A stretch of DNA of 64,000 bases. Source: Dysgonomonas hofstadii (GTDB lineage Bacteria > Bacteroidota > Bacteroidia > Bacteroidales > Dysgonomonadaceae). A program made the position numbers and the translations under genes. The stretch covers positions 1-64,000 of the forward strand of contig NZ_JACIEP010000020.1 of NCBI RefSeq assembly GCF_014196915.1. The letters run 5' to 3'. This document shows, one piece after another, positions 1 through 64,000 of this stretch; position 1 is the first letter of the stretch; each line of letters starts with the position of its first letter. The notes under the pieces are model-generated. The model was not told the DNA's origin, ran no database searches, and saw only the letters and a list, made by a program, of their open reading frames with translations.

Positions 1-152
1 GGACGTGAAACCAAATACTGTCTGAGCCGTAGGCGAGTTTATTTGGTTTAGTCCCTGAGCCTGTAACGGGTAGCACGAAGGACGAGCCACCAAAGAGTTT
101 TTGGTTCCTTTTGGGGATTTGGCCAAAAGGAACACAAGCAATCTTCGATTGC
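1..152. repeat. Intergenic palindromic repeat remnant at window edge
   Basis: No gene is visible. Positions 104-114 and 123-133 form a perfect 11-bp stem (GTTCCTTTTGG / CCAAAAGGAAC) with an 8-nt loop. A second small hairpin, GCAATC-TTC-GATTGC, lies at about 138-152. The stretch is clearly less AT-rich than its surroundings and resembles a dispersed Bacteroidota intergenic repeat cut by the window edge; that family assignment is inference. It lies downstream of the minus-strand gene that ends at 227. Confidence 0.4.
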
Positions 153-226
153 GCGTAGTAGAAAATATTAGAACGTATATTTTCAACCATTGATTCACAT
201 TATATATAAATAAACATATATTTTCC

Positions 227-1411
227 TCATTTTGTTTTTATATATTTATGTTTAGTTTTAGGATTAAAGGTTTCATATAAACTGATAATAACAAAGATTG
301 AAACCGACAAGGTGTTTAAGAACAATAAGTTTAAATGTCTGTAGAACGGTATTATGACTATTAAAGCCAGGATACCCCATATATGTGACTTAGCCAGCCG
401 TTCGCAGGTGAACCATTTGTATATCATATTGGCTATAAGATATATTATAGGCCCTACTATAATGACGGAAATAGCTTCGGGACTGACGTGCCCAAGTGGA
501 TGTGCTACCACCAGCTCATCACCTACGGCGCTCATAATCAATGCACCGACCAAAACCACATGAACGGCGTGATATTTAAGTCCCAACATTCCGGGATTGT
601 CCACCTCCTTTATCTTTTCAGCTCCGGCTTCACTGCTCGCGTCGAAATATACCCACCACATGGCCAGGCTGCTCAAAGCTGAAACCATTGCGGCGAGGAT
701 GACCGGGATATTCCAGTCTTCTATTTCGCTTAACGAAGCGCCCGTCATCAGGATAGTTTCTCCGAATGCAATGATTACGAATAGCTGGCTGCGCTCTGTC
801 AGGTGATGCCCGTCGATAGTCCACTCTTTTGCTGAATCGGACTTTCCCAGAAACGGCAGATAAAAGCCGAACATCGGTGATATATAGTCACATATAACTG
901 CTATGCTCCACATCGCAATACGCATATAGTCTTCCTGAAATGCTCCGGCGATCCAAAAGACGGCGGATATCGCAAACCAACCGAATATGCGGGTATAGTT
1001 TGGTGTCAGTTCATGTTTCTTGCCGAGCATAAACAATATAGCTCCTGTACGTCCCAATTGTATCACTACATAGCATATGGCAAAAATCAATCCCCTGCTG
1101 CCGAACGCATCGGGTATTGCAGCCGCTATAATAAGGCCTATCAGCATCAGTACGAACAATATCACTCTTATCTTTCTGATGTTGGGGTCGAACCAATTGG
1201 TCATCCATGTCGTGTGTTGCCATCCCAGCCATACTGCAAACCAAAGGATTGTGCTGTGTACGAAGCCCAGCCAGTTGAGGTTGTGTAGCAGGTAATGTGA
1301 TATCTGTGTGACGGCAAATACATATATAAGGTCGAAAAGCAGTTCCGAAAAAGATACGGAAGCTATTCCTTCTCCCCGTTTACGTAATAAAGAATGAGTG
1401 GAGTGTGCCAT
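227..1411 (-). CDS. LtrA family (low temperature requirement A) membrane protein
   Basis: This is a 394-residue polytopic inner-membrane protein of the LtrA family. The family was named from a Listeria cold-growth mutant, but its biochemical role is unknown. The N-terminus has the family signature: a basic stretch followed by SFSELLFDLIYVFAVTQ, then about ten hydrophobic segments. I place the start at 1411 (MAHSTHSLL). The open frame continues upstream to 1576, but that extension is low-complexity and unlike the family, and it runs through the upstream 9-bp repeat. The stop is TGA at 227-229. The gene stands alone and points away from leuS. Confidence 0.85.
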   Translation of the reverse strand: MAHSTHSLLRKRGEGIASVSFSELLFDLIYVFAVTQISHYLLHNLNWLGFVHSTILWFAVWLGWQHTTWMTNWFDPNIRKIRVILFVLMLIGLIIAAAIPDAFGSRGLIFAICYVVIQLGRTGAILFMLGKKHELTPNYTRIFGWFAISAVFWIAGAFQEDYMRIAMWSIAVICDYISPMFGFYLPFLGKSDSAKEWTIDGHHLTERSQLFVIIAFGETILMTGASLSEIEDWNIPVILAAMVSALSSLAMWWVYFDASSEAGAEKIKEVDNPGMLGLKYHAVHVVLVGALIMSAVGDELVVAHPLGHVSPEAISVIIVGPIIYLIANMIYKWFTCERLAKSHIWGILALIVIIPFYRHLNLLFLNTLSVSIFVIISLYETFNPKTKHKYIKTK

Positions 1412-1487
1412 GTGTTTATTTTTTAATTTAACAATTTCTGTTATTGTCTTGTTCGTTTTGTTCAAAGTCCGACTGTTAGTAATTAAC

Positions 1488-1768
1488 AAAAAAGTTACAA
1501 AAGTTACACTTTTGCCGGTATTTATAAGGGTAACCCTTTGTAGTTGCCTGAGGATGAGATAAACGAGCAGGGACAAGCCTTTGCCCCTACAATCACTGTT
1601 TTTAACTAAAACCTGACATCTCTGACAGTTTTTATTTTATTTGCCTCCACTTTTAAGTGGAGGGTTGCAGAGAGATTTATGAATGGCTCTAGCCAAAAGG
1701 TTTTTATTTTTTATCCTCCAGCTAAAGCAGGAGGCAATTAACCAAAACCTGACAAACCTTACAACTTT
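1488..1768 (-). repeat. 9-bp tandem repeats upstream of the LtrA gene
   Basis: Three separate pairs of 9-bp units lie between ltrA and leuS. Read on the minus strand, toward ltrA, they are TGTAACTTT TGTAACTTT (within 1488-1514), TGTCAGAGA TGTCAGGTT (1609-1633) and TGTAAGGTT TGTCAGGTT (1741-1768). The same unit, in the same orientation relative to the next gene, recurs upstream of the PAP2, rbfA, CarboxypepD_reg and TonB-receptor genes. The function is unknown; a protein-binding array or a leader-RNA element is possible. Confidence 0.55.
1641..1737. repeat. MITE-like element with TTGCCTCC ends
   Basis: A unit of about 97 bp is bounded by inverted TTGCCTCC (1641-1648) and GGAGGCAA (1730-1737). 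Each end also folds on itself: CCTCCACTT-TT-AAGTGGAGG at 1644-1663, and CCTCC...GGAGG at 1715-1734. There is no coding capacity. It sits between two of the 9-bp repeat pairs, so it may have been inserted into that array. Calling it a miniature mobile element is inference from the terminal inverted repeats. Confidence 0.45.
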
Positions 1769-1901
1769 TTCAAAGAGCGCTTTTACTATCTACCGACTAC
1801 TGTCTACTAACTACTATTATAATACATAGATAAAGATTTCCCCAAATCATAAACTTTGCATATTGCCTTTTTATTAATGTATTTTAATCTAAAGAAATAA
1901 C

Positions 1902-1909
1902 TATCTTTG
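1902..1909 (+). promoter_or_regulatory. Promoter -7 box of the leuS operon
   Basis: TATCTTTG matches the Bacteroidota primary sigma factor -7 consensus TAnnTTTG exactly and lies 30 bp before the leuS start codon. No other strong box is seen closer to the gene. Confidence 0.7.
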
Positions 1910-1939
1910 CGCCAGTAAAAATTGTAGCGAAACTTAGTT

Positions 1940-4741
1940 ATGGAATACAACTTTAAAGAAATTGAAAAACGTTGGCAACAGTACTGGATTGACAACAAAA
2001 TCTACCGTGTAACAGAAGACAAGAACAAGCCAAAATATTATGTGCTTGATATGTTTCCTTATCCCTCGGGAGCAGGATTGCATGTCGGCCATCCACTCGG
2101 ATACATTGCATCCGATATTTATTCCCGCTACAAAAGGCTCAAGGGCTTCAATGTGCTTCATCCAATGGGTTATGATGCATATGGGCTTCCTGCCGAACAA
2201 TATGCTATACAGACCGGACAGCATCCGGCTATCACTACAGCACAGAATATCAACCGTTACCGCGAGCAGTTGGATAAAATAGGTTTTTCTTTCGACTGGA
2301 GCAGGGAAATTCAGACATGCGATCCGCGCTATTATAAATGGACGCAATGGGCGTTTATAAAGATGTTCAACAGCTATTATTGCTACGATGAACAACAAGC
2401 CCGCCCAATAGAGGAATTAATAGAAGCATTTGGCAGTGTGGGTACTGAAGGTATGAATATTGCCTGCAGCGAAGAACTGCACTTTAGTGCTGCCGAGTGG
2501 AAATCATATTCGGAAAAAGAACAACAGGAAATATTGTTGAATTATCGGATAGCTTACCTGAGCGATACGACCGTTAATTGGTGCGGTGCTTTAGGCACGG
2601 TGTTGGCAAACGATGAGGTGATCAATGGCCTGTCCGAACGTGGAGGTTATCCTGTTGAGCAGCGTCTGATGCGCCAGTGGAGCCTGCGTGTATCTGCTTA
2701 TGCGCAACGCCTGTTGAATGGCCTTGATGCAATTGACTGGAGCGAATCTATCAAAGAGACTCAGCGCAACTGGATTGGTCGCAGCGAGGGTGCGGAAATG
2801 AAATTCAAGGTAAAGGATTCGGATATTGACTTTGAAATATTTACTACCCGTGCCGATACAATCTTCGGAGTAACTTTTATGGTACTTGCTCCCGAAAGCG
2901 AATATGTATTTCAGGTAACAACAGAAGATAAAAAGGCTGAAGTTGAAGAATATGTAAAGGCTACCAAACGCAAAACTGAGCGTGACCGCCAAATGGATAA
3001 AAAAGTATCCGGTGTATTCACTGGTGCTTATGCTATCAATCCGCTGAACGGAAAAGAAATTCCTATCTGGGTGGCCGACTATGTATTGGCCGGATACGGG
3101 ACAGGTGCTATTATGGCCGTTCCGGGACATGACAGCCGGGACCATGCTTTTGCAAAACATTTCAATCTGCCGATCATTCCGTTGATTGAAGGGGCTGATG
3201 TGTCGGAAGAAAGTTTCGATGCCAAAGAGGGTATTATGATGAACTCCGGCTTTTTGGATGGTTTACAGGTGAAAGACGCTATCGAAAAAGCAAGACAATA
3301 TATCAAAGAAAATAATCTGGGGCGTATAAAAGTAAATTATCGTTTACGTGATGCGATCTTTTCACGTCAGCGTTATTGGGGTGAGCCGTTCCCTGTTTAT
3401 TACAAAGGCGATATGCCTTATATGTTGCCTATAGATAAACTGCCATTGGAACTGCCGGAGGTGGATAAATACCTGCCGACTGAAACCGGCGAACCGCCGT
3501 TAGGCCGTGCTACTAAATGGGCATGGGATGCCGTAAATGAAAAGGTGGTAGATAATACACTGATTGATCATAAAACTATTTTTCCTCTGGAATTGAATAC
3601 AATGCCGGGATTTGCCGGATCATCCGCATATTATCTGCAGTATATGGATCCATATAATCCGGATGAATTGGTAGCAAAAGAAAAAGTGGAATACTGGCGC
3701 AATGTGGATTTATATATCGGAGGAACAGAACATGCTACCGGTCACTTGGTATACAGTCGTTTCTGGGACAAATTCCTATATGATATAGGTGTTTCCTGTG
3801 AAGACGAGCCTTTCAAAAAGCTGATCAATCAGGGAATGATACAGGGACGCAGCAATTATGTGTACCGTATCAACGGAACAAATAAGTTTGTTTCATATAA
3901 TCTTAAAGATCAATATGAGACACAGGAACTTCATGTCGATGTAAATATCGTAAGCAATGATATTCTCGATCTGGAAGCTTTCAAAGCATGGCGTCCCGAA
4001 TACGAAACAGCCGAATTTATCCTTGAAGACGGTAAGTATATCTGTGGCTGGGCAGTCGAGAAAATGTCCAAATCGTATCACAATGTTGTCAATCCTGACG
4101 ATATTGCTGAAAAATATGGCGCAGATACGCTTCGTATCTATGAAATGTTTTTGGGGCCGCTGGAACAATCTAAACCTTGGGATACAAATGGTATAGACGG
4201 GGTTCACCGTTTTTTACGCAAATTGTGGAACCTGTTCTATAAAGGAGACGAATTTGTGGTAACGGATGATGTGCCTACAAAAGATGAGTTAAAGGCTCTT
4301 CACAAATATATCAAGAAAGTGACCGGAGATATAGAAGTGTTCTCTTTTAATACTTCGGTGTCTGCATCTATGATTTGTGTAAATGAGCTGACGGCGTTGA
4401 AATGCAGTAAAAAAGCGATTTTGCAGGAACTGGTTATTGTACTTGCTCCTTTTGCCCCTTTCATTGCCGAAGAATTATGGCATGCATTAGGTAATGAGAC
4501 ATCTGTGGTTAATGCCCAATGGCCAGTATATAATGAAGAATATCTTGTTGAGGATTCTTTCATATATGGCGTGGCATTTAACGGGAAAGTACGTTTCGAT
4601 CTTGAATTTCCGGCAGATGTACAGCAGAAAGATGTGGAAGAAACAGTCTTGAACCATGAACTGGCTCAAAAATGGCTTGATGGAAAAACACCTAAAAAGG
4701 TGATATTCGTACCGAAGAAGATGATTAATGTCGTTTTATAA
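1940..4741 (+). CDS. leuS: Leucyl-tRNA synthetase
   Basis: This is the class Ia aminoacyl-tRNA synthetase that charges tRNA-Leu in the cytoplasm. At 933 residues it has the usual length. The HIGH motif appears as HVGH at residues 48-51, after the typical [10 protein letters not shown]. The large CP1 editing domain occupies roughly residues 220-420, the leucine-specific insertion precedes KMSKS (about residue 708), and an anticodon-binding helical domain follows. The start ATG is 30 bp after a TATCTTTG -7 box, with no competing start. It heads an operon: yitT starts 11 bp after the stop, and three more genes follow with gaps of 2 bp or overlaps. Confidence 0.98.
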
Positions 4742-4752
4742 TCTTTTAGACT

Positions 4753-5616
4753 ATGCCGAAGCGATACCTTAAAGAGTTTTACTGGAAAGACTATGCTATA
4801 ATATTTTTTGGTCTTGCTGTTTATGCAATAGGACTTATCGGGTTTATCAAGCCTGTGGGAATAGTTACCGGAGGACTTACCGGTATTGCCCTTCTTGTGG
4901 AGTATTCGACGGGTATTCCGCTGCAATACACTTACTTCCTGACAAATTTAGCCTTACTGGGCGTTGCCCTGAAAATATTGGGTGTGAAATTCCTGATAAA
5001 AACTATCTACGGAGTTCTCGTCCTCACAACCCTGCTCACTATCTGTCAGATGTATATAACAGAGCCTATTGTGAAGAATGAACCACTGCTGTCTGGGGTT
5101 ATCGGGGCTATGCTGTGTGGTACGGGGATAGGTCTGGTTTTCAGTTCGAATGGTAGTACGGGAGGAACTGATATCGTTGTCGCTATCATCAATAAATATA
5201 AGAATATCGCCTTCGGACGGGGAATGCTTCTTTGCGATTTTGTGATCATCAGTTGTTCATATTTCCTGTTTTACGATTATCAGAAGATTGTATATGCCCT
5301 GATAGTGATGGGTGTGATGACCTACTGTATAGATATGGTGATAAACGGTTTCAGGCAGTCGGTACAGATACTGATATTTTCGGAAAAGTATGACGAAATA
5401 GCTACAGCGATCAACCGGGAATTACACCGGGGGTGTACCGTGTTGGATGGTACAGGCTGGTATACTAAAAAACCGACTAAAGTGCTAATAGTGCTGGCCA
5501 AACGTACCGAGGCTGTAGATATATTCCGTCTGATAAAAAGCATCGATGAAAAGGCATTTATCTCTCAAAGTACTGTTCGTGGAGTATATGGCGAAGGGTT
5601 CGATAAAATAAAATAA
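4753..5616 (+). CDS. YitT family (DUF161/DUF2179) membrane protein
   Basis: This 287-residue membrane protein has five to six hydrophobic segments in its first 200 residues, including the family's glycine-rich GIVTGGLTGIALL segment. A C-terminal cytoplasmic DUF2179 domain follows (GCTVLDGTGWYT... ending near GVYGEGF). The family is widespread, often present in several copies, and has no established substrate. It lies 11 bp after leuS and 2 bp before the glycosyltransferase, so co-transcription with both is likely. Confidence 0.85.
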   Translation: MPKRYLKEFYWKDYAIIFFGLAVYAIGLIGFIKPVGIVTGGLTGIALLVEYSTGIPLQYTYFLTNLALLGVALKILGVKFLIKTIYGVLVLTTLLTICQMYITEPIVKNEPLLSGVIGAMLCGTGIGLVFSSNGSTGGTDIVVAIINKYKNIAFGRGMLLCDFVIISCSYFLFYDYQKIVYALIVMGVMTYCIDMVINGFRQSVQILIFSEKYDEIATAINRELHRGCTVLDGTGWYTKKPTKVLIVLAKRTEAVDIFRLIKSIDEKAFISQSTVRGVYGEGFDKIK

Positions 5617-5618
5617 AG

Positions 5619-7280
5619 ATGACATTTGAGCCATATTATATTGTACTGATTCTTTTCTGGATACTCGTCTTGATTTTCAATTTTAAAGAAATTGAAAGAG
5701 CAAAGACGATCGAGAGTAAACAGGATCGACAGTATATTTATTGGATACAACTAGTGCTTTTGGTGGGAGTTATTGTGCGTACACTACCTGTTAATATACC
5801 TGCCGGAATTTTCTTTGATGAGGCTATGAGTGGATATGATGCATGGTGTTTAGCCTATTATGGTGTCGATCAGCATCTAACTTCTTATCCGGTCTATTTG
5901 CGATCGTGGGGTGGTGGAATGAATGCGTTATATGCTTATATTTCGATTCCTTTTATAAAATGTTTCGGACTATCGCTGCCAGTGTTCAGATTGCCAATGG
6001 CTCTTGTTAGTTGCTTCTCTTTGCTTCTTTTATATTATACTTTGAGAAAAACGTCGATGAACTATTTGCTCATCTTTTTTATTATGTTTCTGATGATAGT
6101 TAATCCATGGCATATAATGAAAAGCAGGTGGGCTTTGGAGTCGAATATCGCTCCTGATATTATATTGATAGGGATATGTTTTCTTATATTAGGATATAAT
6201 TCTATATCCGATAAAAAAAAGCGGGCATTCTTTTTTGCCGGATTCTTTTTTCTTGCCTTATCGGCATATGGTTATGCTGTAACGTGGTTTATGCTGCCCT
6301 TGTTTTGTCTGTTTCTGTTTGTATTTCTTTATAAAAAGAGAAAGATAAGAAAATATGAGATTGGTCTCTATTCACTCGAATTATTGATACTAGTATTCCC
6401 TTTGATTTTATTTGCTTTTTTAATCTTGACAAATGGAGAGCAATTTCGGTTAGGGCTAACTATAACAACATTAGAAGAAAATCGGCATAATAGCACCACG
6501 CTTTTTGGAGAGGGTGATTTTTTACCTCAAATAGTGATGTATCTAAAGAAGATATTCAACCTTCTTATACTCGGAGATGATACCTATAGATGGAATACAT
6601 TTTATCTGTTTGGCCAATTTTATAATATATTACTTATCCCCATACTTATTTTTTCTTTTTATCTATTACGAAAGAGGAAATACCATAATATTTCTGATAG
6701 TTTATTTATTCTGTGGCTAATGGCTTCTGTTCCGATCGTGTTTTTGGTGGAGCCAAATGTAAATCATTGGAATGTACTATGGTTCCCTCTGATATATTTT
6801 ACAGGAAGGGGATTGTATTTTTGTGCTGAAAAATATTACTATGTAAAGTATCTAATCATTGGAGGACTAATATTACTTTTTGTGATGTTTAGTAGAAAAT
6901 ATATTACATTTTTTGGACATGTTGATACCTCTGAACTTTCTGGTTTTGTAGGTGAATACGAGGGGTTTATCAGCTTTGCTAAAACGAAAGAGTTTGACAG
7001 AATATATTTTGATGGGTCATATCCTATGGTGTTGTTCTACAATCCTGTCAGTCCTTATATAGTGGCTTCCACAAAGAAGAAAAGACTGGACTCTTATAAT
7101 ATTTTCAATAGCGTCGAAGGATATGATAAATTTCGTTTTTATCTTCCGTCGGATAATATAGAACCGACCCCTAAAACCGCTTATATACTAAGAAACTACA
7201 GATTGAAATATTCAAATATTGATGTCGATAAATATAATATAGATAAAGGAGAAGTATTTTTCATTATCTGGAATGAGTAA
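5619..7280 (+). CDS. GT-C fold (family 39-like) membrane glycosyltransferase
   Basis: This 553-residue protein has about ten to eleven membrane segments. The first extracytoplasmic loop carries the acidic pair FDEA (Asp67-Glu68), the position of the catalytic acid in PMT/ArnT-type glycosyltransferases that use lipid-linked sugar donors. A soluble C-terminal domain of about 110 residues follows the last membrane segment. Donor and acceptor cannot be read from the sequence. The start ATG is 2 bp after yitT, and the 3' end overlaps the SDR gene by 8 bp, so translation is probably coupled. Confidence 0.75.
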   Translation: MTFEPYYIVLILFWILVLIFNFKEIERAKTIESKQDRQYIYWIQLVLLVGVIVRTLPVNIPAGIFFDEAMSGYDAWCLAYYGVDQHLTSYPVYLRSWGGGMNALYAYISIPFIKCFGLSLPVFRLPMALVSCFSLLLLYYTLRKTSMNYLLIFFIMFLMIVNPWHIMKSRWALESNIAPDIILIGICFLILGYNSISDKKKRAFFFAGFFFLALSAYGYAVTWFMLPLFCLFLFVFLYKKRKIRKYEIGLYSLELLILVFPLILFAFLILTNGEQFRLGLTITTLEENRHNSTTLFGEGDFLPQIVMYLKKIFNLLILGDDTYRWNTFYLFGQFYNILLIPILIFSFYLLRKRKYHNISDSLFILWLMASVPIVFLVEPNVNHWNVLWFPLIYFTGRGLYFCAEKYYYVKYLIIGGLILLFVMFSRKYITFFGHVDTSELSGFVGEYEGFISFAKTKEFDRIYFDGSYPMVLFYNPVSPYIVASTKKKRLDSYNIFNSVEGYDKFRFYLPSDNIEPTPKTAYILRNYRLKYSNIDVDKYNIDKGEVFFIIWNE

Positions 7281-8058
7281 TTTTATGAATCTAACAGGCA
7301 AAAATATAGTCCTCACAGGAGCATCTTCAGGCATAGGAAAGGAGATGCTTGCTATATTATGCACATATGATGATGTGAAAATTATTGCTGTTGCCCGCCA
7401 TATAGAAAATATTCTTCAGATAGAGAACAAAGTTTATCCCCTTGCTGTTGATATCAGTACGAAAGAAGGAGTCGACAAACTTTTTGAGGTAGCAAAAGAA
7501 ATGGTGGGGCATGTAGATGTTTTTATCGCAAACGCAGGCTTTGCATACCTTGAAAAAATATCAGAAGCCGATTGGCAGCATCTCGAAAAGATATATTCCC
7601 TGAATGTATTTTCTCCAATCTATTCTTTAGAAAAACTACTTGTGTCGTCGCGAGATAAGCCTGTGGCCTTCGCCTGTACTATATCAGGGGCAGGTCTGGT
7701 CTCTCTGCCGGCATATTCGCTTTATTGTTCTACAAAAGCTGCACTGCATCATTTTATCAGAACATACAGATATGAACAAGATAAAAATATACAAATAACA
7801 TCTGTTTATCCTGTAGCTACGCGTACTGGTTTCTTCGATAAGGCTACGGGAGAGAAAGAGACTCCGCTACCGTTCCCTTCTCAGGATGCAGTGACCGTAG
7901 CCCGGAAAATAATAAGTGGAATCGAAAAAGGGAAAAAGAATGTGTATCCGTCTGTCCTGTTTCGTTTGTTCTACCCCATAGGAAGAGCCTTTCCCTTTAT
8001 GCTCCGGTTATATTCTTTGCAGGAGAAACAAAAAGTAAAAAAATGGCTAGATAAATAA
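7273..8058 (+). CDS. Short-chain dehydrogenase/reductase (SDR)
   Basis: This is a 261-residue classical SDR with a Rossmann fold. The NAD(P)-binding TGASSGIG is at residues 15-22, NAG at about 92-94, the catalytic Ser near 138, and the active-site Tyr151-Lys155 in YCSTK. The C-terminus is basic and hydrophobic (VYPSVLFRLFYPIGRAFPFMLRL), suggesting membrane association as in DltE-like SDRs. The substrate is unknown. An ATG at 7285 would begin MNLTGK, a more typical N-terminus; the upstream ATG at 7273 lies inside the glycosyltransferase gene and is equally possible. Confidence 0.85.
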   Translation: MSNFMNLTGKNIVLTGASSGIGKEMLAILCTYDDVKIIAVARHIENILQIENKVYPLAVDISTKEGVDKLFEVAKEMVGHVDVFIANAGFAYLEKISEADWQHLEKIYSLNVFSPIYSLEKLLVSSRDKPVAFACTISGAGLVSLPAYSLYCSTKAALHHFIRTYRYEQDKNIQITSVYPVATRTGFFDKATGEKETPLPFPSQDAVTVARKIISGIEKGKKNVYPSVLFRLFYPIGRAFPFMLRLYSLQEKQKVKKWLDK

Positions 8059-8831
8059 TGCTGACAATGGACACTTCATCAAACTTATGTAAAAACTGCG
8101 GAGAGACTACTAGCGGTAAGTACTGTATCAATTGTGGTCAAGAGGCTAAAACAGGGCGCATCGATCGACATTATATTATACATGAGATACAGCATACTGT
8201 TTTTCATGTAGACAGAGGGATCTTATACACAATAAAAGAACTGTTGGTACGACCCGGAAGCACTATCCGGGAATATCTGCTTGGCAAAAGAGTATCCTAT
8301 TTCAAACCTTTTGCTTTTGTAATTATTATGGGAACCATATATGGTTTTATGGGTTACTTTTTTAAAGTATATCCGGAAGAATCGATTATGTTTTCCGATC
8401 CTGGTAATGCAGATGCTAATCGCTATTCGCAACAGACTATCGACTGGATATACGGGCATTATTCACTGGTCATGTTGGCATTTATTCCCTTTTATGCATT
8501 AGCCTCGTATATTATGTTCCGGAAGACCGGTTATAACTATATTGAGTTCCTTGTTATTTCTTCATATATTTCAGGTATACAGATATTTCTTCACATTGTG
8601 ACGTATTTTATATATTACCTCACACTATCTGATTGGATTGTGGGTTTTATCCTTTTAATAAGTTATCTGTACGCTATATGGACGTATATTCAATTATTTG
8701 GCACTAAATCGTGGGTATCAGTTATATTCAGGACATTGATAAGTACGGTTTTATCAGTTTTTTTCATTATGATAACCAGTACTGCTTTCTTTGTAATCCT
8801 GTTTATCCTTTTTCCGGGTTTAAGGCCTTAA
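8058..8831 (+). CDS. DUF3667 family membrane protein with N-terminal zinc ribbon
   Basis: This 257-residue protein starts with a four-cysteine ribbon (CKNCG...YCINCGQ), a basic linker and a predicted helix, followed by about five membrane segments. This is the layout of DUF3667, a Bacteroidota family of unknown function. The start ATG shares one base with the SDR stop (TAATG); a second ATG at 8067 is possible. It is the last gene of the leuS operon, and its 3' end overlaps the convergent PAP2 gene by 12 bp. Confidence 0.75.
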   Translation: MLTMDTSSNLCKNCGETTSGKYCINCGQEAKTGRIDRHYIIHEIQHTVFHVDRGILYTIKELLVRPGSTIREYLLGKRVSYFKPFAFVIIMGTIYGFMGYFFKVYPEESIMFSDPGNADANRYSQQTIDWIYGHYSLVMLAFIPFYALASYIMFRKTGYNYIEFLVISSYISGIQIFLHIVTYFIYYLTLSDWIVGFILLISYLYAIWTYIQLFGTKSWVSVIFRTLISTVLSVFFIMITSTAFFVILFILFPGLRP

Positions 8832-9398
8832 AACAGCCTTTTTCATTATGTAATATTCATATAGCTTGTACCCCACAATGCCTATCAGTATACCGAACAG
8901 TGTCCCTATGGCGACATCTGACGGATAATGCTTGGCCAGATATATTCTGCTGTAAGCCACCAAAGCAGCCCACACAATAGCCAGATATCCGTAAATCCGG
9001 TTTATCTTGTTATGGCTCACAAAAAGAAAGAAAAAGATAGCCATGGTAAAGGTAGTAGCAGAATGCGATGAAAAAAAACTGGTACTAGTACTGTATTTTT
9101 CTATGGCATGAATAATGCCCTCCCATTCCTCATTGTGTATAGGACGGGGACGTCCTACCATCATTTTAACCAGGTTAGTAAGCAGGGCGCTCATCCCGAT
9201 TGAAAAAAGGAAGGCAAAAGAAGTAAGCTTCTTCCATCCATTACTTTTGATATATATAAATGCCACCAGAAGCAGGCATACTATAATCCAGCACCAATAT
9301 GAACTGAGAACCAGCATCACAGGGTCGAGCCATGCCGTGTGTTTACTGTTGAGGTATAAGAGTAGTTCCTGATCCCACTGTATAAGCTTATCGAGCAT
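8820..9398 (-). CDS. PAP2 family membrane phosphatase
   Basis: This 192-residue protein has about five membrane segments. The three PAP2 catalytic blocks are present in order: KMMVGRPRP, SSHSATTF, and SRIYLAKHYPSDV with the catalytic His. Such enzymes act on the outer face of the inner membrane, removing phosphate from undecaprenyl pyrophosphate, phosphatidic acid or related lipids; which one cannot be told here. It converges with the DUF3667 gene (12-bp overlap), so no terminator lies between them. A perfect 14-bp hairpin lies 31 bp upstream of the start, in the probable leader. Confidence 0.88.
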   Translation of the reverse strand: MLDKLIQWDQELLLYLNSKHTAWLDPVMLVLSSYWCWIIVCLLLVAFIYIKSNGWKKLTSFAFLFSIGMSALLTNLVKMMVGRPRPIHNEEWEGIIHAIEKYSTSTSFFSSHSATTFTMAIFFFLFVSHNKINRIYGYLAIVWAALVAYSRIYLAKHYPSDVAIGTLFGILIGIVGYKLYEYYIMKKAVLRP

Positions 9399-9428
9399 AA
9401 TCTTCTTTTGAAATTATGGACAAAGAAA

Positions 9429-9460
9429 CAGAATTTTAATGCTACTGCATTAAAATTCTG
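9429..9460 (-). promoter_or_regulatory. Perfect 14-bp hairpin in the PAP2 leader
   Basis: CAGAATTTTAATGC (9429-9442) and GCATTAAAATTCTG (9447-9460) are exact reverse complements around the loop TACT. On the minus strand this lies 31 bp before the PAP2 start codon and is not followed by a T-run, so it does not look like a terminator. It could be an operator or a leader-RNA hairpin; function unknown. Confidence 0.45.
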
Positions 9461-9565
9461 TCAATCTTTGTACTTTTTAGCTTTTCAGGGGCTCATTTTT
9501 TGGGGTATAATGACACATTATGGATAATGCCCGCAAATAGCAAATTGTAAGCGCTGAATGTTAAA

Positions 9566-9738
9566 GCTTTACAAACTTTACATGTTTTACAGTTTTTTCT
9601 TCTCCCGTCTCTTTCTTATTGATGCAATCTACCTTATCTACCTGTCAATATATTATTTTTCAAAGACCGCTTTTTATTAGCCACTGGCTAATAGCTATTA
9701 GCTTTTTAGTTAAAACCTGACACATCTGACAAGTTTTC
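9566..9738 (-). repeat. 9-bp tandem repeats upstream of the PAP2 gene
   Basis: On the minus strand, 9566-9594 reads as three 9-bp units (TGTAAAACA TGTAAAGTT TGTAAAGCT). Positions 9713-9738 read as two (TGTCAGATG TGTCAGGTT). Both point toward the PAP2 gene, 170-340 bp away, like the copies upstream of ltrA, rbfA and the TonB receptor gene. Confidence 0.5.
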
Positions 9739-9782
9739 TCGCAAAGTAGCAAAGTGTAATTTTAATTTATACTCTCTCTGTT

Positions 9783-9953
9783 TCTCCCCCCAAGGGGTAG
9801 GGCTGTTAAGTTCTCTGCTTTGTTCTGTTATTTTCTGCTGTCATCCTGAGTGAAACGAAGGATCTCTTATCTTGCAAGAGATGTTTCACTCCGTTCAACA
9901 TGACAAAGAGGGTATAAATTCAGAACTTAACAGCCCTGCCCCTTGGGGGGAGA
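9783..9953. repeat. MITE-like element with 32-bp terminal inverted repeats
   Basis: The arms 9783-9814 and 9922-9953 are inverted copies of 32 bp with a single mismatch; each begins TCTCCCCCCAAGGGG and ends GGGCTGTTAAGTTCT. Inside is a second imperfect inverted repeat from TGTCAT (9839) to ATGACA (9904), with a central ATCTCTT/AAGAGAT hairpin. The inner unit recurs at 49095-49164 with different outer arms. It has no coding capacity. The structure suggests a nested, non-autonomous mobile element. Confidence 0.6.
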
Positions 9954-9989
9954 CGGAGGGGGCTTCTATTACATAGATAAATATCCCCA

Positions 9990-10025
9990 AAAAAAATGCA
10001 GGGTTGCCCACCGGATAACCCTGCA
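9990..10025 (-). terminator. Minus-strand terminator-like hairpin in the 1.9-kb gap
   Basis: TGCAGGGTT (9997-10005) pairs with AACCCTGCA (10017-10025). On the minus strand the stem is followed by a run of about seven T, the form of an intrinsic terminator. No ordinary gene ends here; the nearest minus-strand unit upstream of it is the micro-ORF at 10536-10631, so it may end that transcript. Confidence 0.5.
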
Positions 10026-11284
10026 TTCTCATCGACAGTCATCAACTGTCATTTTTATACATAATTAACTGCACTTCGTTCCGTTGAACGTTGCCTCGCC
10101 TGCGCTCCGTCGATTGCTTCGCAATCCATCATTCATCATAATAGGTTTGTTTCCGGCGATACTTTCAAAAAGCCGTTTATCCCCTATTTTCACAAACGGT
10201 AGAATAAAAGTTGAAGACAATTTTGTTAAAAGACAAGACAAAAAAATTACCGGCGGTAAGTAAATATCCCGGAAACAAAGAACTTATTAAGAGAATGAAT
10301 AGTGTAGCCTCCGCACCGGATACACCTGTGGCGGAAAATATAAGGCTGCGGAAATTTTGAGAAAAACTTCCGGAGTTTTTAATAATTTATAAAATATTTT
10401 TTAGGTTATTGCGCATTGGTGCGCGCAGTATTGCGCAGGTGTTCAGATAACCCCGCGTGATATATATGCACAGGAGATAAGTGCACAGGAAATGCGCATA
10501 AAAAAGTACCGGGAGTAATAAAAGGGGTTGGTCAGTTAATGATGTGCTCTCTCTAATAAAACAATGCTAACTTGCAAATTTCCAGTCGGAAAAATGGCAC
10601 ATAGTTTTGCATCTTCGTGAGTTAATGTCATCCTTATTTGTATCTGTTTGCTCCTTATCTGTTCGCTAGTATAGGGAATGAATTTAAAAATGAAAAATTA
10701 TTAGCAAAAAATTAACAAATGAAAAATCTTTTTTTTACGGGGATACGTAATATTATCTAGAAAGTTGTCGTTTATAATTTATTGTAATAGATGGAAAAGT
10801 TACCGGGAATAGAGTTGTTGCTAAAAGAATTGGTTAACTGCAAGTTTCGTATTGTTAGAATAAAAATAACAGGTATAACCTTGCATTTTCCATGCATTGT
10901 TATACCTTTGTTTAGAATTTAGCAGGTGAAAAGTATCTTTACTTACTATTTTTGGTTGAGTTGGCAAAGGGAAATCATGCAAAAACTCATTCTTTATTAG
11001 CTTTACTTTCGGGATCAGAGCGATGAATCCCGTTTCAATTTATTTGAAAAAAATACTTGGATACTTTGATAATAACTACAGAGTTGCCAAATTGTATGAT
11101 TCAATAATGGAAGCCGCTTGTATGGTGGAAAAGCCCGGGTTGGGAGAATAAAATGGATCATATTCTTTTGTAAATCTGTACTATTATATAGGCTTGATAC
11201 GATGGGATTAATCCTGTTGTAAATAGTCACAGTTTAAAGGATTGCTGCGGGTTGCAGTGTATTTTAAAAATTTAAATTAAAAAG
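10026..11284. other. Long gap without ordinary genes upstream of inositol-phosphate synthase
   Basis: No credible long gene is seen here; a 71-codon minus ORF at 11015-11230 resembles nothing known. Visible structure: a distant inverted pair GTTTGTTTCCGG (10146-10157) and CCGGAAACAAAG (10270-10281); a patch at about 10400-10500 with recurring TGCGCA and GTGCACAGGA words; the micro-ORF at 10536-10631; and a hairpin AGGTATAAC/GTTATACCT (10871-10907) whose right arm overlaps a TACCTTTG -7 box (10903-10910). If that box is used, the synthase mRNA would have a leader of about 370 nt. Confidence 0.4.
10536..10631 (-). CDS. Micro-ORF copy A of a dispersed three-member family
   Basis: An ATG-started frame of 31 codons encodes a peptide whose core IFPTGNLQVSIVLLER matches the micro-ORF at 44994-45101. 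The two align without gaps for 28 codons, and both begin MxLTH. A third relative is at 28069-28191. DNA similarity extends about 50 bp upstream, where this copy has TATACTAG in place of a TAnnTTTG box. A minus-strand terminator-like hairpin lies about 500 bp downstream. Whether the peptide is made is unknown, but the shared frame in otherwise drifting intergenic DNA suggests it. Confidence 0.4.
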   Translation of the reverse strand: MTLTHEDAKLCAIFPTGNLQVSIVLLERAHH

Positions 11285-12583
11285 ATGGAAAAAGTACAAG
11301 TAAAAGGAGCCAACGGAAAGCTTGGCGTCCTTGTTGTTGGAGTTGGTGGCGCTGTTGCGTCTACATTTATCGCAGGTACGTTGATCACCCGTAAAGGAAT
11401 GGGTATACCTGTAGGGTCAATCACTCAATTGGCTACAATGCGTATAGGGAAAAGAGAAGATAACCACTTCCCTAAAATTAAAGACGTGGTGCCTTTGGCA
11501 AATTTGAACGACATCGTCTTCGGCGGATGGGATCTGTTTGAAGAAAATGTTTATCAGGCAGCAAAGCACGCAGAAGTATTGACGAAAGAAGATATTGATA
11601 AAGTAAAAGACGAGCTTGCTACAATCAAGCCTATGAAAGCTGTGTTCGACCAGGAGTTTGTGAAACGCCTGCACGGAACATGGGTGAAATCTGCCCCTAC
11701 CAAATGGGACCTTGCAGAACAGGTGAAAGAAGATATCCGTAACTTTAAGAAAGAAAATGGCTGCGACCGTATAGTTGTTATCTGGTGCGGTAGTACAGAA
11801 GTGTTCACTCCACTTGGAGAAGTTCATAAAACGCTTGCTGCTTTCGAAAAAGGATTGAAAGAAAATCACAAAGACATAGCTCCTTCCAACATCTATGCTT
11901 ATGCTGCTGTGGCTGAAGGCGTGCCTTACATCAATGGCGCTCCTAATCTGACAGTAGATATTCCTGCGATGTGGGAACTTGCTGCTCAACATCAGGTGCC
12001 TATTTGCGGTAAAGACTTCAAAACAGGGCAAACTATGTTGAAAACAGTTCTTTCACCAATGTTCAAAACCCGTATGTTAGGTCTTAACGGCTGGTTCTCT
12101 ACAAACATCCTGGGTAACCGTGACGGAGAAGTTCTTGACGATCCGGGTTCATTCAAAACAAAAGAAGAATCTAAATTATCTGTTATTGATAATATTCTTC
12201 AACCTGAACTCTATCCTGAACTTTATGGAAATGTTTATCATAAAGTGCGCATCAACTATTATCCACCTCGCAATGACGACAAAGAAGGATGGGATAATAT
12301 CGATTTGTTCGGATGGTTGGGTTATAAAATGCAGATGAAGGTGGATTTCCTGTGCAAGGACTCTATTCTTGCGGCACCATTGTGTCTTGACCTTGTATTG
12401 TTTACCGACCTGGCTAAACGTGCAGGTATGAGTGGAATCCAGGACTGGTTGTCGTTCTACTTCAAGAGCCCAATGCACGAGCCTAACAAGGTAGCAGAGC
12501 ATGATTTGTTTATCCAATATGTGAAGTTGAAAAATACACTTCGTAAGATGATTGGAGAAGAAACAATAGATTATCTTGATTGA
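11285..12583 (+). CDS. ino1: myo-Inositol-1-phosphate synthase
   Basis: This 432-residue enzyme converts glucose 6-phosphate to 1D-myo-inositol 3-phosphate with NAD as internal redox cofactor. The Rossmann glycine motif GVGGAVASTFIAGT is near residue 20. Conserved blocks include WCGSTEVF, YINGAPN, GKDFKTGQT and the LGLNGWFSTNILGNRDG segment. In Bacteroides this reaction feeds phosphatidylinositol and inositol-sphingolipid synthesis (established). Here no inositol-lipid gene is adjacent. The ATG is preceded by a very AT-rich stretch and a long untranslated region. A strong bidirectional terminator follows the stop. Confidence 0.93.
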   Translation: MEKVQVKGANGKLGVLVVGVGGAVASTFIAGTLITRKGMGIPVGSITQLATMRIGKREDNHFPKIKDVVPLANLNDIVFGGWDLFEENVYQAAKHAEVLTKEDIDKVKDELATIKPMKAVFDQEFVKRLHGTWVKSAPTKWDLAEQVKEDIRNFKKENGCDRIVVIWCGSTEVFTPLGEVHKTLAAFEKGLKENHKDIAPSNIYAYAAVAEGVPYINGAPNLTVDIPAMWELAAQHQVPICGKDFKTGQTMLKTVLSPMFKTRMLGLNGWFSTNILGNRDGEVLDDPGSFKTKEESKLSVIDNILQPELYPELYGNVYHKVRINYYPPRNDDKEGWDNIDLFGWLGYKMQMKVDFLCKDSILAAPLCLDLVLFTDLAKRAGMSGIQDWLSFYFKSPMHEPNKVAEHDLFIQYVKLKNTLRKMIGEETIDYLD

Positions 12584-12595
12584 TATCTTATACTA

Positions 12596-12633
12596 AACAA
12601 AACGGGCTGTTCAATCGAACAGCCCGTTTTGTT
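12596..12633. terminator. Bidirectional terminator between ino1 and the EEP gene
   Basis: A 17-bp perfect stem (12596-12612 with 12617-12633) contains GGGCTGTTC/GAACAGCCC, has a 4-nt loop, and ends in A- and T-rich arms that give a T-run on both strands. It separates two convergent genes; its right arm ends at the EEP stop codon. Confidence 0.85.
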
Positions 12634-13797
12634 TTATTTAAATGCCAGATAAGTCCACACCGGATAATGATCAGAATATTTTATCTTATCTACAGTGCAA
12701 TTGTAAGATTGAAAAGCTTTGGAGTGCATTATATAGTCTATCCTCACCCAAAAGTAGTTTTCGTGATAGGTTATCCCCTGTCCAAATCCTGTATTGGCAT
12801 AGGAGTCCACCAGATCCTTTTTCATTGTGTGGTAGGCATATGACATAGGAGTATCGTTGAAATCTCCGCAGATGATAGTTGCATCGTTTTCCTGCTTGTC
12901 CAAAAATCCCCGGATGACATTTACTTGCCCTTCGCGTACGCTATAAGCTGTTCCAAGCTTGTCCTGTAATGTTGCGGCCATAGCATCAAAAGACTCACGG
13001 TCTCTGGTTTTCAGGAAGTCTTTATATAATTGCTTATCTCTTGCTGTAAGGCTGTTAGACTCAAGATGATTGATAACAAGAGAGACTTTCCGGCCTTGTA
13101 TTTCCAATTTGTGTATAACCGATCCATTATAAGTGCTCTCTATAGGTACTTTGGTGGATTCCAGAATCGGGAATTTAGAATAACAGGCTATTCCGTATAT
13201 GTGTGATTTCCTCATTGGCCCTAATCTGATAATAGATTTGTAAGGATAATCTTTCATTATATTATCCATCTCTTTCTCCGAAATAAGGTTTCTCCGGTTG
13301 TTGTTATTGCTGGATACGGAAAATTCCTGAAAGCAAACAATGTCGGCATCACTGTTTGTGACATAGTCAAAAATAGGGTTTTCACGAGCTTTATCTCCGG
13401 TCAGCCAGTTAAACCCCCTGACGTTATATGTTAGTATCTTTATTTTTTTTTCGGGTAATTTGTTCGATTTGAAATGAATAGGGAAACAAGTAGAAATGGG
13501 TTGCCAGCAACAAGCTATTACGGCAAGTTGGACCAGGGCATATTTCCATCGCCAGAATATCAGCCACAAAATCAGGTAGCAGATATTAATAAACAGAGTA
13601 ATAGGAAATATAAGCCCAAGATATGCAATAAAAGTTATTTTAGAAGGAACGACAGTCCACGACAATATGGAAAGTAGCAGGAATATTATAGCGATTATAT
13701 TGGTTGCAAATACAATGTATTTGATGAACTTTCCAATTTTTTTAGCTGTAAATCTCTCGATTTTTCCGGTTTTATCTTTTTTATTTGTTGCTGGCAT
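12634..13797 (-). CDS. Endonuclease/exonuclease/phosphatase (EEP) family protein, membrane-anchored
   Basis: This 387-residue protein has three N-terminal hydrophobic segments (about residues 20-105). A DNase I-like EEP catalytic domain follows with LTYNVRGFN, the metal-binding Glu in CFQEF, GDFNDTP, and the terminal SDHYPV. The catalytic domain should face the periplasm. The substrate is unknown; EEP proteins cut nucleic acids or phosphoesters. The start overlaps the upstream rhomboid gene by 17 bp, so it belongs to the rhomboid-rhomboid-EEP operon. Confidence 0.85.
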   Translation of the reverse strand: MPATNKKDKTGKIERFTAKKIGKFIKYIVFATNIIAIIFLLLSILSWTVVPSKITFIAYLGLIFPITLFINICYLILWLIFWRWKYALVQLAVIACCWQPISTCFPIHFKSNKLPEKKIKILTYNVRGFNWLTGDKARENPIFDYVTNSDADIVCFQEFSVSSNNNNRRNLISEKEMDNIMKDYPYKSIIRLGPMRKSHIYGIACYSKFPILESTKVPIESTYNGSVIHKLEIQGRKVSLVINHLESNSLTARDKQLYKDFLKTRDRESFDAMAATLQDKLGTAYSVREGQVNVIRGFLDKQENDATIICGDFNDTPMSYAYHTMKKDLVDSYANTGFGQGITYHENYFWVRIDYIMHSKAFQSYNCTVDKIKYSDHYPVWTYLAFK

Positions 13798-14671
13798 CGA
13801 ATAAACGTTTTTTTTCTTCTGCGTTTAAGCTTGAATAACCCGAAGCTTTGATCTTGTCAAGTATGCGGTCTATATCTTCTGCTTCGTTACGTTTCCGCTT
13901 ATTAAATTCATAATCTGCTTCGCGGTTCTTATATTTTACCTTCATCTTTTTAGGTTTTGAAAGCGAAGGTTTAAACAAATTAACAATCCAGTCTATTGTT
14001 TTGTTGAGCCATTTCGTCATATCTTTTCCTTTCAGAAATTGCTTGGCATAAATATATCCCATCAGTGCACCGCCTATATGGGCTATATGGCCTCCCGGAT
14101 TTGACAAACTGCCTAGCCCGATAAAGTCAAGAACAAATAAAATAAGGGCTATATAAATAATTTTCACCCTGCCGAAAATGAATAATGTAATTTCCTGATT
14201 CGGTCGATAAAAAGCGACGGCGAAAATGATTGCCATAACCGAAGCTGAAGCCCCAATCATGGGCACATAGTTCATCTTTATTAGCAGAGGAATAGCATTG
14301 AATGACAAGACATATAGCAAAGCTCCGGCAAGTCCGCCTAATATATATAAACTTCCCAGGTTTTTAGGGTTGAAATACGATAGAAATATCTGCCCAAACC
14401 AATACAACATCAGCATATTAAACAAAATATGCAGGAAGTTTTCATGGACAAACATATATGTCAGCGGAGTCCAGAGCCGAGCCAACAGAATATCCAGTTG
14501 GGCAGGTACTGCAATATAATTCAATATTATATCCGTGATGTTAATCTCGAATAACTTTGCAATATTGGCAATTGCCAGAATGAGGAAAATGCATACATTG
14601 ATAACGATAAGCCGTATCAATATATCCTTTCGCTGAAGTATCGGTTTTATGTTATTTGAATATATGCCCAT
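13781..14671 (-). CDS. Rhomboid family intramembrane protease with altered GxSG motif
   Basis: This 296-residue protein has six to seven membrane segments. The oxyanion His/Asn are in HILFN (residues 81-85), the nucleophile is Ser142 in GASA, and the partner His198 is in AHIGG. The usual GxSG glycine after the serine is Ala here, an unusual substitution that may reduce activity or alter specificity. A charged cytoplasmic tail follows the last membrane segment (about residues 225-296), with a low-complexity Lys/Arg-rich part and an acidic helical end. It overlaps neighbours on both sides (17 and 20 bp). Confidence 0.88.
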   Translation of the reverse strand: MGIYSNNIKPILQRKDILIRLIVINVCIFLILAIANIAKLFEINITDIILNYIAVPAQLDILLARLWTPLTYMFVHENFLHILFNMLMLYWFGQIFLSYFNPKNLGSLYILGGLAGALLYVLSFNAIPLLIKMNYVPMIGASASVMAIIFAVAFYRPNQEITLFIFGRVKIIYIALILFVLDFIGLGSLSNPGGHIAHIGGALMGYIYAKQFLKGKDMTKWLNKTIDWIVNLFKPSLSKPKKMKVKYKNREADYEFNKRKRNEAEDIDRILDKIKASGYSSLNAEEKKRLFDASNK

Positions 14672-15407
14672 TTGTCATAAATCCTTTTTTACGCCAATAA
14701 AGTAATAAAAAGAGTCCCGTTATTAATCCACCCAAATGTGCAAAATGGGCTACGTTGTCGTAAGGACTGTCTACAATACCTAAAACTAATTCCAATACTC
14801 CATATCCAATTACAAACCATTTTGCCTTAATTGGAATTGGAGGAAAAATAAGCATAAGTTCTGCATTGGGAAATAGCATACCAAATGCAACCAAAACACC
14901 AAACACAGCTCCGGAAGCACCTAGCATTGGTCCGTTTAGTAATCCGTTCAGATTTCCCAGTATCGGATCAGTATAGTTCTTTCCCATCGCTATTATAGAT
15001 GCACCTTCATTGTATACATTTGAGATAATCTCAGGAGGTAGAGATGCTTCGATAGATTGAAGACGTATATACGTGATAATCATTTGTAAAACAGCAGCTC
15101 CAATACCTGTGATTATATAATATATTAAAAATTTCTTTGGGCCCCATACGGTTTCAAGTACGCGTCCGAACATAAAAACAGCAAACATGTTAAAGAATAT
15201 GTGCCCTATACTGCCATGCATAAACATGTAAGTTATTATTTGGTGAGGCATGAATAAGTCGGATGCAATATAATGCAATGAAAGGTAGTTGTCGAAATTT
15301 ATATTTTTCAATAGGGCTGTGGCAAAAAATACCAAGACATTTATAATTAATAAATTCCGTGTAACTACCGGAATCCCTCCCATAAAACCCGCATTATTTT
15401 GATTCAT
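14652..15407 (-). CDS. Rhomboid family intramembrane serine protease
   Basis: This 251-residue protein is the first gene of the minus-strand rhomboid operon. The catalytic Ser165 lies in GASG (163-166), the catalytic His224 in FAHLGG, and the oxyanion region in HIFFN (69-73). Compared with the second rhomboid it has an extra loop of about 30 residues between the third and fourth membrane segments. Substrates are unknown. A TACTTTTG -7 box (15439-15446 on the minus strand) lies 32 bp upstream of the ATG. Confidence 0.92.
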   Translation of the reverse strand: MNQNNAGFMGGIPVVTRNLLIINVLVFFATALLKNINFDNYLSLHYIASDLFMPHQIITYMFMHGSIGHIFFNMFAVFMFGRVLETVWGPKKFLIYYIITGIGAAVLQMIITYIRLQSIEASLPPEIISNVYNEGASIIAMGKNYTDPILGNLNGLLNGPMLGASGAVFGVLVAFGMLFPNAELMLIFPPIPIKAKWFVIGYGVLELVLGIVDSPYDNVAHFAHLGGLITGLFLLLYWRKKGFMTNGHIFK

Positions 15408-15438
15408 CTTTTGTTCCCTAATTGTTTATTTCAGAGTG

Positions 15439-15446
15439 CAAAAGTA
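15439..15446 (-). promoter_or_regulatory. Promoter -7 box of the rhomboid operon
   Basis: CAAAAGTA on the plus strand is TACTTTTG on the minus strand, an exact TAnnTTTG match, 32 bp before the first rhomboid start codon. Confidence 0.65.
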
Positions 15447-15550
15447 CGGATATTTTTTGTTTTAGGGGTGAAAATAGGTAGGCATTTAGATATTTTCTGA
15501 ATTAATGTGAGTTTTTCCGATTTTTTTTTATGATTATTAAATAAAACCCT

Positions 15551-15558
15551 TATATTTG
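15551..15558 (+). promoter_or_regulatory. Promoter -7 box of the HU gene
   Basis: TATATTTG matches TAnnTTTG and lies 73 bp upstream of the HU start codon, giving a leader of roughly 65 nt. Confidence 0.6.
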
Positions 15559-15630
15559 AATGCTAGAACGGAAAAAGAGAAGATAACAATCTCGTTATAT
15601 AATGTTTAATTAAATCATTACAATTTTATT

Positions 15631-15897
15631 ATGAACAAGACAGAACTTATCAATGCTATCGCTGAAAAATCAGGTCTGAGCAAAGTTGACTCTAAAAAAG
15701 CATTAGAGGCTTTCATTGCATCAGTAACAGAAGAAGTTAAAAAAGGAGGTAAAGTTGCCCTAGTTGGTTTTGGAACATTTTCTGTAACTCAAAAAGCTGC
15801 TAGAAAAGGGATTAACCCTAGGACTAAGGCTGTTATTAACATTCCTGCCAAGAAAACTGTTAAATTTAAAGCTGGTGCTGACTTGGCTGCTCTATAA
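15631..15897 (+). CDS. HU family DNA-binding protein
   Basis: This 88-residue histone-like protein bends and compacts DNA as a dimer. It has the full family pattern: N-terminal MNKTELINAIAEKSGLS, the GGKVALVGFGTF signature before the beta arm, and the arm with GINPRTKAVINIPAKKTVKFKAG. Its length is normal. It is monocistronic: promoter at 15551-15558 and a strong terminator directly after the stop. Confidence 0.96.
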   Translation: MNKTELINAIAEKSGLSKVDSKKALEAFIASVTEEVKKGGKVALVGFGTFSVTQKAARKGINPRTKAVINIPAKKTVKFKAGADLAAL

Positions 15898-15909
15898 TTT
15901 AGCATTCGA

Positions 15910-15961
15910 AAAGAAAAGAAAAAAGCAGAAAGGGGTTGCCTTTTCTGCTTTTTTCTTTTCC
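15910..15961 (+). terminator. Terminator of the HU gene
   Basis: The stem AAAAAGCAGAAAGG with CCTTTTCTGCTTTTT around the loop GGTTG is followed by a T-rich run, 12 bp after the HU stop. Confidence 0.8.
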
Positions 15962-16021
15962 CTTATTGCCCAAAACTATACATTAACACCTCGTAAAATT
16001 GAGGTATGTAACTATTTTTCT

Positions 16022-16029
16022 TAATTTTG
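16022..16029 (+). promoter_or_regulatory. Promoter -7 box of argS
   Basis: TAATTTTG matches TAnnTTTG, with a TTG about 20 bp upstream as a possible -33 element. It lies 35 bp before the argS start. Confidence 0.6.
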
Positions 16030-16064
16030 CATCCTGAATTTTACCCAATAATACAGAAGCGGAT

Positions 16065-17858
16065 ATGAAAATAGAAATTAAGCTCCAGCAATACGTTATA
16101 AAAGCTATCGAATCGTTGTACGGGCAGGCTGTTGCCCCGGAAGCAGTATCTTTACAGAAAACGAAGAAAGAATTTGACGGACATTTAACATTGGTTGTTT
16201 TTCCCTTTCTGAAGATATCAAGGAAAAGCCCGGAGCAAACGGCTCAGCAAATAGGAGAATGGCTTGTTGATAATGTCTCGGAGATAGCTGGTTTTAATGT
16301 AATAAAAGGTTTTTTAAATCTTACGATAGCTTCTTCTGTATGGATAGAATTATTAAATAACATCCATCATACTCCGGAGTTTGGATTTGTCAAGCAAGAG
16401 GCTGATGCAGAGCTTGTAATGATAGAGTATTCGTCGCCGAATACCAATAAACCACTTCATTTGGGTCATATTCGCAATAATCTGTTAGGCTACGCTTTGG
16501 CAGAAGTGTTAAAAGCTAACGGTAAAAAAGTAGTGAAGACAAATATTGTAAACGATAGAGGAATACATATCTGTAAATCGATGCTGGCCTGGCAAAAGTG
16601 GGGAAATGGAGAAACACCCGAATCTACCGGGAAAAAAGGCGATCATTTGGTAGGGGATTATTATGTGTTATTCGATAAGCATTATAAAGCCGAGTTAGCC
16701 GAACTACAGGAAAAGGGATTGTCGAAAGACGAATCCGAAAAATCCTCGCTGATGATGGCCGAGGCTCGTGAAATGCTTCGCAAATGGGAAGCAGGAGATA
16801 CCGAGGTCGTCGCTTTGTGGGAAAAAATGAATTCATGGGTGTATGCCGGGTTCGATGCAACTTACAAGAAATTGGGAGTAGATTTTGATAAAATATATTA
16901 CGAGTCCCAGACCTACCTGAATGGAAAAGATACTGTCCTGGATGGACTGAAAAAAGGCATATTCTACCAAAAAGAGGATGGCTCTGTGTGGGCTGATCTG
17001 ACTGCTGACGGGCTTGATCAGAAACTTCTTTTACGCAGTGACGGTACATCGGTATATATGACCCAGGATATTGGAACAGCAAAGCTCCGTTTCGACGATT
17101 ATCCGGTTAACAAGATGGTGTATGTTGTCGGCAATGAACAGGAATATCATTTTAAGGTGTTGTCAGTATTGCTGGATAAACTGGGATTTGAGTTTGGAAA
17201 AGGTCTTGTGCATTTCTCATACGGAATGGTTGAATTGCCTGAAGGTAAGATGAAATCCCGTGAGGGGACAGTTGTTGACGCAGATGATCTGATCGAAGAT
17301 ATTGTAGCTACGGCCAAAGAGATGTCTGATGAAAAAGGCAAACTTGACGGCTTGTCAGCAGAAGAGATCACTAATATTACCCGTGTTGTAGGCATGGCTG
17401 CACTTAAGTATTTTATACTGAAGGTAGATCCTAAAAAGAATATGACCTTTAATCCAAAAGAATCTGTTGATTTGAATGGAAATACCGGGCCATTTATTCA
17501 ATACACCTATGCCCGTACACAATCGGTATTAAGGAATGCGGTAGATTTAGGAATAGCAATTCCGTCTTCTCTGTCAGCAGAGGTTGACTTGTCGGTAAAG
17601 GAAGAAAGCCTTGTTCAGCTTCTTGCTGAATTTGAAGTTGTTGTGAAACAGGCCGGCGATGAATATAATCCTGCATTATTAGCCAATTATGCATATGAAC
17701 TGACGAAAGAATACAACCAGTTCTATCATGATCATACGATTCTGAAAGAAAATGATACGGACAAGAGAACTTTCCGTCTCGTTTTATCAGAAGAAGTGGG
17801 TAAAACTATAAAAAAAGCAATGGCGTTACTAGGAATAGAGGTTCCGGACAGGATGTAA
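16065..17858 (+). CDS. argS: Arginyl-tRNA synthetase
   Basis: This 597-residue class Ia synthetase charges tRNA-Arg. It has the N-terminal Add1 domain that recognises the tRNA D-loop, the SSPNTNKPLHLGH block with the HIGH motif (near residue 133), and the KMSK-like loop as KMKSREG. The C-terminal helical anticodon domain includes the YARTQSVLR segment, and the protein ends EVPDRM, typical of the family. The start is the first ATG after a TAATTTTG box. It converges on the DUF6340 lipoprotein gene with only 2 bp between stops and no visible terminator. Confidence 0.97.
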   Translation: MKIEIKLQQYVIKAIESLYGQAVAPEAVSLQKTKKEFDGHLTLVVFPFLKISRKSPEQTAQQIGEWLVDNVSEIAGFNVIKGFLNLTIASSVWIELLNNIHHTPEFGFVKQEADAELVMIEYSSPNTNKPLHLGHIRNNLLGYALAEVLKANGKKVVKTNIVNDRGIHICKSMLAWQKWGNGETPESTGKKGDHLVGDYYVLFDKHYKAELAELQEKGLSKDESEKSSLMMAEAREMLRKWEAGDTEVVALWEKMNSWVYAGFDATYKKLGVDFDKIYYESQTYLNGKDTVLDGLKKGIFYQKEDGSVWADLTADGLDQKLLLRSDGTSVYMTQDIGTAKLRFDDYPVNKMVYVVGNEQEYHFKVLSVLLDKLGFEFGKGLVHFSYGMVELPEGKMKSREGTVVDADDLIEDIVATAKEMSDEKGKLDGLSAEEITNITRVVGMAALKYFILKVDPKKNMTFNPKESVDLNGNTGPFIQYTYARTQSVLRNAVDLGIAIPSSLSAEVDLSVKEESLVQLLAEFEVVVKQAGDEYNPALLANYAYELTKEYNQFYHDHTILKENDTDKRTFRLVLSEEVGKTIKKAMALLGIEVPDRM

Positions 17859-17860
17859 TC

Positions 17861-18901
17861 CTATTCTCCAAGATCTTCTACTGCTTCAGAGATACCAAGT
17901 TGTTCTTCCAGCTTGTGTGCATTGTTTTTCCTTTTATCAAGCTCTGTCTTATAGAGAGATATCTGCAATGCCAGTTTTTTGTTCTTAGTAAACAGCGAAT
18001 CGAAAGCTGTATTTATCCATTTATATGCCTCATCTATATTGTCGAGACATTCATTGGCTAGAGCGATATTCGAAGCTAACTTTATTTTTTTATCTGCCTT
18101 GGTCTCTTTGTCATACAGAGCCGTCCATATAGTGAAGGCATTTTCCCATTTGCCTTCTTTTGCAAAATTGGCAGCCTGCTTCATTTCCGAAGAATTGTCG
18201 GAGTAATACCAGCGGTCGTGCGTTTTCCACGACGGGATAAACATCCCTGTCATCTTGTCGGCTCCTACTATAGACAGATCTGTTATCAATGTATTGACTT
18301 CCGATGTATAGTTTTTTCTGATGTCCCATGGTGCCGGTCCTTCTCTGAACAAGCTGTCGACATAGCCTATCCGGCTGTGGTACAAGTCTCCGTCATTTGA
18401 AAATACTCTCAGGATAGAGCCCAGCTTGGCCCCTATAATACTATAATCTGTAAAATATGCAGTGCTTTCCGATTCTATCTGGGCAGATACGACGAACAGA
18501 TCTAAAGAAATGAGTACGTCTGCTTTTTGCTCACGGCAAATAGCCTGAACTTTTCTTTTAGATAGTGGATTCAGGTCTTTCAGTATTTTAGAGTTATTCG
18601 TTTTGTACGGATACAGATCTACTTTATTAAAGTACTGCTCTTCGTTCATAAACTGTACTAGTGATCCCAGTAGTATAGTACGGGCACTATCAAGGGAAAT
18701 TACAGATTGCCCGCTTTTGTTATCATCAGCATCATCTTCTTCCGCCACAGTAGGGCTATTGTCTACAATCAGCACATTGTTTACTTCTGGCGAAAATGTA
18801 ACTATGGCTGGTTCGAGTGTGTCGATGGGGATCATATAGAACGGCGATGCACACGAACTAAGTATAAATATGGCAGACAGGAAGCATATAATGTGTTTCA
18901 T
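17861..18901 (-). CDS. DUF6340-like lipoprotein
   Basis: This 346-residue lipoprotein has a signal peptide ending in a lipobox (LSSC, Cys17). The opening after the lipid Cys, the MIPIDTLEPA segment and the later PWDIRKNYTSEV stretch resemble DUF6340, a Bacteroidota family of unknown function; I am moderately sure of that. The C-terminal part (about residues 235-335) is helical and resembles TPR repeats (AANFAKEGKWENAFTIWTAL, ASNIALANECL). It is probably at the outer membrane, facing the periplasm. Confidence 0.7.
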   Translation of the reverse strand: MKHIICFLSAIFILSSCASPFYMIPIDTLEPAIVTFSPEVNNVLIVDNSPTVAEEDDADDNKSGQSVISLDSARTILLGSLVQFMNEEQYFNKVDLYPYKTNNSKILKDLNPLSKRKVQAICREQKADVLISLDLFVVSAQIESESTAYFTDYSIIGAKLGSILRVFSNDGDLYHSRIGYVDSLFREGPAPWDIRKNYTSEVNTLITDLSIVGADKMTGMFIPSWKTHDRWYYSDNSSEMKQAANFAKEGKWENAFTIWTALYDKETKADKKIKLASNIALANECLDNIDEAYKWINTAFDSLFTKNKKLALQISLYKTELDKRKNNAHKLEEQLGISEAVEDLGE

Positions 18902-19001
18902 GATTGATTATCTTTAGTTTAAATGCAGATAGAAATGATGCTCTGAATGATTACTATTATTTACAATATGGTTTCAAACTCTAAATGTACAAAATAAGCT
19001 T

Positions 19002-19009
19002 TATATTTG
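19002..19009 (+). promoter_or_regulatory. Promoter -7 box of the Pif1-like helicase gene
   Basis: TATATTTG, an exact TAnnTTTG match, lies 24 bp upstream of the first ATG (19033) and 57 bp upstream of the ATG I prefer (19066). Confidence 0.55.
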
Positions 19010-19065
19010 TAATAGATATGCCAACTTAATGTGTGCATTTTGCAAACCGGATTATCAGAAATATA

Positions 19066-21228
19066 ATGCAACAACCTCAAAATACTATTTTTAATCTTGC
19101 AGTTGATATTGTGAGTAATACTTCCCGGAGCGTTTTTCTTACAGGGAAAGCCGGAACGGGTAAGACTACCTTTCTGCATTATATTCGTAATCATTGCGAT
19201 AAGAATATTATTGTGACAGCGCCTACCGGAGTGGCGGCTATCAATGCCGGAGGAGTTACATTGCATTCTCTGCTTCAACTCCCATTCGAGCCCTTTATTC
19301 CCGATTTTGAAGGAAAGAAGAAGCTGGATTACCACTTTAAACTGCGAAAATCTAAGATAGAGATGTTGCGGGAACTCGATCTTTTGATTATAGATGAGGT
19401 GAGTATGCTCCGTGCCGATATGCTCGACGCTATCGATCACATGCTAAGGCGTTACCGCAACAATTCCAATCCTTTTGGCGGAGTGCAGATGTTGTTTATC
19501 GGTGATATGTTTCAGTTGCCGCCTGTTGTGCAACAATCGGAATGGGATATGCTAAAACATTATTATCCTTCTCCGTTTTTCTTTCATGCGCAGGTACTGG
19601 AGAGTTATCCGTTGCTTTATATAGAGCTGAAAACAATATACAGGCAGCAGGATCAACTGTTTATAGACATCTTGAACCGGATCCGTAACAATTGTTCTAC
19701 CCCTGCCGACTTGCAGGAACTGAATAAACGCTATAATCCCTCTTTTATCTTACCTGAAAAGGATCGTTATATCGTCCTTTGTACTCACAATTATAAAGCA
19801 GACCGAATAAATAAAGATGAACTGACAAAACTAAGTTCGAAAGAGTTTGTGTATAAGGGTGAGATCTCTGGTGATTTTTCAGAAAGTTCATTGCCTGCCG
19901 ATCACGATCTGCTCCTCAAAGAAGGGGCTCAGGTTATGTTCGTTAAAAATGATGCGGGTGAACACCGTCGCTATTACAACGGTAAACTGGCTACGATAAG
20001 CCGGTTAAAGGATGATAAGATAGAAGTCTGTTTTGAGAACGGGCATTTGCTCGAACTGGAAAAAGAAACATGGAGTAACATACGTTACACACTGAATGCC
20101 GAATCGGGAGAAATAGAAGAAGATGTTTTAGGTTCATTCACTCAATTTCCTATACGTCTGGCTTGGGCGATTACCATACACAAAAGTCAGGGCCTGACAT
20201 TCGACAGGGTGGTGATAGACGCCGGACAAGCTTTTGCCGCCGGGCAGGTGTATGTGGCCCTTAGCCGTTGCACGTCACTCGACGGGATTGTCCTGTTTTC
20301 CAGGATTACGTCGCAGAGTATAAGTACTGACAGATACGCATTGGAATTTTCTGCTAAAGAAGAAGATTTGAATATTCTTGATAATATATTGAAAGAGGAA
20401 AAGCCGGCTTATTGTGCTACTCAATTGAAAAAATATTTCGACTGGTCGCCTTTTATCCGCGCTCTTCATGCTTTGAATGAACTGGCATCCGAGAAAAAGA
20501 TACCAAAACAGGATGAGGCACAGGCTATGATGGCCGATATGTGCAGCCGGGCGATAGAACAGCAGGAAATAGCTCAGAATTTTATAAAAGAACTGAACCG
20601 TATTCTGTCGGTGCCGAATGTCAATCTCGATTATCTGAAAGAGCGGGTTGGTAAAGGAATCGTTTATTTTCACAGCGATGTGCAGCAGCAGATTATTATA
20701 CCTATAGAAAAGCATCTTTTAAGTCTTAAAAATGCATCAAAAGTCAAAGCTTATTTAAAGAAAGCAACAGAAATACATCAGACCTTGTTCCGGTTACTGG
20801 AGCGGTTGGAGCAGGTGCGTTATGGTGAAATAAATCTTGCGGAAGGATTGGTTTTTAAACGTATTCAATTGACGGAGCCTCACGAAGAAGAGGCTATCCC
20901 GGAAAAGAAAAAGCGCCCCGAAAAAGGGGATACCCAAAGGCTCACTTTGTCCCTTTTCAACGAGGGAAAATCTGTTAAAGAAATCTCAAAAGAGCGGAAT
21001 CTTAAGCCAATGACAATAGAGGGGCACCTGGCGTCTTTTATCCTTACCGGTGAAATGGATGCCTCGCAATTGATGGACAAAGATAAACTGGAAACTTTGG
21101 CCGGTAAACTTCAAGGTATTGAGCTCAACAGTCCATTATCATCGATAAAAGAAATGCTGCCTCCCGAATATAGCTATTTCGAAATAAGGGTTGCGATAAA
21201 TCATTTGCAATATTTGTCTCAAGAGTAA
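19066..21228 (+). CDS. Pif1/RecD-like superfamily 1 helicase with C-terminal HTH domain
   Basis: The protein has 720 residues from the preferred start. Walker A is GKAGTGKTT (near residue 27), Walker B is LLIIDEVSM, and the Q(L)PP and late SF1 motif HKSQGLTFDRVVID are present, as is the final VYVALSRC. This is a Pif1/RecD2-type 5'-3' DNA helicase core of about 430 residues. The C-terminal half is helical and ends in a helix-turn-helix-like region (LSLFNEGKSVKEISKERNL...IEGHLASF) as in RQC/YpbB-associated HTH_40 domains. An ATG at 19033 would add 11 residues; the domain begins right after 19066, which suits family members. Confidence 0.85.
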   Translation: MQQPQNTIFNLAVDIVSNTSRSVFLTGKAGTGKTTFLHYIRNHCDKNIIVTAPTGVAAINAGGVTLHSLLQLPFEPFIPDFEGKKKLDYHFKLRKSKIEMLRELDLLIIDEVSMLRADMLDAIDHMLRRYRNNSNPFGGVQMLFIGDMFQLPPVVQQSEWDMLKHYYPSPFFFHAQVLESYPLLYIELKTIYRQQDQLFIDILNRIRNNCSTPADLQELNKRYNPSFILPEKDRYIVLCTHNYKADRINKDELTKLSSKEFVYKGEISGDFSESSLPADHDLLLKEGAQVMFVKNDAGEHRRYYNGKLATISRLKDDKIEVCFENGHLLELEKETWSNIRYTLNAESGEIEEDVLGSFTQFPIRLAWAITIHKSQGLTFDRVVIDAGQAFAAGQVYVALSRCTSLDGIVLFSRITSQSISTDRYALEFSAKEEDLNILDNILKEEKPAYCATQLKKYFDWSPFIRALHALNELASEKKIPKQDEAQAMMADMCSRAIEQQEIAQNFIKELNRILSVPNVNLDYLKERVGKGIVYFHSDVQQQIIIPIEKHLLSLKNASKVKAYLKKATEIHQTLFRLLERLEQVRYGEINLAEGLVFKRIQLTEPHEEEAIPEKKKRPEKGDTQRLTLSLFNEGKSVKEISKERNLKPMTIEGHLASFILTGEMDASQLMDKDKLETLAGKLQGIELNSPLSSIKEMLPPEYSYFEIRVAINHLQYLSQE

Positions 21229-21271
21229 AGCTTTTAACCGTCGATTTGACATTATATTCATAAGTCTTTTT

Positions 21272-21279
21272 TACCTTTG
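21272..21279 (+). promoter_or_regulatory. Promoter -7 box of the PLP enzyme gene
   Basis: TACCTTTG matches TAnnTTTG, 27 bp before ATG 21307. Its last three bases form an in-frame TTG, which would make a falsely early start. Confidence 0.6.
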
Positions 21280-21306
21280 ATCCTTATTTCGTTAAATTTT
21301 GGAACA

Positions 21307-22563
21307 ATGGTACAAAAAGACATTCAGGGCGAGCAGTTTTCTACACGTATAATAAGTGAAAAGTTTAATAAAAAAGATGTGCATGGAGCAATATCCATGC
21401 CCATATACCGGAATGCCGCTTTCGAATTCCCCGATTCGGAAAGCATTGCTGCGGCTTTCCAAAACAGAGAAACCGTCGCGTCGCATACTTATTCCCGTAT
21501 AACGAATCCGACTGTCGAAAATCTGGAGCGGAAGATAAAAACTGCGTCAGGTGTGGATAATGTACAAATGGTGGCTTCGGGTATGGCGGCCATATCCAAT
21601 ACTTTTTTTACTATTGCCTATGCAGGCAGTAATATTGTAACGTCTCCACACCTTTTCGGGAATACTTTTTCATTCTTCAAATTCACATTGGCGGCATTCG
21701 GTGTTGAAGTGCGGTTTGTAAATACAGACAATCAGGAAGAAATAGCTTCGGCTATCGATGAAAATACCTGTGCTTTTTTCTGCGAACTGATCACAAATCC
21801 ACACCTTGAAGTTGCTGATCTGCCCCGAATATCAAAGATATTGAAGAAAAGGAATGTTCCGATGATCGTAGATACTACCGTAGTGCCATGGTGCGGCTTT
21901 GATGCCAGAAAAGCAGGTGTAGATATAGAGGTCGTGTCCACTACCAAATATGTATCGGGGGGTGCAACCGGGATTGGAGGTGCCATATTGGATTACGGAA
22001 CTTTCGACTGGTCTTATAACAAACGTTTGCAGGAGGCTTCGAAGAATGATAAAATGTCGCAATTTACCTTTAAGCTGAAAAGAGAAATAGCAAGGAATAT
22101 TGGAGCGGCTATGGACCCCGATACGGCATACCAACAGATGTTGGGAATGGAAACGCTTCAGCTACGTTTCGAAAAAATGTCGGACACCGCTTACCAACTG
22201 GCACAATTCCTTTCCAGGCAGAAGCAGGTGGTAAAGGTGGGGTATACTAAACTTGAATCATCGCCCTATAAAAAGATATCTGATGAATTATTTTCGGGCA
22301 ATCCCGGCGCTATGCTTACATTTAGCCTGGAAAGCAAAAATGCATGTTATCAGTTTATGGATAATTTGCAAATCATCCGCAGGGCAACAAACCTGTTCGA
22401 TAATAAAACACTGATTATTCACCCTGAATCAACCATTTATGGGACTTTCTCCCCTGATATGAAGATAGTAATGGGAATTGAAGATAATTTATTAAGATTA
22501 TCTGTGGGATTGGAAGATTTTGAGGATTTAAAAGGTGATATTTTACAGTCTTTTGATAATTAG
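21307..22563 (+). CDS. Cys/Met metabolism PLP-dependent enzyme (O-acetylhomoserine sulfhydrylase-like)
   Basis: This is a 418-residue fold-type I PLP enzyme of the trans-sulfuration family. Its marks are SRITNPTVENLE near the N-terminus, ASGMAAIS, the cofactor lysine in STTKYVSGG, and IHPESTIYGTFSP close to the C-terminus. It most resembles O-acetylhomoserine aminocarboxypropyltransferase; cystathionine synthase or lyase activity cannot be excluded. The frame also opens at a TTG (21277), but that codon is part of the promoter -7 box, so ATG 21307 is the start. The VOC gene begins 6 bp after the stop, probably in the same transcript. Confidence 0.85.
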   Translation: MVQKDIQGEQFSTRIISEKFNKKDVHGAISMPIYRNAAFEFPDSESIAAAFQNRETVASHTYSRITNPTVENLERKIKTASGVDNVQMVASGMAAISNTFFTIAYAGSNIVTSPHLFGNTFSFFKFTLAAFGVEVRFVNTDNQEEIASAIDENTCAFFCELITNPHLEVADLPRISKILKKRNVPMIVDTTVVPWCGFDARKAGVDIEVVSTTKYVSGGATGIGGAILDYGTFDWSYNKRLQEASKNDKMSQFTFKLKREIARNIGAAMDPDTAYQQMLGMETLQLRFEKMSDTAYQLAQFLSRQKQVVKVGYTKLESSPYKKISDELFSGNPGAMLTFSLESKNACYQFMDNLQIIRRATNLFDNKTLIIHPESTIYGTFSPDMKIVMGIEDNLLRLSVGLEDFEDLKGDILQSFDN

Positions 22564-22569
22564 TGAATT

Positions 22570-22956
22570 ATGAGAAAGCTGAAAGTCAATTATATTAACA
22601 TCGTTATAGACTGTGCGGATGCCGGACTGATGGCTGATTTCTATAGCAGATTGTTAGGCTGGGAGTGGACTCATCCGCAGGCGAACGGTTGGGCAGCAAT
22701 AACATCACCAACAGGAACAGTGATCGCTTTTCAGGAAGTGGAAGGCTATGAGCCCCCGGTTTGGCCATGGGAAAAGGGTAGGCAAGGGCAGATGCTTCAC
22801 CTCGATCTGTGGGTGGATGATCTTGACGAGGCTGTGCAATTCGCTATAGGGTGTGGGGCAAGATTGGCTGATACTCAATTTTTCAAATCATCGAGAACAT
22901 TGATCGATCCGTCTGGGCATCCGTTTTGCATCGATACAAATGGAGTAGAGGATTGA
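22570..22956 (+). CDS. VOC (glyoxalase/bleomycin resistance) superfamily protein
   Basis: This 128-residue protein has two beta-alpha-beta-beta-beta repeats: the first begins INIVIDCADAGLMADFYSRLLGW and the second MLHLDLWVDDLDEAV, ending DPSGHPFCI. The tryptophan-rich HPQANGWAAIT and PPVWPWEKGRQGQ segments fit the antibiotic-resistance/glyoxalase-like subgroup. The substrate is unknown. It follows the PLP enzyme gene by 6 bp. The last 26 codons and about 65 bp beyond are duplicated at 25672-25816, after the lipoprotein pair. Confidence 0.85.
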   Translation: MRKLKVNYINIVIDCADAGLMADFYSRLLGWEWTHPQANGWAAITSPTGTVIAFQEVEGYEPPVWPWEKGRQGQMLHLDLWVDDLDEAVQFAIGCGARLADTQFFKSSRTLIDPSGHPFCIDTNGVED

Positions 22957-23020
22957 AAATAAATGATATTGAATATGACCAATGCTATAAGTGTTAATTT
23001 TAAGCTTATATTATCAGGAT
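22877..23020 (+). repeat. Left copy of direct repeat flanking the lipoprotein pair
   Basis: This stretch covers the end of the VOC gene (codons for FFKSS...GVED and the stop) and about 65 bp past it. It matches 25672-25816 in direct orientation, with about five differences in the first 80 bp and more, including small indels, beyond the stop. It marks one side of a segment of about 2.65 kb holding the two lipoprotein genes. Confidence 0.75.
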
Positions 23021-23381
23021 TATAAATTCAAAAGGGTGAATTATTTCGACCCTATTCAGGTAGGAGTACTAAATAGTCCTATTGCCTTTCTATGCAGAAT
23101 TATTTATTAGAATTTTATAGTTTATTGATAATTTGATTCAAATTTATTTACATCACATAAATAAAATACAGATAATTTTCGGAAATTTGTATCCGACTTT
23201 TGGCTATTTTCAAATAAAGCTGAGAATAATTCTTTAATCCTGATAACAGGTAAAGCTCCTATCCCCCCCTTTTATTTCCTGTATTCTCAAAAGTTTTTTG
23301 TATTTTCTATCTCTTTTTGATTTTACTTTTTGAAAAAAGTAAAAGGATCTTAGCATTTATTGAATTAAAACTTTAATTGTT
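23021..23381. other. Intergenic region upstream of the lipoprotein pair
   Basis: No gene is seen. It contains a short hairpin (CCTGATAACAGG, about 23238-23249) and the T-rich DNA usual before Bacteroidota genes, but no clear TAnnTTTG box at the expected place. Confidence 0.3.
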
Positions 23382-23846
23382 ATGAAATTTATATGCCCGA
23401 TTCTATTGTCGTTTTTCTTTTTGATTTCCTGTAATGATGAAGATCCCCTGGAAATTACTCCGTCCACCCCGATCGTATACTTACAGGCACTTTATAAATT
23501 GAATGGGTCTGACAGCATATATGAGGATAGTTATTCTAAGGTATATGTCTATTATGGTAAGGCTGATGCCCAGTTTGCTTTTTATAGTTTCGGCGAAAAT
23601 GGAAGACTTACAAGGAGAGGGATAACAAACAGTTTGCAGCATCCGGAGATGTATCTGCCCGATACAATAATCACTACGGATATACATGGGGAATGCCTGT
23701 TTACACCGTCACATCTGGATGAATATATCACAATGATACTGGAAAGCCGTCGTTTAAAAGGACATTATGGAACAATCGCATTTGGAGATTCAAGATCTAA
23801 TCATTGTAATTCATATGTTTTTGATGAAAAAAATATAATCTTTTAA
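23382..23846 (+). CDS. Small lipoprotein of unknown function
   Basis: This 154-residue protein has a signal peptide (MKFICPILLSFFFLISC) and lipobox LISC (Cys17). An acidic tether (NDEDP) follows, then a mostly beta-strand domain. Asp residues after the lipid Cys suit export to the surface in Bacteroidota (the lipoprotein export signal is rich in D/E), so it may be surface-exposed; that is inference. I recognise no family. The next lipoprotein gene starts 18 bp downstream, so the two are probably one operon. The pair lies inside the segment bounded by duplicated VOC gene ends. Confidence 0.65.
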   Translation: MKFICPILLSFFFLISCNDEDPLEITPSTPIVYLQALYKLNGSDSIYEDSYSKVYVYYGKADAQFAFYSFGENGRLTRRGITNSLQHPEMYLPDTIITTDIHGECLFTPSHLDEYITMILESRRLKGHYGTIAFGDSRSNHCNSYVFDEKNIIF

Positions 23847-23864
23847 CTTTTAATATATAAAACC

Positions 23865-25631
23865 ATGAGAAAAAAATTATTGTTTTCCGCTTTAATTTTT
23901 GCTGCATTATTATATTCCTGTAGCGACGACGAAAGTGAATTTAATGGAAAAGAACAATCTAAAACGGATATGAATTCCATTAACGAAGATTCTGCAAAAA
24001 AGCTATTTAGTAAGGCCTTGCATGAGGCATTTAGCGAAAGTGTAGAGTTCCGGCAGATTATCAAAGACGAAGCTTTAAAGCAAATTGACAAGGATTATGA
24101 TGTATTATACTCTTTGATCAGTGATACAAGGCTGAAAAACGGAAGAACTATTGAAGAGCTTCTCGCATCTTATATAAATAAAGATACCCTTGAATTGATA
24201 GAAAATCAATATCCTACCTTAACAATATTTGTTCCCGAGCTGCCAATGAATTCTTTTTCAGCGAAAATCTGGAATTGCGAAGACGAAAATCCGGCAGTAA
24301 GTTATTTACCTTCCATATCTTCCGGAGATATACCTGTGATTCTGTCGAACGGGAAAGAGTCTGCGATGAAAAAAGGGGAGATTCCAGGTTTTCCTATTGT
24401 AGTAGTTAAAGATAATGAAAGAATTGTGTCTACAAGCCAACTTAAATCTTTATCTTCGGATAACCTGTCATTGGAAAAATCAGGTCACACAAAAGGCTAT
24501 TTATTCTCATTTGTAGATCAGGAATTTGATAATTTAAATGAAAGAAGCCAATTAAAATCAGCAATAAATTCCAAAGATACGATTGCCCCCGAATCATTGA
24601 AGATATTCTATGCGTTTACACATTTCGGATTAACCGGATACCAAAGGGACTATATTTACTATAACCAAACTCCAACACAATTAGATGGCTCTTTTGATAG
24701 ACGGTTTAGGGAAAGTGTGGTCGGTCTGGAATTTAAAGGAGATCCTCAGATTGCATTAGATCTTATATCCGGAGATGGCGATGAAGACCCAAAAGCTCCG
24801 GCTTCAATACCAGGACATGGTAGAAGTAGGGGAGAAACTGCAAAGATTTGGACTGACGGGCACTTCGATTTTAAAATAACCGCTTACGTTGGGGGAACAA
24901 GTCCTATTCCAGAAGGTTCTTCGGTTTTTATATCCGTTAATCCAGATGATATATTTGATATAGATTATGGGGCAAACAGAAGTTCGGACGGTTCTGTTGA
25001 TGCAAATACTTATTATATACAATCTATTAAATTAAAGAGATTGGTTCTTAATCGCCCTCTTTATGACTGGGATTTATCTAAATATTCTCCAACAGCTAAA
25101 TATGTATTGTCAGAGATTGACCACGGGCAGGTTACTACAACACAAACAACACAGACAATCAAAATGGCATCGAACGTTTCTCTTACCGGAAAAATAGGAT
25201 TAGGTATTTCTTTAAGTTCAGAAGAATCTATAACAAACACCTTCACAGTACAAAAAACAGATAAAGATGATATCCTTTGTGAATTTTTAGTAAATTATTC
25301 TGATCCTGTTATTCTCAGCAACCAAATGGATTCCATAGAGAATTTCACCATAGTAGATTCTACAAATATCAAATTTGTATCAAATGATGATTTTTCCGCA
25401 TACTCTGGTTCCAGACCTTCTTATAGTGGTACTGATTCTAATACCAGGCCTTCCGGTAATGATAATACTAGACCTTCCATTAGTTCCACCCATAGTAATT
25501 CCGATCCCGTTAGACCTACCAATAGCGGAGGCGTGGCCTATTCTCCAGATTATTTATATATTCCTAAATACTATAATATCTATGGCTCGAATATCGTAAC
25601 TGTGTATATCAGCCCTATCCAAACTTTTTAA
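23865..25631 (+). CDS. Large lipoprotein of unknown function with Ser/Pro/Asn-rich tail
   Basis: This 588-residue protein has a signal peptide and lipobox LYSC (Cys19), followed by the acidic tether SDDESEFNG, which suits surface export. Residues 30-110 are helical and charged. The middle (about 120-500) is mixed and beta-rich, with no catalytic motif I recognise. Residues about 507-550 are low-complexity with recurring RPS and TRPS words, probably a flexible linker. A short Tyr/Ile-rich end follows (YSPDYLYIPKYYNIYG). A 30-bp palindromic terminator follows the stop. The family is not recognised. Confidence 0.65.
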   Translation: MRKKLLFSALIFAALLYSCSDDESEFNGKEQSKTDMNSINEDSAKKLFSKALHEAFSESVEFRQIIKDEALKQIDKDYDVLYSLISDTRLKNGRTIEELLASYINKDTLELIENQYPTLTIFVPELPMNSFSAKIWNCEDENPAVSYLPSISSGDIPVILSNGKESAMKKGEIPGFPIVVVKDNERIVSTSQLKSLSSDNLSLEKSGHTKGYLFSFVDQEFDNLNERSQLKSAINSKDTIAPESLKIFYAFTHFGLTGYQRDYIYYNQTPTQLDGSFDRRFRESVVGLEFKGDPQIALDLISGDGDEDPKAPASIPGHGRSRGETAKIWTDGHFDFKITAYVGGTSPIPEGSSVFISVNPDDIFDIDYGANRSSDGSVDANTYYIQSIKLKRLVLNRPLYDWDLSKYSPTAKYVLSEIDHGQVTTTQTTQTIKMASNVSLTGKIGLGISLSSEESITNTFTVQKTDKDDILCEFLVNYSDPVILSNQMDSIENFTIVDSTNIKFVSNDDFSAYSGSRPSYSGTDSNTRPSGNDNTRPSISSTHSNSDPVRPTNSGGVAYSPDYLYIPKYYNIYGSNIVTVYISPIQTF

Positions 25632-25638
25632 AAAAAGA

Positions 25639-25668
25639 TTACCAAAAGGAAAGCTTTCCTTTTGGTAA
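25639..25668 (+). terminator. Palindromic terminator of the lipoprotein pair
   Basis: A perfect 30-bp palindrome (each arm TTACCAAAAGGAAAG or its complement), starting 8 bp after the lipoprotein stop and followed by TTTAATTTTT. It ends directly at the right-hand direct repeat, so it may be the last part of the inserted segment. Confidence 0.75.
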
Positions 25669-25671
25669 TTT

Positions 25672-25816
25672 AATTTTTCAAATCATCGAGGACTATGATC
25701 GATCCGTCTGAGCATCCGTTTTGCATCGATACAGATGGAGTAGAGGATTGAAAATGAATGATATTGAGAGATATCCGATGCCGTAAATGTAAATCGTAAG
25801 CTTATCTTAACTCAGG
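25672..25816 (+). pseudogene. Duplicated 3' fragment of the VOC gene
   Basis: Positions 25674-25751 read as 25 codons plus TGA that match the last 26 codons of the VOC gene with four amino-acid changes and no frameshift (for example L to M and N to D). Similarity continues to about 25816. There is no start codon. The fragment lies 188 bp before aroQ, so the original order was probably VOC gene, then aroQ, with the lipoprotein pair brought in between. Confidence 0.8.
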
Positions 25817-25881
25817 TTAAATTACATTATTATTTTCTATTATTTGTAAGGCGATCATATCCTTATTCAAAGAAAAAATAG

Positions 25882-25889
25882 TATTTTTG
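25882..25889 (+). promoter_or_regulatory. Promoter -7 box of aroQ
   Basis: TATTTTTG matches TAnnTTTG, 49 bp before ATG 25939. Confidence 0.55.
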
Positions 25890-25938
25890 TGCTCTAAACA
25901 AACAAAATTCACTATTTTACGATAAATAGTTGATAAAT

Positions 25939-26367
25939 ATGAAAATACAGATAATAAACGGTCCAAATCTGAATTTGTTGGGAAAAAGAGAGCCGGATAT
26001 ATATGGAAGCATTTCGTTCGAAGAGTATTTCGCTCATTTGCAACAAACATTCAAGGGCTGTGAATTGTTTTATTTTCAAACCAATCACGAAGGAGATATT
26101 ATAGATAAAATACACGAGGTGGGCTTTTCGTATGATGGGATTGTCCTCAATGCAGGTGCTTATACACATACATCTGTTGCTATTCACGATGCAATCAAGG
26201 CGGTTACAGTTCCGGTGCTCGAGGTTCATATCTCTAATATTCATACCCGCGAAGAGTTTCGCCACAAGTCTATGATTGCTCCTGCCTGTAAAGGTAGTTT
26301 AGTGGGGTTGGGATTAGCGTCCTACGATCTGGCGATTGAGTATTTTGTCAAGATGAAGAAAGCTTGA
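25939..26367 (+). CDS. aroQ: Type II 3-dehydroquinate dehydratase
   Basis: This 142-residue dodecameric enzyme dehydrates 3-dehydroquinate to 3-dehydroshikimate in the shikimate pathway. The signature NGPNLNLLGKREPDIYG starts at residue 6, with the active-site Tyr near residue 22. NAGAYTHTS and the EVHISN block with its catalytic His follow. The frame opens at a TTG (25930), but ATG 25939 gives the usual MKIQIINGPN start. pyk begins 46 bp downstream, so the two may be co-transcribed. Confidence 0.96.
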   Translation: MKIQIINGPNLNLLGKREPDIYGSISFEEYFAHLQQTFKGCELFYFQTNHEGDIIDKIHEVGFSYDGIVLNAGAYTHTSVAIHDAIKAVTVPVLEVHISNIHTREEFRHKSMIAPACKGSLVGLGLASYDLAIEYFVKMKKA

Positions 26368-26413
26368 TATAAACAGAATTTTAAGAGAACTATATATTAA
26401 ATTAAATCCATTT

Positions 26414-27880
26414 ATGATTCAGAAGAAAACGAAAATTGTAGCTACAATTTCAGATTTGCGTTGTGATGTTGATTTCCTGAGATCTTTGTATGAAGAAGGA
26501 ATTAATGTTGTGAGAATGAATTCAGCCCACATGACCGAAGAGGGCTTTGTGAAAGTGATGACAAACGTACGTGCCGTATCACCAAGAATAGGTATTATGA
26601 TGGATACCAAAGGTCCGGAAATACGTACAACTGCAACAGCCTCAGGAGAGAAGATTGCTGTAAAGACAGGAGATAAGGTGAAAGTGATAGGTGATATCAA
26701 TTTCTTATCTACTCCTGAGCAGATTTCTACTTCTTATCCTAGTATTGTAGCCGATGTGCCAGTTGGAGGTACTCTTCTGATCGATGATGGAGAAACAGCA
26801 TTGAAAGTTGTAGATAAAACTTCAGAATATCTTCTTTGCGAAGTTCAGAACGATGGAACAATCGGTAGCCGTAAGAGTGTGAATATACCGGGAGTAAGTG
26901 TAAACCTTCCATCAATTACTGCTAAAGATAAGAGAAGTATCGAAATAGCAATCGCAAATAAAGCCGATTTTATCGCTCACTCTTTCGTTCGTCACAAACA
27001 AGACGTGTTAGACGTTCAAAAGATTCTTGACGAGCATAACAGCCCTATCAAAATTATCGCTAAAATTGAAAATCAGGAAGGTGTTGATAATATCGACGAA
27101 ATATTTGAAACAGCTTATGGTGTAATGGTAGCCCGTGGAGACCTCGGTATCGAAGTGCCACAGGAAAAGATTCCGGCTATCCAGCGGTTGCTTATCCGTA
27201 AAGCTATTGAATATAAGAAACCGGTTATCGTGGCAACTCAGATGTTGCATACAATGATCGAAAATCCACGTCCTACCCGTGCTGAAGTAACTGATATTGC
27301 AAACGCAGTATATTACGGAACTGACGCTGTGATGTTGAGTGGAGAAACAGCTTATGGTAAATATCCGGTTGAAGCCGTTCGTGCTATGGCTCAGATCTGT
27401 GCCACTACAGAACAATCTAAACTGGATGAAAAGGCGATTCCTGTACCATTCAAGGATTCGGAATACGATACAACTTCGTTCCTTTCCAAGCAAGCTGTAA
27501 AAGCAGCTACCCAATTGGGACTTACAGCTATTATTACAGATAGTTTCACAGGTCGTACAGCTCGCACAATTGCTGCATTCCGCAGTAAATGCCCGGTATA
27601 CGCTGTTTGCTGTAGTGAAGAAGTGGTGCGTCAGCTTTCTGTTTGCTATGGAGTAGAAGCTACTTATCAGGAGTCTACAGGGTTTACAACACATAAGCAT
27701 AAAGCTTATTTCCTGAAATCATTGCAGACATTGCTTGAGCGTGGATTGATCAAGAAAGAAGATCAGGTTGCTTACCTTAGCGGAACCTTCGGTGAAGGTA
27801 AGGGAACATCGTTTCTGGAGATCAATGGTGTAGGCCGTGTAGTTGATGCTGCTGAATCATTTGAGGTTCCGGTAGACTAA
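26414..27880 (+). CDS. pyk: Pyruvate kinase
   Basis: This 488-residue glycolytic enzyme transfers phosphate from phosphoenolpyruvate to ADP. Visible motifs: KIVATISDL start, MDTKGPEIRT in the A domain, the PK signature IIAKIENQEGVDNIDEI with catalytic Lys, ARGDLGIEVP, ATQMLHTMIENPRPTRAE, and MLSGETAYGKYP. The C-terminal allosteric-type domain (about 350-488) is present. An intrinsic terminator lies 37 bp after the stop. Confidence 0.97.
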   Translation: MIQKKTKIVATISDLRCDVDFLRSLYEEGINVVRMNSAHMTEEGFVKVMTNVRAVSPRIGIMMDTKGPEIRTTATASGEKIAVKTGDKVKVIGDINFLSTPEQISTSYPSIVADVPVGGTLLIDDGETALKVVDKTSEYLLCEVQNDGTIGSRKSVNIPGVSVNLPSITAKDKRSIEIAIANKADFIAHSFVRHKQDVLDVQKILDEHNSPIKIIAKIENQEGVDNIDEIFETAYGVMVARGDLGIEVPQEKIPAIQRLLIRKAIEYKKPVIVATQMLHTMIENPRPTRAEVTDIANAVYYGTDAVMLSGETAYGKYPVEAVRAMAQICATTEQSKLDEKAIPVPFKDSEYDTTSFLSKQAVKAATQLGLTAIITDSFTGRTARTIAAFRSKCPVYAVCCSEEVVRQLSVCYGVEATYQESTGFTTHKHKAYFLKSLQTLLERGLIKKEDQVAYLSGTFGEGKGTSFLEINGVGRVVDAAESFEVPVD

Positions 27881-27916
27881 TGAAATAATAATTCAATATA
27901 CCACAAGTATAAAAGG

Positions 27917-27947
27917 GAGATAACGATTTTTTGTTATCTCTTTTTTT
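27917..27947 (+). terminator. Terminator of pyk
   Basis: The stem GAGATAAC (27917-27924) / GTTATCTC (27933-27940) is followed by seven T. Confidence 0.85.
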
Positions 27948-28068
27948 ATGCCTAATTACAAATTAACAAATTTTCATAATTTGTATTTTGTGGCTAACTC
28001 TTTTTGATATACTTTTACAAATAATAAGAATGGAGACGCAATAGACACTTGACAGACTGCCTTTTATA

Positions 28069-28191
<123 letters not shown>

Positions 28192-28659
28192 TCCTTTATT
28201 CTAAATTTAACTTATTACCATCCTATTTATCTGCTTCAGGGAATTTTTTTCCTTTTGAGGTTACATGTGTTTATATTCACGCGTGGTTTAATGAATACAC
28301 GTATGCGTATATTCTAAATATTTTTTTTAGAAAAAACAAATTATCCGATTTTTTCGAAATCTGTTTTCGAAAACAGATTTTCTATTTATTCCCATTAACA
28401 GGGAATCACTCAATTTATCTTTTCAATATTGGAGAGAGCAAGGCTGCTAAAAGGAACGTAATTGCATTTTGCGGACCTTTTCCTTCTATTCATTCTACAA
28501 ATTGTTTGTCTTTAAATTTGTCTTTGAATATTAATATTTATCTGTTTGTGAAAACGGATTTGTTAAGTTTAGCTTGTAAAATGAAGAGTTTATGCCGCCT
28601 TGTTTCCCTCCGATATCAAAATACAATCATAGCACAAATTGATAATTATAAACTAAAAA
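28192..28659. other. Intergenic region with 24-bp palindrome
   Basis: No gene is seen. A perfect 24-bp palindrome (AAATCTGTTTTC / GAAAACAGATTT, 28357-28380), followed by TCTATTTATT, could terminate a transcript that covers micro-ORF C. No convincing promoter for the gene at 28660 is visible. Confidence 0.4.
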
Positions 28660-30117
28660 ATGCGACTTATGGATCTTAACAAACTAACAACAACTTGCTT
28701 TGTATTCCTGATACTTTTCTTGTCATTATCGACATTACAGGCGCAGGTTACAATCGGAACAAATAAACCACCTGAAAAATTTTCAGTATTAGAGGTTTCA
28801 ACAATGTCTACAAAAGGCGGATTGAGGCTGCCCATATTGACTACTCAGGAAAAAACAGATTTGGCTATAAACAGCCTTACCAATCCGGATGAGGTGTCTA
28901 ATGCTTTTGGTTTGACCATCTTTAACAAAGATACAGGATGTATTGAATATTGGAATTCCCAGAAATGGATCAGTCTCTGTGATGGCGGATCGGAAGGCAC
29001 AGTTGATTTTTCTAATTGTAATGCTATAACTGTGGAAGGGGTGTATGATACTGATCTGGCTCCTAAAGAACAAAGTTTAAGGATTGTGGTTCCGGTGACA
29101 ATAACTTCTCTTGGAACTTATAGCTATACTGCTACAGTAAATAATGTTACCTTTCAGGCGAAAGGAACATTTGTTAATTTCGGACCTCAGGATGTTTATT
29201 TATATCCCGTAAGCACCAGCGGAACAGTACAGGCTGGGGTTACATTACCTGCGACAATTGAAATAGGACCTCTCACAGAAGGAGGTTCTATTGTGTGTAC
29301 TAATATCCTTGTTAAATTTGTCAGTAGAAAGACCTCGATACTTACAATACTCAATTTAACGGGAGGAGAAGATGACTGGGATATTACAGCTAGTAATGGA
29401 GGCGATTATTCGGCAAATTCTCCGGTTGGTTGGGCGGCCCGTTGGGTCGCAGGTACTACAACATTGTCGGGCGTGACTAAAACCGCTTTGGAGTATGCGG
29501 GTACTGCGGGGATACAGATTATCAGCCTTAATCCTACTGCCGGTGGAGCAATCGCTACACTCGATGAAACATTGGCAGATGTTTCTATTGTTTGGGTAGG
29601 GGCAAATGATAATTCAAATTCCCGTTTCAACTCCGGGATAGTACAAGTGTTGACAGAATGGGCAAAATCAGGCCAGGGATATATAGTAACAGTTGCGGAT
29701 AAGATAGCCGGTGGAGCAATCTCACAGAATCTTGGACTTATTATAGAGGATGGGGCTTCTGTAAACGGTTTTACGGTCGCCACCAATATGCCGGAAGTAT
29801 TTCAGGTTACAGGCGTTCCTTACAGCCTGACTAATGGACTGGAAGTGCCGAGAGCCGGAGCAAATGCAGGGTATATAACATGCAAGGGAGGAATAACCTT
29901 TTTAAAGACCGGATCGGGAGTGAGCCCTGAAAGAAAACTTGGAGTGTACAATCCCGACACATATACGTTCGGCTTTGCCGATAAATTCGGTAGTGAACAA
30001 ACTGCTTCCGGAGGATTTACTTCATCTTCTACCGGCAGTGCTGCTTTAGCTTATAATTTACAGCGTGTCCTTGTCGATATCTGGGCATATATGTTACAGA
30101 ATGCGCCTATAAAATAA
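28660..30117 (+). CDS. Secreted protein of unknown function
   Basis: This 485-residue protein has an N-terminal signal peptide ending near LQAQVTIG. The first 90 residues (GTNKPPEKFSVLEVSTMSTKGGLRLPIL...IFNKDTGCIEYWNSQKWISLC) are a module common at the start of Bacteroidota exported proteins. Next comes an all-beta stretch (about 110-225), then an alternating alpha/beta domain (about 227-485) with IWVGAN and WAKSGQGYIVTVAD. There is no lipobox and no obvious type IX sorting tail. ATG 28669 is an alternative start. It stands alone between micro-ORF C and a terminator. Confidence 0.6.
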   Translation: MRLMDLNKLTTTCFVFLILFLSLSTLQAQVTIGTNKPPEKFSVLEVSTMSTKGGLRLPILTTQEKTDLAINSLTNPDEVSNAFGLTIFNKDTGCIEYWNSQKWISLCDGGSEGTVDFSNCNAITVEGVYDTDLAPKEQSLRIVVPVTITSLGTYSYTATVNNVTFQAKGTFVNFGPQDVYLYPVSTSGTVQAGVTLPATIEIGPLTEGGSIVCTNILVKFVSRKTSILTILNLTGGEDDWDITASNGGDYSANSPVGWAARWVAGTTTLSGVTKTALEYAGTAGIQIISLNPTAGGAIATLDETLADVSIVWVGANDNSNSRFNSGIVQVLTEWAKSGQGYIVTVADKIAGGAISQNLGLIIEDGASVNGFTVATNMPEVFQVTGVPYSLTNGLEVPRAGANAGYITCKGGITFLKTGSGVSPERKLGVYNPDTYTFGFADKFGSEQTASGGFTSSSTGSAALAYNLQRVLVDIWAYMLQNAPIK

Positions 30118-30140
30118 TTTAAAATCGGATATATAATAAG

Positions 30141-30173
30141 GAGCGATGGTAGTCAATCATCGCTCCTTTTTTA
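30141..30173 (+). terminator. Terminator of the secreted-protein gene
   Basis: The stem GGAGCGATG (30141-30149) / CATCGCTCC (30159-30167) is followed by six T. It rules out a methyltransferase start at 30146, which would lie inside the stem. Confidence 0.85.
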
Positions 30174-30208
30174 TAAAAAGTCTGTATCTTAGCAGGCAAA
30201 TAATTATT

Positions 30209-30853
30209 ATGTCGTTAGATAAAGACCTGAATATAGAAAACTATATTCTCTCGCATATAGATGAAGAGCCCGAACTGTTGAGGCAACTGAACAGGGATGC
30301 GCATGTAAACCTCCTGAAGCCCCGTATGCTGTCGGGACATATGCAGGGGCGTATGCTGAAAATGTTCTGTCGCATGCTGCAACCAAAATATATACTGGAA
30401 ATCGGTACTTATACGGCTTACGCCACCCTTTGTTTGGCCGAAGGTGTGGCTGAAGATGCGGAAATACATACAATAGAGGTGAATGACGAGCTGGAAGATT
30501 TTATCATGAAGCACCTCTATAAATCGAAGTTGAAAGACCGGATACATTTATATATAGGTGATGCTATGCAGATTATTCCATCGATAGACCGAACGTTCGA
30601 TCTGGTGTTTATAGATGCCAACAAGCGTCATTATGTGGAGTATTACGATCTTATATTTGATAAAGTACGTCCGGGGGGATTGATCGTAGTGGATAACACG
30701 TTGTGGGATGGGCATGTGCTGGAAACTCCTAAGCCATCGGATAAACAAACCATCGGTATTCAAAAATTCAATGATATGATAGCGAAAGATGACAGGGTTG
30801 AAAAAGTTATTTTACCTGTCCGTGATGGGTTAACCCTGATTTGGAAGAAGTAA
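30209..30853 (+). CDS. O-methyltransferase, COMT/TrmR-like
   Basis: This 214-residue class I SAM-dependent methyltransferase has the SAM-binding LEIGTYTAYATLCLAEG, the acidic IHTIEVND, FIDANKRHYVEYYD with metal-binding Asp/Asn, and VVDNTLWDG. It belongs to the catechol O-methyltransferase-like group, which also contains the tRNA hydroxyuridine methyltransferase TrmR; a tRNA substrate is possible but not shown. The open frame reaches 30146, inside the preceding terminator, so ATG 30209 (MSLDKDLNIE) is chosen. TATCTTAG at 30185-30192 is a near-match to a -7 box. Confidence 0.85.
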   Translation: MSLDKDLNIENYILSHIDEEPELLRQLNRDAHVNLLKPRMLSGHMQGRMLKMFCRMLQPKYILEIGTYTAYATLCLAEGVAEDAEIHTIEVNDELEDFIMKHLYKSKLKDRIHLYIGDAMQIIPSIDRTFDLVFIDANKRHYVEYYDLIFDKVRPGGLIVVDNTLWDGHVLETPKPSDKQTIGIQKFNDMIAKDDRVEKVILPVRDGLTLIWKK

Positions 30854-31036
30854 AAGAAACAGATTGCAATAATAATTGTACTTTTGTAGTCTTTACTGGT
30901 TAAATGAATCAGGATTAGAAAACTTTATCTATGATTTTTTAATGTGCCGATTAGCAGATGTGCCAGTTTGCCAATGAAATAAAGACAATCTTTGATAAAT
31001 AGAAAAATCTGTAAGGTTTGTCAGTTTTTATTTAGT

Positions 31037-31172
31037 GTACTAGAAAAAAAGTATACTAGTTTACTAGAAGTAATATTAATAAATAGAACTAGCAGGCCAG
31101 AAACAGCGTTCAGCGGAACAGAGTGTAGCTAAAACTTGGAACTAATAAACTAAAAAAGTGTCAGCTTTGTCA
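31037..31172 (+). repeat. Upstream module, copy 1 (before rbfA)
   Basis: About 136 bp nearly identical to the reverse complement of 40770-40905, with only a handful of substitutions and compensating single-base shifts. It starts GTACTAGAAAAAAAG, contains GTTCAGCGGAAC and ends in the 9-bp repeat pair TGTCAGCTT TGTCAGGTT. Both copies point toward the next gene. Further 9-bp pairs flank it at 31007-31030 and 31210-31235. The rest of the gap between 30854 and 31258 holds no gene. Confidence 0.75.
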
Positions 31173-31258
31173 GGTTTTTGTTAACTGATAACTATTGACC
31201 GATAACTGACAAAAGTGTAACTTTTGTAACTTTTTACAGCTAATAAATATAATAAATA

Positions 31259-31612
31259 ATGGATACAACCAGACAACAAAAAATAAACCGCCTGCTGCAA
31301 AAGGAACTGAGCGAGATATTCCGTAAACAAACACAAATGATGCGTGGGGTGCTCGTTTCTGTTAGCGTCGTGCGGGTAAGTCCCGATCTGGGGAATGCAA
31401 AAGTCTATTTAAGCATTTTCCCGTCGGAACAGGCGAAAGAGATACTCAAGAATATAAAAACGAATGTAAAGACTTTGCGTTTCGACCTGGGACAAAAAGT
31501 TGGGAAACAACTTCGGATAATTCCCGATCTGTCTTTTTATCTGGATGATTCACTCGATTATCTGGAGAATATAGACAGGCTTCTGGATTCAGATAACAAT
31601 AAAGACGAATAA
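31259..31612 (+). CDS. rbfA: Ribosome-binding factor A
   Basis: This 117-residue KH-type protein binds the 30S subunit late in assembly and helps mature the 5' end of 16S rRNA. The N-terminus RQQKINRLLQKELSEIF and the central VSVVRVSPDLGNAKVYLSIFP are family hallmarks, as is RIIPDLSFYLDDSLDY near the end. It is followed after 2 bp by the permease gene, whose TTG start probably depends on coupling. The region upstream is filled with the 9-bp repeats and the duplicated module. Confidence 0.95.
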   Translation: MDTTRQQKINRLLQKELSEIFRKQTQMMRGVLVSVSVVRVSPDLGNAKVYLSIFPSEQAKEILKNIKTNVKTLRFDLGQKVGKQLRIIPDLSFYLDDSLDYLENIDRLLDSDNNKDE

Positions 31613-31614
31613 AC

Positions 31615-32832
31615 TTGAATCTTCCGCTACATATAGCCCGCCGGTATCTGTTTGCCAAGAAGTCGCATAATGCTGTTAATGTTATTTCATTAATATCGGT
31701 ATGCGGTATTACAGTGGCAACGCTGGCACTGGTATGCGCTTTATCTATATTTAACGGTTTTACGGGAGTAGCTGCCAGTACATTCAGCGATTTCGATCCG
31801 GAGTTGCAGATTGTGCCGGTTAAAGGCAAGGTGTTTGATCCTAATACAGCGGAAATACAACAGATAAAAACACTGGCTGAGATAGATTTTATATCTGAAT
31901 CATTAGAGGAGAATGCCCTTATCATGTATGGGGAACGGCAAGAGCCTATTGTCCTGAAAGGTGTGTCTCCGAAGTTTCGTAATCTGGCAAATGTAGACCA
32001 TCTTATAGTTGACGGAAATTTCGTCCTTCGCGAGGGAGATATCGATAATGCTGTTATAGGAGTTGGCCTGGCTATGTTTATAGGAGTAAGAGCTAATTTT
32101 GTCGATCCTGTACAAATATATATGCCTAAGAGGAATGTGAGGGTAAATCCGGCAAATCCGGCTGCTGCATTCGACCGTTCCGATGTCTTTATAAGCGGGG
32201 TTTTTGCGCTGAACCAGGCAAAGTACGATGATCAGATGCTGATAGTGGATATTAGCCTTGCACGAGAATTGCTTCGCTACGAAACCGAAGTTTCATCGTT
32301 AGACATCAAAGTGAAGGACAATGCTAATATTTCTGTTGTGCAAGAAAAGATAAAGTCTTTGCTGGGGGATAACCTGTCGGTGAAAAACCGTTTTCAACAG
32401 CAAGAAGACCTTTACCGGATGGTGAATATAGAGAAATGGGTTACATTTCTTATACTGGCTATTATCCTTCTGATTGCTGTCTTCAATATTGTAGGCTCCC
32501 TTACTATCCTGATAATAGAAAAGAGTGAAGATATAAATATACTGAAAAGCATGGGCGCAAGTAATAAGTTCATTACACGAATATTCTTAGCCGAAGGGTG
32601 GATGATAACACTCGTTGGGGCAGTTTCAGGGATTATATTGGGGGTTATCCTGTGTTTTCTTCAGCAGGAATACGGCTTGTTGGCTCTCGGGTCCGGTACC
32701 GGACAGTTTGTTGTAGACTCTTATCCTGTCGAAGTGCAGTTCCCCGATATTGTAGTAATATTTGTAACGGTGAATATTATCGGTTTCCTTGCTGTATTAT
32801 ATCCGGTAAATAATTTACGGAAACGTTTATAG
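31615..32832 (+). CDS. ABC transporter permease, LolC/LolE (FtsX) type, TTG start
   Basis: This 405-residue protein has one N-terminal membrane segment (about 22-45), a periplasmic MacB-like core domain (about 50-265) and three C-terminal membrane segments forming the FtsX domain, with the KSEDINILKSMGASN coupling-helix segment. It fits the LolC/LolE family, which extracts lipoproteins from the inner membrane together with an ATPase; no ATPase gene is adjacent. Translation appears to begin at TTG 31615 (MNLPLHIARRYLF, the normal family start), 2 bp after rbfA; no ATG fits. The 3' end overlaps the convergent GNAT gene by 6 bp. Confidence 0.85.
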   Translation: MNLPLHIARRYLFAKKSHNAVNVISLISVCGITVATLALVCALSIFNGFTGVAASTFSDFDPELQIVPVKGKVFDPNTAEIQQIKTLAEIDFISESLEENALIMYGERQEPIVLKGVSPKFRNLANVDHLIVDGNFVLREGDIDNAVIGVGLAMFIGVRANFVDPVQIYMPKRNVRVNPANPAAAFDRSDVFISGVFALNQAKYDDQMLIVDISLARELLRYETEVSSLDIKVKDNANISVVQEKIKSLLGDNLSVKNRFQQQEDLYRMVNIEKWVTFLILAIILLIAVFNIVGSLTILIIEKSEDINILKSMGASNKFITRIFLAEGWMITLVGAVSGIILGVILCFLQQEYGLLALGSGTGQFVVDSYPVEVQFPDIVVIFVTVNIIGFLAVLYPVNNLRKRL

Positions 32833-33312
32833 TATCAACTGCCAGAATTCGACATCGATAAGTTTATCGAACTTTACACCCGATTCACGGAAGTTCCCTA
32901 CCAATCTGAATTCGAATTTTTGATGTAGCTTTTGACTTGCTTCGTTTGGTAATGAGACGACGCCTATCAGTGAATGGATATTGATTTTTCTGGCTCGTTC
33001 GATCAATTCTTTGTAGAGGACAGAGCCTATGCCACTCCCTGTATATTGAGAGTCGAGGTAAACGCTGGTTTCGAGAGTGATGTCATAGGCAACCCGTTCG
33101 CGCCAGTTATTCAGGTATGCGTAACCGGTTATCTCCCCATCATTTTCATATACGAAAAAAGGAAAGCCTTTGGCCTGTATTTTCTTTATACGGTTTTGTA
33201 TTTCTTCCGGGCTGACAACATCGTATTCAAAGGTGATAATTGTTTCCCGGATATAATAGTTGTATATATCTGCTATCCGCGAAGCGTCGGCGATTGTGAT
33301 ATCCCTTATCAT
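32827..33312 (-). CDS. GNAT family N-acetyltransferase (phosphinothricin acetyltransferase-like)
   Basis: This 161-residue protein contains a single GNAT fold. It opens MIRDITIADASRIADIYNYYIRET, as in the Pat/phosphinothricin acetyltransferase group. The acetyl-CoA loop is QYTGSGIGSVLYKELI. GVVSLPNEASQKLHQKFEF is the usual C-terminal block. The acceptor is unknown; the family acetylates methionine sulfone, phosphinothricin and similar amines. It overlaps the preceding small gene by 4 bp. Confidence 0.88.
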   Translation of the reverse strand: MIRDITIADASRIADIYNYYIRETIITFEYDVVSPEEIQNRIKKIQAKGFPFFVYENDGEITGYAYLNNWRERVAYDITLETSVYLDSQYTGSGIGSVLYKELIERARKINIHSLIGVVSLPNEASQKLHQKFEFRLVGNFRESGVKFDKLIDVEFWQLIL

Positions 33313-33731
33313 AAACTTTCTCCGCCGGTGTGAGGAGGTATTTCCTGTTCCTGGTATTGAAGTACAGGTTCAGTAGCGACAATGCTGTCTACAACGAATT
33401 TTGTATAGCCACGCCAGGGCAATTTGCCATAATACTCTTTGTAATGCAGTTTTACATTCTGTCCGCTTAGCGACATTAGTTTTATAGCCAGTTCTTTGTC
33501 TTCTACCGAGAATTGGAATTCGTTTGATTGCAATCCCTGTTGTCCCGGACGGAATCCTGACTGAATTAGTTCTCCCTCGTAGGTTTTGAATATAATTCCC
33601 TTGTGTTTCACATTATTCAGTATGCCGGCTTTTACACCCGAATCGCTGTAAGGGACATAATACCAGATATAGCCGAAAATCAAAAGTCCAACGAGTATGA
33701 CAGCTATGGTTATTGCAGCAAATTTCTTCAT
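33309..33731 (-). CDS. Small membrane-anchored protein of unknown function
   Basis: This 140-residue protein has one N-terminal membrane anchor (about residues 5-27) followed by a predicted periplasmic beta domain (SGVKAGILNNVKHKGIIFKTYEGELIQSG...). Similar Bacteroidales proteins are sometimes labelled 6-phosphogluconate dehydrogenase, which nothing here supports: there is no Rossmann motif and the protein is too short. It overlaps the GNAT gene start by 4 bp (ATGA), forming a two-gene operon. Confidence 0.65.
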   Translation of the reverse strand: MKKFAAITIAVILVGLLIFGYIWYYVPYSDSGVKAGILNNVKHKGIIFKTYEGELIQSGFRPGQQGLQSNEFQFSVEDKELAIKLMSLSGQNVKLHYKEYYGKLPWRGYTKFVVDSIVATEPVLQYQEQEIPPHTGGESL

Positions 33732-33811
33732 CTTTATCTATATTATGATTTGTTAAAACAACAATTCACATATGTTTGTTCAGAAAACAAAGATATTCAT
33801 ATTTTTATGAC

Positions 33812-33819
33812 TATTTTTG
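33812..33819 (+). promoter_or_regulatory. Promoter -7 box of the engB operon
   Basis: TATTTTTG matches TAnnTTTG, 27 bp before ATG 33847. Its TTG is in frame with engB and would produce a false N-terminal extension. Confidence 0.6.
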
Positions 33820-33846
33820 TTTGGCTATTTAAAAAAGAGTGAGAAT

Positions 33847-34446
33847 ATGATCATAAAAGACGCTAAGTTTGTAATAAGTAATACCGATTACAGAAAATGC
33901 CCTCAGGACGGAAAACCTGAATATGCATTTATCGGGAGGTCGAATGTAGGCAAATCTTCATTGATCAATATGCTGACAAACAGGAAAGGGCTTGCGATGA
34001 CTTCTTCCAAGCCGGGCAAAACACAACTTATCAATCATTTTATTATCAATGACGAATGGTATCTGGTCGATTTGCCCGGATACGGTTATGCCCAAAGGGG
34101 AAAAGAAGGCAGAGAGCAAATCCGGAAAATAATAGATAGTTATATCCTTAACCGGATAGAGATGACTAATCTGTTTCTCTTACTGGATTGTCGTCACGAA
34201 CCTCAAAAAATAGATTTGGAGTTTCTGGATTGGCTTGGAGAAAAAGAGGTGCCTTTCGCAATAGTTTTCACTAAAATAGATAAAATGAGCAAGGCACGGT
34301 TGAAGGAGAATCTTCAGAGTTATACAGATAAGCTGAAGGAAACATGGGAGGAACTACCACCTGTATTCTATACATCATCTGAGCATAAGATAGGGAGAGA
34401 GGAAATTTTGGATTACATAGATCAGATTAACAAAGACCTGAAATAA
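33847..34446 (+). CDS. engB: Ribosome biogenesis GTPase EngB/YsxC
   Basis: This 199-residue TrmE-Era-like GTPase is required for 50S subunit assembly. G1 is [10 protein letters not shown]2 KPGKTQ, G3 DLPGYG and G4 TKIDKM; G5 is TSSE. The length is normal from ATG 33847; the longer frame from TTG 33817 starts inside the promoter. The deaminase gene follows after 2 bp. Confidence 0.95.
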
Positions 34447-34448
34447 AA

Positions 34449-34928
34449 ATGAGAGAAAAAGATACACATGCCGGATATATGAAGAAAGCGATCAGTCTGG
34501 CTAAAAAAAGTGTGGAAAAAGGCGGTGGGCCTTTTGGTGCTGTGATTGTAAAAGAAGGAGTCGTTATTGCTCAGGGCGCTAATTGTGTGACCCTGAATAA
34601 TGATCCTACAGCACATGCTGAAGTGTCGGTTATTCGCAAAGCCTGTAAGAAATTAGGTACATTCGATCTTTCGGGATGTGTGTTGTATACATCATGCGAG
34701 CCCTGCCCGATGTGCCTCTCGGCCAGTTACTGGGCGCATATCGATAAGATATATTATGGATGTACAAAGGAAGATGCTAAGAATATAGGTTTCGATGATT
34801 CCTTTATTTATGACCAGATAAACCTGAAGCCCGAAAAACGTTCGATACCTGCTGTAAATATCCTGCACGATCAGGCGATAGAAGCATTTCGCATGTGGGA
34901 CAATAAAGACGATAAAGTAGAATATTAA
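34449..34928 (+). CDS. Nucleoside/guanine deaminase (CDA fold)
   Basis: This 159-residue zinc-dependent deaminase has HAEVSVIRKA (zinc His and catalytic Glu) and SCEPCPMC (two zinc Cys). The GGGPFGAVIVKEG stretch and the C-terminal YDQINLKPEKRSIP...AFRMWDNKDDKVEY match the guanine deaminase GuaD of Bacillus rather than the tRNA deaminase TadA. Probable reaction: guanine to xanthine; other nucleobases are possible. It lies 2 bp after engB and 15 bp before the CBM9-like gene. Confidence 0.85.
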   Translation: MREKDTHAGYMKKAISLAKKSVEKGGGPFGAVIVKEGVVIAQGANCVTLNNDPTAHAEVSVIRKACKKLGTFDLSGCVLYTSCEPCPMCLSASYWAHIDKIYYGCTKEDAKNIGFDDSFIYDQINLKPEKRSIPAVNILHDQAIEAFRMWDNKDDKVEY

Positions 34929-34943
34929 ATTATACCTTAAATT

Positions 34944-35588
34944 ATGCTATTAGTACCTTTTATAGATGTTTCAGATGTAGATAATCCTGATCTCATTAAA
35001 GAAAAACTTAATGGAATACCATTAAATAACATCTCCTGTGTAGACTGGCCCGATCAATATCCATCCAAGCCTGATGTGTCATTTAAAATAGCACACAATG
35101 GAGATTTTCTGTTTCTCCGTTTTTTTGTGGAAGAAAATGAGATATTGGCGAATGTAACAGAGGATAATGGTTCTGTATGGAATGATTCGTGTGTTGAATT
35201 TTTCCTCTCGATAGGAGACGATCCTTATTATTATAATGCAGAATTTTCCTGTATAGGAACAGCACTTCTTGGTTATAGGAAAGGGCGTGAAGGAGCTGTC
35301 CATGCAAGTAAACCGGTGATGGAGCAGATACGTCGTTTCTCAAGCTTGGGGGCTGATCCGATTAAAAAAGAACAAGGAGAATTTAAATGGGATTTACTAG
35401 TAGCTATTCCGGTTGCAGCTTATTGGAATTCCGGTTTGCAAACATTTAAAGGACTAAGAGCGAAAGCTAATTTTTATAAATGCGGAGATGAATTGACTGT
35501 TCCTCACTATTTATCATGGAACCCTGTTTTGACTGAAAATCCGGATTTTCATGTCCCTCGTTTTTTTGGAGAAGTGGAGTTTGAATGA
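34944..35588 (+). CDS. CBM9-like beta-sandwich protein
   Basis: This 214-residue protein has no signal peptide. The pattern WPDQYPSKPDVSFKIAHNGDFLFLRFFV...VWNDSCVEFFLS...YYNAEFSCIGTALLGYRKGR matches the carbohydrate-binding module 9-like family common in Bacteroidota. Proteins of this kind without a catalytic domain are of unknown role. It is the last gene of the engB operon, about 100 bp before the next promoter. Confidence 0.75.
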   Translation: MLLVPFIDVSDVDNPDLIKEKLNGIPLNNISCVDWPDQYPSKPDVSFKIAHNGDFLFLRFFVEENEILANVTEDNGSVWNDSCVEFFLSIGDDPYYYNAEFSCIGTALLGYRKGREGAVHASKPVMEQIRRFSSLGADPIKKEQGEFKWDLLVAIPVAAYWNSGLQTFKGLRAKANFYKCGDELTVPHYLSWNPVLTENPDFHVPRFFGEVEFE

Positions 35589-35682
35589 TAGACAAAAACA
35601 GGAAAGATAATTGTCAATAACAGAGCGAAATAACTTCTGGTATTTTTGTGTTAAAAAAAGTTTTACAGGCCGATTTTTTTTC

Positions 35683-35690
35683 TATCTTTG
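35683..35690 (+). promoter_or_regulatory. Promoter -7 box of the DUF47-PiT operon
   Basis: TATCTTTG, an exact match, lies 60 bp before ATG 35751. Its TTG is in frame with the gene and creates a false 21-residue extension. Confidence 0.7.
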
Positions 35691-35750
35691 CGCACGGAAA
35701 AGACAGGCTTTTCAGAGCCAACTTCTAAACGCGGATATATAATACTATTT

Positions 35751-36398
35751 ATGAAAAATAATCTATTCGATAGGTTCAAGCCTAAAGAAAATAAATTCTT
35801 CCCTCTGATGACGGGAATGGCTGAAGTTATACTCAAAGCATCGGATCTTATAATTGAATGCGTACAGGTTACAAACCATAACGATGCAGTCGAATATTAC
35901 AAAAAGATAAAAGAACAGGAACGAAAGGCTGATGATATACAAAATCAGATTTTTGAAGAACTGAACGAAACATTTATCACTCCGTTCGACCGGGAAGATA
36001 TCAATCATCTGACAGCAACGATGGATGATGTGACAGACCTGATCAACAGTTGCGCTAAGCGTATAATGCTTTACAGCCCGAAAGTCATGCCTGAGGCAGC
36101 CACACGTTTGGCTATGTTTGTAAGGGAATCTGCCGGTTACCTGGTACAGGCTATAGACGAACTTGATGTTTTAAAGAAAAATACTGATAAGATCAAGGAG
36201 TATTGTGTTCAGCTAGGTGTGATAGAAAAAAAGGCTGACGATGTTTATGAGCATTTCCTTATTGACCTGTTTGAAAATGAAACGGATGCAATCGAGGTTA
36301 TAAAGCTGAAAGACATCCTTCATGAACTGGAGCGTGCTACTGATGCCGCCGAAGCTGTCGGAAAGATTATTAAGACAATGATTGTTAAGTATTCATAA
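35751..36398 (+). CDS. DUF47 (PhoU-like) phosphate transport accessory protein
   Basis: This 215-residue all-helical cytoplasmic protein is related to PhoU. It has the EQERKADDIQNQIFEELNETFITPFDREDI motif with metal-binding acidic residues, and its second-half repeat EKKADDVYEHFLIDLFE. DUF47 proteins are nearly always encoded beside PiT transporters and modulate phosphate uptake (established by association). Here PiT begins 10 bp downstream. The start was set at ATG 35751, after the promoter. Confidence 0.92.
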   Translation: MKNNLFDRFKPKENKFFPLMTGMAEVILKASDLIIECVQVTNHNDAVEYYKKIKEQERKADDIQNQIFEELNETFITPFDREDINHLTATMDDVTDLINSCAKRIMLYSPKVMPEAATRLAMFVRESAGYLVQAIDELDVLKKNTDKIKEYCVQLGVIEKKADDVYEHFLIDLFENETDAIEVIKLKDILHELERATDAAEAVGKIIKTMIVKYS

Positions 36399-36408
36399 GC
36401 AGATTCAC

Positions 36409-37455
36409 ATGACTCTATTAATAATAATCATTGTTTTAGCCATTATTTTCGATTTCATAAATGGATTTCACGATGCGGCTAACTCAATAGCCACTGTCGT
36501 ATCCACAAAAGTCCTTACCCCAACACAAGCTGTTATCTGGGCAGCATTCTTTAACTTTGTAGCATATTTTATCGCTAAATTTATCATCGGAGGATTCGGT
36601 ATTGCCGATACTGTATCTAAGACCGTTGATATGGATTTTGTTCTCCAGAATTTTGGAAATCCTTCGTTGGTTATTATTGCCGGACTGATAGCAGCCATTT
36701 CCTGGAATCTTATTACGTGGTGGTTGGGTATTCCGTCGTCATCTTCGCATACACTGATAGGTGGATTTGCCGGTGCTGGTATTGCCGCGTCAGGTTTTCA
36801 GGCAGTGCATGCCGGAGTAATAGGAATTATTGCGCTGTTTATTGTTGTAGCTCCGTTGATTGGTATGGTGAGTGGTAATATGATAACTCTCCTGACGCTC
36901 CATTTTGTGAAAAAAGTGAAACCTGGAAAAGCCGATCGTTGGTTTAAGAACCTTCAACTTGTTTCTTCAGCTGCACTTAGTATAGGGCATGGACTGAATG
37001 ACTCACAAAAGGTGATGGGGATTATAGCTGCGGCTCTTATTGCGTATACTACAACAAATCCGGATGTACATCCGTGGCTATATATGAATTCTATGAATGA
37101 TATGCACGACTGGGTGCCTTTGGCCTGTTTTACGGCAATAGCTTTCGGTACGGTTTGCGGAGGATGGAAGATAATGAAAACAATGGGTAACCGTATAACC
37201 AAGATTACTCCTATCGAGGGATTTTGTGCTCAAACTGCGGGTTCATTAACTTTGTTCATCACAGAGATCTTGCATGTGCCGGTAAGTACTACCCATGTAA
37301 TATCGGGAAGTATTATCGGAGTAGGTTCGGTAAAAAGGTTGTCGGCTGTTCGCTGGGGGGTAACCAAAGATTTGTTGGTTGCATGGATATTGACTATTCC
37401 GGTGAGTGCGTTGATGGCTATGGTTTTCTATTATCTTATAAACCTTTTATTTTGA
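36409..37455 (+). CDS. Inorganic phosphate transporter, PiT family
   Basis: This 348-residue cation-coupled low-affinity phosphate transporter has about ten membrane segments. The two inverted signature repeats are FDFINGFHDAANSIATVVSTKVL near the N-terminus and GHGLNDSQKVMGII in the middle. VPVSTTHVISGSIIGVG is the conserved C-terminal block. The open frame extends upstream to a TTG inside DUF47; ATG 36409 (MTLLIIIIVL) is the natural start. An intrinsic terminator follows the stop by 24 bp. Confidence 0.94.
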   Translation: MTLLIIIIVLAIIFDFINGFHDAANSIATVVSTKVLTPTQAVIWAAFFNFVAYFIAKFIIGGFGIADTVSKTVDMDFVLQNFGNPSLVIIAGLIAAISWNLITWWLGIPSSSSHTLIGGFAGAGIAASGFQAVHAGVIGIIALFIVVAPLIGMVSGNMITLLTLHFVKKVKPGKADRWFKNLQLVSSAALSIGHGLNDSQKVMGIIAAALIAYTTTNPDVHPWLYMNSMNDMHDWVPLACFTAIAFGTVCGGWKIMKTMGNRITKITPIEGFCAQTAGSLTLFITEILHVPVSTTHVISGSIIGVGSVKRLSAVRWGVTKDLLVAWILTIPVSALMAMVFYYLINLLF

Positions 37456-37479
37456 ATATAATTGATTTGAATATATTAG

Positions 37480-37506
37480 ACGGATAATCTTTGATTATCC
37501 GTTTTG
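37480..37506 (+). terminator. Terminator of the DUF47-PiT operon
   Basis: The stem ACGGATAATC (37480-37489) / GATTATCCGT (37493-37502) has a TTT loop and is followed by a T-rich tract. Confidence 0.8.
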
Positions 37507-37545
37507 TTTTTATTGAAATTAATTGCATTATATACTGAAAAACAA

Positions 37546-37553
37546 TATCTTTG
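37546..37553 (+). promoter_or_regulatory. Promoter -7 box of rpsA
   Basis: TATCTTTG, an exact match, has a TTG about 20 bp upstream and gives a leader of about 65 nt before ATG 37626. Confidence 0.65.
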
Positions 37554-37625
37554 CACCGCTTTTCTAAGCAAATATGTTTAACAATTTAACTATACTGATC
37601 AGGACTGGTGCCAGATCGATTTTAA

Positions 37626-39425
37626 ATGATTGATAATTTAAAGAATGTACAACCGGTTGCAGATTTCGACTGGGATTCGTACGCAGAAGGAGAATCTTAC
37701 TCCAGTAAAAGCAAAGAAGAACTTGTAGAAACCTATGACCAGTCGTTGAACAAAGTAAACGACAAAGAAGTGGTAATGGGTAAAGTAACCGCAATGAACA
37801 AACGTGAGGTTGTCGTTAATATTGGTTACAAATCGGATGGCGTTGTTTCGATGAATGAATTCCGATACAATCCGGATCTGAAAGTTGGTGACGAAGTAGA
37901 AGTATACATCGAAAGCCAGGAAGACAAAAAAGGCCAGCTTATCCTTTCTCACAAAAAAGCACGTGCTACACGTTCTTGGGATCGTGTTAACGAAGCTCTT
38001 GAAAAAGATGAAATTATCAAGGGTTACATCAAATGCCGTACTAAGGGTGGTATGATCGTTGATGTATTCGGTATCGAAGCATTTTTACCAGGATCACAGA
38101 TCGACGTGAAGCCTATCCGCGACTACGATGTGTTTGTCGGAAAAACTATGGAATTCAAGGTAGTGAAAATCAACCACGAATTCAAAAACGTTGTTGTGTC
38201 TCACAAGGCTCTTATCGAAGCTGAACTTGAACAACAGAAAAAAGATATCATCTCGAAACTTGAAAAAGGTCAGGTGCTTGAAGGTACAGTTAAGAATATC
38301 ACGTCTTACGGTGTGTTCATCGACCTTGGCGGCGTAGACGGATTGATCCATATCACAGACCTTTCCTGGGGACGTGTTCAACACCCAGAAGAAGTAGTTA
38401 AATTGGATGAAAAGATCAACGTTGTTATCCTTGACTTCGACGATGACAAAAAACGTATCGCTCTTGGCTTGAAACAACTTACTCCTCATCCATGGGATGC
38501 TCTTAGCGCTGAACTTAAAGTTGGTGATAAGGTGAAAGGTAAAGTGGTTGTTATGGCTGACTATGGTGCATTCATCGAAATAGCTCCTGGTGTAGAAGGC
38601 TTGATCCACGTATCGGAAATGAGCTGGGCTCAACACCTGCGCAGCGCTCAGGACTTTATGAAAGTTGGTGATGAAGTAGAAGCGGTAGTGCTTACTCTTG
38701 ATCGTGACGAACGTAAGATGTCTTTGGGTATCAAACAACTGAAACCGGATCCATGGGAAAATATCGAAGAGAAATATCCTATCGGAAGCAAACATACTGC
38801 AAAAGTACGTAACTTCACCAACTTCGGTGTATTCGCTGAAATAGAAGAAGGCGTAGACGGCTTGATCCACATTTCAGACCTTTCTTGGACTAAGAAAATC
38901 AAACATCCTAGCGAAGTTACTCAGATAGGTGCAGACATCGATGTACAGGTTCTTGAGATCGATAAAGAAAACCGTCGTCTTAGCTTAGGCCACAAGCAAC
39001 TTGAAGAAAATCCTTGGGATGTATTCGAAACTATCTTTACTGTAGGTTCTGTACACGAAGGAACAGTTGTTGAAATGGTTGACAAGGGTGCTGTGATCTC
39101 TCTTCCTTATGGTGTAGAAGGATTCGCAACTCCAAAACACCTTGTGAAAGAAGATGGTTCTCAGGCTAAAGTTGATGAAAAACTTGACTTCAAAGTGATC
39201 GAGTTCAACAAAGACTCTAAACGTATCATCGTTTCTCATAGCCGTACTTTCGAAGATGAAAGACCTGAAGCTAAAGAAGCTACAGGAGAAAAGAAAGCTA
39301 AGAGGTCAGCTAAAAAAGACAATGATACTGTAGTTCAATCTTCTAACATGGAGAAAACCACTTTAGGAGATATCGAAGAACTTGCAGCCCTGAAAGAAAA
39401 GCTTTCGGGTGGAGATGCTAAATAA
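37626..39425 (+). CDS. rpsA: 30S ribosomal protein S1
   Basis: This 599-residue mRNA-binding ribosomal protein has six S1 (OB-fold) repeats; repeats 3 to 6 show the clear GxVKNITSYGVFIDLGGVDGLIHITDLSW pattern, with repeats 3 and 4 nearest the consensus. The first two repeats anchor the protein to the ribosome. The C-terminus after the last repeat is a charged, alanine/lysine-rich tail (about 545-599). In Bacteroidota, S1 matters especially because Shine-Dalgarno sequences are rare (established). Codon use is strongly biased, as expected of a highly expressed gene. Confidence 0.96.
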   Translation: MIDNLKNVQPVADFDWDSYAEGESYSSKSKEELVETYDQSLNKVNDKEVVMGKVTAMNKREVVVNIGYKSDGVVSMNEFRYNPDLKVGDEVEVYIESQEDKKGQLILSHKKARATRSWDRVNEALEKDEIIKGYIKCRTKGGMIVDVFGIEAFLPGSQIDVKPIRDYDVFVGKTMEFKVVKINHEFKNVVVSHKALIEAELEQQKKDIISKLEKGQVLEGTVKNITSYGVFIDLGGVDGLIHITDLSWGRVQHPEEVVKLDEKINVVILDFDDDKKRIALGLKQLTPHPWDALSAELKVGDKVKGKVVVMADYGAFIEIAPGVEGLIHVSEMSWAQHLRSAQDFMKVGDEVEAVVLTLDRDERKMSLGIKQLKPDPWENIEEKYPIGSKHTAKVRNFTNFGVFAEIEEGVDGLIHISDLSWTKKIKHPSEVTQIGADIDVQVLEIDKENRRLSLGHKQLEENPWDVFETIFTVGSVHEGTVVEMVDKGAVISLPYGVEGFATPKHLVKEDGSQAKVDEKLDFKVIEFNKDSKRIIVSHSRTFEDERPEAKEATGEKKAKRSAKKDNDTVVQSSNMEKTTLGDIEELAALKEKLSGGDAK

Positions 39426-39456
39426 GCAAGAAATCTGACACTAGATATTCTAAGTG

Positions 39457-39486
39457 AGCCGGGAGATGTTAATCTTCCGGCTTTCT
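39457..39486. terminator. Terminator between rpsA and the convergent gene
   Basis: An 11-bp stem with one mismatch (39457-39467 with 39472-39482; AGCCGG/CCGGCT at the base) is followed by TTCTTT. It ends just before the stop of the convergent gene at 39487. Confidence 0.75.
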
Positions 39487-40713
39487 TTATAACTGATTAA
39501 TCAGCAGGAATATACCAAAAGCACCTCCGGCACCCAGTAGACTTTTCCAGAACCAGTTATTTGAAGCATTCGGAGCAATTCCTTTAAATTCGTATTGCAG
39601 GTAATTCATATCATCGGCATAAAGATCGAGCCAGAATTCGCGATCGGTAGAATCCGGAAAATAGAACAGCTCCTGAATATAACCGCTCAATCTGCGGTTA
39701 CGGTATTTCTTTTTATCGACCAAACCTCTACAGTCTACATCACAATAGTAAGTAATCTCCTCCTCATGTCCGAATTCATCTATAGCTCTGAATTTATAGT
39801 AGGTATAGCATTCTTTCATAAAGTATTTATCAGCAGCTTTTACAAATTGGAATCTTCCGTTTTTTCTCAAAGTCTTTACTTTCTTACCCATATAAGGCTT
39901 ATAGGGACGAATTTCCAGCAAAGAATCGACCGATTCTATTTCCATGGATGCTATTGTCATATCTTCTTTGTTGATAATAACTTCGCCTCTGGCCCAGCCG
40001 TCTTTTCCCTCTAAAGGCTCGATCTGAAGGATAATGTAGGAACTGTCGGAAGAATAAGCCCGTGTTGTTTCATTATTTATACTTTTACCGAATGTAAAGA
40101 GATGTGAGGCATGGTATTCAGCACCATATAATTCAGAAGTGGGGGTTACAGATCTTTGTACACGCTTTATGTCCATTATGTTGAATACGTAAGGAACTCT
40201 CTCTTTCTTTAATTCTTTTTTCAGGTCTTTCTCGCTGAGGGTGGTTGCATATTTCAGATAGATCTCATTCTGAAGTGTATCTGTCGATTTGGTCTGAAGA
40301 AAGTGTAACAGATAGCTGATAGATGCATCTGTCAACAGCTTCTTCTTCGTATTGATCATCACTTCCTCCAGTAGCATATCTGCGTCTCCCGGGCTGATAA
40401 TAACCGGATTGAGCGATACCGGGTTTAATTCCATAACTACAACTGGGTTTTGCTCCAGAGAAGCCTTTAATATTGTTCTGGCTTTGTACCCGAAGCACTG
40501 GAAATGTATGGCTTCTTCTCCTGTCACCGGTAAGGAAAAGCTCCCTTTAGCATCGGTGTATACATACTCCCGGGACGATGCCCCATATTGTACAATAACA
40601 TCAGGGATGGGAGTCTGGGTGTCTTTGTCTATAACAGTACCTTTTATCGGTGATTGGGCAGCGCTGTTGATAGAATAGATAGACAATAAGATAAATAAAA
40701 GATGTTTTTTCAT
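39487..40713 (-). CDS. Exported CarboxypepD_reg-like domain protein
   Basis: This 408-residue protein has a signal peptide (cleavage near NSAAQ). A carboxypeptidase-regulatory-like beta-sandwich follows (about 22-100, IKGTVIDKDTQTPIPDVIVQYG...YTDAKGSFSLPV). Next comes a mostly beta region without a TonB plug, ending in a hydrophobic segment (LLGAGGAFGIFLLINQL). It resembles the DUF5686-type outer-membrane-associated proteins but is far shorter, so I leave the family open. The upstream region carries the second copy of the module found before rbfA. Confidence 0.7.
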   Translation of the reverse strand: MKKHLLFILLSIYSINSAAQSPIKGTVIDKDTQTPIPDVIVQYGASSREYVYTDAKGSFSLPVTGEEAIHFQCFGYKARTILKASLEQNPVVVMELNPVSLNPVIISPGDADMLLEEVMINTKKKLLTDASISYLLHFLQTKSTDTLQNEIYLKYATTLSEKDLKKELKKERVPYVFNIMDIKRVQRSVTPTSELYGAEYHASHLFTFGKSINNETTRAYSSDSSYIILQIEPLEGKDGWARGEVIINKEDMTIASMEIESVDSLLEIRPYKPYMGKKVKTLRKNGRFQFVKAADKYFMKECYTYYKFRAIDEFGHEEEITYYCDVDCRGLVDKKKYRNRRLSGYIQELFYFPDSTDREFWLDLYADDMNYLQYEFKGIAPNASNNWFWKSLLGAGGAFGIFLLINQL

Positions 40714-40769
40714 TAAAGTCAGATAATCTTATAATTAATGCGAATCAGTCGTTTAACTTGTTAAAAGTT

Positions 40770-40905
40770 GACAAAGTTGACACATATTTTAGTTTATTAG
40801 TTCCAAGTTTTAGCTACACTCTGTTCCGCTGAACGCTGTTTCTAGCCTGCTAGTTCTATTTATTAATATTCTTTCTAGTAGACTAGTATACTTTTTTTCT
40901 AGTAC
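40770..40905 (-). repeat. Upstream module, copy 2 (before the CarboxypepD_reg gene)
   Basis: This is the reverse-complement partner of 31037-31172, about 136 bp and nearly identical, including GTACTAGAAAAAAAG, AATAGAACTAGCAGG and GTTCAGCGGAAC. At its gene-proximal end, on the minus strand, is the 9-bp pair TGTCAACTT TGTCAACTT (about 40764-40784), ending some 50 bp before the gene start at 40713. The gap between 40905 and 41160 holds only AT-rich DNA. Confidence 0.75.
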
Positions 40906-41159
40906 GCTAACTAAATCCTTACACATTTTATTATTTTCCAATTTGTTCATTTTTCAAATTTTCATTGGTACATCGGCATATTATATAATCGCCACATTGA
41001 TATATCATAGATAAACTTTCCAAGAAAAAATGCACATTTACATAGACTTCGTTTGTTTCAACTGTTGATGTTATAATTAAAAAACGCATAAAAACAGGCT
41101 TTATTTTAACTTCACTATTTCTTTCATATTTAAAACTAATAAATATATCCTCTTTTTTA

Positions 41160-41167
41160 TACCTTTG
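41160..41167 (+). promoter_or_regulatory. Promoter -7 box of the third rhomboid gene
   Basis: TACCTTTG, an exact TAnnTTTG match, lies 25 bp before ATG 41193. Confidence 0.65.
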
Positions 41168-41192
41168 CCCCGAATAAATAATATCTGAATAT

Positions 41193-41852
41193 ATGGATCT
41201 TAGTATTGAAAAAATTATTCCCATCATTATTATTGCACTCACAGCCATCACAAGTATAAAAGGTTTTAATGATATGGCTTTTTTCGATCGGTATAAGTTC
41301 AATGTCGGAGCTATACTTGGCAGCCAGAAACAGTGGGACAGGCTACTGACATCATCTACCTTGCATGGAGATTATATGCACCTTATATTTAATATGCTGA
41401 CATTGTATTTTTTCTCAGATATTATTATCTATTCATTTGGTATATGGCAATATTTACTCATATACTTCCTTGCGATTATTGGCGGAGGTTTACTATCCCT
41501 GTGGGTACACCGCAGAGAATATTATTATAGTGCGATTGGTGCCTCGGGCGGTGTTGTCGGAATCCTTTTCGCTGCGATAGCTATAGACCCCACTATTGGT
41601 ATTTATTTCTTTTTTATACCTATACCTATTCCCGGCTGGATATTCGCTTTGGTTTATCTTGGATATTCAATTTATGGTATGCACAACCAGTTGGGTAATA
41701 TAGGGCACGATGCTCACTTGGGAGGAGCTGCTGTCGGGCTTATACTGGCAATTCTGATCGAGCCTGTACTTATACAGATCAATACGCTTTATATAGCTAT
41801 AATGATCATTCCCCTTGTTGTATTGGCGTATCTTGTTTTGAAAAAGAAATAA
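41193..41852 (+). CDS. Rhomboid family intramembrane serine protease (short form)
   Basis: This 219-residue six-helix rhomboid has the catalytic Ser118 in GASG (116-119), His175 in AHLGG, and the loop-1/TM2 MHLIFNM block (62-68). It is the third rhomboid in the window and the shortest, with no cytoplasmic extension. It is preceded by its own promoter. A gap of about 140 bp separates it from the next gene. Confidence 0.9.
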   Translation: MDLSIEKIIPIIIIALTAITSIKGFNDMAFFDRYKFNVGAILGSQKQWDRLLTSSTLHGDYMHLIFNMLTLYFFSDIIIYSFGIWQYLLIYFLAIIGGGLLSLWVHRREYYYSAIGASGGVVGILFAAIAIDPTIGIYFFFIPIPIPGWIFALVYLGYSIYGMHNQLGNIGHDAHLGGAAVGLILAILIEPVLIQINTLYIAIMIIPLVVLAYLVLKKK

Positions 41853-41990
41853 TCGTACATTTGTCACAACTTAACACAATTTCAAAAAATTAATTAAACC
41901 AATTTCACAAAAACAAGTCAAACTTTTGAACTTCGTAATAGATTCTTTGTTTATTAATTATAAATATATAGATAATTAAAGCAAAATATA

Positions 41991-42320
41991 ATGAGCAACG
42001 AAAAAGACCTTATACAACACGATGATGACGATGCTGTAAAATTTATCCAGAACTATCTACCCCAGGAACTGAAAGGAAAATTCTCCAACGATGAAATTTT
42101 ATACGTCTTAGATGTAATCTATGATTTTTATGAAGATAAAGGGTTGATGGACGAAAATGTCGATGAGGCTACAATCGTTGATATCGATGAAGATGAAATG
42201 GTTACTTTCGTTCTGAAATCCGTTAAAAAAGACAAAATATATAACTTTTCGGCCGATGAGGTTACCTTTATTATACAAGGTGAACTGGCGTATGAGGACT
42301 CCCTCGGAATGTTTGAATAA
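41991..42320 (+). CDS. Small acidic protein of unknown function
   Basis: This 109-residue cytoplasmic protein is very acidic (IQHDDDDAVKFI, DENVDEATIVDIDEDEM) and mainly helical. It has no membrane segment or known motif. Its even composition, ATG start and spacing before the OmpA gene (35 bp) make it a real gene, probably a conserved Bacteroidales hypothetical. No function is suggested. Confidence 0.65.
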   Translation: MSNEKDLIQHDDDDAVKFIQNYLPQELKGKFSNDEILYVLDVIYDFYEDKGLMDENVDEATIVDIDEDEMVTFVLKSVKKDKIYNFSADEVTFIIQGELAYEDSLGMFE

Positions 42321-42355
42321 TAATTTACTATACAATAATTTAATTTTTTTTGATT

Positions 42356-43030
42356 ATGAAAAATTTTTCATTTATCGCAGCAATTATACTAAGCTGCTCT
42401 ATTTTATTTACTAGCTGTGGAGCTAGCGATACAGTTAAAGGTGGTGCTGTCGGTGGTGGTGCCGGAGCTGCTCTTGGTGCCGGTATTGGTGCCATTATCG
42501 GCGGAGGTAAAGGCGCTGCATGGGGTGCCGGTATAGGTGCTGTTGTAGGAGGTAGTGCCGGAGCTATCATCGGTAACAAGATGGACAAACAAAAGAAAGA
42601 ATTGGAACAGATCAATGGAGCTCAGGTTGAATCTATCAACGACGGACAAGCCATTAAAGTTACTTTCGAATCAGGCATCTTGTTTGCTACTAACTCAAGC
42701 ACATTGAATACTGCATCTCAAAGTTCGTTGAACAGTTTCGCTAATTCACTGAAGAGTAATCCTGATACTGATGTTCAGATCTATGGACATACAGATAATA
42801 CAGGTAATGATGCTATTAATAATCCATTGTCTGAAAAACGTGCTCAGGCAGTTTATAACTTCCTTGCAGGAAAGGGTGTTTCAGGAACCCGTATGATTAC
42901 TCAGGGATTTGGTTCTTCTCAGCCGATTGCTGATAACGGCACTGCTGCCGGAAGGACTCAAAACCGCCGTGTGGAAATCTATATCCTTCCAAATGAGAAG
43001 ATGATACAGGATGCACAACAAGGGAAATAA
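42356..43030 (+). CDS. OmpA family lipoprotein with glycine-zipper segment
   Basis: This 224-residue lipoprotein has a signal peptide and lipobox FTSC. Residues about 25-75 form a glycine-zipper (alternating GAAWGAGIGAVVGGSAGAIIG), likely membrane-inserted. The C-terminal OmpA domain (about 95-215) has the peptidoglycan-binding pattern IYGHTDNTG...NNPLSEKRAQAVYNFL...GFGSSQPIADN...NRRVEIYI. It resembles YiaD/YfiB-type proteins that link the outer membrane to the cell wall. A TTG at 42350 opens the frame, but ATG 42356 gives the proper signal peptide. Confidence 0.92.
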   Translation: MKNFSFIAAIILSCSILFTSCGASDTVKGGAVGGGAGAALGAGIGAIIGGGKGAAWGAGIGAVVGGSAGAIIGNKMDKQKKELEQINGAQVESINDGQAIKVTFESGILFATNSSTLNTASQSSLNSFANSLKSNPDTDVQIYGHTDNTGNDAINNPLSEKRAQAVYNFLAGKGVSGTRMITQGFGSSQPIADNGTAAGRTQNRRVEIYILPNEKMIQDAQQGK

Positions 43031-43054
43031 TTAAGTTTACTTTATTTTATATTG

Positions 43055-43116
43055 CAAGAGTTGCCAATTGGCAACTCTTGTTGTTTAGTAACAGTTATCA
43101 TTGATAACTGTTACTA
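43055..43116. terminator. Double palindrome after the OmpA gene
   Basis: Two adjacent palindromes: a perfect 26-bp one (CAAGAGTTGCCAA and complement, 43055-43080) and a 14-bp stem with 3-nt loop (TAGTAACAGTTATC / GATAACTGTTACTA, 43086-43116). Both could end transcription between the convergent OmpA and glycosyltransferase genes, although T-runs are short. Confidence 0.6.
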
Positions 43117-43139
43117 AAGAAAAATACCGGTTCTTATAT

Positions 43140-43547
43140 TTACATTTGGGGATTTTCTTCAGGGATGTATTCTGATTCCTTGTAATAATACACGTTTGTT
43201 TCAAAGTTATCATAAACGAGTTCAAGATGCCCATGAGCCTCTAATTCTTCTAACAGAGGCATTATCCTTTCTTTTTTATAATTAGAATGAGATGTCAGGA
43301 TATATATAGGGGAGTTTTCCTTTATCGTCTTTATGTCTTGTCTATTACAGCTATCCATAAAGAATCCTTCACCAAGTATTACATTATTCTCGAATCCGGC
43401 AAACGAGGTTTCATTGTAGCTGTTTTTATAGGAAAACCCAGGTATACTAAGATAGTAAACATACAACATTTCATTCTTATTTATATTAGCTCTAATATAA
43501 TCAATAGCCTGATTTGTTTCTTCTGTGCGCCTGTACCGGTTGTTCAT
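43140..43547 (-). pseudogene. C-terminal part of a frameshifted glycosyltransferase
   Basis: This 135-codon frame starts inside the end of the next gene upstream (47-bp overlap). Its sequence TEETNQAIDYIRANINKNEMLYVYY... is what normally follows the last membrane segment in Bacteroidota GT-C proteins: a soluble domain beginning with a conserved TRPLLEYI-like stretch. It therefore looks like the tail of the 43501-44664 protein, displaced by a frameshift at about 43515-43550. Separate translation from the internal ATG (MNNRYRR) is possible but less likely. Confidence 0.6.
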
Positions 43548-44664
43548 ATTTGTATTTCTGTACCCCGGTTGTAGATAATAGCATGATGATAAATATTGTT
43601 GTGGCTATTGTATTCTGAGTTCTGTTGGTTGAATATAATTTATCCAGATAAAAGAAAAATAAGATTCCGGTTATAGGATATATGAAGAGGAATAAACGTA
43701 CAGAAACCGGATACATGCCAAGCATTGAAGCAAATAATGTAATAATTATACCTCCGCATACAATGAATATGTATTTATTCTTATCACAAAATATATTTAT
43801 AAATACACCAATTATAACAATACTTGTAATAAGTATTTTGTAAGAGCCCAGCTGATCAATAATTGTTGATATGAGAGTTTTTAATCTAACCACATCCTCA
43901 TAGCTGGTCGGAATAAGAGGGAGTCTGTAATCTTCCCAAAATATGGACATTTCCCCTTGATCTATAACAGGTGCAAGCCAAAAGAAATAATAGGCGATAA
44001 AACTTAGAAGAACAGCAACACCGCAGTATATGCTAAATTTAAATCTGGAATAATCCTTTTTTATTAAACCATCAATGAACTCGTACAATAATATACTTCC
44101 AATGAAAAAACAACAGGGATTAGACAACCATATAAGAGCAGCATATAGCATAATAACAATGAATCTGTTCGTTTTCTTTTCCGTGTAAAAATAGAAAATA
44201 ACGATCGTCAGCAATACAGCAACACAATCTGTCATATAAGGCTTAAATTCGTTCGAATACATGATCAATACTGCGAGATTGGATATAAATGCCACTCCCA
44301 ATAGAGGGAACCTGATAGGACATATTTTTTTCAGAAAATAAAAGCAGATCCCCAACAGAATAATGTATGAAATGAAAGACCAAAGGCGAAGAGTAAATTC
44401 TGAGTTTCCCAATAAAGTTGTGATAATTTTTACTATATATAAGTAGATAACAGGTGCAGATTGGTTCCACTCAAAAATATCTGAAGTGAGGTCGGTAATC
44501 CCCCTCTGACAAAATGAGTAGGCAAGCATCGCCTCGTCCAGCCATAAACTTCGCTCTGTTAGATTAAGGCTAAAGCTGGTATATACAGAGGCAATAATAG
44601 TAATAAGGCACAGTAGATTAATAGAACATTTTGATAAGAATTCTATGTTTTTAGTTTTCGTCAT
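43501..44664 (-). pseudogene. Membrane glycosyltransferase (GT-C type), probably frameshifted near its end
   Basis: This 387-codon frame has about ten membrane segments. The LTERSLWLDEAMLAYSF block carries the Asp-Glu pair of GT39/ArnT-like enzymes, and NQSAPVIYLYIVK follows, as is usual for lipid-linked sugar transferases. The last 20 residues (QAHRRNKSGY) look out of frame, and the expected C-terminal domain is found in another frame directly downstream (43140-43547). The full protein would be about 508 residues. A sequencing error, or a recent mutation, would explain the split. Confidence 0.65.
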
Positions 44665-44707
44665 GATATTCGTGTGTTATGTATTTGTATTAAATTATAC
44701 AAAATGG

Positions 44708-44917
44708 TTATTGCAATGTTTTGGCACTAATTCCTATTCTAATGTTTACATCCGGATATAGATCGGACATAAGCATATAGTCTTCGCCAAAATGTTGCGA
44801 CAGATTAATTCCCTTTCGTAAACAAGAAAACAATGATAGAGACACACTCAGAAAACAGAACAGCAAAATACCAATCCGATTCCTTTTTACCTCAAATAAG
44901 GGAAAGTACGGATGCAA
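44708..44917 (-). CDS. Doubtful small ORF upstream of the glycosyltransferase
   Basis: A 69-codon frame has one hydrophobic segment (IGILLFCFLSVSLSLF) and the tail LSQHFGEDYMLMSDLYPDVNIRIG. It starts at a TTG and has no match I recognise. It lies 43 bp before the glycosyltransferase and about 75 bp after micro-ORF B, on the same strand. It could be a small membrane protein, a remnant of a longer gene, or chance. Confidence 0.25.
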   Translation of the reverse strand: MHPYFPLFEVKRNRIGILLFCFLSVSLSLFSCLRKGINLSQHFGEDYMLMSDLYPDVNIRIGISAKTLQ

Positions 44918-44993
44918 TAAATCGCCAACTATCTTTTTACGGATAAAAGACAGTTGTAATTTGTTTTTGTAAAAATTGCGATGTAAATTCGCG

Positions 44994-45101
44994 CTACGCG
45001 TGTGGTGGAGAATGGTCTCTCTCTAACAAAAAAAAGCTAACATCCAAATTTTCAGACGGAAAAATGAAATGTAGTATTGCTTTTCTGTGTGTTAAAATCA
45101 T
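44994..45101 (-). CDS. Micro-ORF copy B of a dispersed three-member family
   Basis: A 35-codon frame has the core IFPSENLDVSFFLLER followed by a short tail (DHSPPHA). It aligns without gaps to copy A (10536-10631) over 28 codons, and its 3' half aligns to copy C (28069-28191). An exact TATATTTG -7 box lies 33 bp upstream on the minus strand (45134-45141), so this copy has the best promoter of the three. Synonymous as well as non-synonymous changes separate A and B. The rest of the 44665-45247 gap holds only the doubtful 69-codon ORF. Confidence 0.42.
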   Translation of the reverse strand: MILTHRKAILHFIFPSENLDVSFFLLERDHSPPHA

Positions 45102-45133
45102 TGTTGTTTGTGCTCGTTCACTGTTATCTGATA

Positions 45134-45141
45134 CAAATATA
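45134..45141 (-). promoter_or_regulatory. Promoter -7 box before micro-ORF B
   Basis: CAAATATA on the plus strand is TATATTTG on the minus strand, an exact match. No minus-strand gene other than the micro-ORF lies within 200 bp downstream. Confidence 0.45.
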
Positions 45142-45247
45142 GGTAATAAATAAAAAAAATCAGAATTAAAAAAAATGTTTTTTTTGATATGTGATCTCAG
45201 TTAACAACAATATTCTCTTTATTTGCTCATTAGATAATTAGTTTTCA

Positions 45248-46435
45248 CTATTCAACATACAATACCAATCCTTTCAGATATTCTCCCTCAGGATGGTAAA
45301 TATTTACAGGATGATCGGCTGGCTGGCTCAACTGGTGTAATATTCTTACCTTTCGTCCCGACATGGCGGCAGCACTAAATACAGCAAGGCGGAAAGCCTC
45401 TTTAGAGATAACCTGAGAGCAGGAGAACGTAAACACAATACCTCCGGATGCTACTTTTTCAAAAGCAGTTGCGTTCAGGCGTTTATATCCCTGCAATGCA
45501 TTGCGGATAGCTCCCCTGTGCTTGGCGAATGCCGGAGGATCCAGTATGATGAGGTCATACTCTCCTTTTTCTATATTTCCCAGGAATTTGAATGCATCTT
45601 CTGCAAATGCCTCATGCCTTTCATCTCCGGGGAAATTGATCTCTACATTTTTGTTAGTCAGTGAGATCGCTTTCGATGAACTATCTACCGAATGGACTAG
45701 TTTCGCACCTCCGCGCATAGCGTAGAACGAGAATCCCCCTGTGTAGCAGAACATATTCAGTACCGAACGGTTATCCGAATATTTTTCAAGCAGAGCCCTG
45801 TTGTCCCGTTGGTCGACAAAGAAGCCTGTTTTCTGCCCTTTTACCCAGTCGGGATAGAATTTAAGGCCATTCTCTATTGCAATTTCAGATACATCTTTTC
45901 CTCCATACAGATAATCATTCTCTGCACCTAAGTTTGCCTTAAAAGGCAATGTCGTTTCCGATTTATAGTAGATGTTCTTTAATGTATCGCTCATCACAGA
46001 TCTCAGGGCAGCGGCTATTGTCAGTCTATCCTGATGCATTCCTACAGAGTGGGATTGGATAACGGCCGTCTCTCCATAGATGTCGATGATCAGCCCGGGA
46101 AGGTTATCTCCCTCGCCATGTACAAGGCGGTATGAATTGTTTTCATCGGAGACCAAACCGATGGCTTTACGCATATCGAAAGCCGATCGCAGCCGTTTCT
46201 CCCAGAAAGGCACATCGATTTCCTCTTCTTCGAACGACAGCACACGTACTTCGATGCTACCTATCTGATAGTGGCCGACAGCAATAAAGTCATTGCCCGC
46301 TGTATAAACAGCAACTACTTCTCCTTCTTCGAGGTCTGCGTCCTTTTGTTGTATAGCGCCCGAAAATATCCACGGATGAAACCGCTTCAGGGATTCTTCT
46401 TTCTTTGGCTTCAGTTTTATTTTTTTGTAAATCAT
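45248..46435 (-). CDS. rlmI: Class I rRNA methyltransferase, RlmI family
   Basis: This 395-residue protein has an N-terminal PUA domain (about 1-75, KRFHPWIFSGAI...), an EEHUD-like middle domain and a Rossmann SAM-dependent methyltransferase domain with VLNMFCYTGGFSFYA, VDSSSKAI and the catalytic ILDPPAF followed by SCSQ. It belongs to the RlmI group, which makes m5C1962 in 23S rRNA in E. coli; the exact site here is inferred. It follows the TonB-receptor gene by 33 bp on the same strand. Confidence 0.9.
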   Translation of the reverse strand: MIYKKIKLKPKKEESLKRFHPWIFSGAIQQKDADLEEGEVVAVYTAGNDFIAVGHYQIGSIEVRVLSFEEEEIDVPFWEKRLRSAFDMRKAIGLVSDENNSYRLVHGEGDNLPGLIIDIYGETAVIQSHSVGMHQDRLTIAAALRSVMSDTLKNIYYKSETTLPFKANLGAENDYLYGGKDVSEIAIENGLKFYPDWVKGQKTGFFVDQRDNRALLEKYSDNRSVLNMFCYTGGFSFYAMRGGAKLVHSVDSSSKAISLTNKNVEINFPGDERHEAFAEDAFKFLGNIEKGEYDLIILDPPAFAKHRGAIRNALQGYKRLNATAFEKVASGGIVFTFSCSQVISKEAFRLAVFSAAAMSGRKVRILHQLSQPADHPVNIYHPEGEYLKGLVLYVE

Positions 46436-46468
46436 ACCTAAATAGCTTAGAGCTTGAGAGGCACAAAA

Positions 46469-48760
46469 TTACAACTTTATTTTCAAAGAAGCACCCCAGC
46501 GCATAGGTTTTGATTTCTGTGCATAGTAATTACCCATCGATTCGAACAGGAAGGCATTGTAATCACGGTCGAGAATATTCTTTCCCCATACTTCCACGGT
46601 AAAGATATTCTTCTCTAAAGCCAGATGAGCATTGAGTACCCCGTAAAAACCCTGAGACATTTCATTATCTTCTGCCCAGTAAATTTTTCCTATTCCCGAG
46701 AAATTGGTATCGAAGGATATCCTGTCCAATATGGCTTTTCTTTTGAAGTCATAGGTAATACTTCCCCCGACATTGAAAGTCGATGCGGGAGCGAACGGAA
46801 TATGGTTGTCCGTGTAATTGTTTACCTCATTGCCATCCCCGTCTTTTACGATATAATCCTTAAAACGGGCATCAGCCAGTCCGTAATTGACATAAAGATA
46901 AAATCCGTTGCATGGGCGGGTTTTCAAACCGATTTCGAAACCTTTGCTGTCAGCCTTTCCCGCATTGCTTACCATACGTCCGCCACGGTTGTTGATAAAC
47001 TGTGTTATCTGCACATCATGTACATCGATATAGTACAAGGCGAAGTTCGTAGACAGGGTGTTGTCGATTATATCTATCTGTCCTCCGAGTTCGTAATTCC
47101 AGCTGTATTCGGGTTTGTAAGCGATCCGTTTGTTGATATCTTCTTCTTTCATGTCTTCCATCTGCCGCATATTGTTTTCGAGTGCTTCCTGCAACAGGTC
47201 GGCGAAGATTTGTATATTGTGTCCCCCGGCCTTGTAACCTTTCGATGCGGAAGCATACAGATAGGAGGCCGGCTTGAATTGATATTTTATTACAGCCTTG
47301 GGTAGTAATTCAAGAAAATCATCAGACGAACTTCCTTGAAGTATAGCATTCGCTTGCATTGGTATGGCGACAGGCGATCCGGCGGGTTGCATGGTGAAAT
47401 TCGCCAGAGCATCCGAGTTATATTCAAGTTTAGTCTTTTCATAATCGAGCCTCAGTCCTAAAGTTGTGGATAACCCGGTAAGTCCGAACAAATTATTAAA
47501 TGTTGACTGGTGGAATATCGCAGCCCCATAGATCGGACGTTTGAAAGTGCTGTTCAGGTCTATTACGTCATCTGTAAAAATGAATTTAGGAGCTTGCGGA
47601 TTATTTCCGTGAACTTCATCCAATGGCTTTTGCAGATATTCGGCGATGCCATCTTCCATCATATATACCGGCGATGTTGTATGCAGATAATCATAGAAGC
47701 CATATACTCCGGATGACCATTGATAATTTGATTTATTTACCGACTTGATAGTTATCTCCTGACTGATTGAGTTTTGTCTTTGCTTTTGATTGATCTGAAA
47801 GTAAGATTTTGGAGTATAATCCTGATCCATATTCATTTTGTCTTTCAGGTATTGATACCCTGTCGTGGAATTTATCTCAAAACCTTTACCTGAGTATCGC
47901 AGGGCAAGGCCATTAGTCAACAAATTACGTTTGTAATAACTATCGGAATTGTAATTGATCTCATTGGTTGCTATATTGGCATAGGGGAACGCTCCCTGAT
48001 CTACATAATCGTAACTAAACGAGTAGGTTGCGGACAGGCGGGATGTTATGTTCCATTCAAACTTTATCCGGCTTCCTGCATTTTTCAGATCGTCTATTTT
48101 TTTGTTATTATACAGATTGGTAAAATAACCGTCATCCTGTTTATAGAAACCACTGACAGAGATTCCCATCTTATTGTTCAACTGCTGGAAATGAGAGATA
48201 TTCCCCGAGAATTGACCGTAATTTCCTCCTCCCGCTCTGATTGTAGTTCCCTGATAGGACAGGGGCGAGAAAGTATATATATTTATAAGCCCTCCCATTG
48301 TGTTTCGTCCATAGAGCGTACCTTGTGTTCCTCTTAATACTTCCACCCGTTGAATGTCGAAAAGTTCGGTGTCGAAAGATGTTGTATTGAAATAAGGCAC
48401 ATTGTCCACATAAATACTTACTGTCTGATCTCCCGAACGGGCACCGATACCTCTGATGTAGAAAGGGGCAGTCATCTTAGACCCGTAATCGGCAGCAAAA
48501 TAGTTGGGAACTATCGCACTTAAATCCTTCAGAGAGTTGATTTGTAAAGCCTCCAGATTCTTCGGAGAGAATACCGAAACCGCAGCAGGCAACGATTTCA
48601 GACTATTTGTTTCCTTTATGGATGAAAGAATGACAATATCATTTTTCAATTCTGTATACAAGGTGTCTTTAGGCAGGTCTTTCTTAGCCTGCAGTCCTGA
48701 AATGCACAGGAGGGAAAAAAATATAAGATGGATTTTTTTTATATTATTACAAGTTTTCAT
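46469..48760 (-). CDS. TonB-dependent outer-membrane receptor
   Basis: This 763-residue protein has a signal peptide (cut near LQAKK), a plug domain (about 45-165, with SLPAAVSVFSPKNLEAL and VEVLRGTQGTLYGRNTMGGLINI) and a 22-strand barrel ending in KIKL with the terminal aromatic pattern. It has no N-terminal carboxypeptidase-like domain and no SusD partner, so it is not a polysaccharide SusC. It resembles siderophore/vitamin receptors. The thiamine operon lies just upstream on the same strand, but a terminator and a repeat element intervene and no riboswitch precedes the gene, so a thiamine role is only a guess. Confidence 0.88.
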   Translation of the reverse strand: MKTCNNIKKIHLIFFSLLCISGLQAKKDLPKDTLYTELKNDIVILSSIKETNSLKSLPAAVSVFSPKNLEALQINSLKDLSAIVPNYFAADYGSKMTAPFYIRGIGARSGDQTVSIYVDNVPYFNTTSFDTELFDIQRVEVLRGTQGTLYGRNTMGGLINIYTFSPLSYQGTTIRAGGGNYGQFSGNISHFQQLNNKMGISVSGFYKQDDGYFTNLYNNKKIDDLKNAGSRIKFEWNITSRLSATYSFSYDYVDQGAFPYANIATNEINYNSDSYYKRNLLTNGLALRYSGKGFEINSTTGYQYLKDKMNMDQDYTPKSYFQINQKQRQNSISQEITIKSVNKSNYQWSSGVYGFYDYLHTTSPVYMMEDGIAEYLQKPLDEVHGNNPQAPKFIFTDDVIDLNSTFKRPIYGAAIFHQSTFNNLFGLTGLSTTLGLRLDYEKTKLEYNSDALANFTMQPAGSPVAIPMQANAILQGSSSDDFLELLPKAVIKYQFKPASYLYASASKGYKAGGHNIQIFADLLQEALENNMRQMEDMKEEDINKRIAYKPEYSWNYELGGQIDIIDNTLSTNFALYYIDVHDVQITQFINNRGGRMVSNAGKADSKGFEIGLKTRPCNGFYLYVNYGLADARFKDYIVKDGDGNEVNNYTDNHIPFAPASTFNVGGSITYDFKRKAILDRISFDTNFSGIGKIYWAEDNEMSQGFYGVLNAHLALEKNIFTVEVWGKNILDRDYNAFLFESMGNYYAQKSKPMRWGASLKIKL

Positions 48761-48860
48761 AAATTTAATTTATTAGGCAATGCAAAGGAAATGCATTCCT
48801 GTAGCTTTATCAATCACTAGATGTAGTGATTTCAATAAATTATTTGAACCTATAATTGTT

Positions 48861-48965
48861 AAAAGTTGACAAAAGTGACACATCGTTCAGTTATCAGCCA
48901 ACAAAGAACTCCTGCTACTCTTTTTATTCTGTGTTTCAAAAAAAGTTACAAAAGTTACACTTTTG
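48861..48965 (-). repeat. 9-bp tandem repeats upstream of the TonB receptor gene
   Basis: On the minus strand, toward the receptor gene, TGTCACTTT TGTCAACTT lies within 48861-48885 and TGTAACTTT TGTAACTTT within 48938-48965. The second stretch shares 26 identical bases with those upstream of ltrA (1488-1514) and rbfA (31210-31235). A small hairpin ATCACTA-GATG-TAGTGAT lies nearer the gene (about 48815-48832). Confidence 0.55.
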
Positions 48966-49047
48966 CAACTTTTTCAATTTCGTTCTTTCGTCCTTTTTCG
49001 TTCTTTCGGATTTGTAAACCGAAAGTCCTTAATTGCGGATTTTAAAT

Positions 49048-49199
49048 GAGGCTGTCCCAAAAGTGATTTTGCACTGTTAAAGTGTTACTCTCTCTGTCAT
49101 TCTGAGTGCAACGAAGGATCTAAACTCTCCCGAAAAGAGATATTTCACTGCGTTCAATATGACAAAAAGAAACCAGAAAATACTTTTGGGATACCCTCC
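49048..49199. repeat. MITE-like element related to the one at 9783-9953
   Basis: The outer arms are inverted: GGCTGTCCCAAAAGTGATTTT (from 49050) and AAAATACTTTTGGGATACCC (49177-49196), with mismatches. The inner unit runs from TGTCAT (49095) to ATGACA (49164) and is clearly the same as the inner unit at 9839-9904. The same core thus carries different outer ends at two loci. It lies between the thiamine operon and the TonB receptor gene. Confidence 0.55.
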
Positions 49200-49273
49200 A
49201 TATTACCACATTGTCTCATTAGTTTATCTTATAGATAAAATTCCGTAAGAAAAATGCAGTTTTATAAACAAAA

Positions 49274-49309
49274 ACAGATATGAATAGCTGTTCGCTATTT
49301 CATATCTGT
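49274..49309 (-). terminator. Terminator of the thiamine salvage operon
   Basis: On the minus strand ACAGATATGAAATAGC pairs with GCTATTCATATCTGT around a 5-nt loop (one bulge) and is followed by TTTTG. It lies about 30 bp after the thiD stop. Confidence 0.75.
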
Positions 49310-49337
49310 CTTATACGATTGACCTTGTTTTATCTGA

Positions 49338-50150
49338 TTACTCCCAATACTTGAAAAAATGATGTACAGGTCCGTGTCCTTTTCCTATCTCATAATCAGC
49401 CCCGGCGATAATGGCTTTGTTGATATAATCTTTGGCTTGTCTGACAGCCTCATTTAATGGTAAGCCATGAGCCAGAAAAGATGCAATAGCCGAAGAGAAT
49501 GTACAACCTGTTCCATGTGTGTTCTTTGTATGAACACGTTCGGATGTCAGTTCTATTATCTCGTCTGTTTCGGCATTGTAGAATACATCGGTAAGTTTTT
49601 CGTCGGAAAGATGTCCTGCTTTGAGCATAACAGAGACTTTATTACCAAATGATAGCTCCTTCACGACATCCGGCAGGTCTTTCTGACTTTTAATGCTTTT
49701 CCCAAGAAGTATCTCGGCTTCGGGTATATTGGGCGTTATTATCCTGACAATGGGGATCAGCTCTTTTTTTAGTGTTTCGATAGCTTCATCCTGCAACAGT
49801 TTATCTCCCGATGTAGCTACCATTACCGGATCTAAAACCAGATTTTTTATATTGTAATTCAATAGAGTTTTCTTTACAGCTAATATCAGTTCAGTGGAGT
49901 GGAGCATCCCTATCTTTACGGCATCGGCACCTATATCATCCAATACCGATTTTATCTGCCCTGTAACAAATGGTACAGGGATAGGGTGCACGTCGGTAAC
50001 ACCAACTGTGTTTTCGTCCACTACAGCTACTATCACAGTAGCACCATAGCATCCGCAAGCTGAAAATGTTTTCAGATCGGCCTGAATACCTGCGCCGCCA
50101 CTTGGATCGCTACCTGCTATTGATAAAGCGATTTTATAATGCTTTTTCAT
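49338..50150 (-). CDS. thiD: Hydroxymethylpyrimidine/phosphomethylpyrimidine kinase
   Basis: This 270-residue ribokinase-fold enzyme phosphorylates HMP and then HMP-P to HMP-PP. SIAGSDPSGGAGIQADLKTF at the N-terminus, the CGCYGATVIVAVV stretch, and the ATP/anion-hole motif THGTGCTFSSAIAS are all present. It is the last gene of the thiM-thiE-tenA-thiD operon, 17 bp after tenA. Confidence 0.96.
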   Translation of the reverse strand: MKKHYKIALSIAGSDPSGGAGIQADLKTFSACGCYGATVIVAVVDENTVGVTDVHPIPVPFVTGQIKSVLDDIGADAVKIGMLHSTELILAVKKTLLNYNIKNLVLDPVMVATSGDKLLQDEAIETLKKELIPIVRIITPNIPEAEILLGKSIKSQKDLPDVVKELSFGNKVSVMLKAGHLSDEKLTDVFYNAETDEIIELTSERVHTKNTHGTGCTFSSAIASFLAHGLPLNEAVRQAKDYINKAIIAGADYEIGKGHGPVHHFFKYWE

Positions 50151-50167
50151 AATTTTTTAATCAAGTT

Positions 50168-50821
50168 TTATATAGTCCATTTTTCAAGACGCCATGCGCT
50201 GTCCCAAAATAACCATTCCATTTTGGAACACATCACATAAGCTGTGGTCATTGCTTTACGTTGTTCTTCGGTACACTTTTCAGCCAGTTCATCGCAGATA
50301 GCGATAGCCGTTTTTACCGAATCTTCGAAAGCTTCGCCGCCGTAAGTATCTATCCAGCTTTGATAGGGATTGTGTCCTTTTGTCTGATTGGCCAATATAT
50401 AGTCTCCCACCTCTTTGTAAATCCAGAAACAAGGTAACACAGCCGCAACAATCACCTCGACCGGAGAGTTAGCGAGTTGCCTCAACAGGTAAGATATATA
50501 TAGCAGGCAGCTTGGCGATGCTTCTGATTTAATATTGCTTTCTGTTTTACTTACGAACGATTCATGCAATGCTTTTTCTACAGCTATACTGTCTCCTGCA
50601 AAGTGGATAAAAGCTTCTATATGTTCCGGTTTACTTAGTTTAGAGGCTATGCCCGTAAGCACTTTTCCGTATTCGGCGAGGTAAAGTGCATCCTGCTGAA
50701 TATAAAACGTAAACTTTTCTTTATCCAGCGAGCCATCTATCAATTCCTGTATAAAAGGTTGTTCAAGTATCTGTTTATAGACTGGTTCTGCTTTCTTCCA
50801 TGCGGTTTCACTCCATTTCAT
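50168..50821 (-). CDS. tenA: TenA family aminopyrimidine aminohydrolase (thiaminase II)
   Basis: This 217-residue all-helical TenA protein hydrolyses aminopyrimidine breakdown products of thiamine to HMP. Conserved features include FYIQQDALYLAEYGKVL with the active-site Asp/Tyr, ALLPCFWIYKEVG-like PCFWIYKEVGDY, and the YGGEAFEDSV region with a catalytic Glu near the C-terminal helix. It lies 7 bp after thiE. Its presence points to salvage of pyrimidine from degraded thiamine. Confidence 0.93.
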   Translation of the reverse strand: MKWSETAWKKAEPVYKQILEQPFIQELIDGSLDKEKFTFYIQQDALYLAEYGKVLTGIASKLSKPEHIEAFIHFAGDSIAVEKALHESFVSKTESNIKSEASPSCLLYISYLLRQLANSPVEVIVAAVLPCFWIYKEVGDYILANQTKGHNPYQSWIDTYGGEAFEDSVKTAIAICDELAEKCTEEQRKAMTTAYVMCSKMEWLFWDSAWRLEKWTI

Positions 50822-50828
50822 ATTTTAT

Positions 50829-51470
50829 TCATTTTTTGTTTTTCGACTCATTTACTATTTTTCTTAACTCCGAAGCAGCCAGACTTGGATCGTTCGCTGA
50901 CATAATAGCCGATACGACTGAAATACCATCTGCTCCGGCATGTATTATATCTTTGGCATTCGACTGGTTTATGCCGCCAATACCTACACTCGGGTGCTTA
51001 CTTATCCGGGTAATTTCCTTTACGCCATCCAACCCTAAGGCCGAGGCTGTGTCTGTTTTCGTCAGTGTACTGAAAACAGGGGATATGCCAATGTAATCGA
51101 CATCCAGATTATTCGCTTCTATCGTGTCTTCTATATTTTCTACCGAAAGGCCTATGATCTTATCTTTCCCCATCAATTTGCGGACTATAGGGTAGGGTAT
51201 ATCGTCCTGTCCTATATGCAGGCCATCAGCGTCGCATGCCAGCGCGATATCGAGCCTGTCGTTTATTATCAACGGAACTTTATACGGTTTCAGCAGCGTT
51301 TTCATTAGCATGGCGAGTTCGTAAAACTCTTTGCCGGAACAATCTTTTTCGCGCAGTTGAACCATTGTTACACCACCTTTTACGGCAGCTTCCACCACTT
51401 CGCTCAATGTGCGTCCGAGTGACAGGCTACGGTCGGTTACAAGATACAGGCTCAGGTCGAAAGGTAACAT
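50829..51470 (-). CDS. thiE: Thiamine-phosphate synthase
   Basis: This 213-residue TIM-barrel enzyme couples HMP-PP with thiazole phosphate to give thiamine phosphate. VTDRSLSLGRTL, VTMVQLREKDCSGKEF, INDRLDIALACDADGLHIGQDD and GISPVFSTLTKTD are the family motifs. GIGGINQSNAKDIIHAGADGISVVSAI forms the phosphate-binding end. The start is 4 bp after the thiM stop. Confidence 0.96.
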   Translation of the reverse strand: MLPFDLSLYLVTDRSLSLGRTLSEVVEAAVKGGVTMVQLREKDCSGKEFYELAMLMKTLLKPYKVPLIINDRLDIALACDADGLHIGQDDIPYPIVRKLMGKDKIIGLSVENIEDTIEANNLDVDYIGISPVFSTLTKTDTASALGLDGVKEITRISKHPSVGIGGINQSNAKDIIHAGADGISVVSAIMSANDPSLAASELRKIVNESKNKK

Positions 51471-51474
51471 AGGT

Positions 51475-52269
51475 TTATAATTTTATATTGGCTTTTATCG
51501 TATCACCATTCAGGTTGTATAGTTCATCGAGAAAGTTCACCTGTAAACTACCGTTTCCCGACGATCTGTGGGCTGCGATTTCTCCGGCAATACTCATTAT
51601 CGCCATTCCGTGCGTGGCGGCTTCCAGCAAGTCTGGGTTCACTGCCGTAAATGCGGCAACCACCGCAGTTGCCGTACATCCCATGCCTGTTACACGGGCC
51701 ATCATCGGGTTGCCGTTCTTGACTGTGCGTACATTGTCACCATCGGTAATATAATCGGTCTGCCCACTGATAACGACTACTGCATTCGTTTTTCTCGCTA
51801 ATGTTTTTGCAGACTCCAGAGCAGAGTCGGAAGAATCGGTACTGTCCACCCCTTTGGTCTGTATTCCGGCGTTGCATAATGCCATTATTTCAGATGCATT
51901 TCCCCTGATAACAGATGGTTTGCACTCTTCAATTATCTGCTTGCATACATTTGTCCTGTATGGTGTAGCTCCTGCGCCTACAGGATCGAATACTATGGGA
52001 GTACCTTTTTCTAATGCGGTTTTCCCGGCAATAAGCATTGCTTTTACCCATTCAGGCTCAAGCGTGCCTATGTTTATTACCAGGGCAGAAGCAATACTCG
52101 CCATATCGGCTACTTCTTCGAGCGAATGTGCCATAACAGGGGATGCCCCTACAGCTAGCAGTCCGTTGGCTGTGTTGTTCATTACTACATAATTTGTGAT
52201 ATTATGTATCAAAGGCGATTTTTCTCTGACCAGTTCCAGATCCCGTATTAAATTGGAAATATTAATCAT
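51475..52269 (-). CDS. thiM: Hydroxyethylthiazole kinase
   Basis: This 264-residue ribokinase-like enzyme phosphorylates 4-methyl-5-hydroxyethylthiazole for thiamine salvage. [56 protein letters not shown] and the catalytic Cys region [11 protein letters not shown] are diagnostic. The frame opens upstream at 52308, but that part lies in the riboswitch terminator, so the start is ATG 52269 (MINISNL). It is the first gene of the thiamine salvage operon. Confidence 0.95.
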
Positions 52270-52289
52270 ATTTAATTCGTGTTTTAAAT

Positions 52290-52319
52290 GAAAAAGCCGT
52301 CTCATCAAATGAAACGGCT
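52290..52319 (-). terminator. Riboswitch-controlled terminator before thiM
   Basis: On the minus strand AGCCGTTTCAT pairs with ATGAGACGGCT (one mismatch, 3-nt loop) and is followed by TTTTT. It lies between the TPP aptamer and the thiM start, the place of a transcription-attenuating expression platform. Confidence 0.8.
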
Positions 52320-52354
52320 GGTAAATATATCTGATAAATTATATACTTATAGAT

Positions 52355-52445
52355 TTTACCGTTTCCCTACGATGCCAATTACAACATATCAGGTTCAAGG
52401 GTTTAATCTCAGCTCTTTCTTAAGCACCCCTAACAGTACGCACAC
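52355..52445 (-). promoter_or_regulatory. TPP riboswitch (THI element)
   Basis: On the minus strand the conserved THI-box pieces occur in order: GGGGTGC, GCTGAGAT, ACCCTTGAACCTGAT, and after a short variable part GGCATCGTAGGGAA. They form the five-helix aptamer that binds thiamine pyrophosphate. With the terminator at 52290-52319 it should switch off thiM-thiE-tenA-thiD when TPP is plentiful. The region between 52446 and 52600 holds no other visible feature besides clpB's leader. Confidence 0.92.
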
Positions 52446-52600
52446 CACAAACTTACATAAAAAAATCGAAGAAAGGGATAAAAACGAGTAAATATATAAA
52501 AACTGACATTTTGTCAAAAAGATTGTTTTGGCAAATATTTTGAACGGATAATATCAGACAACTGTTATAAAAATTAGAATATAAAAGGAGAATTAAATAT

Positions 52601-55189
52601 ATGAATTTCAATAATTTTACTATCAAATCTCAGGAAGCTATTCAGAAAGCAGTTGAGATAACAAGGGATAAGGGACAGCAGTCTATCGAGCCTGCTCATA
52701 TCCTTTTGGGAGTGATCCTTATCGGAGAGAATATTGTGAACTTTCTTTTCCAGAAGTTAGGTGCAAATCCCTCACATATTACATCGGTGCTGAACAAGGA
52801 TATCGATTCCTGTCCGAAAGTTTCGGGAGGAGAACCTTACTTGAGCCGTGAGAGTAATTCTGATTTGGACAAAGCGGCCGATTATGCTAAGAAAATGGGA
52901 GACCAGTTTGTTTCTATCGAACATCTTTTACTTGGCTTGTTATCGGGTAAAAGTTCTGCAGCCCAGATGCTAAAAGACGTAGGCGTAAACGAAAAAGACC
53001 TGCAAGCTGCTATCAGCGAATTGCGGAAAGGCAATAATGTGACCAGCCAGTCGGCTGAAGATACATATCAGTCATTAGAAAAATATGCGATAAACCTGAC
53101 TCAGCGGGCTAAGGATGGAAAACTCGATCCTGTAATCGGCCGTGATGACGAAATCCGTCGTGTATTACAGATATTAAGCCGCCGTACAAAAAACAATCCG
53201 ATACTGATAGGCGAACCGGGGACCGGTAAAACGGCTATCGCTGAAGGGCTGGCACATCGTATTATCCGGGGCGACGTCCCAGAAAATCTAAAGAGTAAAC
53301 AGATTTATTCTCTTGACATGGGTGCCTTGATTGCCGGAGCAAAATACAAAGGTGAATTTGAAGAGCGTTTAAAATCAGTAGTCAATGAGGTAATCAAGTC
53401 GGAAGGCGAAATCATCCTTTTCATCGATGAAATACATACACTGGTAGGCGCAGGAAAAAGTGAAGGGGCAATGGATGCCGCTAATATTCTAAAGCCTGCT
53501 TTGGCTCGTGGCGAACTTCGTTCTATTGGTGCTACCACCTTGAATGAATATCAGAAGTATTTTGAGAAAGATAAGGCTTTGGAACGCCGTTTCCAGATCG
53601 TGATGGTAGACGAGCCTAGCGAGATGGATGCTATTTCTATTCTTCGCGGGCTGAAAGAAAAATATGAGAATCATCATAAGGTGCGTATCAAAGATGAGGC
53701 TATTATTGCCGCAGTACAGCTTTCGAGCCGTTATATCACAGACCGTTTTTTGCCGGATAAGGCTATCGACCTGATGGACGAAGCAGCAGCAAAATTGCGT
53801 ATGGAAGTGGATTCTGTTCCCGAAGAACTGGACGAAAAGAGCCGCCGTATCAAACAATTGGAAATAGAGCGGGAAGCCATCCGCCGGGAGAACGATAAAG
53901 CTAAAGAAACTGAACTATCCAAACAGATCAGTACGCTGAAAGAAGAAGAGAAAGACCTGAAGGCCAAATGGCAATCGGAGAAAGACGTGATCAATAAGAT
54001 TCAGCAAAATAAGATAGATATTGAAAATGTCAAGTTTGAAGCAGAGAAAGCCGAGCGCGAGGGCGACTACGGAAAGGTTGCCGAACTTCGTTATGGTAAA
54101 CTCAAAGAATTGGAAGACGGCATTACTAAATTGCAGGAGCAATTACACCAGATGCAGGGTAATCAGGCTATGGTGAAGGAAGAGGTAGACTCTTTTGATA
54201 TAGCTGATGTGGTTTCCCGTTGGACAGGTATTCCGGTAAATAAGATGTTACAGAGTGAAAAGGATAAGCTATTGAATCTTGAAGATGAATTACATCGACG
54301 TGTCATTGGCCAGGATGAAGCAATTGCCGCTGTGGCCAATGCTATACGCCGTAGCCGTGCTGGATTGCAGGACCCGAAACGCCCGATCGGTTCGTTTATT
54401 TTTCTCGGTACGACTGGAGTAGGGAAAACAGAATTAGCGAAAGCTTTGGCCGAATTCCTGTTCGACGATGAGAATATGATGACACGTATCGACATGAGCG
54501 AGTATCAGGAAAAATTCAGCGCAACCCGCCTTATCGGAGCACCTCCGGGATATGTGGGTTATGATGAAGGTGGGCAATTGACTGAAGCTATCCGCCGTAA
54601 ACCTTATTCAGTTGTATTGTTTGATGAAATAGAAAAAGCACATCCCGATGTATTTAATATTCTGTTGCAGGTATTGGATGACGGGCGGCTAACCGATAAT
54701 AAAGGGCGTGTAGTCAATTTTAAGAATACGATCATTATCATGACATCTAATATGGGTTCGGGATTGATACGTGAAAATTTTGCAGGTATCACTCCGTTAA
54801 ATCACGATGAAATCGTAGAGAAAACAAAGAAACAGGTACTGGATATGCTGAAAGTAAATATTCGCCCTGAGTTTCTGAACCGTATCGATGAGATCATTAT
54901 GTTTGAGCCACTTAATATGAAAGAGATAGAACAGGTGGTTCGCATACAGCTCGATGGGGTAAGGAAAATGCTGGACAATAACGGTGTAAAACTGGAATTT
55001 ACAGGTGATGCTGTTAATTGGATCGCTCAAACAGGTTTTGATCCTGAATTTGGTGCCCGTCCGGTGAAGCGTGCAATTCAGCATCTGGTACTCGATCCGT
55101 TATCTAAGAAGCTGCTTGAAGGTAGTATTAATAAATCAGCTCCGATTATTGTGGATGTAATTGAAGGGGTATTATTTTTTAAGAATTAA
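52601..55189 (+). CDS. clpB: ATP-dependent disaggregase ClpB
   Basis: This 862-residue hexameric AAA+ chaperone solubilises protein aggregates with DnaK. It has an N-terminal double Clp-N repeat (about 1-145), a first ATPase domain with Walker A GEPGTGKT (204-211) and [12 protein letters not shown], and a coiled-coil M-domain (about 400-530) that distinguishes ClpB from ClpA/C. The second ATPase domain has GTTGVGKT (603-610), followed by the C-terminal domain. An AAGGAG Shine-Dalgarno-like site lies 13 bp before ATG, unusual in this window. Confidence 0.96.
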
Positions 55190-55209
55190 AGTTTAGTAAA
55201 TATCATAGA

Positions 55210-55246
55210 GGACGATTCTAATTTTATATTGAATCGTCCTTTTTTT
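55210..55246 (+). terminator. Terminator of clpB
   Basis: The stem GGACGATTC (55210-55218) / GAATCGTCC (55231-55239) is followed by seven T. Confidence 0.85.
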
Positions 55247-55342
55247 GCTGTTTATCAACATCATAAAGAATAGTTGATTGTCTGTGATTTTTTAATACAT
55301 TTACACGACTAATACTTTTAGTGGTAATTAAATTTATAGACT

Positions 55343-57274
55343 ATGAAAAGGAAATCATTATCATTGGGCGTACTTGCCTTTATTTGTTTAACATTGGGTA
55401 TTATCGTTTCTTGTAACAAAACTCCCGAACCGGCACCGGTTATTCCGTTAGAGGATTTCTTTAAGAATCCCGACAAAACATCTTATCAGATTTCTCCTGA
55501 CGGACAATACTATTCTTACAAAGCTCCATATGAGAGCCGTATGAATATTTTTGTTCAGAAAATCGGTAGCGATTCGGCCTTGCGGATTACTTCCGAGACC
55601 GAACGTGATATTTCCGGGTATTTCTGGGGAAACAATAATCGTATATTATTCCTGAAAGATACAGGCGGAGATGAGAATTTCCAGCTCTATGGCGTAAATA
55701 TTGATGGTAGCAATCTACTGCCTTTGACTGCTTTTGAGAAGGTGCGGACAATGATTATCGATGATCTGCCTGATATTGAAAGTGAGGTAATAATCGGTCT
55801 GAATAAACGGAATCCTCAGATATTTGATCCATACCGTTTAAATATAGAAAACGGAGAGATGACAATGCTTGCGGAAAACCCGGGTAATATTCAGGGATGG
55901 ATGACCGATCATGACGGAAAACTTCGTGTGGCTGTTGCTCTGGACGGAGTCAATCAAAGCCTGTTGTACAGGGATAAAGAAGAAGAGCCTTTCAAGACGC
56001 TGATAACAACGAGCTTTAAGGAAACGCTAAGCCCTTATTTCTTTACTCCGGATAATCAAAAACTATATGCCATATCAAATATTGGCAGAGATAAGGATGC
56101 TTTGATAATATATGATCCTCAGACTGCTAAAGAGACTGAGATGCTGTATGAAAATGATAAATATGATATTACAGGAGCAAGCTATTCCAGAAAAGATAAA
56201 AAGCTCCAGGTGACGTCTTATATGGCTCATGATGGGGTTCGTCGTCATTTCTTCGATGATAAGCTAAAAAGTGTTTTCGAAAAAATTACTTCGAAAGTTT
56301 CGAATAAACCATTCGGGATAACCAGCATGAATAAGAATGAGGATATAATGATCGTTCGTACATACAATGATAAAACTCCGGGAGGATATTATGTTTATAA
56401 TGTAGAAAAGGACGAACTTACGCATATCACAGATATATATCCATGGCTGGATGAAAATAATATGGCTGCAATGAATTGTGTGACTTACACTTCCCGTGAC
56501 GGATTGACTATAGAGGGATATCTTACTCTGCCTAAGGGATATACAATGGAGACTGCTAAAAATCTTCCTGTAGTGGTAAATCCTCATGGAGGCCCTTGGG
56601 CTCGCGATAGCTGGGGCTTTAACCCGGAAGTGCAGTTTTTGGCTAACAGAGGATATGCTGTCTTCCAGATGAATTTCCGTGGATCGACTGGTTTTGGAAA
56701 GAAATTCTGGGAAATCTCATTTAAGCAGTGGGGTAAAACCATGCAGGATGATATTACCGATGGTGTGGAATGGCTGAAGAGCAAAGGTATAGCCAATCCG
56801 GAAAAGATAGCCATCTATGGAGGTAGCTATGGTGGCTATGCAACTTTAGCGGGATTGACATTCACTCCTGATCTTTATACCTGTGGTGTGGATTATGTGG
56901 GGGTGTCAAACCTGTTTACTTTCTTAAATACAATTCCTCCGTACTGGAAACCAATGCTTGATATGATGTATGAGATGGTAGGTGATCCGAAAGCGGATAG
57001 TACATTGCTGGCCAGTGCATCACCTGTATTCCATGTAGATAAAATAAAAGTTCCGTTGTTTATTGCTCAGGGAGCTAATGATCCGCGCGTGAATAAAGAT
57101 GAATCGGATCAGGTAGTAGCAGCTTTGAAAAAACAGGGAGTGGAAACACAATATATGGTGAAGGACAATGAAGGTCATGGGTTCCATAACGAAGAAAACA
57201 GATTTGATTTCTACCGTGCTATGGAGAAATTCTTAGGTGAACATTTAAAAGATACTGTGAAGAAAGAGAAATAA
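55343..57274 (+). CDS. S9 family peptidase (prolyl oligopeptidase-like) lipoprotein
   Basis: This 643-residue protein has a signal peptide with lipobox IVSC. An N-terminal beta-propeller (about 35-375, with SPDGQYYSYKAP) narrows access to a C-terminal alpha/beta-hydrolase domain. The nucleophile is Ser495 in GGSYGG, the Asp is in ANDPRV, and the His is His612 in GHGFHNEEN. It is related to acylaminoacyl/dipeptidyl peptidases that cut short peptides in the periplasm. An acidic residue after the lipid Cys is absent (CNKTPEP), so a periplasm-facing location is more likely. Confidence 0.9.
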   Translation: MKRKSLSLGVLAFICLTLGIIVSCNKTPEPAPVIPLEDFFKNPDKTSYQISPDGQYYSYKAPYESRMNIFVQKIGSDSALRITSETERDISGYFWGNNNRILFLKDTGGDENFQLYGVNIDGSNLLPLTAFEKVRTMIIDDLPDIESEVIIGLNKRNPQIFDPYRLNIENGEMTMLAENPGNIQGWMTDHDGKLRVAVALDGVNQSLLYRDKEEEPFKTLITTSFKETLSPYFFTPDNQKLYAISNIGRDKDALIIYDPQTAKETEMLYENDKYDITGASYSRKDKKLQVTSYMAHDGVRRHFFDDKLKSVFEKITSKVSNKPFGITSMNKNEDIMIVRTYNDKTPGGYYVYNVEKDELTHITDIYPWLDENNMAAMNCVTYTSRDGLTIEGYLTLPKGYTMETAKNLPVVVNPHGGPWARDSWGFNPEVQFLANRGYAVFQMNFRGSTGFGKKFWEISFKQWGKTMQDDITDGVEWLKSKGIANPEKIAIYGGSYGGYATLAGLTFTPDLYTCGVDYVGVSNLFTFLNTIPPYWKPMLDMMYEMVGDPKADSTLLASASPVFHVDKIKVPLFIAQGANDPRVNKDESDQVVAALKKQGVETQYMVKDNEGHGFHNEENRFDFYRAMEKFLGEHLKDTVKKEK

Positions 57275-57280
57275 TCCGAA

Positions 57281-57321
57281 TAGAATAGAAAAGCCCGATT
57301 TAATCGGGCTTTTCTATTCTA
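57281..57321. terminator. Bidirectional terminator between the S9 peptidase gene and ahcY
   Basis: A 20-bp perfect stem (57281-57300 with 57302-57321), core AAAAGCCCGATT/AATCGGGCTTTT, gives a T-run on both strands for the two convergent genes. Confidence 0.88.
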
Positions 57322-57331
57322 TAGATATAGT

Positions 57332-58750
57332 TTAATACCTGTAATGTTCAGGCTTGTACGGCCCTTCCACTGGCACACCTAAATAATCAGCTTGTTCCTG
57401 GCTGAGTCTTGTAAGTTTTACTCCTATTTGTTCAAGATGCAGGCGAGCCACTTCTTCATCGAGATGTTTTGGTAAACGGTATACATTTACCTCATAATCA
57501 CGTATCCAAAGTTCGATTTGTGCCAGAGTCTGGTTTGTGAATGAATTGCTCATTACAAACGACGGATGGCCTGTCGCACAACCCAGATTTACCAGACGGC
57601 CTTCGGCTAATAAGAAAATAGAATGTCCGTCGGGGAATGTGTATTTATCTACCTGAGGTTTGATGTTGGTATGCTGTATGCTAGGGAAGGTTACCAGTTT
57701 GTCTACTTGTATTTCATTGTCAAAGTGACCGATATTACATACTATAGCCTGGTCTTTCATCCGTGCCATATGCTCGATGGTAATGATATCGCGGTTTCCT
57801 GTTGTGGTAACGAAGATATTTCCTTCTTTTACGGCATCTTCCATCGTAGTTACTTCAAATCCTTCCATAGCTGCCTGTAAAGCGCAGATAGGATCTATTT
57901 CGGTAACGAGTACACGGGCTCCGTAAGAGCGCATGGAATGGGCGCAACCTTTGCCTACGTCACCATATCCTGCAACCACTACTATTTTTCCCGCAATCAT
58001 TACATCGGTAGCACGTTTGATACCATCGGCAAGTGATTCGCGGCAACCGTACAGGTTATCGAATTTCGATTTTGTAACAGAATCGTTTACGTTGATGGCC
58101 GGAACAAGAAGTTCTCCTCTTTCCATCATCTGATAGAGGCGGTGTACTCCCGTTGTTGTTTCTTCCGATACGCCTTTCCATTCTGCAACTGTGCGATGCC
58201 AGCGGTTATCATCTTCTTTCAGTATACGTGAAATTGTGTCCAGTATGACTTGCTCTTCCTTGCTGGATGCTTGTTTGTTGAGGAATCCGGCGTTTTCTTC
58301 GGCTTTATATCCCCAGTGGATAAGTAAAGTAGCGTCTCCTCCATCATCCACTATCAGATTAGGTCCTTTTCCTTCGGGAAAACTAAGCGCTTGTTCGGTA
58401 CACCACCAGTATTCTTCCAGCGTTTCACCTTTCCATGCAAAGACAGGTACCCCGGTAGCGGCTATTGCAGCTGCGGCATGGTCTTGTGTGGAAAAAATAT
58501 TGCAACTGCACCAGCGGACATCAGCGCCTAATTCTGTTAATGTCTCAATCAATACGGCAGTTTGCACTGTCATATGGAGTGATCCCATTATACGTGCGCC
58601 TTTTAAAGGCTTGGTCGTACCATATTTTTTACGAAGTGCCATTAGTCCGGGCATTTCGTATTCGGCTATTTCTATTTCTTTTCTTCCGAAGTCAGCTAAA
58701 CTGATATCAGCTACCATATACGGCTGATCAGGAATGAGTTGTTTTGACAT
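57332..58750 (-). CDS. ahcY: Adenosylhomocysteinase
   Basis: This 472-residue NAD-dependent enzyme splits S-adenosylhomocysteine into adenosine and homocysteine, relieving inhibition of methyltransferases. Motifs: [31 protein letters not shown] with the catalytic Lys, NAD-binding [16 protein letters not shown], and C-terminal KPEHYRY. Length suits the bacterial form with the extra loop of about 40 residues. It begins 14 bp after manC on the same strand, so the two are probably co-transcribed. Confidence 0.97.
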
Positions 58751-58764
58751 AAGATCTTTTGTTG

Positions 58765-59847
58765 TTAAATATATTTTTCTCCGTATTTAAGTTTTGCATC
58801 AGTTACAAATTGTTTGATGCGTTGTTCTTCTTCTTTTTTACATATGAGTAAGACATTGTCGGCCTCGGCAACTATGTAGCCGTCCAGTCCCTGAATGACA
58901 CCCAGCTTTCCAGCCGGTAGTGTTACCACATTTTCCGAACTGTCAAAGAATAATATATTCGCTATCAAGGCTGCATTTGCATCTTCATCTTTATCTGATA
59001 TTTCATAAAGAGATCCCCATGTACCCAGATCGGACCATCCAAAGTCAGCTGCCTGAACATACACATTCGTTGCTTTCTCCATCACACCATAATCGATGGA
59101 AATATTGGGGCAAAATGGAAAATTTTCGTCGATAAAGGCTTTTTCTTTATCAGTACCGAATAATTCCTTTCCTTGATCGAATCTATTAGTTATTTCGGGT
59201 AAAAATTGATGGAACGCATCTAATATCGTTCTGTTATTCCATATAAATATGCCTGAATTCCAGAGAAATTCTCCACTCTCATAAAATACTTTAGCAAGTT
59301 CAAGATTTGGTTTTTCCGTGAAAACTTTTACTTTGGTAACTCCATCAAGTTTCTCTTCACTCATTTGGATATAACCATAACCTGTTTCCGGACGGCTGGG
59401 ACGGATGCCTAAAGTGAGTAGCGTATTATGCTTTTCAACAAAAGCAAATGCGTTTTGTATGATTGTAACAAATTCGTCTTCTTTAAGTATTAGATGGTCT
59501 GATGGCGCAACTACAATATTCGCATCGGGATTAAACGAATTGATATGGTAGGTGGCGAATGCAATACAAGGAGCGGTATTCCTGCGCATAGGCTCTAATA
59601 ATATCTGGTTAGGCTTTAGTTCGGGAAGCTCGTCCATCACCATTTGAGCATACTCCTTATTGGTAACAATGTAGATGTTTTCAACAGGTAATATTTTGCT
59701 AAACCGGTCTACTGTCATTTGCAGAAGTGATCTGCCGGTTCCAAAGAAGTCAAGGAACTGTTTTGGTCTGGCTTCGCGACTAAATGGCCAAAAGCGGCTA
59801 CCTATGCCACCGCTCATTATAACGCAGTAATTGTTTGTATTATCCAT
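58765..59847 (-). CDS. manC: Mannose-1-phosphate guanylyltransferase
   Basis: This 360-residue nucleotidyltransferase makes GDP-mannose from GTP and mannose 1-phosphate. [23 protein letters not shown] is the signature; [23 protein letters not shown] and LWNSGIFIW follow. It lacks the C-terminal isomerase domain, so it is the single-function form. The frame opens at TTG 59868, which belongs to the TAACTTTG -7 box (59866-59873, minus strand); ATG 59847 is the start. ahcY follows after 14 bp. Confidence 0.93.
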
Positions 59848-59865
59848 ATAGTTATAAAATTTACA

Positions 59866-59873
59866 CAAAGTTA
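59866..59873 (-). promoter_or_regulatory. Promoter -7 box of manC-ahcY
   Basis: CAAAGTTA on the plus strand is TAACTTTG on the minus strand, an exact TAnnTTTG match, 18 bp before ATG 59847. Confidence 0.6.
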
Positions 59874-59960
59874 CATCATACTAAAATACAAACAAAACAA
59901 AAGAATAACAATAGCTATGAAAAATATATAACTCTTGGTTAAAAAAGTTTCCTCCCAATT

Positions 59961-59990
59961 TTTGATATATCAAAAATATGTGTACTTTTG
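59961..59990 (+). promoter_or_regulatory. Promoter of the tRNA-Leu gene
   Basis: The -33 element TTTG (59961-59964), 18 bp of spacer and the -7 box TACTTTTG (59983-59990) lie 10 bp before the mature tRNA. A palindrome TTTTTGATATATCAAAAA (59959-59976) covers the -33 element. Confidence 0.7.
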
Positions 59991-60000
59991 CACCTCACAA

Positions 60001-60084
60001 GCCCAGATGGCGGAATTGGTAGACGCGCTGGTCTCAAACACCAGTGGATTCACTTCCATGCCGGTTCGATCCCGGCTCTGGGTA
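60001..60084 (+). tRNA. tRNA-Leu (anticodon CAA)
   Basis: The 84-nt tRNA has a long variable arm, as leucine tRNAs do. The acceptor stem GCCCAGA pairs with TCTGGGT (one G-T), with discriminator A. The anticodon arm is CTGGT-CTCAAAC-ACCAG, anticodon CAA; the T arm is GCCGG-TTCGATC-CCGGC. No CCA is encoded. The 3' half is overlapped on the opposite strand by the end of the recombinase ORF, which marks it as the probable integration site. Confidence 0.96.
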
Positions 60085-61654
60085 CTGAGGCGGAGAAAGT
60101 TGAAAAACTCTCTCCGCTTTTTGTTTTTGCGCCTCGTAACTCATTGGTCTGCTGATAAATTAAATCAAGTACCTTATTATAAGAATTGGTTCGATATGAC
60201 TTCCCATCAAAAACTACTTTTTCGGGGAACATTGAACTTAATAGCTTACATTTCACTTCAACTTTACCTTCTTTTATATAGTAATCCATCCTGTCTATCA
60301 AGTCAATAGAGTACTTCAATTTTGGTTCGATATTAGAACGGTTTAGGTTTTCTTCTATTGTCTTTTTTTCTTGAATGACTGCAATCTCTTTCGTATATCT
60401 TTCCTTCATCCTATCGTAATCATTCTGTTTTATTTTTTCATCTAAATAACCATCTTCTAATTTATTTCTTCTTTCTTCGATTCTCATAATTTCAATATCA
60501 AATTTTTGAATATCAATTGCCTTTTCTTCATTGTTAGTTTTATTCAAGAATTTTAAAGCTTCTGTATATAGTTTTAATACTTCTTTATTGGGTTTTAATG
60601 ATGATAGATATTTAGTAAATCCTTCAATTGCATTTTCGGCTCTACATCTAAAATGTTTTCCATCTTTACTACAATTATAGTAATAATAAGTACCACCATT
60701 TCCTTTACTTGGTGCGCCTGTCATAGCTGAACCACATACAGGGCACTTCAAATACTTTCTTAAAAAAGCATCAGGATGTACTTTTCTTGATAACTTAGGT
60801 GTACTCTTCTTTTTACCATCAAGTACTTCTTGCACTTTCCAAAAGTCTTCAATCTCTTTTTCAGTTTTAAGGATAGGCTCATGTAGCCCATCTACATAAT
60901 GGGCAGGAATAACCTTACGTCCGTTTGCTACATCCACAAAGTCAGGAACAAACACTTTTCCTATATAAAACTGTTTCCTTAACATCTCAAAGAAAGATGT
61001 TTCAGGTATATTGTATCCTTTTCGTACAAATTGCTTCCTTATATAGGTTGGGGTTTCCACCCCTTTTGCTACTTCTGCAAATATCTGACGTATTTTTATA
61101 GCTTCATCTTCAACTATTTCTACATATTTGCTGTGGTCGTCTATTTTTACGTTCTTATACCCTCTTGGAGCTTTATTTGTACATTTTCCCATTTCTGACT
61201 TTTCATGAATACCATTTTTGGTTCTTAATGATATTTTATTGTTTTCTGACTCTGCACTCCCTATATAAATTCCTAACATAGTCGGAAAGTCAGAAGAATT
61301 ATTATCTAAAGGGTTTACAATAGAATTTACCTCTATTTCTAATTTCTTTAATTGGCGAATATTGGTTAAAGCATATTCTAAATTTCGTGAATATCTATCC
61401 CATGTATAAAACAATACGACATCTACCCCATTCTTATGTGACTTTAAGAAATTCATCATTTTCTTTATTTCAGGTCTTTTAGAAAATGTTTTAGCACTGT
61501 AATCTTCTCTAAAAGGCTCATGCAGAATATTGATATTATTTCTTCTGCAATATTCTGTTAAAGACGCTTCTTGAAAATCAAGACTTGTACCTTTTGCTTG
61601 TTCATCACTACTTACCCTACAATATATCACTGCATTTTTATATTTATTCATCAT
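60050..61654 (-). CDS. Large serine recombinase ending inside tRNA-Leu
   Basis: This 534-residue site-specific recombinase has a resolvase domain with YCRVSSDEQ (catalytic Ser15), a Recombinase domain with the PRGYKNVKI stretch, a zinc beta-ribbon (CPVCGSAM...YYNCSKDGKHFRC, about 305-345) and a coiled-coil C-terminal region. Such proteins integrate and excise mobile elements. The last codons (about 14, VPRAGIEPAWK) and the stop lie within the antisense strand of the tRNA-Leu gene; the codons before them span the tRNA terminator. The original end before integration may therefore have been different. A microprotein gene lies 6 bp upstream. Confidence 0.9.
   Translation of the reverse strand: MMNKYKNAVIYCRVSSDEQAKGTSLDFQEASLTEYCRRNNINILHEPFREDYSAKTFSKRPEIKKMMNFLKSHKNGVDVVLFYTWDRYSRNLEYALTNIRQLKKLEIEVNSIVNPLDNNSSDFPTMLGIYIGSAESENNKISLRTKNGIHEKSEMGKCTNKAPRGYKNVKIDDHSKYVEIVEDEAIKIRQIFAEVAKGVETPTYIRKQFVRKGYNIPETSFFEMLRKQFYIGKVFVPDFVDVANGRKVIPAHYVDGLHEPILKTEKEIEDFWKVQEVLDGKKKSTPKLSRKVHPDAFLRKYLKCPVCGSAMTGAPSKGNGGTYYYYNCSKDGKHFRCRAENAIEGFTKYLSSLKPNKEVLKLYTEALKFLNKTNNEEKAIDIQKFDIEIMRIEERRNKLEDGYLDEKIKQNDYDRMKERYTKEIAVIQEKKTIEENLNRSNIEPKLKYSIDLIDRMDYYIKEGKVEVKCKLLSSMFPEKVVFDGKSYRTNSYNKVLDLIYQQTNELRGAKTKSGESFSTFSASVPRAGIEPAWK
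60090..60124 (+). terminator. Terminator of tRNA-Leu, inside the recombinase ORF
   Basis: GCGGAGA (60090-60096) pairs with TCTCCGC (60111-60117), extended by AGTT/AACT, and is followed by TTTTTG. It lies antisense to the end of the recombinase gene. Confidence 0.75.
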
Positions 61655-61660
61655 AACTTC

Positions 61661-61798
61661 TTAATTTTCAATTATATTATTTTCTATTTGTAATTCAGCT
61701 AAAAAGAAAACATACTCTCTTATTAGCTTTATTTCATCATCTGTGTATTTTCTTTTTCCTGCATTTAAAATTTTCTTGCATGCTTCTAAACTTAACAT
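61661..61798 (-). CDS. Microprotein gene upstream of the serine recombinase
   Basis: An ATG-started frame of 45 codons ends 6 bp before the recombinase start. The peptide is charged and helical, with the core CKKILNAGKRKYTDDEIK followed by LIREYVFFLAELQIE. The pattern resembles small proteins seen before recombinase genes in Bacteroidota elements, from memory and unverified. Tight spacing means co-transcription and probably coupled translation. A role as a recombination partner or directionality factor is a guess. TAGAC repeats lie just upstream. Confidence 0.6.
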   Translation of the reverse strand: MLSLEACKKILNAGKRKYTDDEIKLIREYVFFLAELQIENNIIEN

Positions 61799-61830
61799 TA
61801 ATAATCATTTTCACTCTCTTTATTCTCATT

Positions 61831-61881
61831 GTCTATATCTAATATCTGCTACCGCTATAGACCACAGTAGACATAATAGAC
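61831..61881. repeat. TAGAC direct repeats upstream of the recombinase operon
   Basis: TAGAC occurs at 61858, 61868 and 61877, about one helical turn apart, with an inverted GTCTA at 61831. They lie 33-83 bp upstream of the microprotein start. They could bind a regulator or recombination accessory protein. The rest of the gap 61799-62218 is AT-rich, with the hairpin at 62187-62217 at its end. Confidence 0.4.
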
Positions 61882-62186
61882 TATCTACATCCAATACTTC
61901 TACTGAATGCAAAATGTAACCCTATACGGATAACCGAATAAGTATCTATTTTGATTTTAACAAATCTACTGATATAAAAATCAAAACAGAAATTTCTAAT
62001 TAGCTTTTTTATATATATTTTCACAATTAGACTATAAGGTATTGATAATGATTTTCTTATCGCTTAATTTTTTTAGAATTTTTTTTTTAAAATAGAAAAA
62101 GATAGAGGCAATATATTTATCTAACGAATGGTACGCATATATATATGAAGATAATATTTTAACTATTAAACGCAGGATACGTGAAA

Positions 62187-62217
62187 CCGGGGGTAGGTAG
62201 GGGATACCTACCCCGGG
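62187..62217. terminator. Strong GC-rich hairpin after the invertase gene
   Basis: GGGGTAGGTA (62190-62199) pairs perfectly with TACCTACCCC (62205-62214) around GGGGA. It is 2 bp from the invertase stop and far more GC-rich than its surroundings. There is no T-run, so it may act as a transcription or mRNA-stability barrier rather than a classic terminator. Confidence 0.55.
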
Positions 62218-62218
62218 A

Positions 62219-62848
62219 TTAAATTATGGTTTTTACTTTTCTTAAAGTATTCACGGAAGTTCCGGTAATCTTTTGAATGTTTCTTAAAGAATAACCTTTG
62301 CGTAATAACTTAATATCTTCTATATATTGAGTTTTTATTACTTCATTATCTTTTTTATAACCGACCTTACGACCAACAGTACCGCCGTTAGCTAAATGAT
62401 TTTTATAGCCGGACTCAACACGCTCCCGGATAGTTTTGCGCTCCATCCGGCTTACTTCTGCAAGTATGGTAATGAGGAATTGTGACATTGGGTTTATTTC
62501 CTTGTCTGATGTTAGTGTTTCAATGTTATAGTTCTGTATATACAGGGATATTTTATTTTGATTAAGTAATTCTATTGCCTGCAATGTTTGAAGTGTATCA
62601 CGACCTAAGCGACTAAGTTCTGTGACCAAAACTTTATCTATATTATTGGCATTAACAAAGTCAATCAATTCTATTAATACAGGACGTTCTGAGTTCTTTT
62701 TAGCACCGCTAACCATTTCGGCGAACACTTTTACAATATCATAGTTATTTTGGTTTGCAAACGCCGTTAAATCGTTTATCTGACGCTGATAATCTTGAGT
62801 TCCATTACTTGAGCTCACCCTCGCATACAACACAACCCGTAATTTCAT
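62219..62848 (-). CDS. Serine recombinase, resolvase/invertase (Mpi-like)
   Basis: This 209-residue protein has the full resolvase domain: YARVSSSNGTQDYQRQI with catalytic Ser12, VTELSRLGRDTLQTL, EVSRMERKTIRERVESGY, then a C-terminal helix-turn-helix (IKLLRKGYSLRNIQKITGTSVNTLRKV). It resembles the Mpi DNA invertase of Bacteroides, which flips many promoters. No invertible promoter with paired inverted repeats was recognised nearby. It has a near-ideal promoter 21 bp upstream. Confidence 0.9.
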   Translation of the reverse strand: MKLRVVLYARVSSSNGTQDYQRQINDLTAFANQNNYDIVKVFAEMVSGAKKNSERPVLIELIDFVNANNIDKVLVTELSRLGRDTLQTLQAIELLNQNKISLYIQNYNIETLTSDKEINPMSQFLITILAEVSRMERKTIRERVESGYKNHLANGGTVGRKVGYKKDNEVIKTQYIEDIKLLRKGYSLRNIQKITGTSVNTLRKVKTII

Positions 62849-62869
62849 ATTATATCATTTATTATACCC

Positions 62870-62904
62870 CAAAGGTAATTATAATACATATATTTACCAA
62901 ACAA
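62870..62904 (-). promoter_or_regulatory. Promoter of the invertase gene
   Basis: On the minus strand a TTTG -33 element (plus 62900-62903), about 20 bp of spacer and TACCTTTG (plus 62870-62877) fit the Bacteroidota consensus almost perfectly. Confidence 0.7.
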
Positions 62905-62942
62905 AATCAGTAGTTATTTAGTCTATATTTACTAAAACATTG

Positions 62943-62950
62943 TATCTTTG
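62943..62950 (+). promoter_or_regulatory. Promoter -7 box of the 77-codon gene
   Basis: TATCTTTG, an exact match, lies 17 bp before ATG 62968. Upstream, two similar stretches, TATATTTACCAAACA (about 62890) and CTATATTTACTAAAACA (about 62922), form a direct repeat between the divergent promoters. Confidence 0.65.
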
Positions 62951-62967
62951 TAAAAAATTATTATCAT

Positions 62968-63201
62968 ATGGCTTTAAAATATACTCAAGACAGACAAGTA
63001 ATCCATCTATATTGCAAGGAAACTGACCAACATTATTATTTTGGTTCAATACAAGCTATATATGAAATATTTCAGGATTGGCAAATAGGAGTTGCTGCAC
63101 AGACTTTATATAACCGAGGGCTATTGACAAAATATGAGAATGATAGAGTTGTAATTCGAAAAGGGCATCTTATTCAAAAAAGCCATTCTAAAACAGATTA
63201 A
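62968..63201 (+). CDS. Small protein of unknown function on the element
   Basis: This 77-residue protein (MALKYTQDRQVIHLYCKETDQHYYFGSIQAIYEIF...) is mixed helix and strand, with a basic C-terminus. It has no motif I recognise. It is transcribed divergently from the invertase gene and convergently with the XRE gene (7 bp between stops). The strong -7 box and short leader support a real gene. Confidence 0.6.
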   Translation: MALKYTQDRQVIHLYCKETDQHYYFGSIQAIYEIFQDWQIGVAAQTLYNRGLLTKYENDRVVIRKGHLIQKSHSKTD

Positions 63202-63208
63202 TATAATA

Positions 63209-63433
63209 TTATTCGATGACAGAAAAAAAGTCACTTAAAGAGATACCAAAATAGCTACAAATATCATTTAAAGTTGATACTGTAATGTTTGATTTACCTG
63301 CTTCTATTCTCGCTATATGAATATCAGTATCAATATAAAAAGTTTCTTGCGAAACTCCCTTATCCATTCTCAATTGCTTTATTCGTTGAGCAATCTTAGC
63401 CAATAACTCAGTATTACAGCGTTGTTTATTCAT
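63209..63433 (-). CDS. XRE family transcriptional regulator
   Basis: This 74-residue single-domain Cro/C1-type HTH protein has IAQRIKQLRMDKGVSQETFYIDTDIHIARIEAGKSNITVSTLNDICSYFGISLSDFF, covering all five helices. It is the typical small regulator of mobile elements. The start is ATG 63433; the frame also opens at TTG 63442. It is divergent from the lipoprotein gene at 63539, and a 16-bp palindrome lies on that gene's -33 element, a likely binding site. Confidence 0.9.
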   Translation of the reverse strand: MNKQRCNTELLAKIAQRIKQLRMDKGVSQETFYIDTDIHIARIEAGKSNITVSTLNDICSYFGISLSDFFSVIE

Positions 63434-63469
63434 ATAATGCAAATTACGCTGATTACTAAAACTTTTTCA

Positions 63470-63485
63470 CTGACATATTTGTCAG
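63470..63485. promoter_or_regulatory. Palindromic operator candidate between the XRE and lipoprotein genes
   Basis: CTGACA-TATT-TGTCAG is a perfect dyad. It covers the TTTG -33 element (63478-63481) of the lipoprotein promoter and lies 37 bp upstream of the XRE start. Confidence 0.55.
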
Positions 63486-63501
63486 TATTTGAAAGTTTAT
63501 A

Positions 63502-63509
63502 TACTTTTG
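63502..63509 (+). promoter_or_regulatory. Promoter -7 box of the lipocalin-like lipoprotein gene
   Basis: TACTTTTG, with TTTG 20 bp upstream, fits the Bacteroidota promoter consensus. It lies 29 bp before ATG 63539. Confidence 0.7.
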
Positions 63510-63538
63510 CCACGATTATAAACTTAAAAATCATAATT

Positions 63539-63949
63539 ATGAAAAAGGATTATTTCAAATTTCTATCAGTAATGGTAGTGATGTGTTGTTTCAGTCTTTG
63601 TCTTCCTTCCTGTAGCAGTGATGACGATGACGAAAAAGAAGAAGATTCTAAATCTTTGATTATTGGTAAATGGAAAATAGAATCTTCGTCTCAAGGTATT
63701 GATAAGGACGAAAAGAATTGGATATTTAATATCAAATCTGATGGCACTTACTCCAACGGAGATGGTGACGAAACCGATGATGTGGGTACATGGGTAATTG
63801 ATGGTAACAACTTTAATTATAAATCTACAATTTGGGGACTGAGTTTCTCTGCTGAAATTCTTGAACTAAACAAAACTCATTTCACTGCCAAAGTGAAAAA
63901 TCCTATTTCTTCGGGCTACATTACTAACACATATAAAAGAGTAGAGTGA
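63539..63949 (+). CDS. Lipocalin-like lipoprotein
   Basis: This 136-residue protein has a signal peptide and lipobox LPSC, then a strongly acidic tether (SSDDDDEKEEDSK) typical of surface-exported Bacteroidota lipoproteins. The beta domain begins LIIGKWKIESSSQG and continues WIFNIKSDGTYSNGDGDETDDVGTWVIDGNNFNY, the lipocalin-like/DUF pattern common in the phylum. Ligand unknown. The frame opens earlier at 63422, but ATG 63539 begins the signal peptide and follows the promoter. It is probably controlled by the divergent XRE protein. Confidence 0.75.
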   Translation: MKKDYFKFLSVMVVMCCFSLCLPSCSSDDDDEKEEDSKSLIIGKWKIESSSQGIDKDEKNWIFNIKSDGTYSNGDGDETDDVGTWVIDGNNFNYKSTIWGLSFSAEILELNKTHFTAKVKNPISSGYITNTYKRVE

Positions 63950-64000
63950 CTTTTTAACCTTTTACATTAAACTGACACAATAAGAAATGTATCAATAAGT

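Follow-up and report, generated by a model that had tools for sequence, protein, structure and literature searches.

The window, by which we mean the entire 64,000-nucleotide stretch of DNA analysed here, lies on contig 20 of the 44-contig, 5.04-Mb Dysgonomonas hofstadii genome and contains three short open reading frames (ORFs), here called copies A, B and C, which begin with an ATG at 10631, 45101 and 28069 and stop at 10536, 44994 and 28191, respectively, as originally predicted. The three loci are made up of the following features:

28069..28191, plus strand: leader ORF of copy C, which begins MDKICFDRTIFSSMFSPENLEVISILLERERE... and ends immediately past the GA tract, its frame closed in the assembly (sequence)
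28150..28187, plus strand: GA tract of copy C, 38 bp (sequence)
28188..28679, plus strand: open post-tract frame of copy C, 489 nt, with a stop (28677-28679) that overlaps the start of the gene behind it (shuffle p 0.005; in phase with L204)
28660..30117, plus strand: gene downstream of copy C and its presumed target, encoding a secreted-looking protein of the 'AQVTIG' surface class, with its start at 28660 or 28669 (sequence)
44994..45101, minus strand: leader ORF of copy B, which stops 19 nt past its short tract (sequence)
45016..45023, minus strand: GA tract of copy B, 8 bp (sequence)
45134..45141, minus strand: TATATTTG, a promoter-like -7 box upstream of copy B (sequence and motif count)
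44708..45015, minus strand: open alternative frame of copy B, 305 nt, which ends 46 nt ahead of the next gene (shuffle p 0.015)
43501..44664, minus strand: gene downstream of copy B, membrane glycosyltransferase-like (PMT_2, just under the Pfam cut-off)
10536..10631, minus strand: leader ORF of copy A, with a short tract of 6-7 bp (sequence)
10123..10540, minus strand: relic leader of copy A, 423 aligned nt with 95% identity to the leader of the G000:C7 copy, L161 (alignment)

Past the tract of copy C the other two frames stop after 1 and 14 nt, and the protein encoded at 28660..30117 has no Pfam match; to judge from this layout, copy C is a typical switch of the surface class described below. 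Copy A is a putative relic: the L161 leader precedes surface-class genes, and a search for those genes at 9399-10540 behind copy A found no trace of them. Copies A and B, like some others in the family, have tracts that are now too short for much slippage, and the 8-bp tract of copy B is probably too short for frequent slippage. An Rfam scan of the window at gathering thresholds returned only a TPP riboswitch and a tRNA, and nothing at the three loci. The TPP riboswitch occupies 52347-52441 on the minus strand, just ahead of the minus-strand ORFs at 49338-52308.

The three frames had been described as a three-member family. They are indeed homologous through a common core, and beyond chance (12 places in the genome at E<=0.001 and none with a reversed pattern), but the count for the D. 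hofstadii genome is 13 copies, comprising 12 places found by DNA similarity (the 45 kb copy as query, itself included, E<=0.001, whole genome) and the 10.5 kb copy found by pattern. Across 101 genomes of the same taxonomic family (Dysgonomonas and relatives, the Dysgonomonadaceae), a 39-base core pattern matched in 20, and its reversed control in none; this pattern already includes GAGAGAGA and requires a GA seed, so that copies without such a seed are under-sampled. From genomes of this family we gathered 116 distinct copies, and a genome designated G023 has 18. The named records among 62 core-bearing stretches are Dysgonomonas, with Prevotella given for one isolate and several metagenome assemblies. 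An order-wide sample of 393 genomes yielded five with a match, namely the D. hofstadii genome, two more of the genus, one with a single hit (three mismatches) and G129, a member of another family in which we found 26 copies in this sample and 27 with an adapted pattern. In the counts that follow, loci are not independent, with several ortholog pairs and paralogs sitting on both sides of the counts; loci with N or too little flank, and in the gene survey those shorter than 4.9 kb, were left out before counting, and L177, which has a stop in the core, is absent from the class sums and present in the shuffle test of open surface frames.

Nearly all copies are ATG-started ORFs in which an ENLxVSxILLER core leads into a (GA)n tract read as (Glu-Arg)n, so that a repeat tract lies inside a short leader ORF. 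An in-frame ATG is found 10-24 codons upstream of the core in 101 of the 111 copies with enough upstream sequence (at 17 codons in 56). The 28-codon block is free of stops in 109 of 111 copies and interrupted in only two, and the frequent stops inside the core that had been named as evidence against the original prediction were thus not found; the other two frames of the block hold stops in 111/111 copies each, a figure partly forced by the core and hence unused as evidence. Among 98 tabulated copies with a tract, its length ranges from 6 to 310 bp, as read from assemblies of which many are drafts and in which the on/off call of any single locus is uncertain. One of the 13 D. hofstadii copies (L169) has no tract, and a few others have only 6-10 bp. 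All nine perfect (GA)12 places of the D. hofstadii genome among the matches listed, in which perfect matches ranked first and one-mismatch matches followed, lie directly behind the core. The tract is open in all frames (GAG AGA), its length sets the frame in which a ribosome would exit, and the lengths differ between the related locus pairs compared. The three window copies had been noted to differ in their tails, which they do, although these tails are the sequence behind the GA tract (38 bp in copy C and 6-8 bp in copies A and B); both the tract and the downstream genes, where the meaning of these loci lies, had been overlooked.

Two of the tracts, those of L179 (G023:C1:1369395) and L206 (G023:C1:3622111), reach ~310 and ~230 bp in a single-contig genome and are unusually long dinucleotide repeats for a bacterium. 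On the minus strand of L202 (G023:C1:3022726), a (GA)n tract lies ahead of the core at 5936 and a second copy lies ~1.3 kb off; this arrangement is presumably a tandem or recombined leader.

Upstream of the ORF, the box originally reported as an exact TATATTTG before the ATG of copy B is present at 45134-45141 and fits TAnnTTTG, a promoter motif of Bacteroidetes. TAnnTTTG is found 20-80 nt ahead of the ATG in 34 of 111 copies, and a zone of 15-89 nt contains 41 sites compared with 9 for the reversed motif; in G129 it is found in 14 of 17 copies. Most copies hence carry no exact box, and for these any promoter is putative.

The genes that follow the leaders are oriented with them: at 90 of 94 loci the next ORF shares the strand of the leader, compared with 60 of 100 for the upstream neighbour taken as a control, which upholds the original suggestion of a leader peptide in the form of a leader ORF. 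A phmmer comparison with 15 representatives sorts the first ORF downstream at each of the 94 loci into 42 SusC-like proteins, 24 'AQVTIG' proteins (a label coined here for secreted-looking proteins that begin AQVTIG), three ECF sigma factors, a further 21 ORFs on the leader's strand (including small ones that precede an AQVTIG gene) and four antisense ORFs. Pfam matches over the cut-off were obtained for 15 of 19 neighbour proteins, and the families represented behind leaders are the TonB plug and barrel, SusD, sigma-70 regions (ECF sigma), FecR, GH88, GH130, laminin-G, Fib_succ_major, BACON, FG-GAP and DUF6377. The D. hofstadii genome has 58 SusD matches, of which four fall within the fetched leader loci and a fifth just past one, indicating that any switch serves a minority of these systems.

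Leaders in front of SusC-like genes share a predicted hairpin. In 36 of 40 SusC leaders, the stretch from tract to gene contains a T-tailed hairpin below -15 kcal/mol that resembles a premature intrinsic terminator (four are without a strong hairpin), and the median best hairpin is -25.4, compared with -5.2 in dinucleotide shuffles. Among 20 leaderless SusC genes of the D. hofstadii genome, chosen as controls from the 58 SusD loci, only one has such a hairpin within 250 nt (median -6.8). The position of the hairpin is such that repeat number could place a stop either before it or inside and beyond it: in 35 of 36 SusC leaders the three exit frames include both one or more that stop short of the hairpin and one or more that reach it, compared with 18.6 when the stretch before the hairpin is shuffled. 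Altogether 58 of 108 frames reach the hairpin (34.2 in shuffles). The frame set by the present tract does so in 26 of 36 leaders, compared with 11.4 in shuffles and 19 expected if phase were random among the three frames. Conservation of the post-tract frame between related loci is mixed, and we treat it as weak evidence: the frame is kept in 15 of 29 aligned pairs of orthologous and paralogous loci, where ~10 would be expected (30 pairs were compared, one of which gave no alignment), and in seven of the eight SusC-linked pairs whose alignment begins no more than 9 nt from the tract.

Leaders of the surface class are built differently. A strong hairpin (below -15) occurs in only 7 of 30, so that this class mostly has no premature intrinsic terminator and is not filed as an attenuator of the Streptococcus gallolyticus pil1 type, with which it shares a similar principle only. 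What distinguishes these leaders is a single exit frame that stays open over a median of 93% of a 455-nt leader, beyond shuffles (p<0.05) in 26 of 30. In 21 of 30 cases this frame stays open across 60% or more of the leader and both others close inside the first 31 nt past the tract, a combination found 0.36 times in shuffles; the remaining nine have no clear two-shut/one-open pattern. In 24 of 30, the open frame either ends no more than 120 nt from the start of the gene or extends deep into it; its stop and the gene start overlap as ATGA at 5 of 83 loci of all classes. As assembled, the current phase selects the open frame in 8 of 30 surface leaders, near the one third expected if random, and L169, with its tract lost, is fixed in a long open frame. 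The open frame of copy C and that of L204, the best pair, are 61% identical with gaps of only 3, 3, 3 and 9 nt, such that the frames coincide throughout, and the substitutions between them (53, 67 and 50 by codon position) gave no sign of amino-acid constraint. Across 12 pairs, the phase coincidence of open surface frames varies from 0.09 to 1.00. GCGCAT/GCGCGT-rich stretches recur in several Dysgonomonas surface-class leaders.

The same layout is found in a second Bacteroidales family. We examined 20 of the 27 copies in G129, the remaining seven being not fetched, duplicate or cut off. Tracts in these 20 measure 10-24 bp, and each copy has two frames that close inside 31 nt past the tract; in 19, those for which the contig is long enough, the third frame runs on without a stop for 279 nt or more. 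For the 18 copies with an identified gene, the long frame exceeds shuffles in every case; six run in frame into the gene and four overlap its start by ATGA. All three of the G129 downstream proteins tested contain FG-GAP repeats. The exit frame as assembled is closed in 20 of 20 copies, an outcome with a chance of 0.0003 if phase were random and a contrast with Dysgonomonas, in which the frame is open in 8 of 30 surface leaders and extends to the hairpin in 26 of 36 SusC leaders; possibly a factor besides random phase acts in G129, or tracts collapsed in assembly. An inverted repeat, TGCGCGTAAT...ATTACGCA, is present ~25-65 nt past the tract in most of the G129 leaders listed (L233-L252).

We hypothesize, with considerable confidence, that the copies are translated leader ORFs, each belonging to a phase-variable switch, a reading based on their sequence and setting. 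A ribosome would start at the conserved ATG, cross the core and the (GA)n tract, and exit in a frame set by tract length, which slippage of the tract would change. In front of a SusC/SusD operon, a frame that stops ahead of the intrinsic-terminator-like hairpin would let the terminator form, leaving the operon off, and another frame would take the ribosome into or through the hairpin, blocking the terminator and turning the operon on; the direction of this on/off assignment is taken by analogy from the S. gallolyticus precedent. In front of surface genes, two frames would stop early and the third, which sometimes overlaps the start of the gene, would let ribosomes travel along the mRNA as far as that start, thereby protecting the leader from premature termination or coupling translation. 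Single cells could thus switch sugar-uptake and surface genes on and off at random. The ORF, the tract, the predicted hairpins, the frame pattern and the link to downstream genes are seen directly in the sequence; we infer that tracts are unstable within a strain, that the leaders are transcribed and that exit frame affects expression. We also lean, with less assurance, towards genome-wide random switching, in which one copied module of upstream ORF and GA tract would gate unrelated genes in two ways. For SusC/SusD the readout would be a terminator; for surface-protein genes it would be a leader frame free of stops over ~280-650 nt, which enters the gene, overlaps it or ends close by. This second readout would be phase variation through frame-gated ribosome traffic along a leader with an irrelevant product. 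Its layout is present in two Bacteroidales families, and we found no description of such a mechanism among the open-access matches listed.

An unlikely alternative, though the one that fares best, is a classical sensing attenuator, in which the ribosome would sense charged tRNA-Arg or tRNA-Glu, translation rate or nascent-peptide stalling at ENLxVSxILL, and the GA tract would supply regulatory codons, its length being no switch. Classical attenuators pair a leader peptide with a terminator, variation is lower in the core than in the N-terminal part, and the excess of SusC leaders whose current frame reaches the hairpin, above both shuffles and random phase, would fit such a mechanism. Nothing shared by the downstream genes seen connects them with Arg or Glu, however: unlike the regulatory codons of a trp-type attenuator, Glu and Arg codons do not match the products of these operons, which are SusC/SusD, surface proteins and glycoside hydrolases. 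The surface class, mostly without a strong terminator, nonetheless has two frames shut and one open, a pattern that makes sense if the exit frame matters, and the spread of tract lengths (6 to 310 bp) also speaks against this alternative.

Still less probable is a dispersed microprotein, a (Glu-Arg)n peptide that would act in the cell and for which a position before surface genes would be secondary. This idea gains from the conservation of ATG, frame and core over ~100 copies and from Leu-codon swaps and E/D or I/V exchanges in the core among the matches listed, and a translated microprotein under selection was among the original proposals; codon-level comparison does not bear it out. Over 17 pairs of related copies, the leader frame has pS 0.115, pN 0.097 and dN/dS 0.83, no lower than the 0.46 and 0.42 of the other two frames of the same stretch, and hence gives no sign of purifying selection on amino acids. 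In the same pairs, the leader frame contains one stop in 476 codons, and its two alternatives contain 38 and 46 codons with stops. The frame is kept, and the peptide can vary freely. At synonymous and nonsynonymous sites alike, the core has changed less than the N-terminal part, so that part of its conservation lies at the level of nucleic acid or stems from recent copying. The end of the peptide past the tract varies from copy to copy, and the ties to downstream genes, the terminator-like hairpins and the open leader frames would all be needless for a free peptide.

Least probable is the originally suggested mobile repeat, that is, a mobile or recombining intergenic repeat (MITE- or REP-like) with a slippage-prone end, hitch-hiking by large genes: the many dispersed copies, their nearly identical core and the longer flanks common to some copies in one genome (L161, L162 and window copy A) would suit it, but the gene that follows shares the leader's strand at 90 of 94 loci, most copies differ in their flanks, the exact pattern had 0 matches in viral contigs, and related genomes carry copies at matching loci (some sharing longer flanks), several G009/G023 pairs matching on both flanks, which indicates that copies stay in place.

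If the switch reading is correct, a set of glycan-uptake and surface-protein genes would be switched by random repeat slippage rather than by DNA inversion of the Bacteroides style, and the 39-base pattern would flag switchable genes in a genome and predict their state from sequence, which is directly testable. These loci would also represent a class of short conserved ORFs in which translation, not its product, seems to be kept by selection, which calls for care in small-protein surveys.

This family is best read as a phase-variable leader-ORF switch, of a kind that, among the open-access matches listed, is described for one species. Searches of the open-access literature found no paper joining Dysgonomonas, phase variation and SusC, and none on Dysgonomonas with a simple sequence repeat; in the broader open-access literature, Danne et al. 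2014 was the only direct precedent recognised among the matches listed, and the accessible part of one review (PMC11868660) does not contain the words gallolyticus, attenuation, untranslated or terminator. As reported in the available text of Danne et al. 2014 (PMC3894217), the pil1 and pil3 pili of S. gallolyticus are subject to phase-variable leader-peptide attenuation, shown by experiment, in which the number of GCAGA repeats in pil1 sets the length of the leader and leaders that end in or beyond the hairpin raise transcription. In both systems, as far as that text allows the comparison, a repeat lies in a short leader ORF with a terminator hairpin behind it (predicted here, in the SusC class) and a surface output, and repeat number can place the stop before, in or beyond the hairpin, reaching the hairpin meaning expression in S. 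gallolyticus. The repeat unit is a GCAGA pentamer there and a GA dinucleotide here; two pilus loci there contrast with 13 copies in D. hofstadii, 18 in G023 and 27 in G129, and the targets here are SusC/SusD and surface proteins rather than pili. The second output, an open frame toward the gene and mostly no strong hairpin, also sets this family apart from the system in the described portion of that work.

Two further systems bear comparison. In Bacteroides fragilis, a member of the same order, phase variation of SusC/SusD proteins is driven by an invertase (Nakayama-Imaohji et al. 2009, as cited in the accessible part of PMC11868660); random on/off of SusC/SusD outer-membrane proteins would be common to both, with a site-specific DNA invertase as the switch there and the proposed repeat-tract frame of a leader ORF here. 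The Helicobacter pylori gene oipA undergoes CT-repeat phase variation, according to the available part of PMC10564699, and couples a dinucleotide repeat to frame-dependent expression of a surface protein, as is proposed here; the repeat there lies at the 5' end of oipA itself and here within a distinct leader ORF that encodes no conserved sequence. With an open-frame output that is apparently undescribed, the Dysgonomonas family thus appears to be a multiplied and partly different variant of the S. gallolyticus kind.
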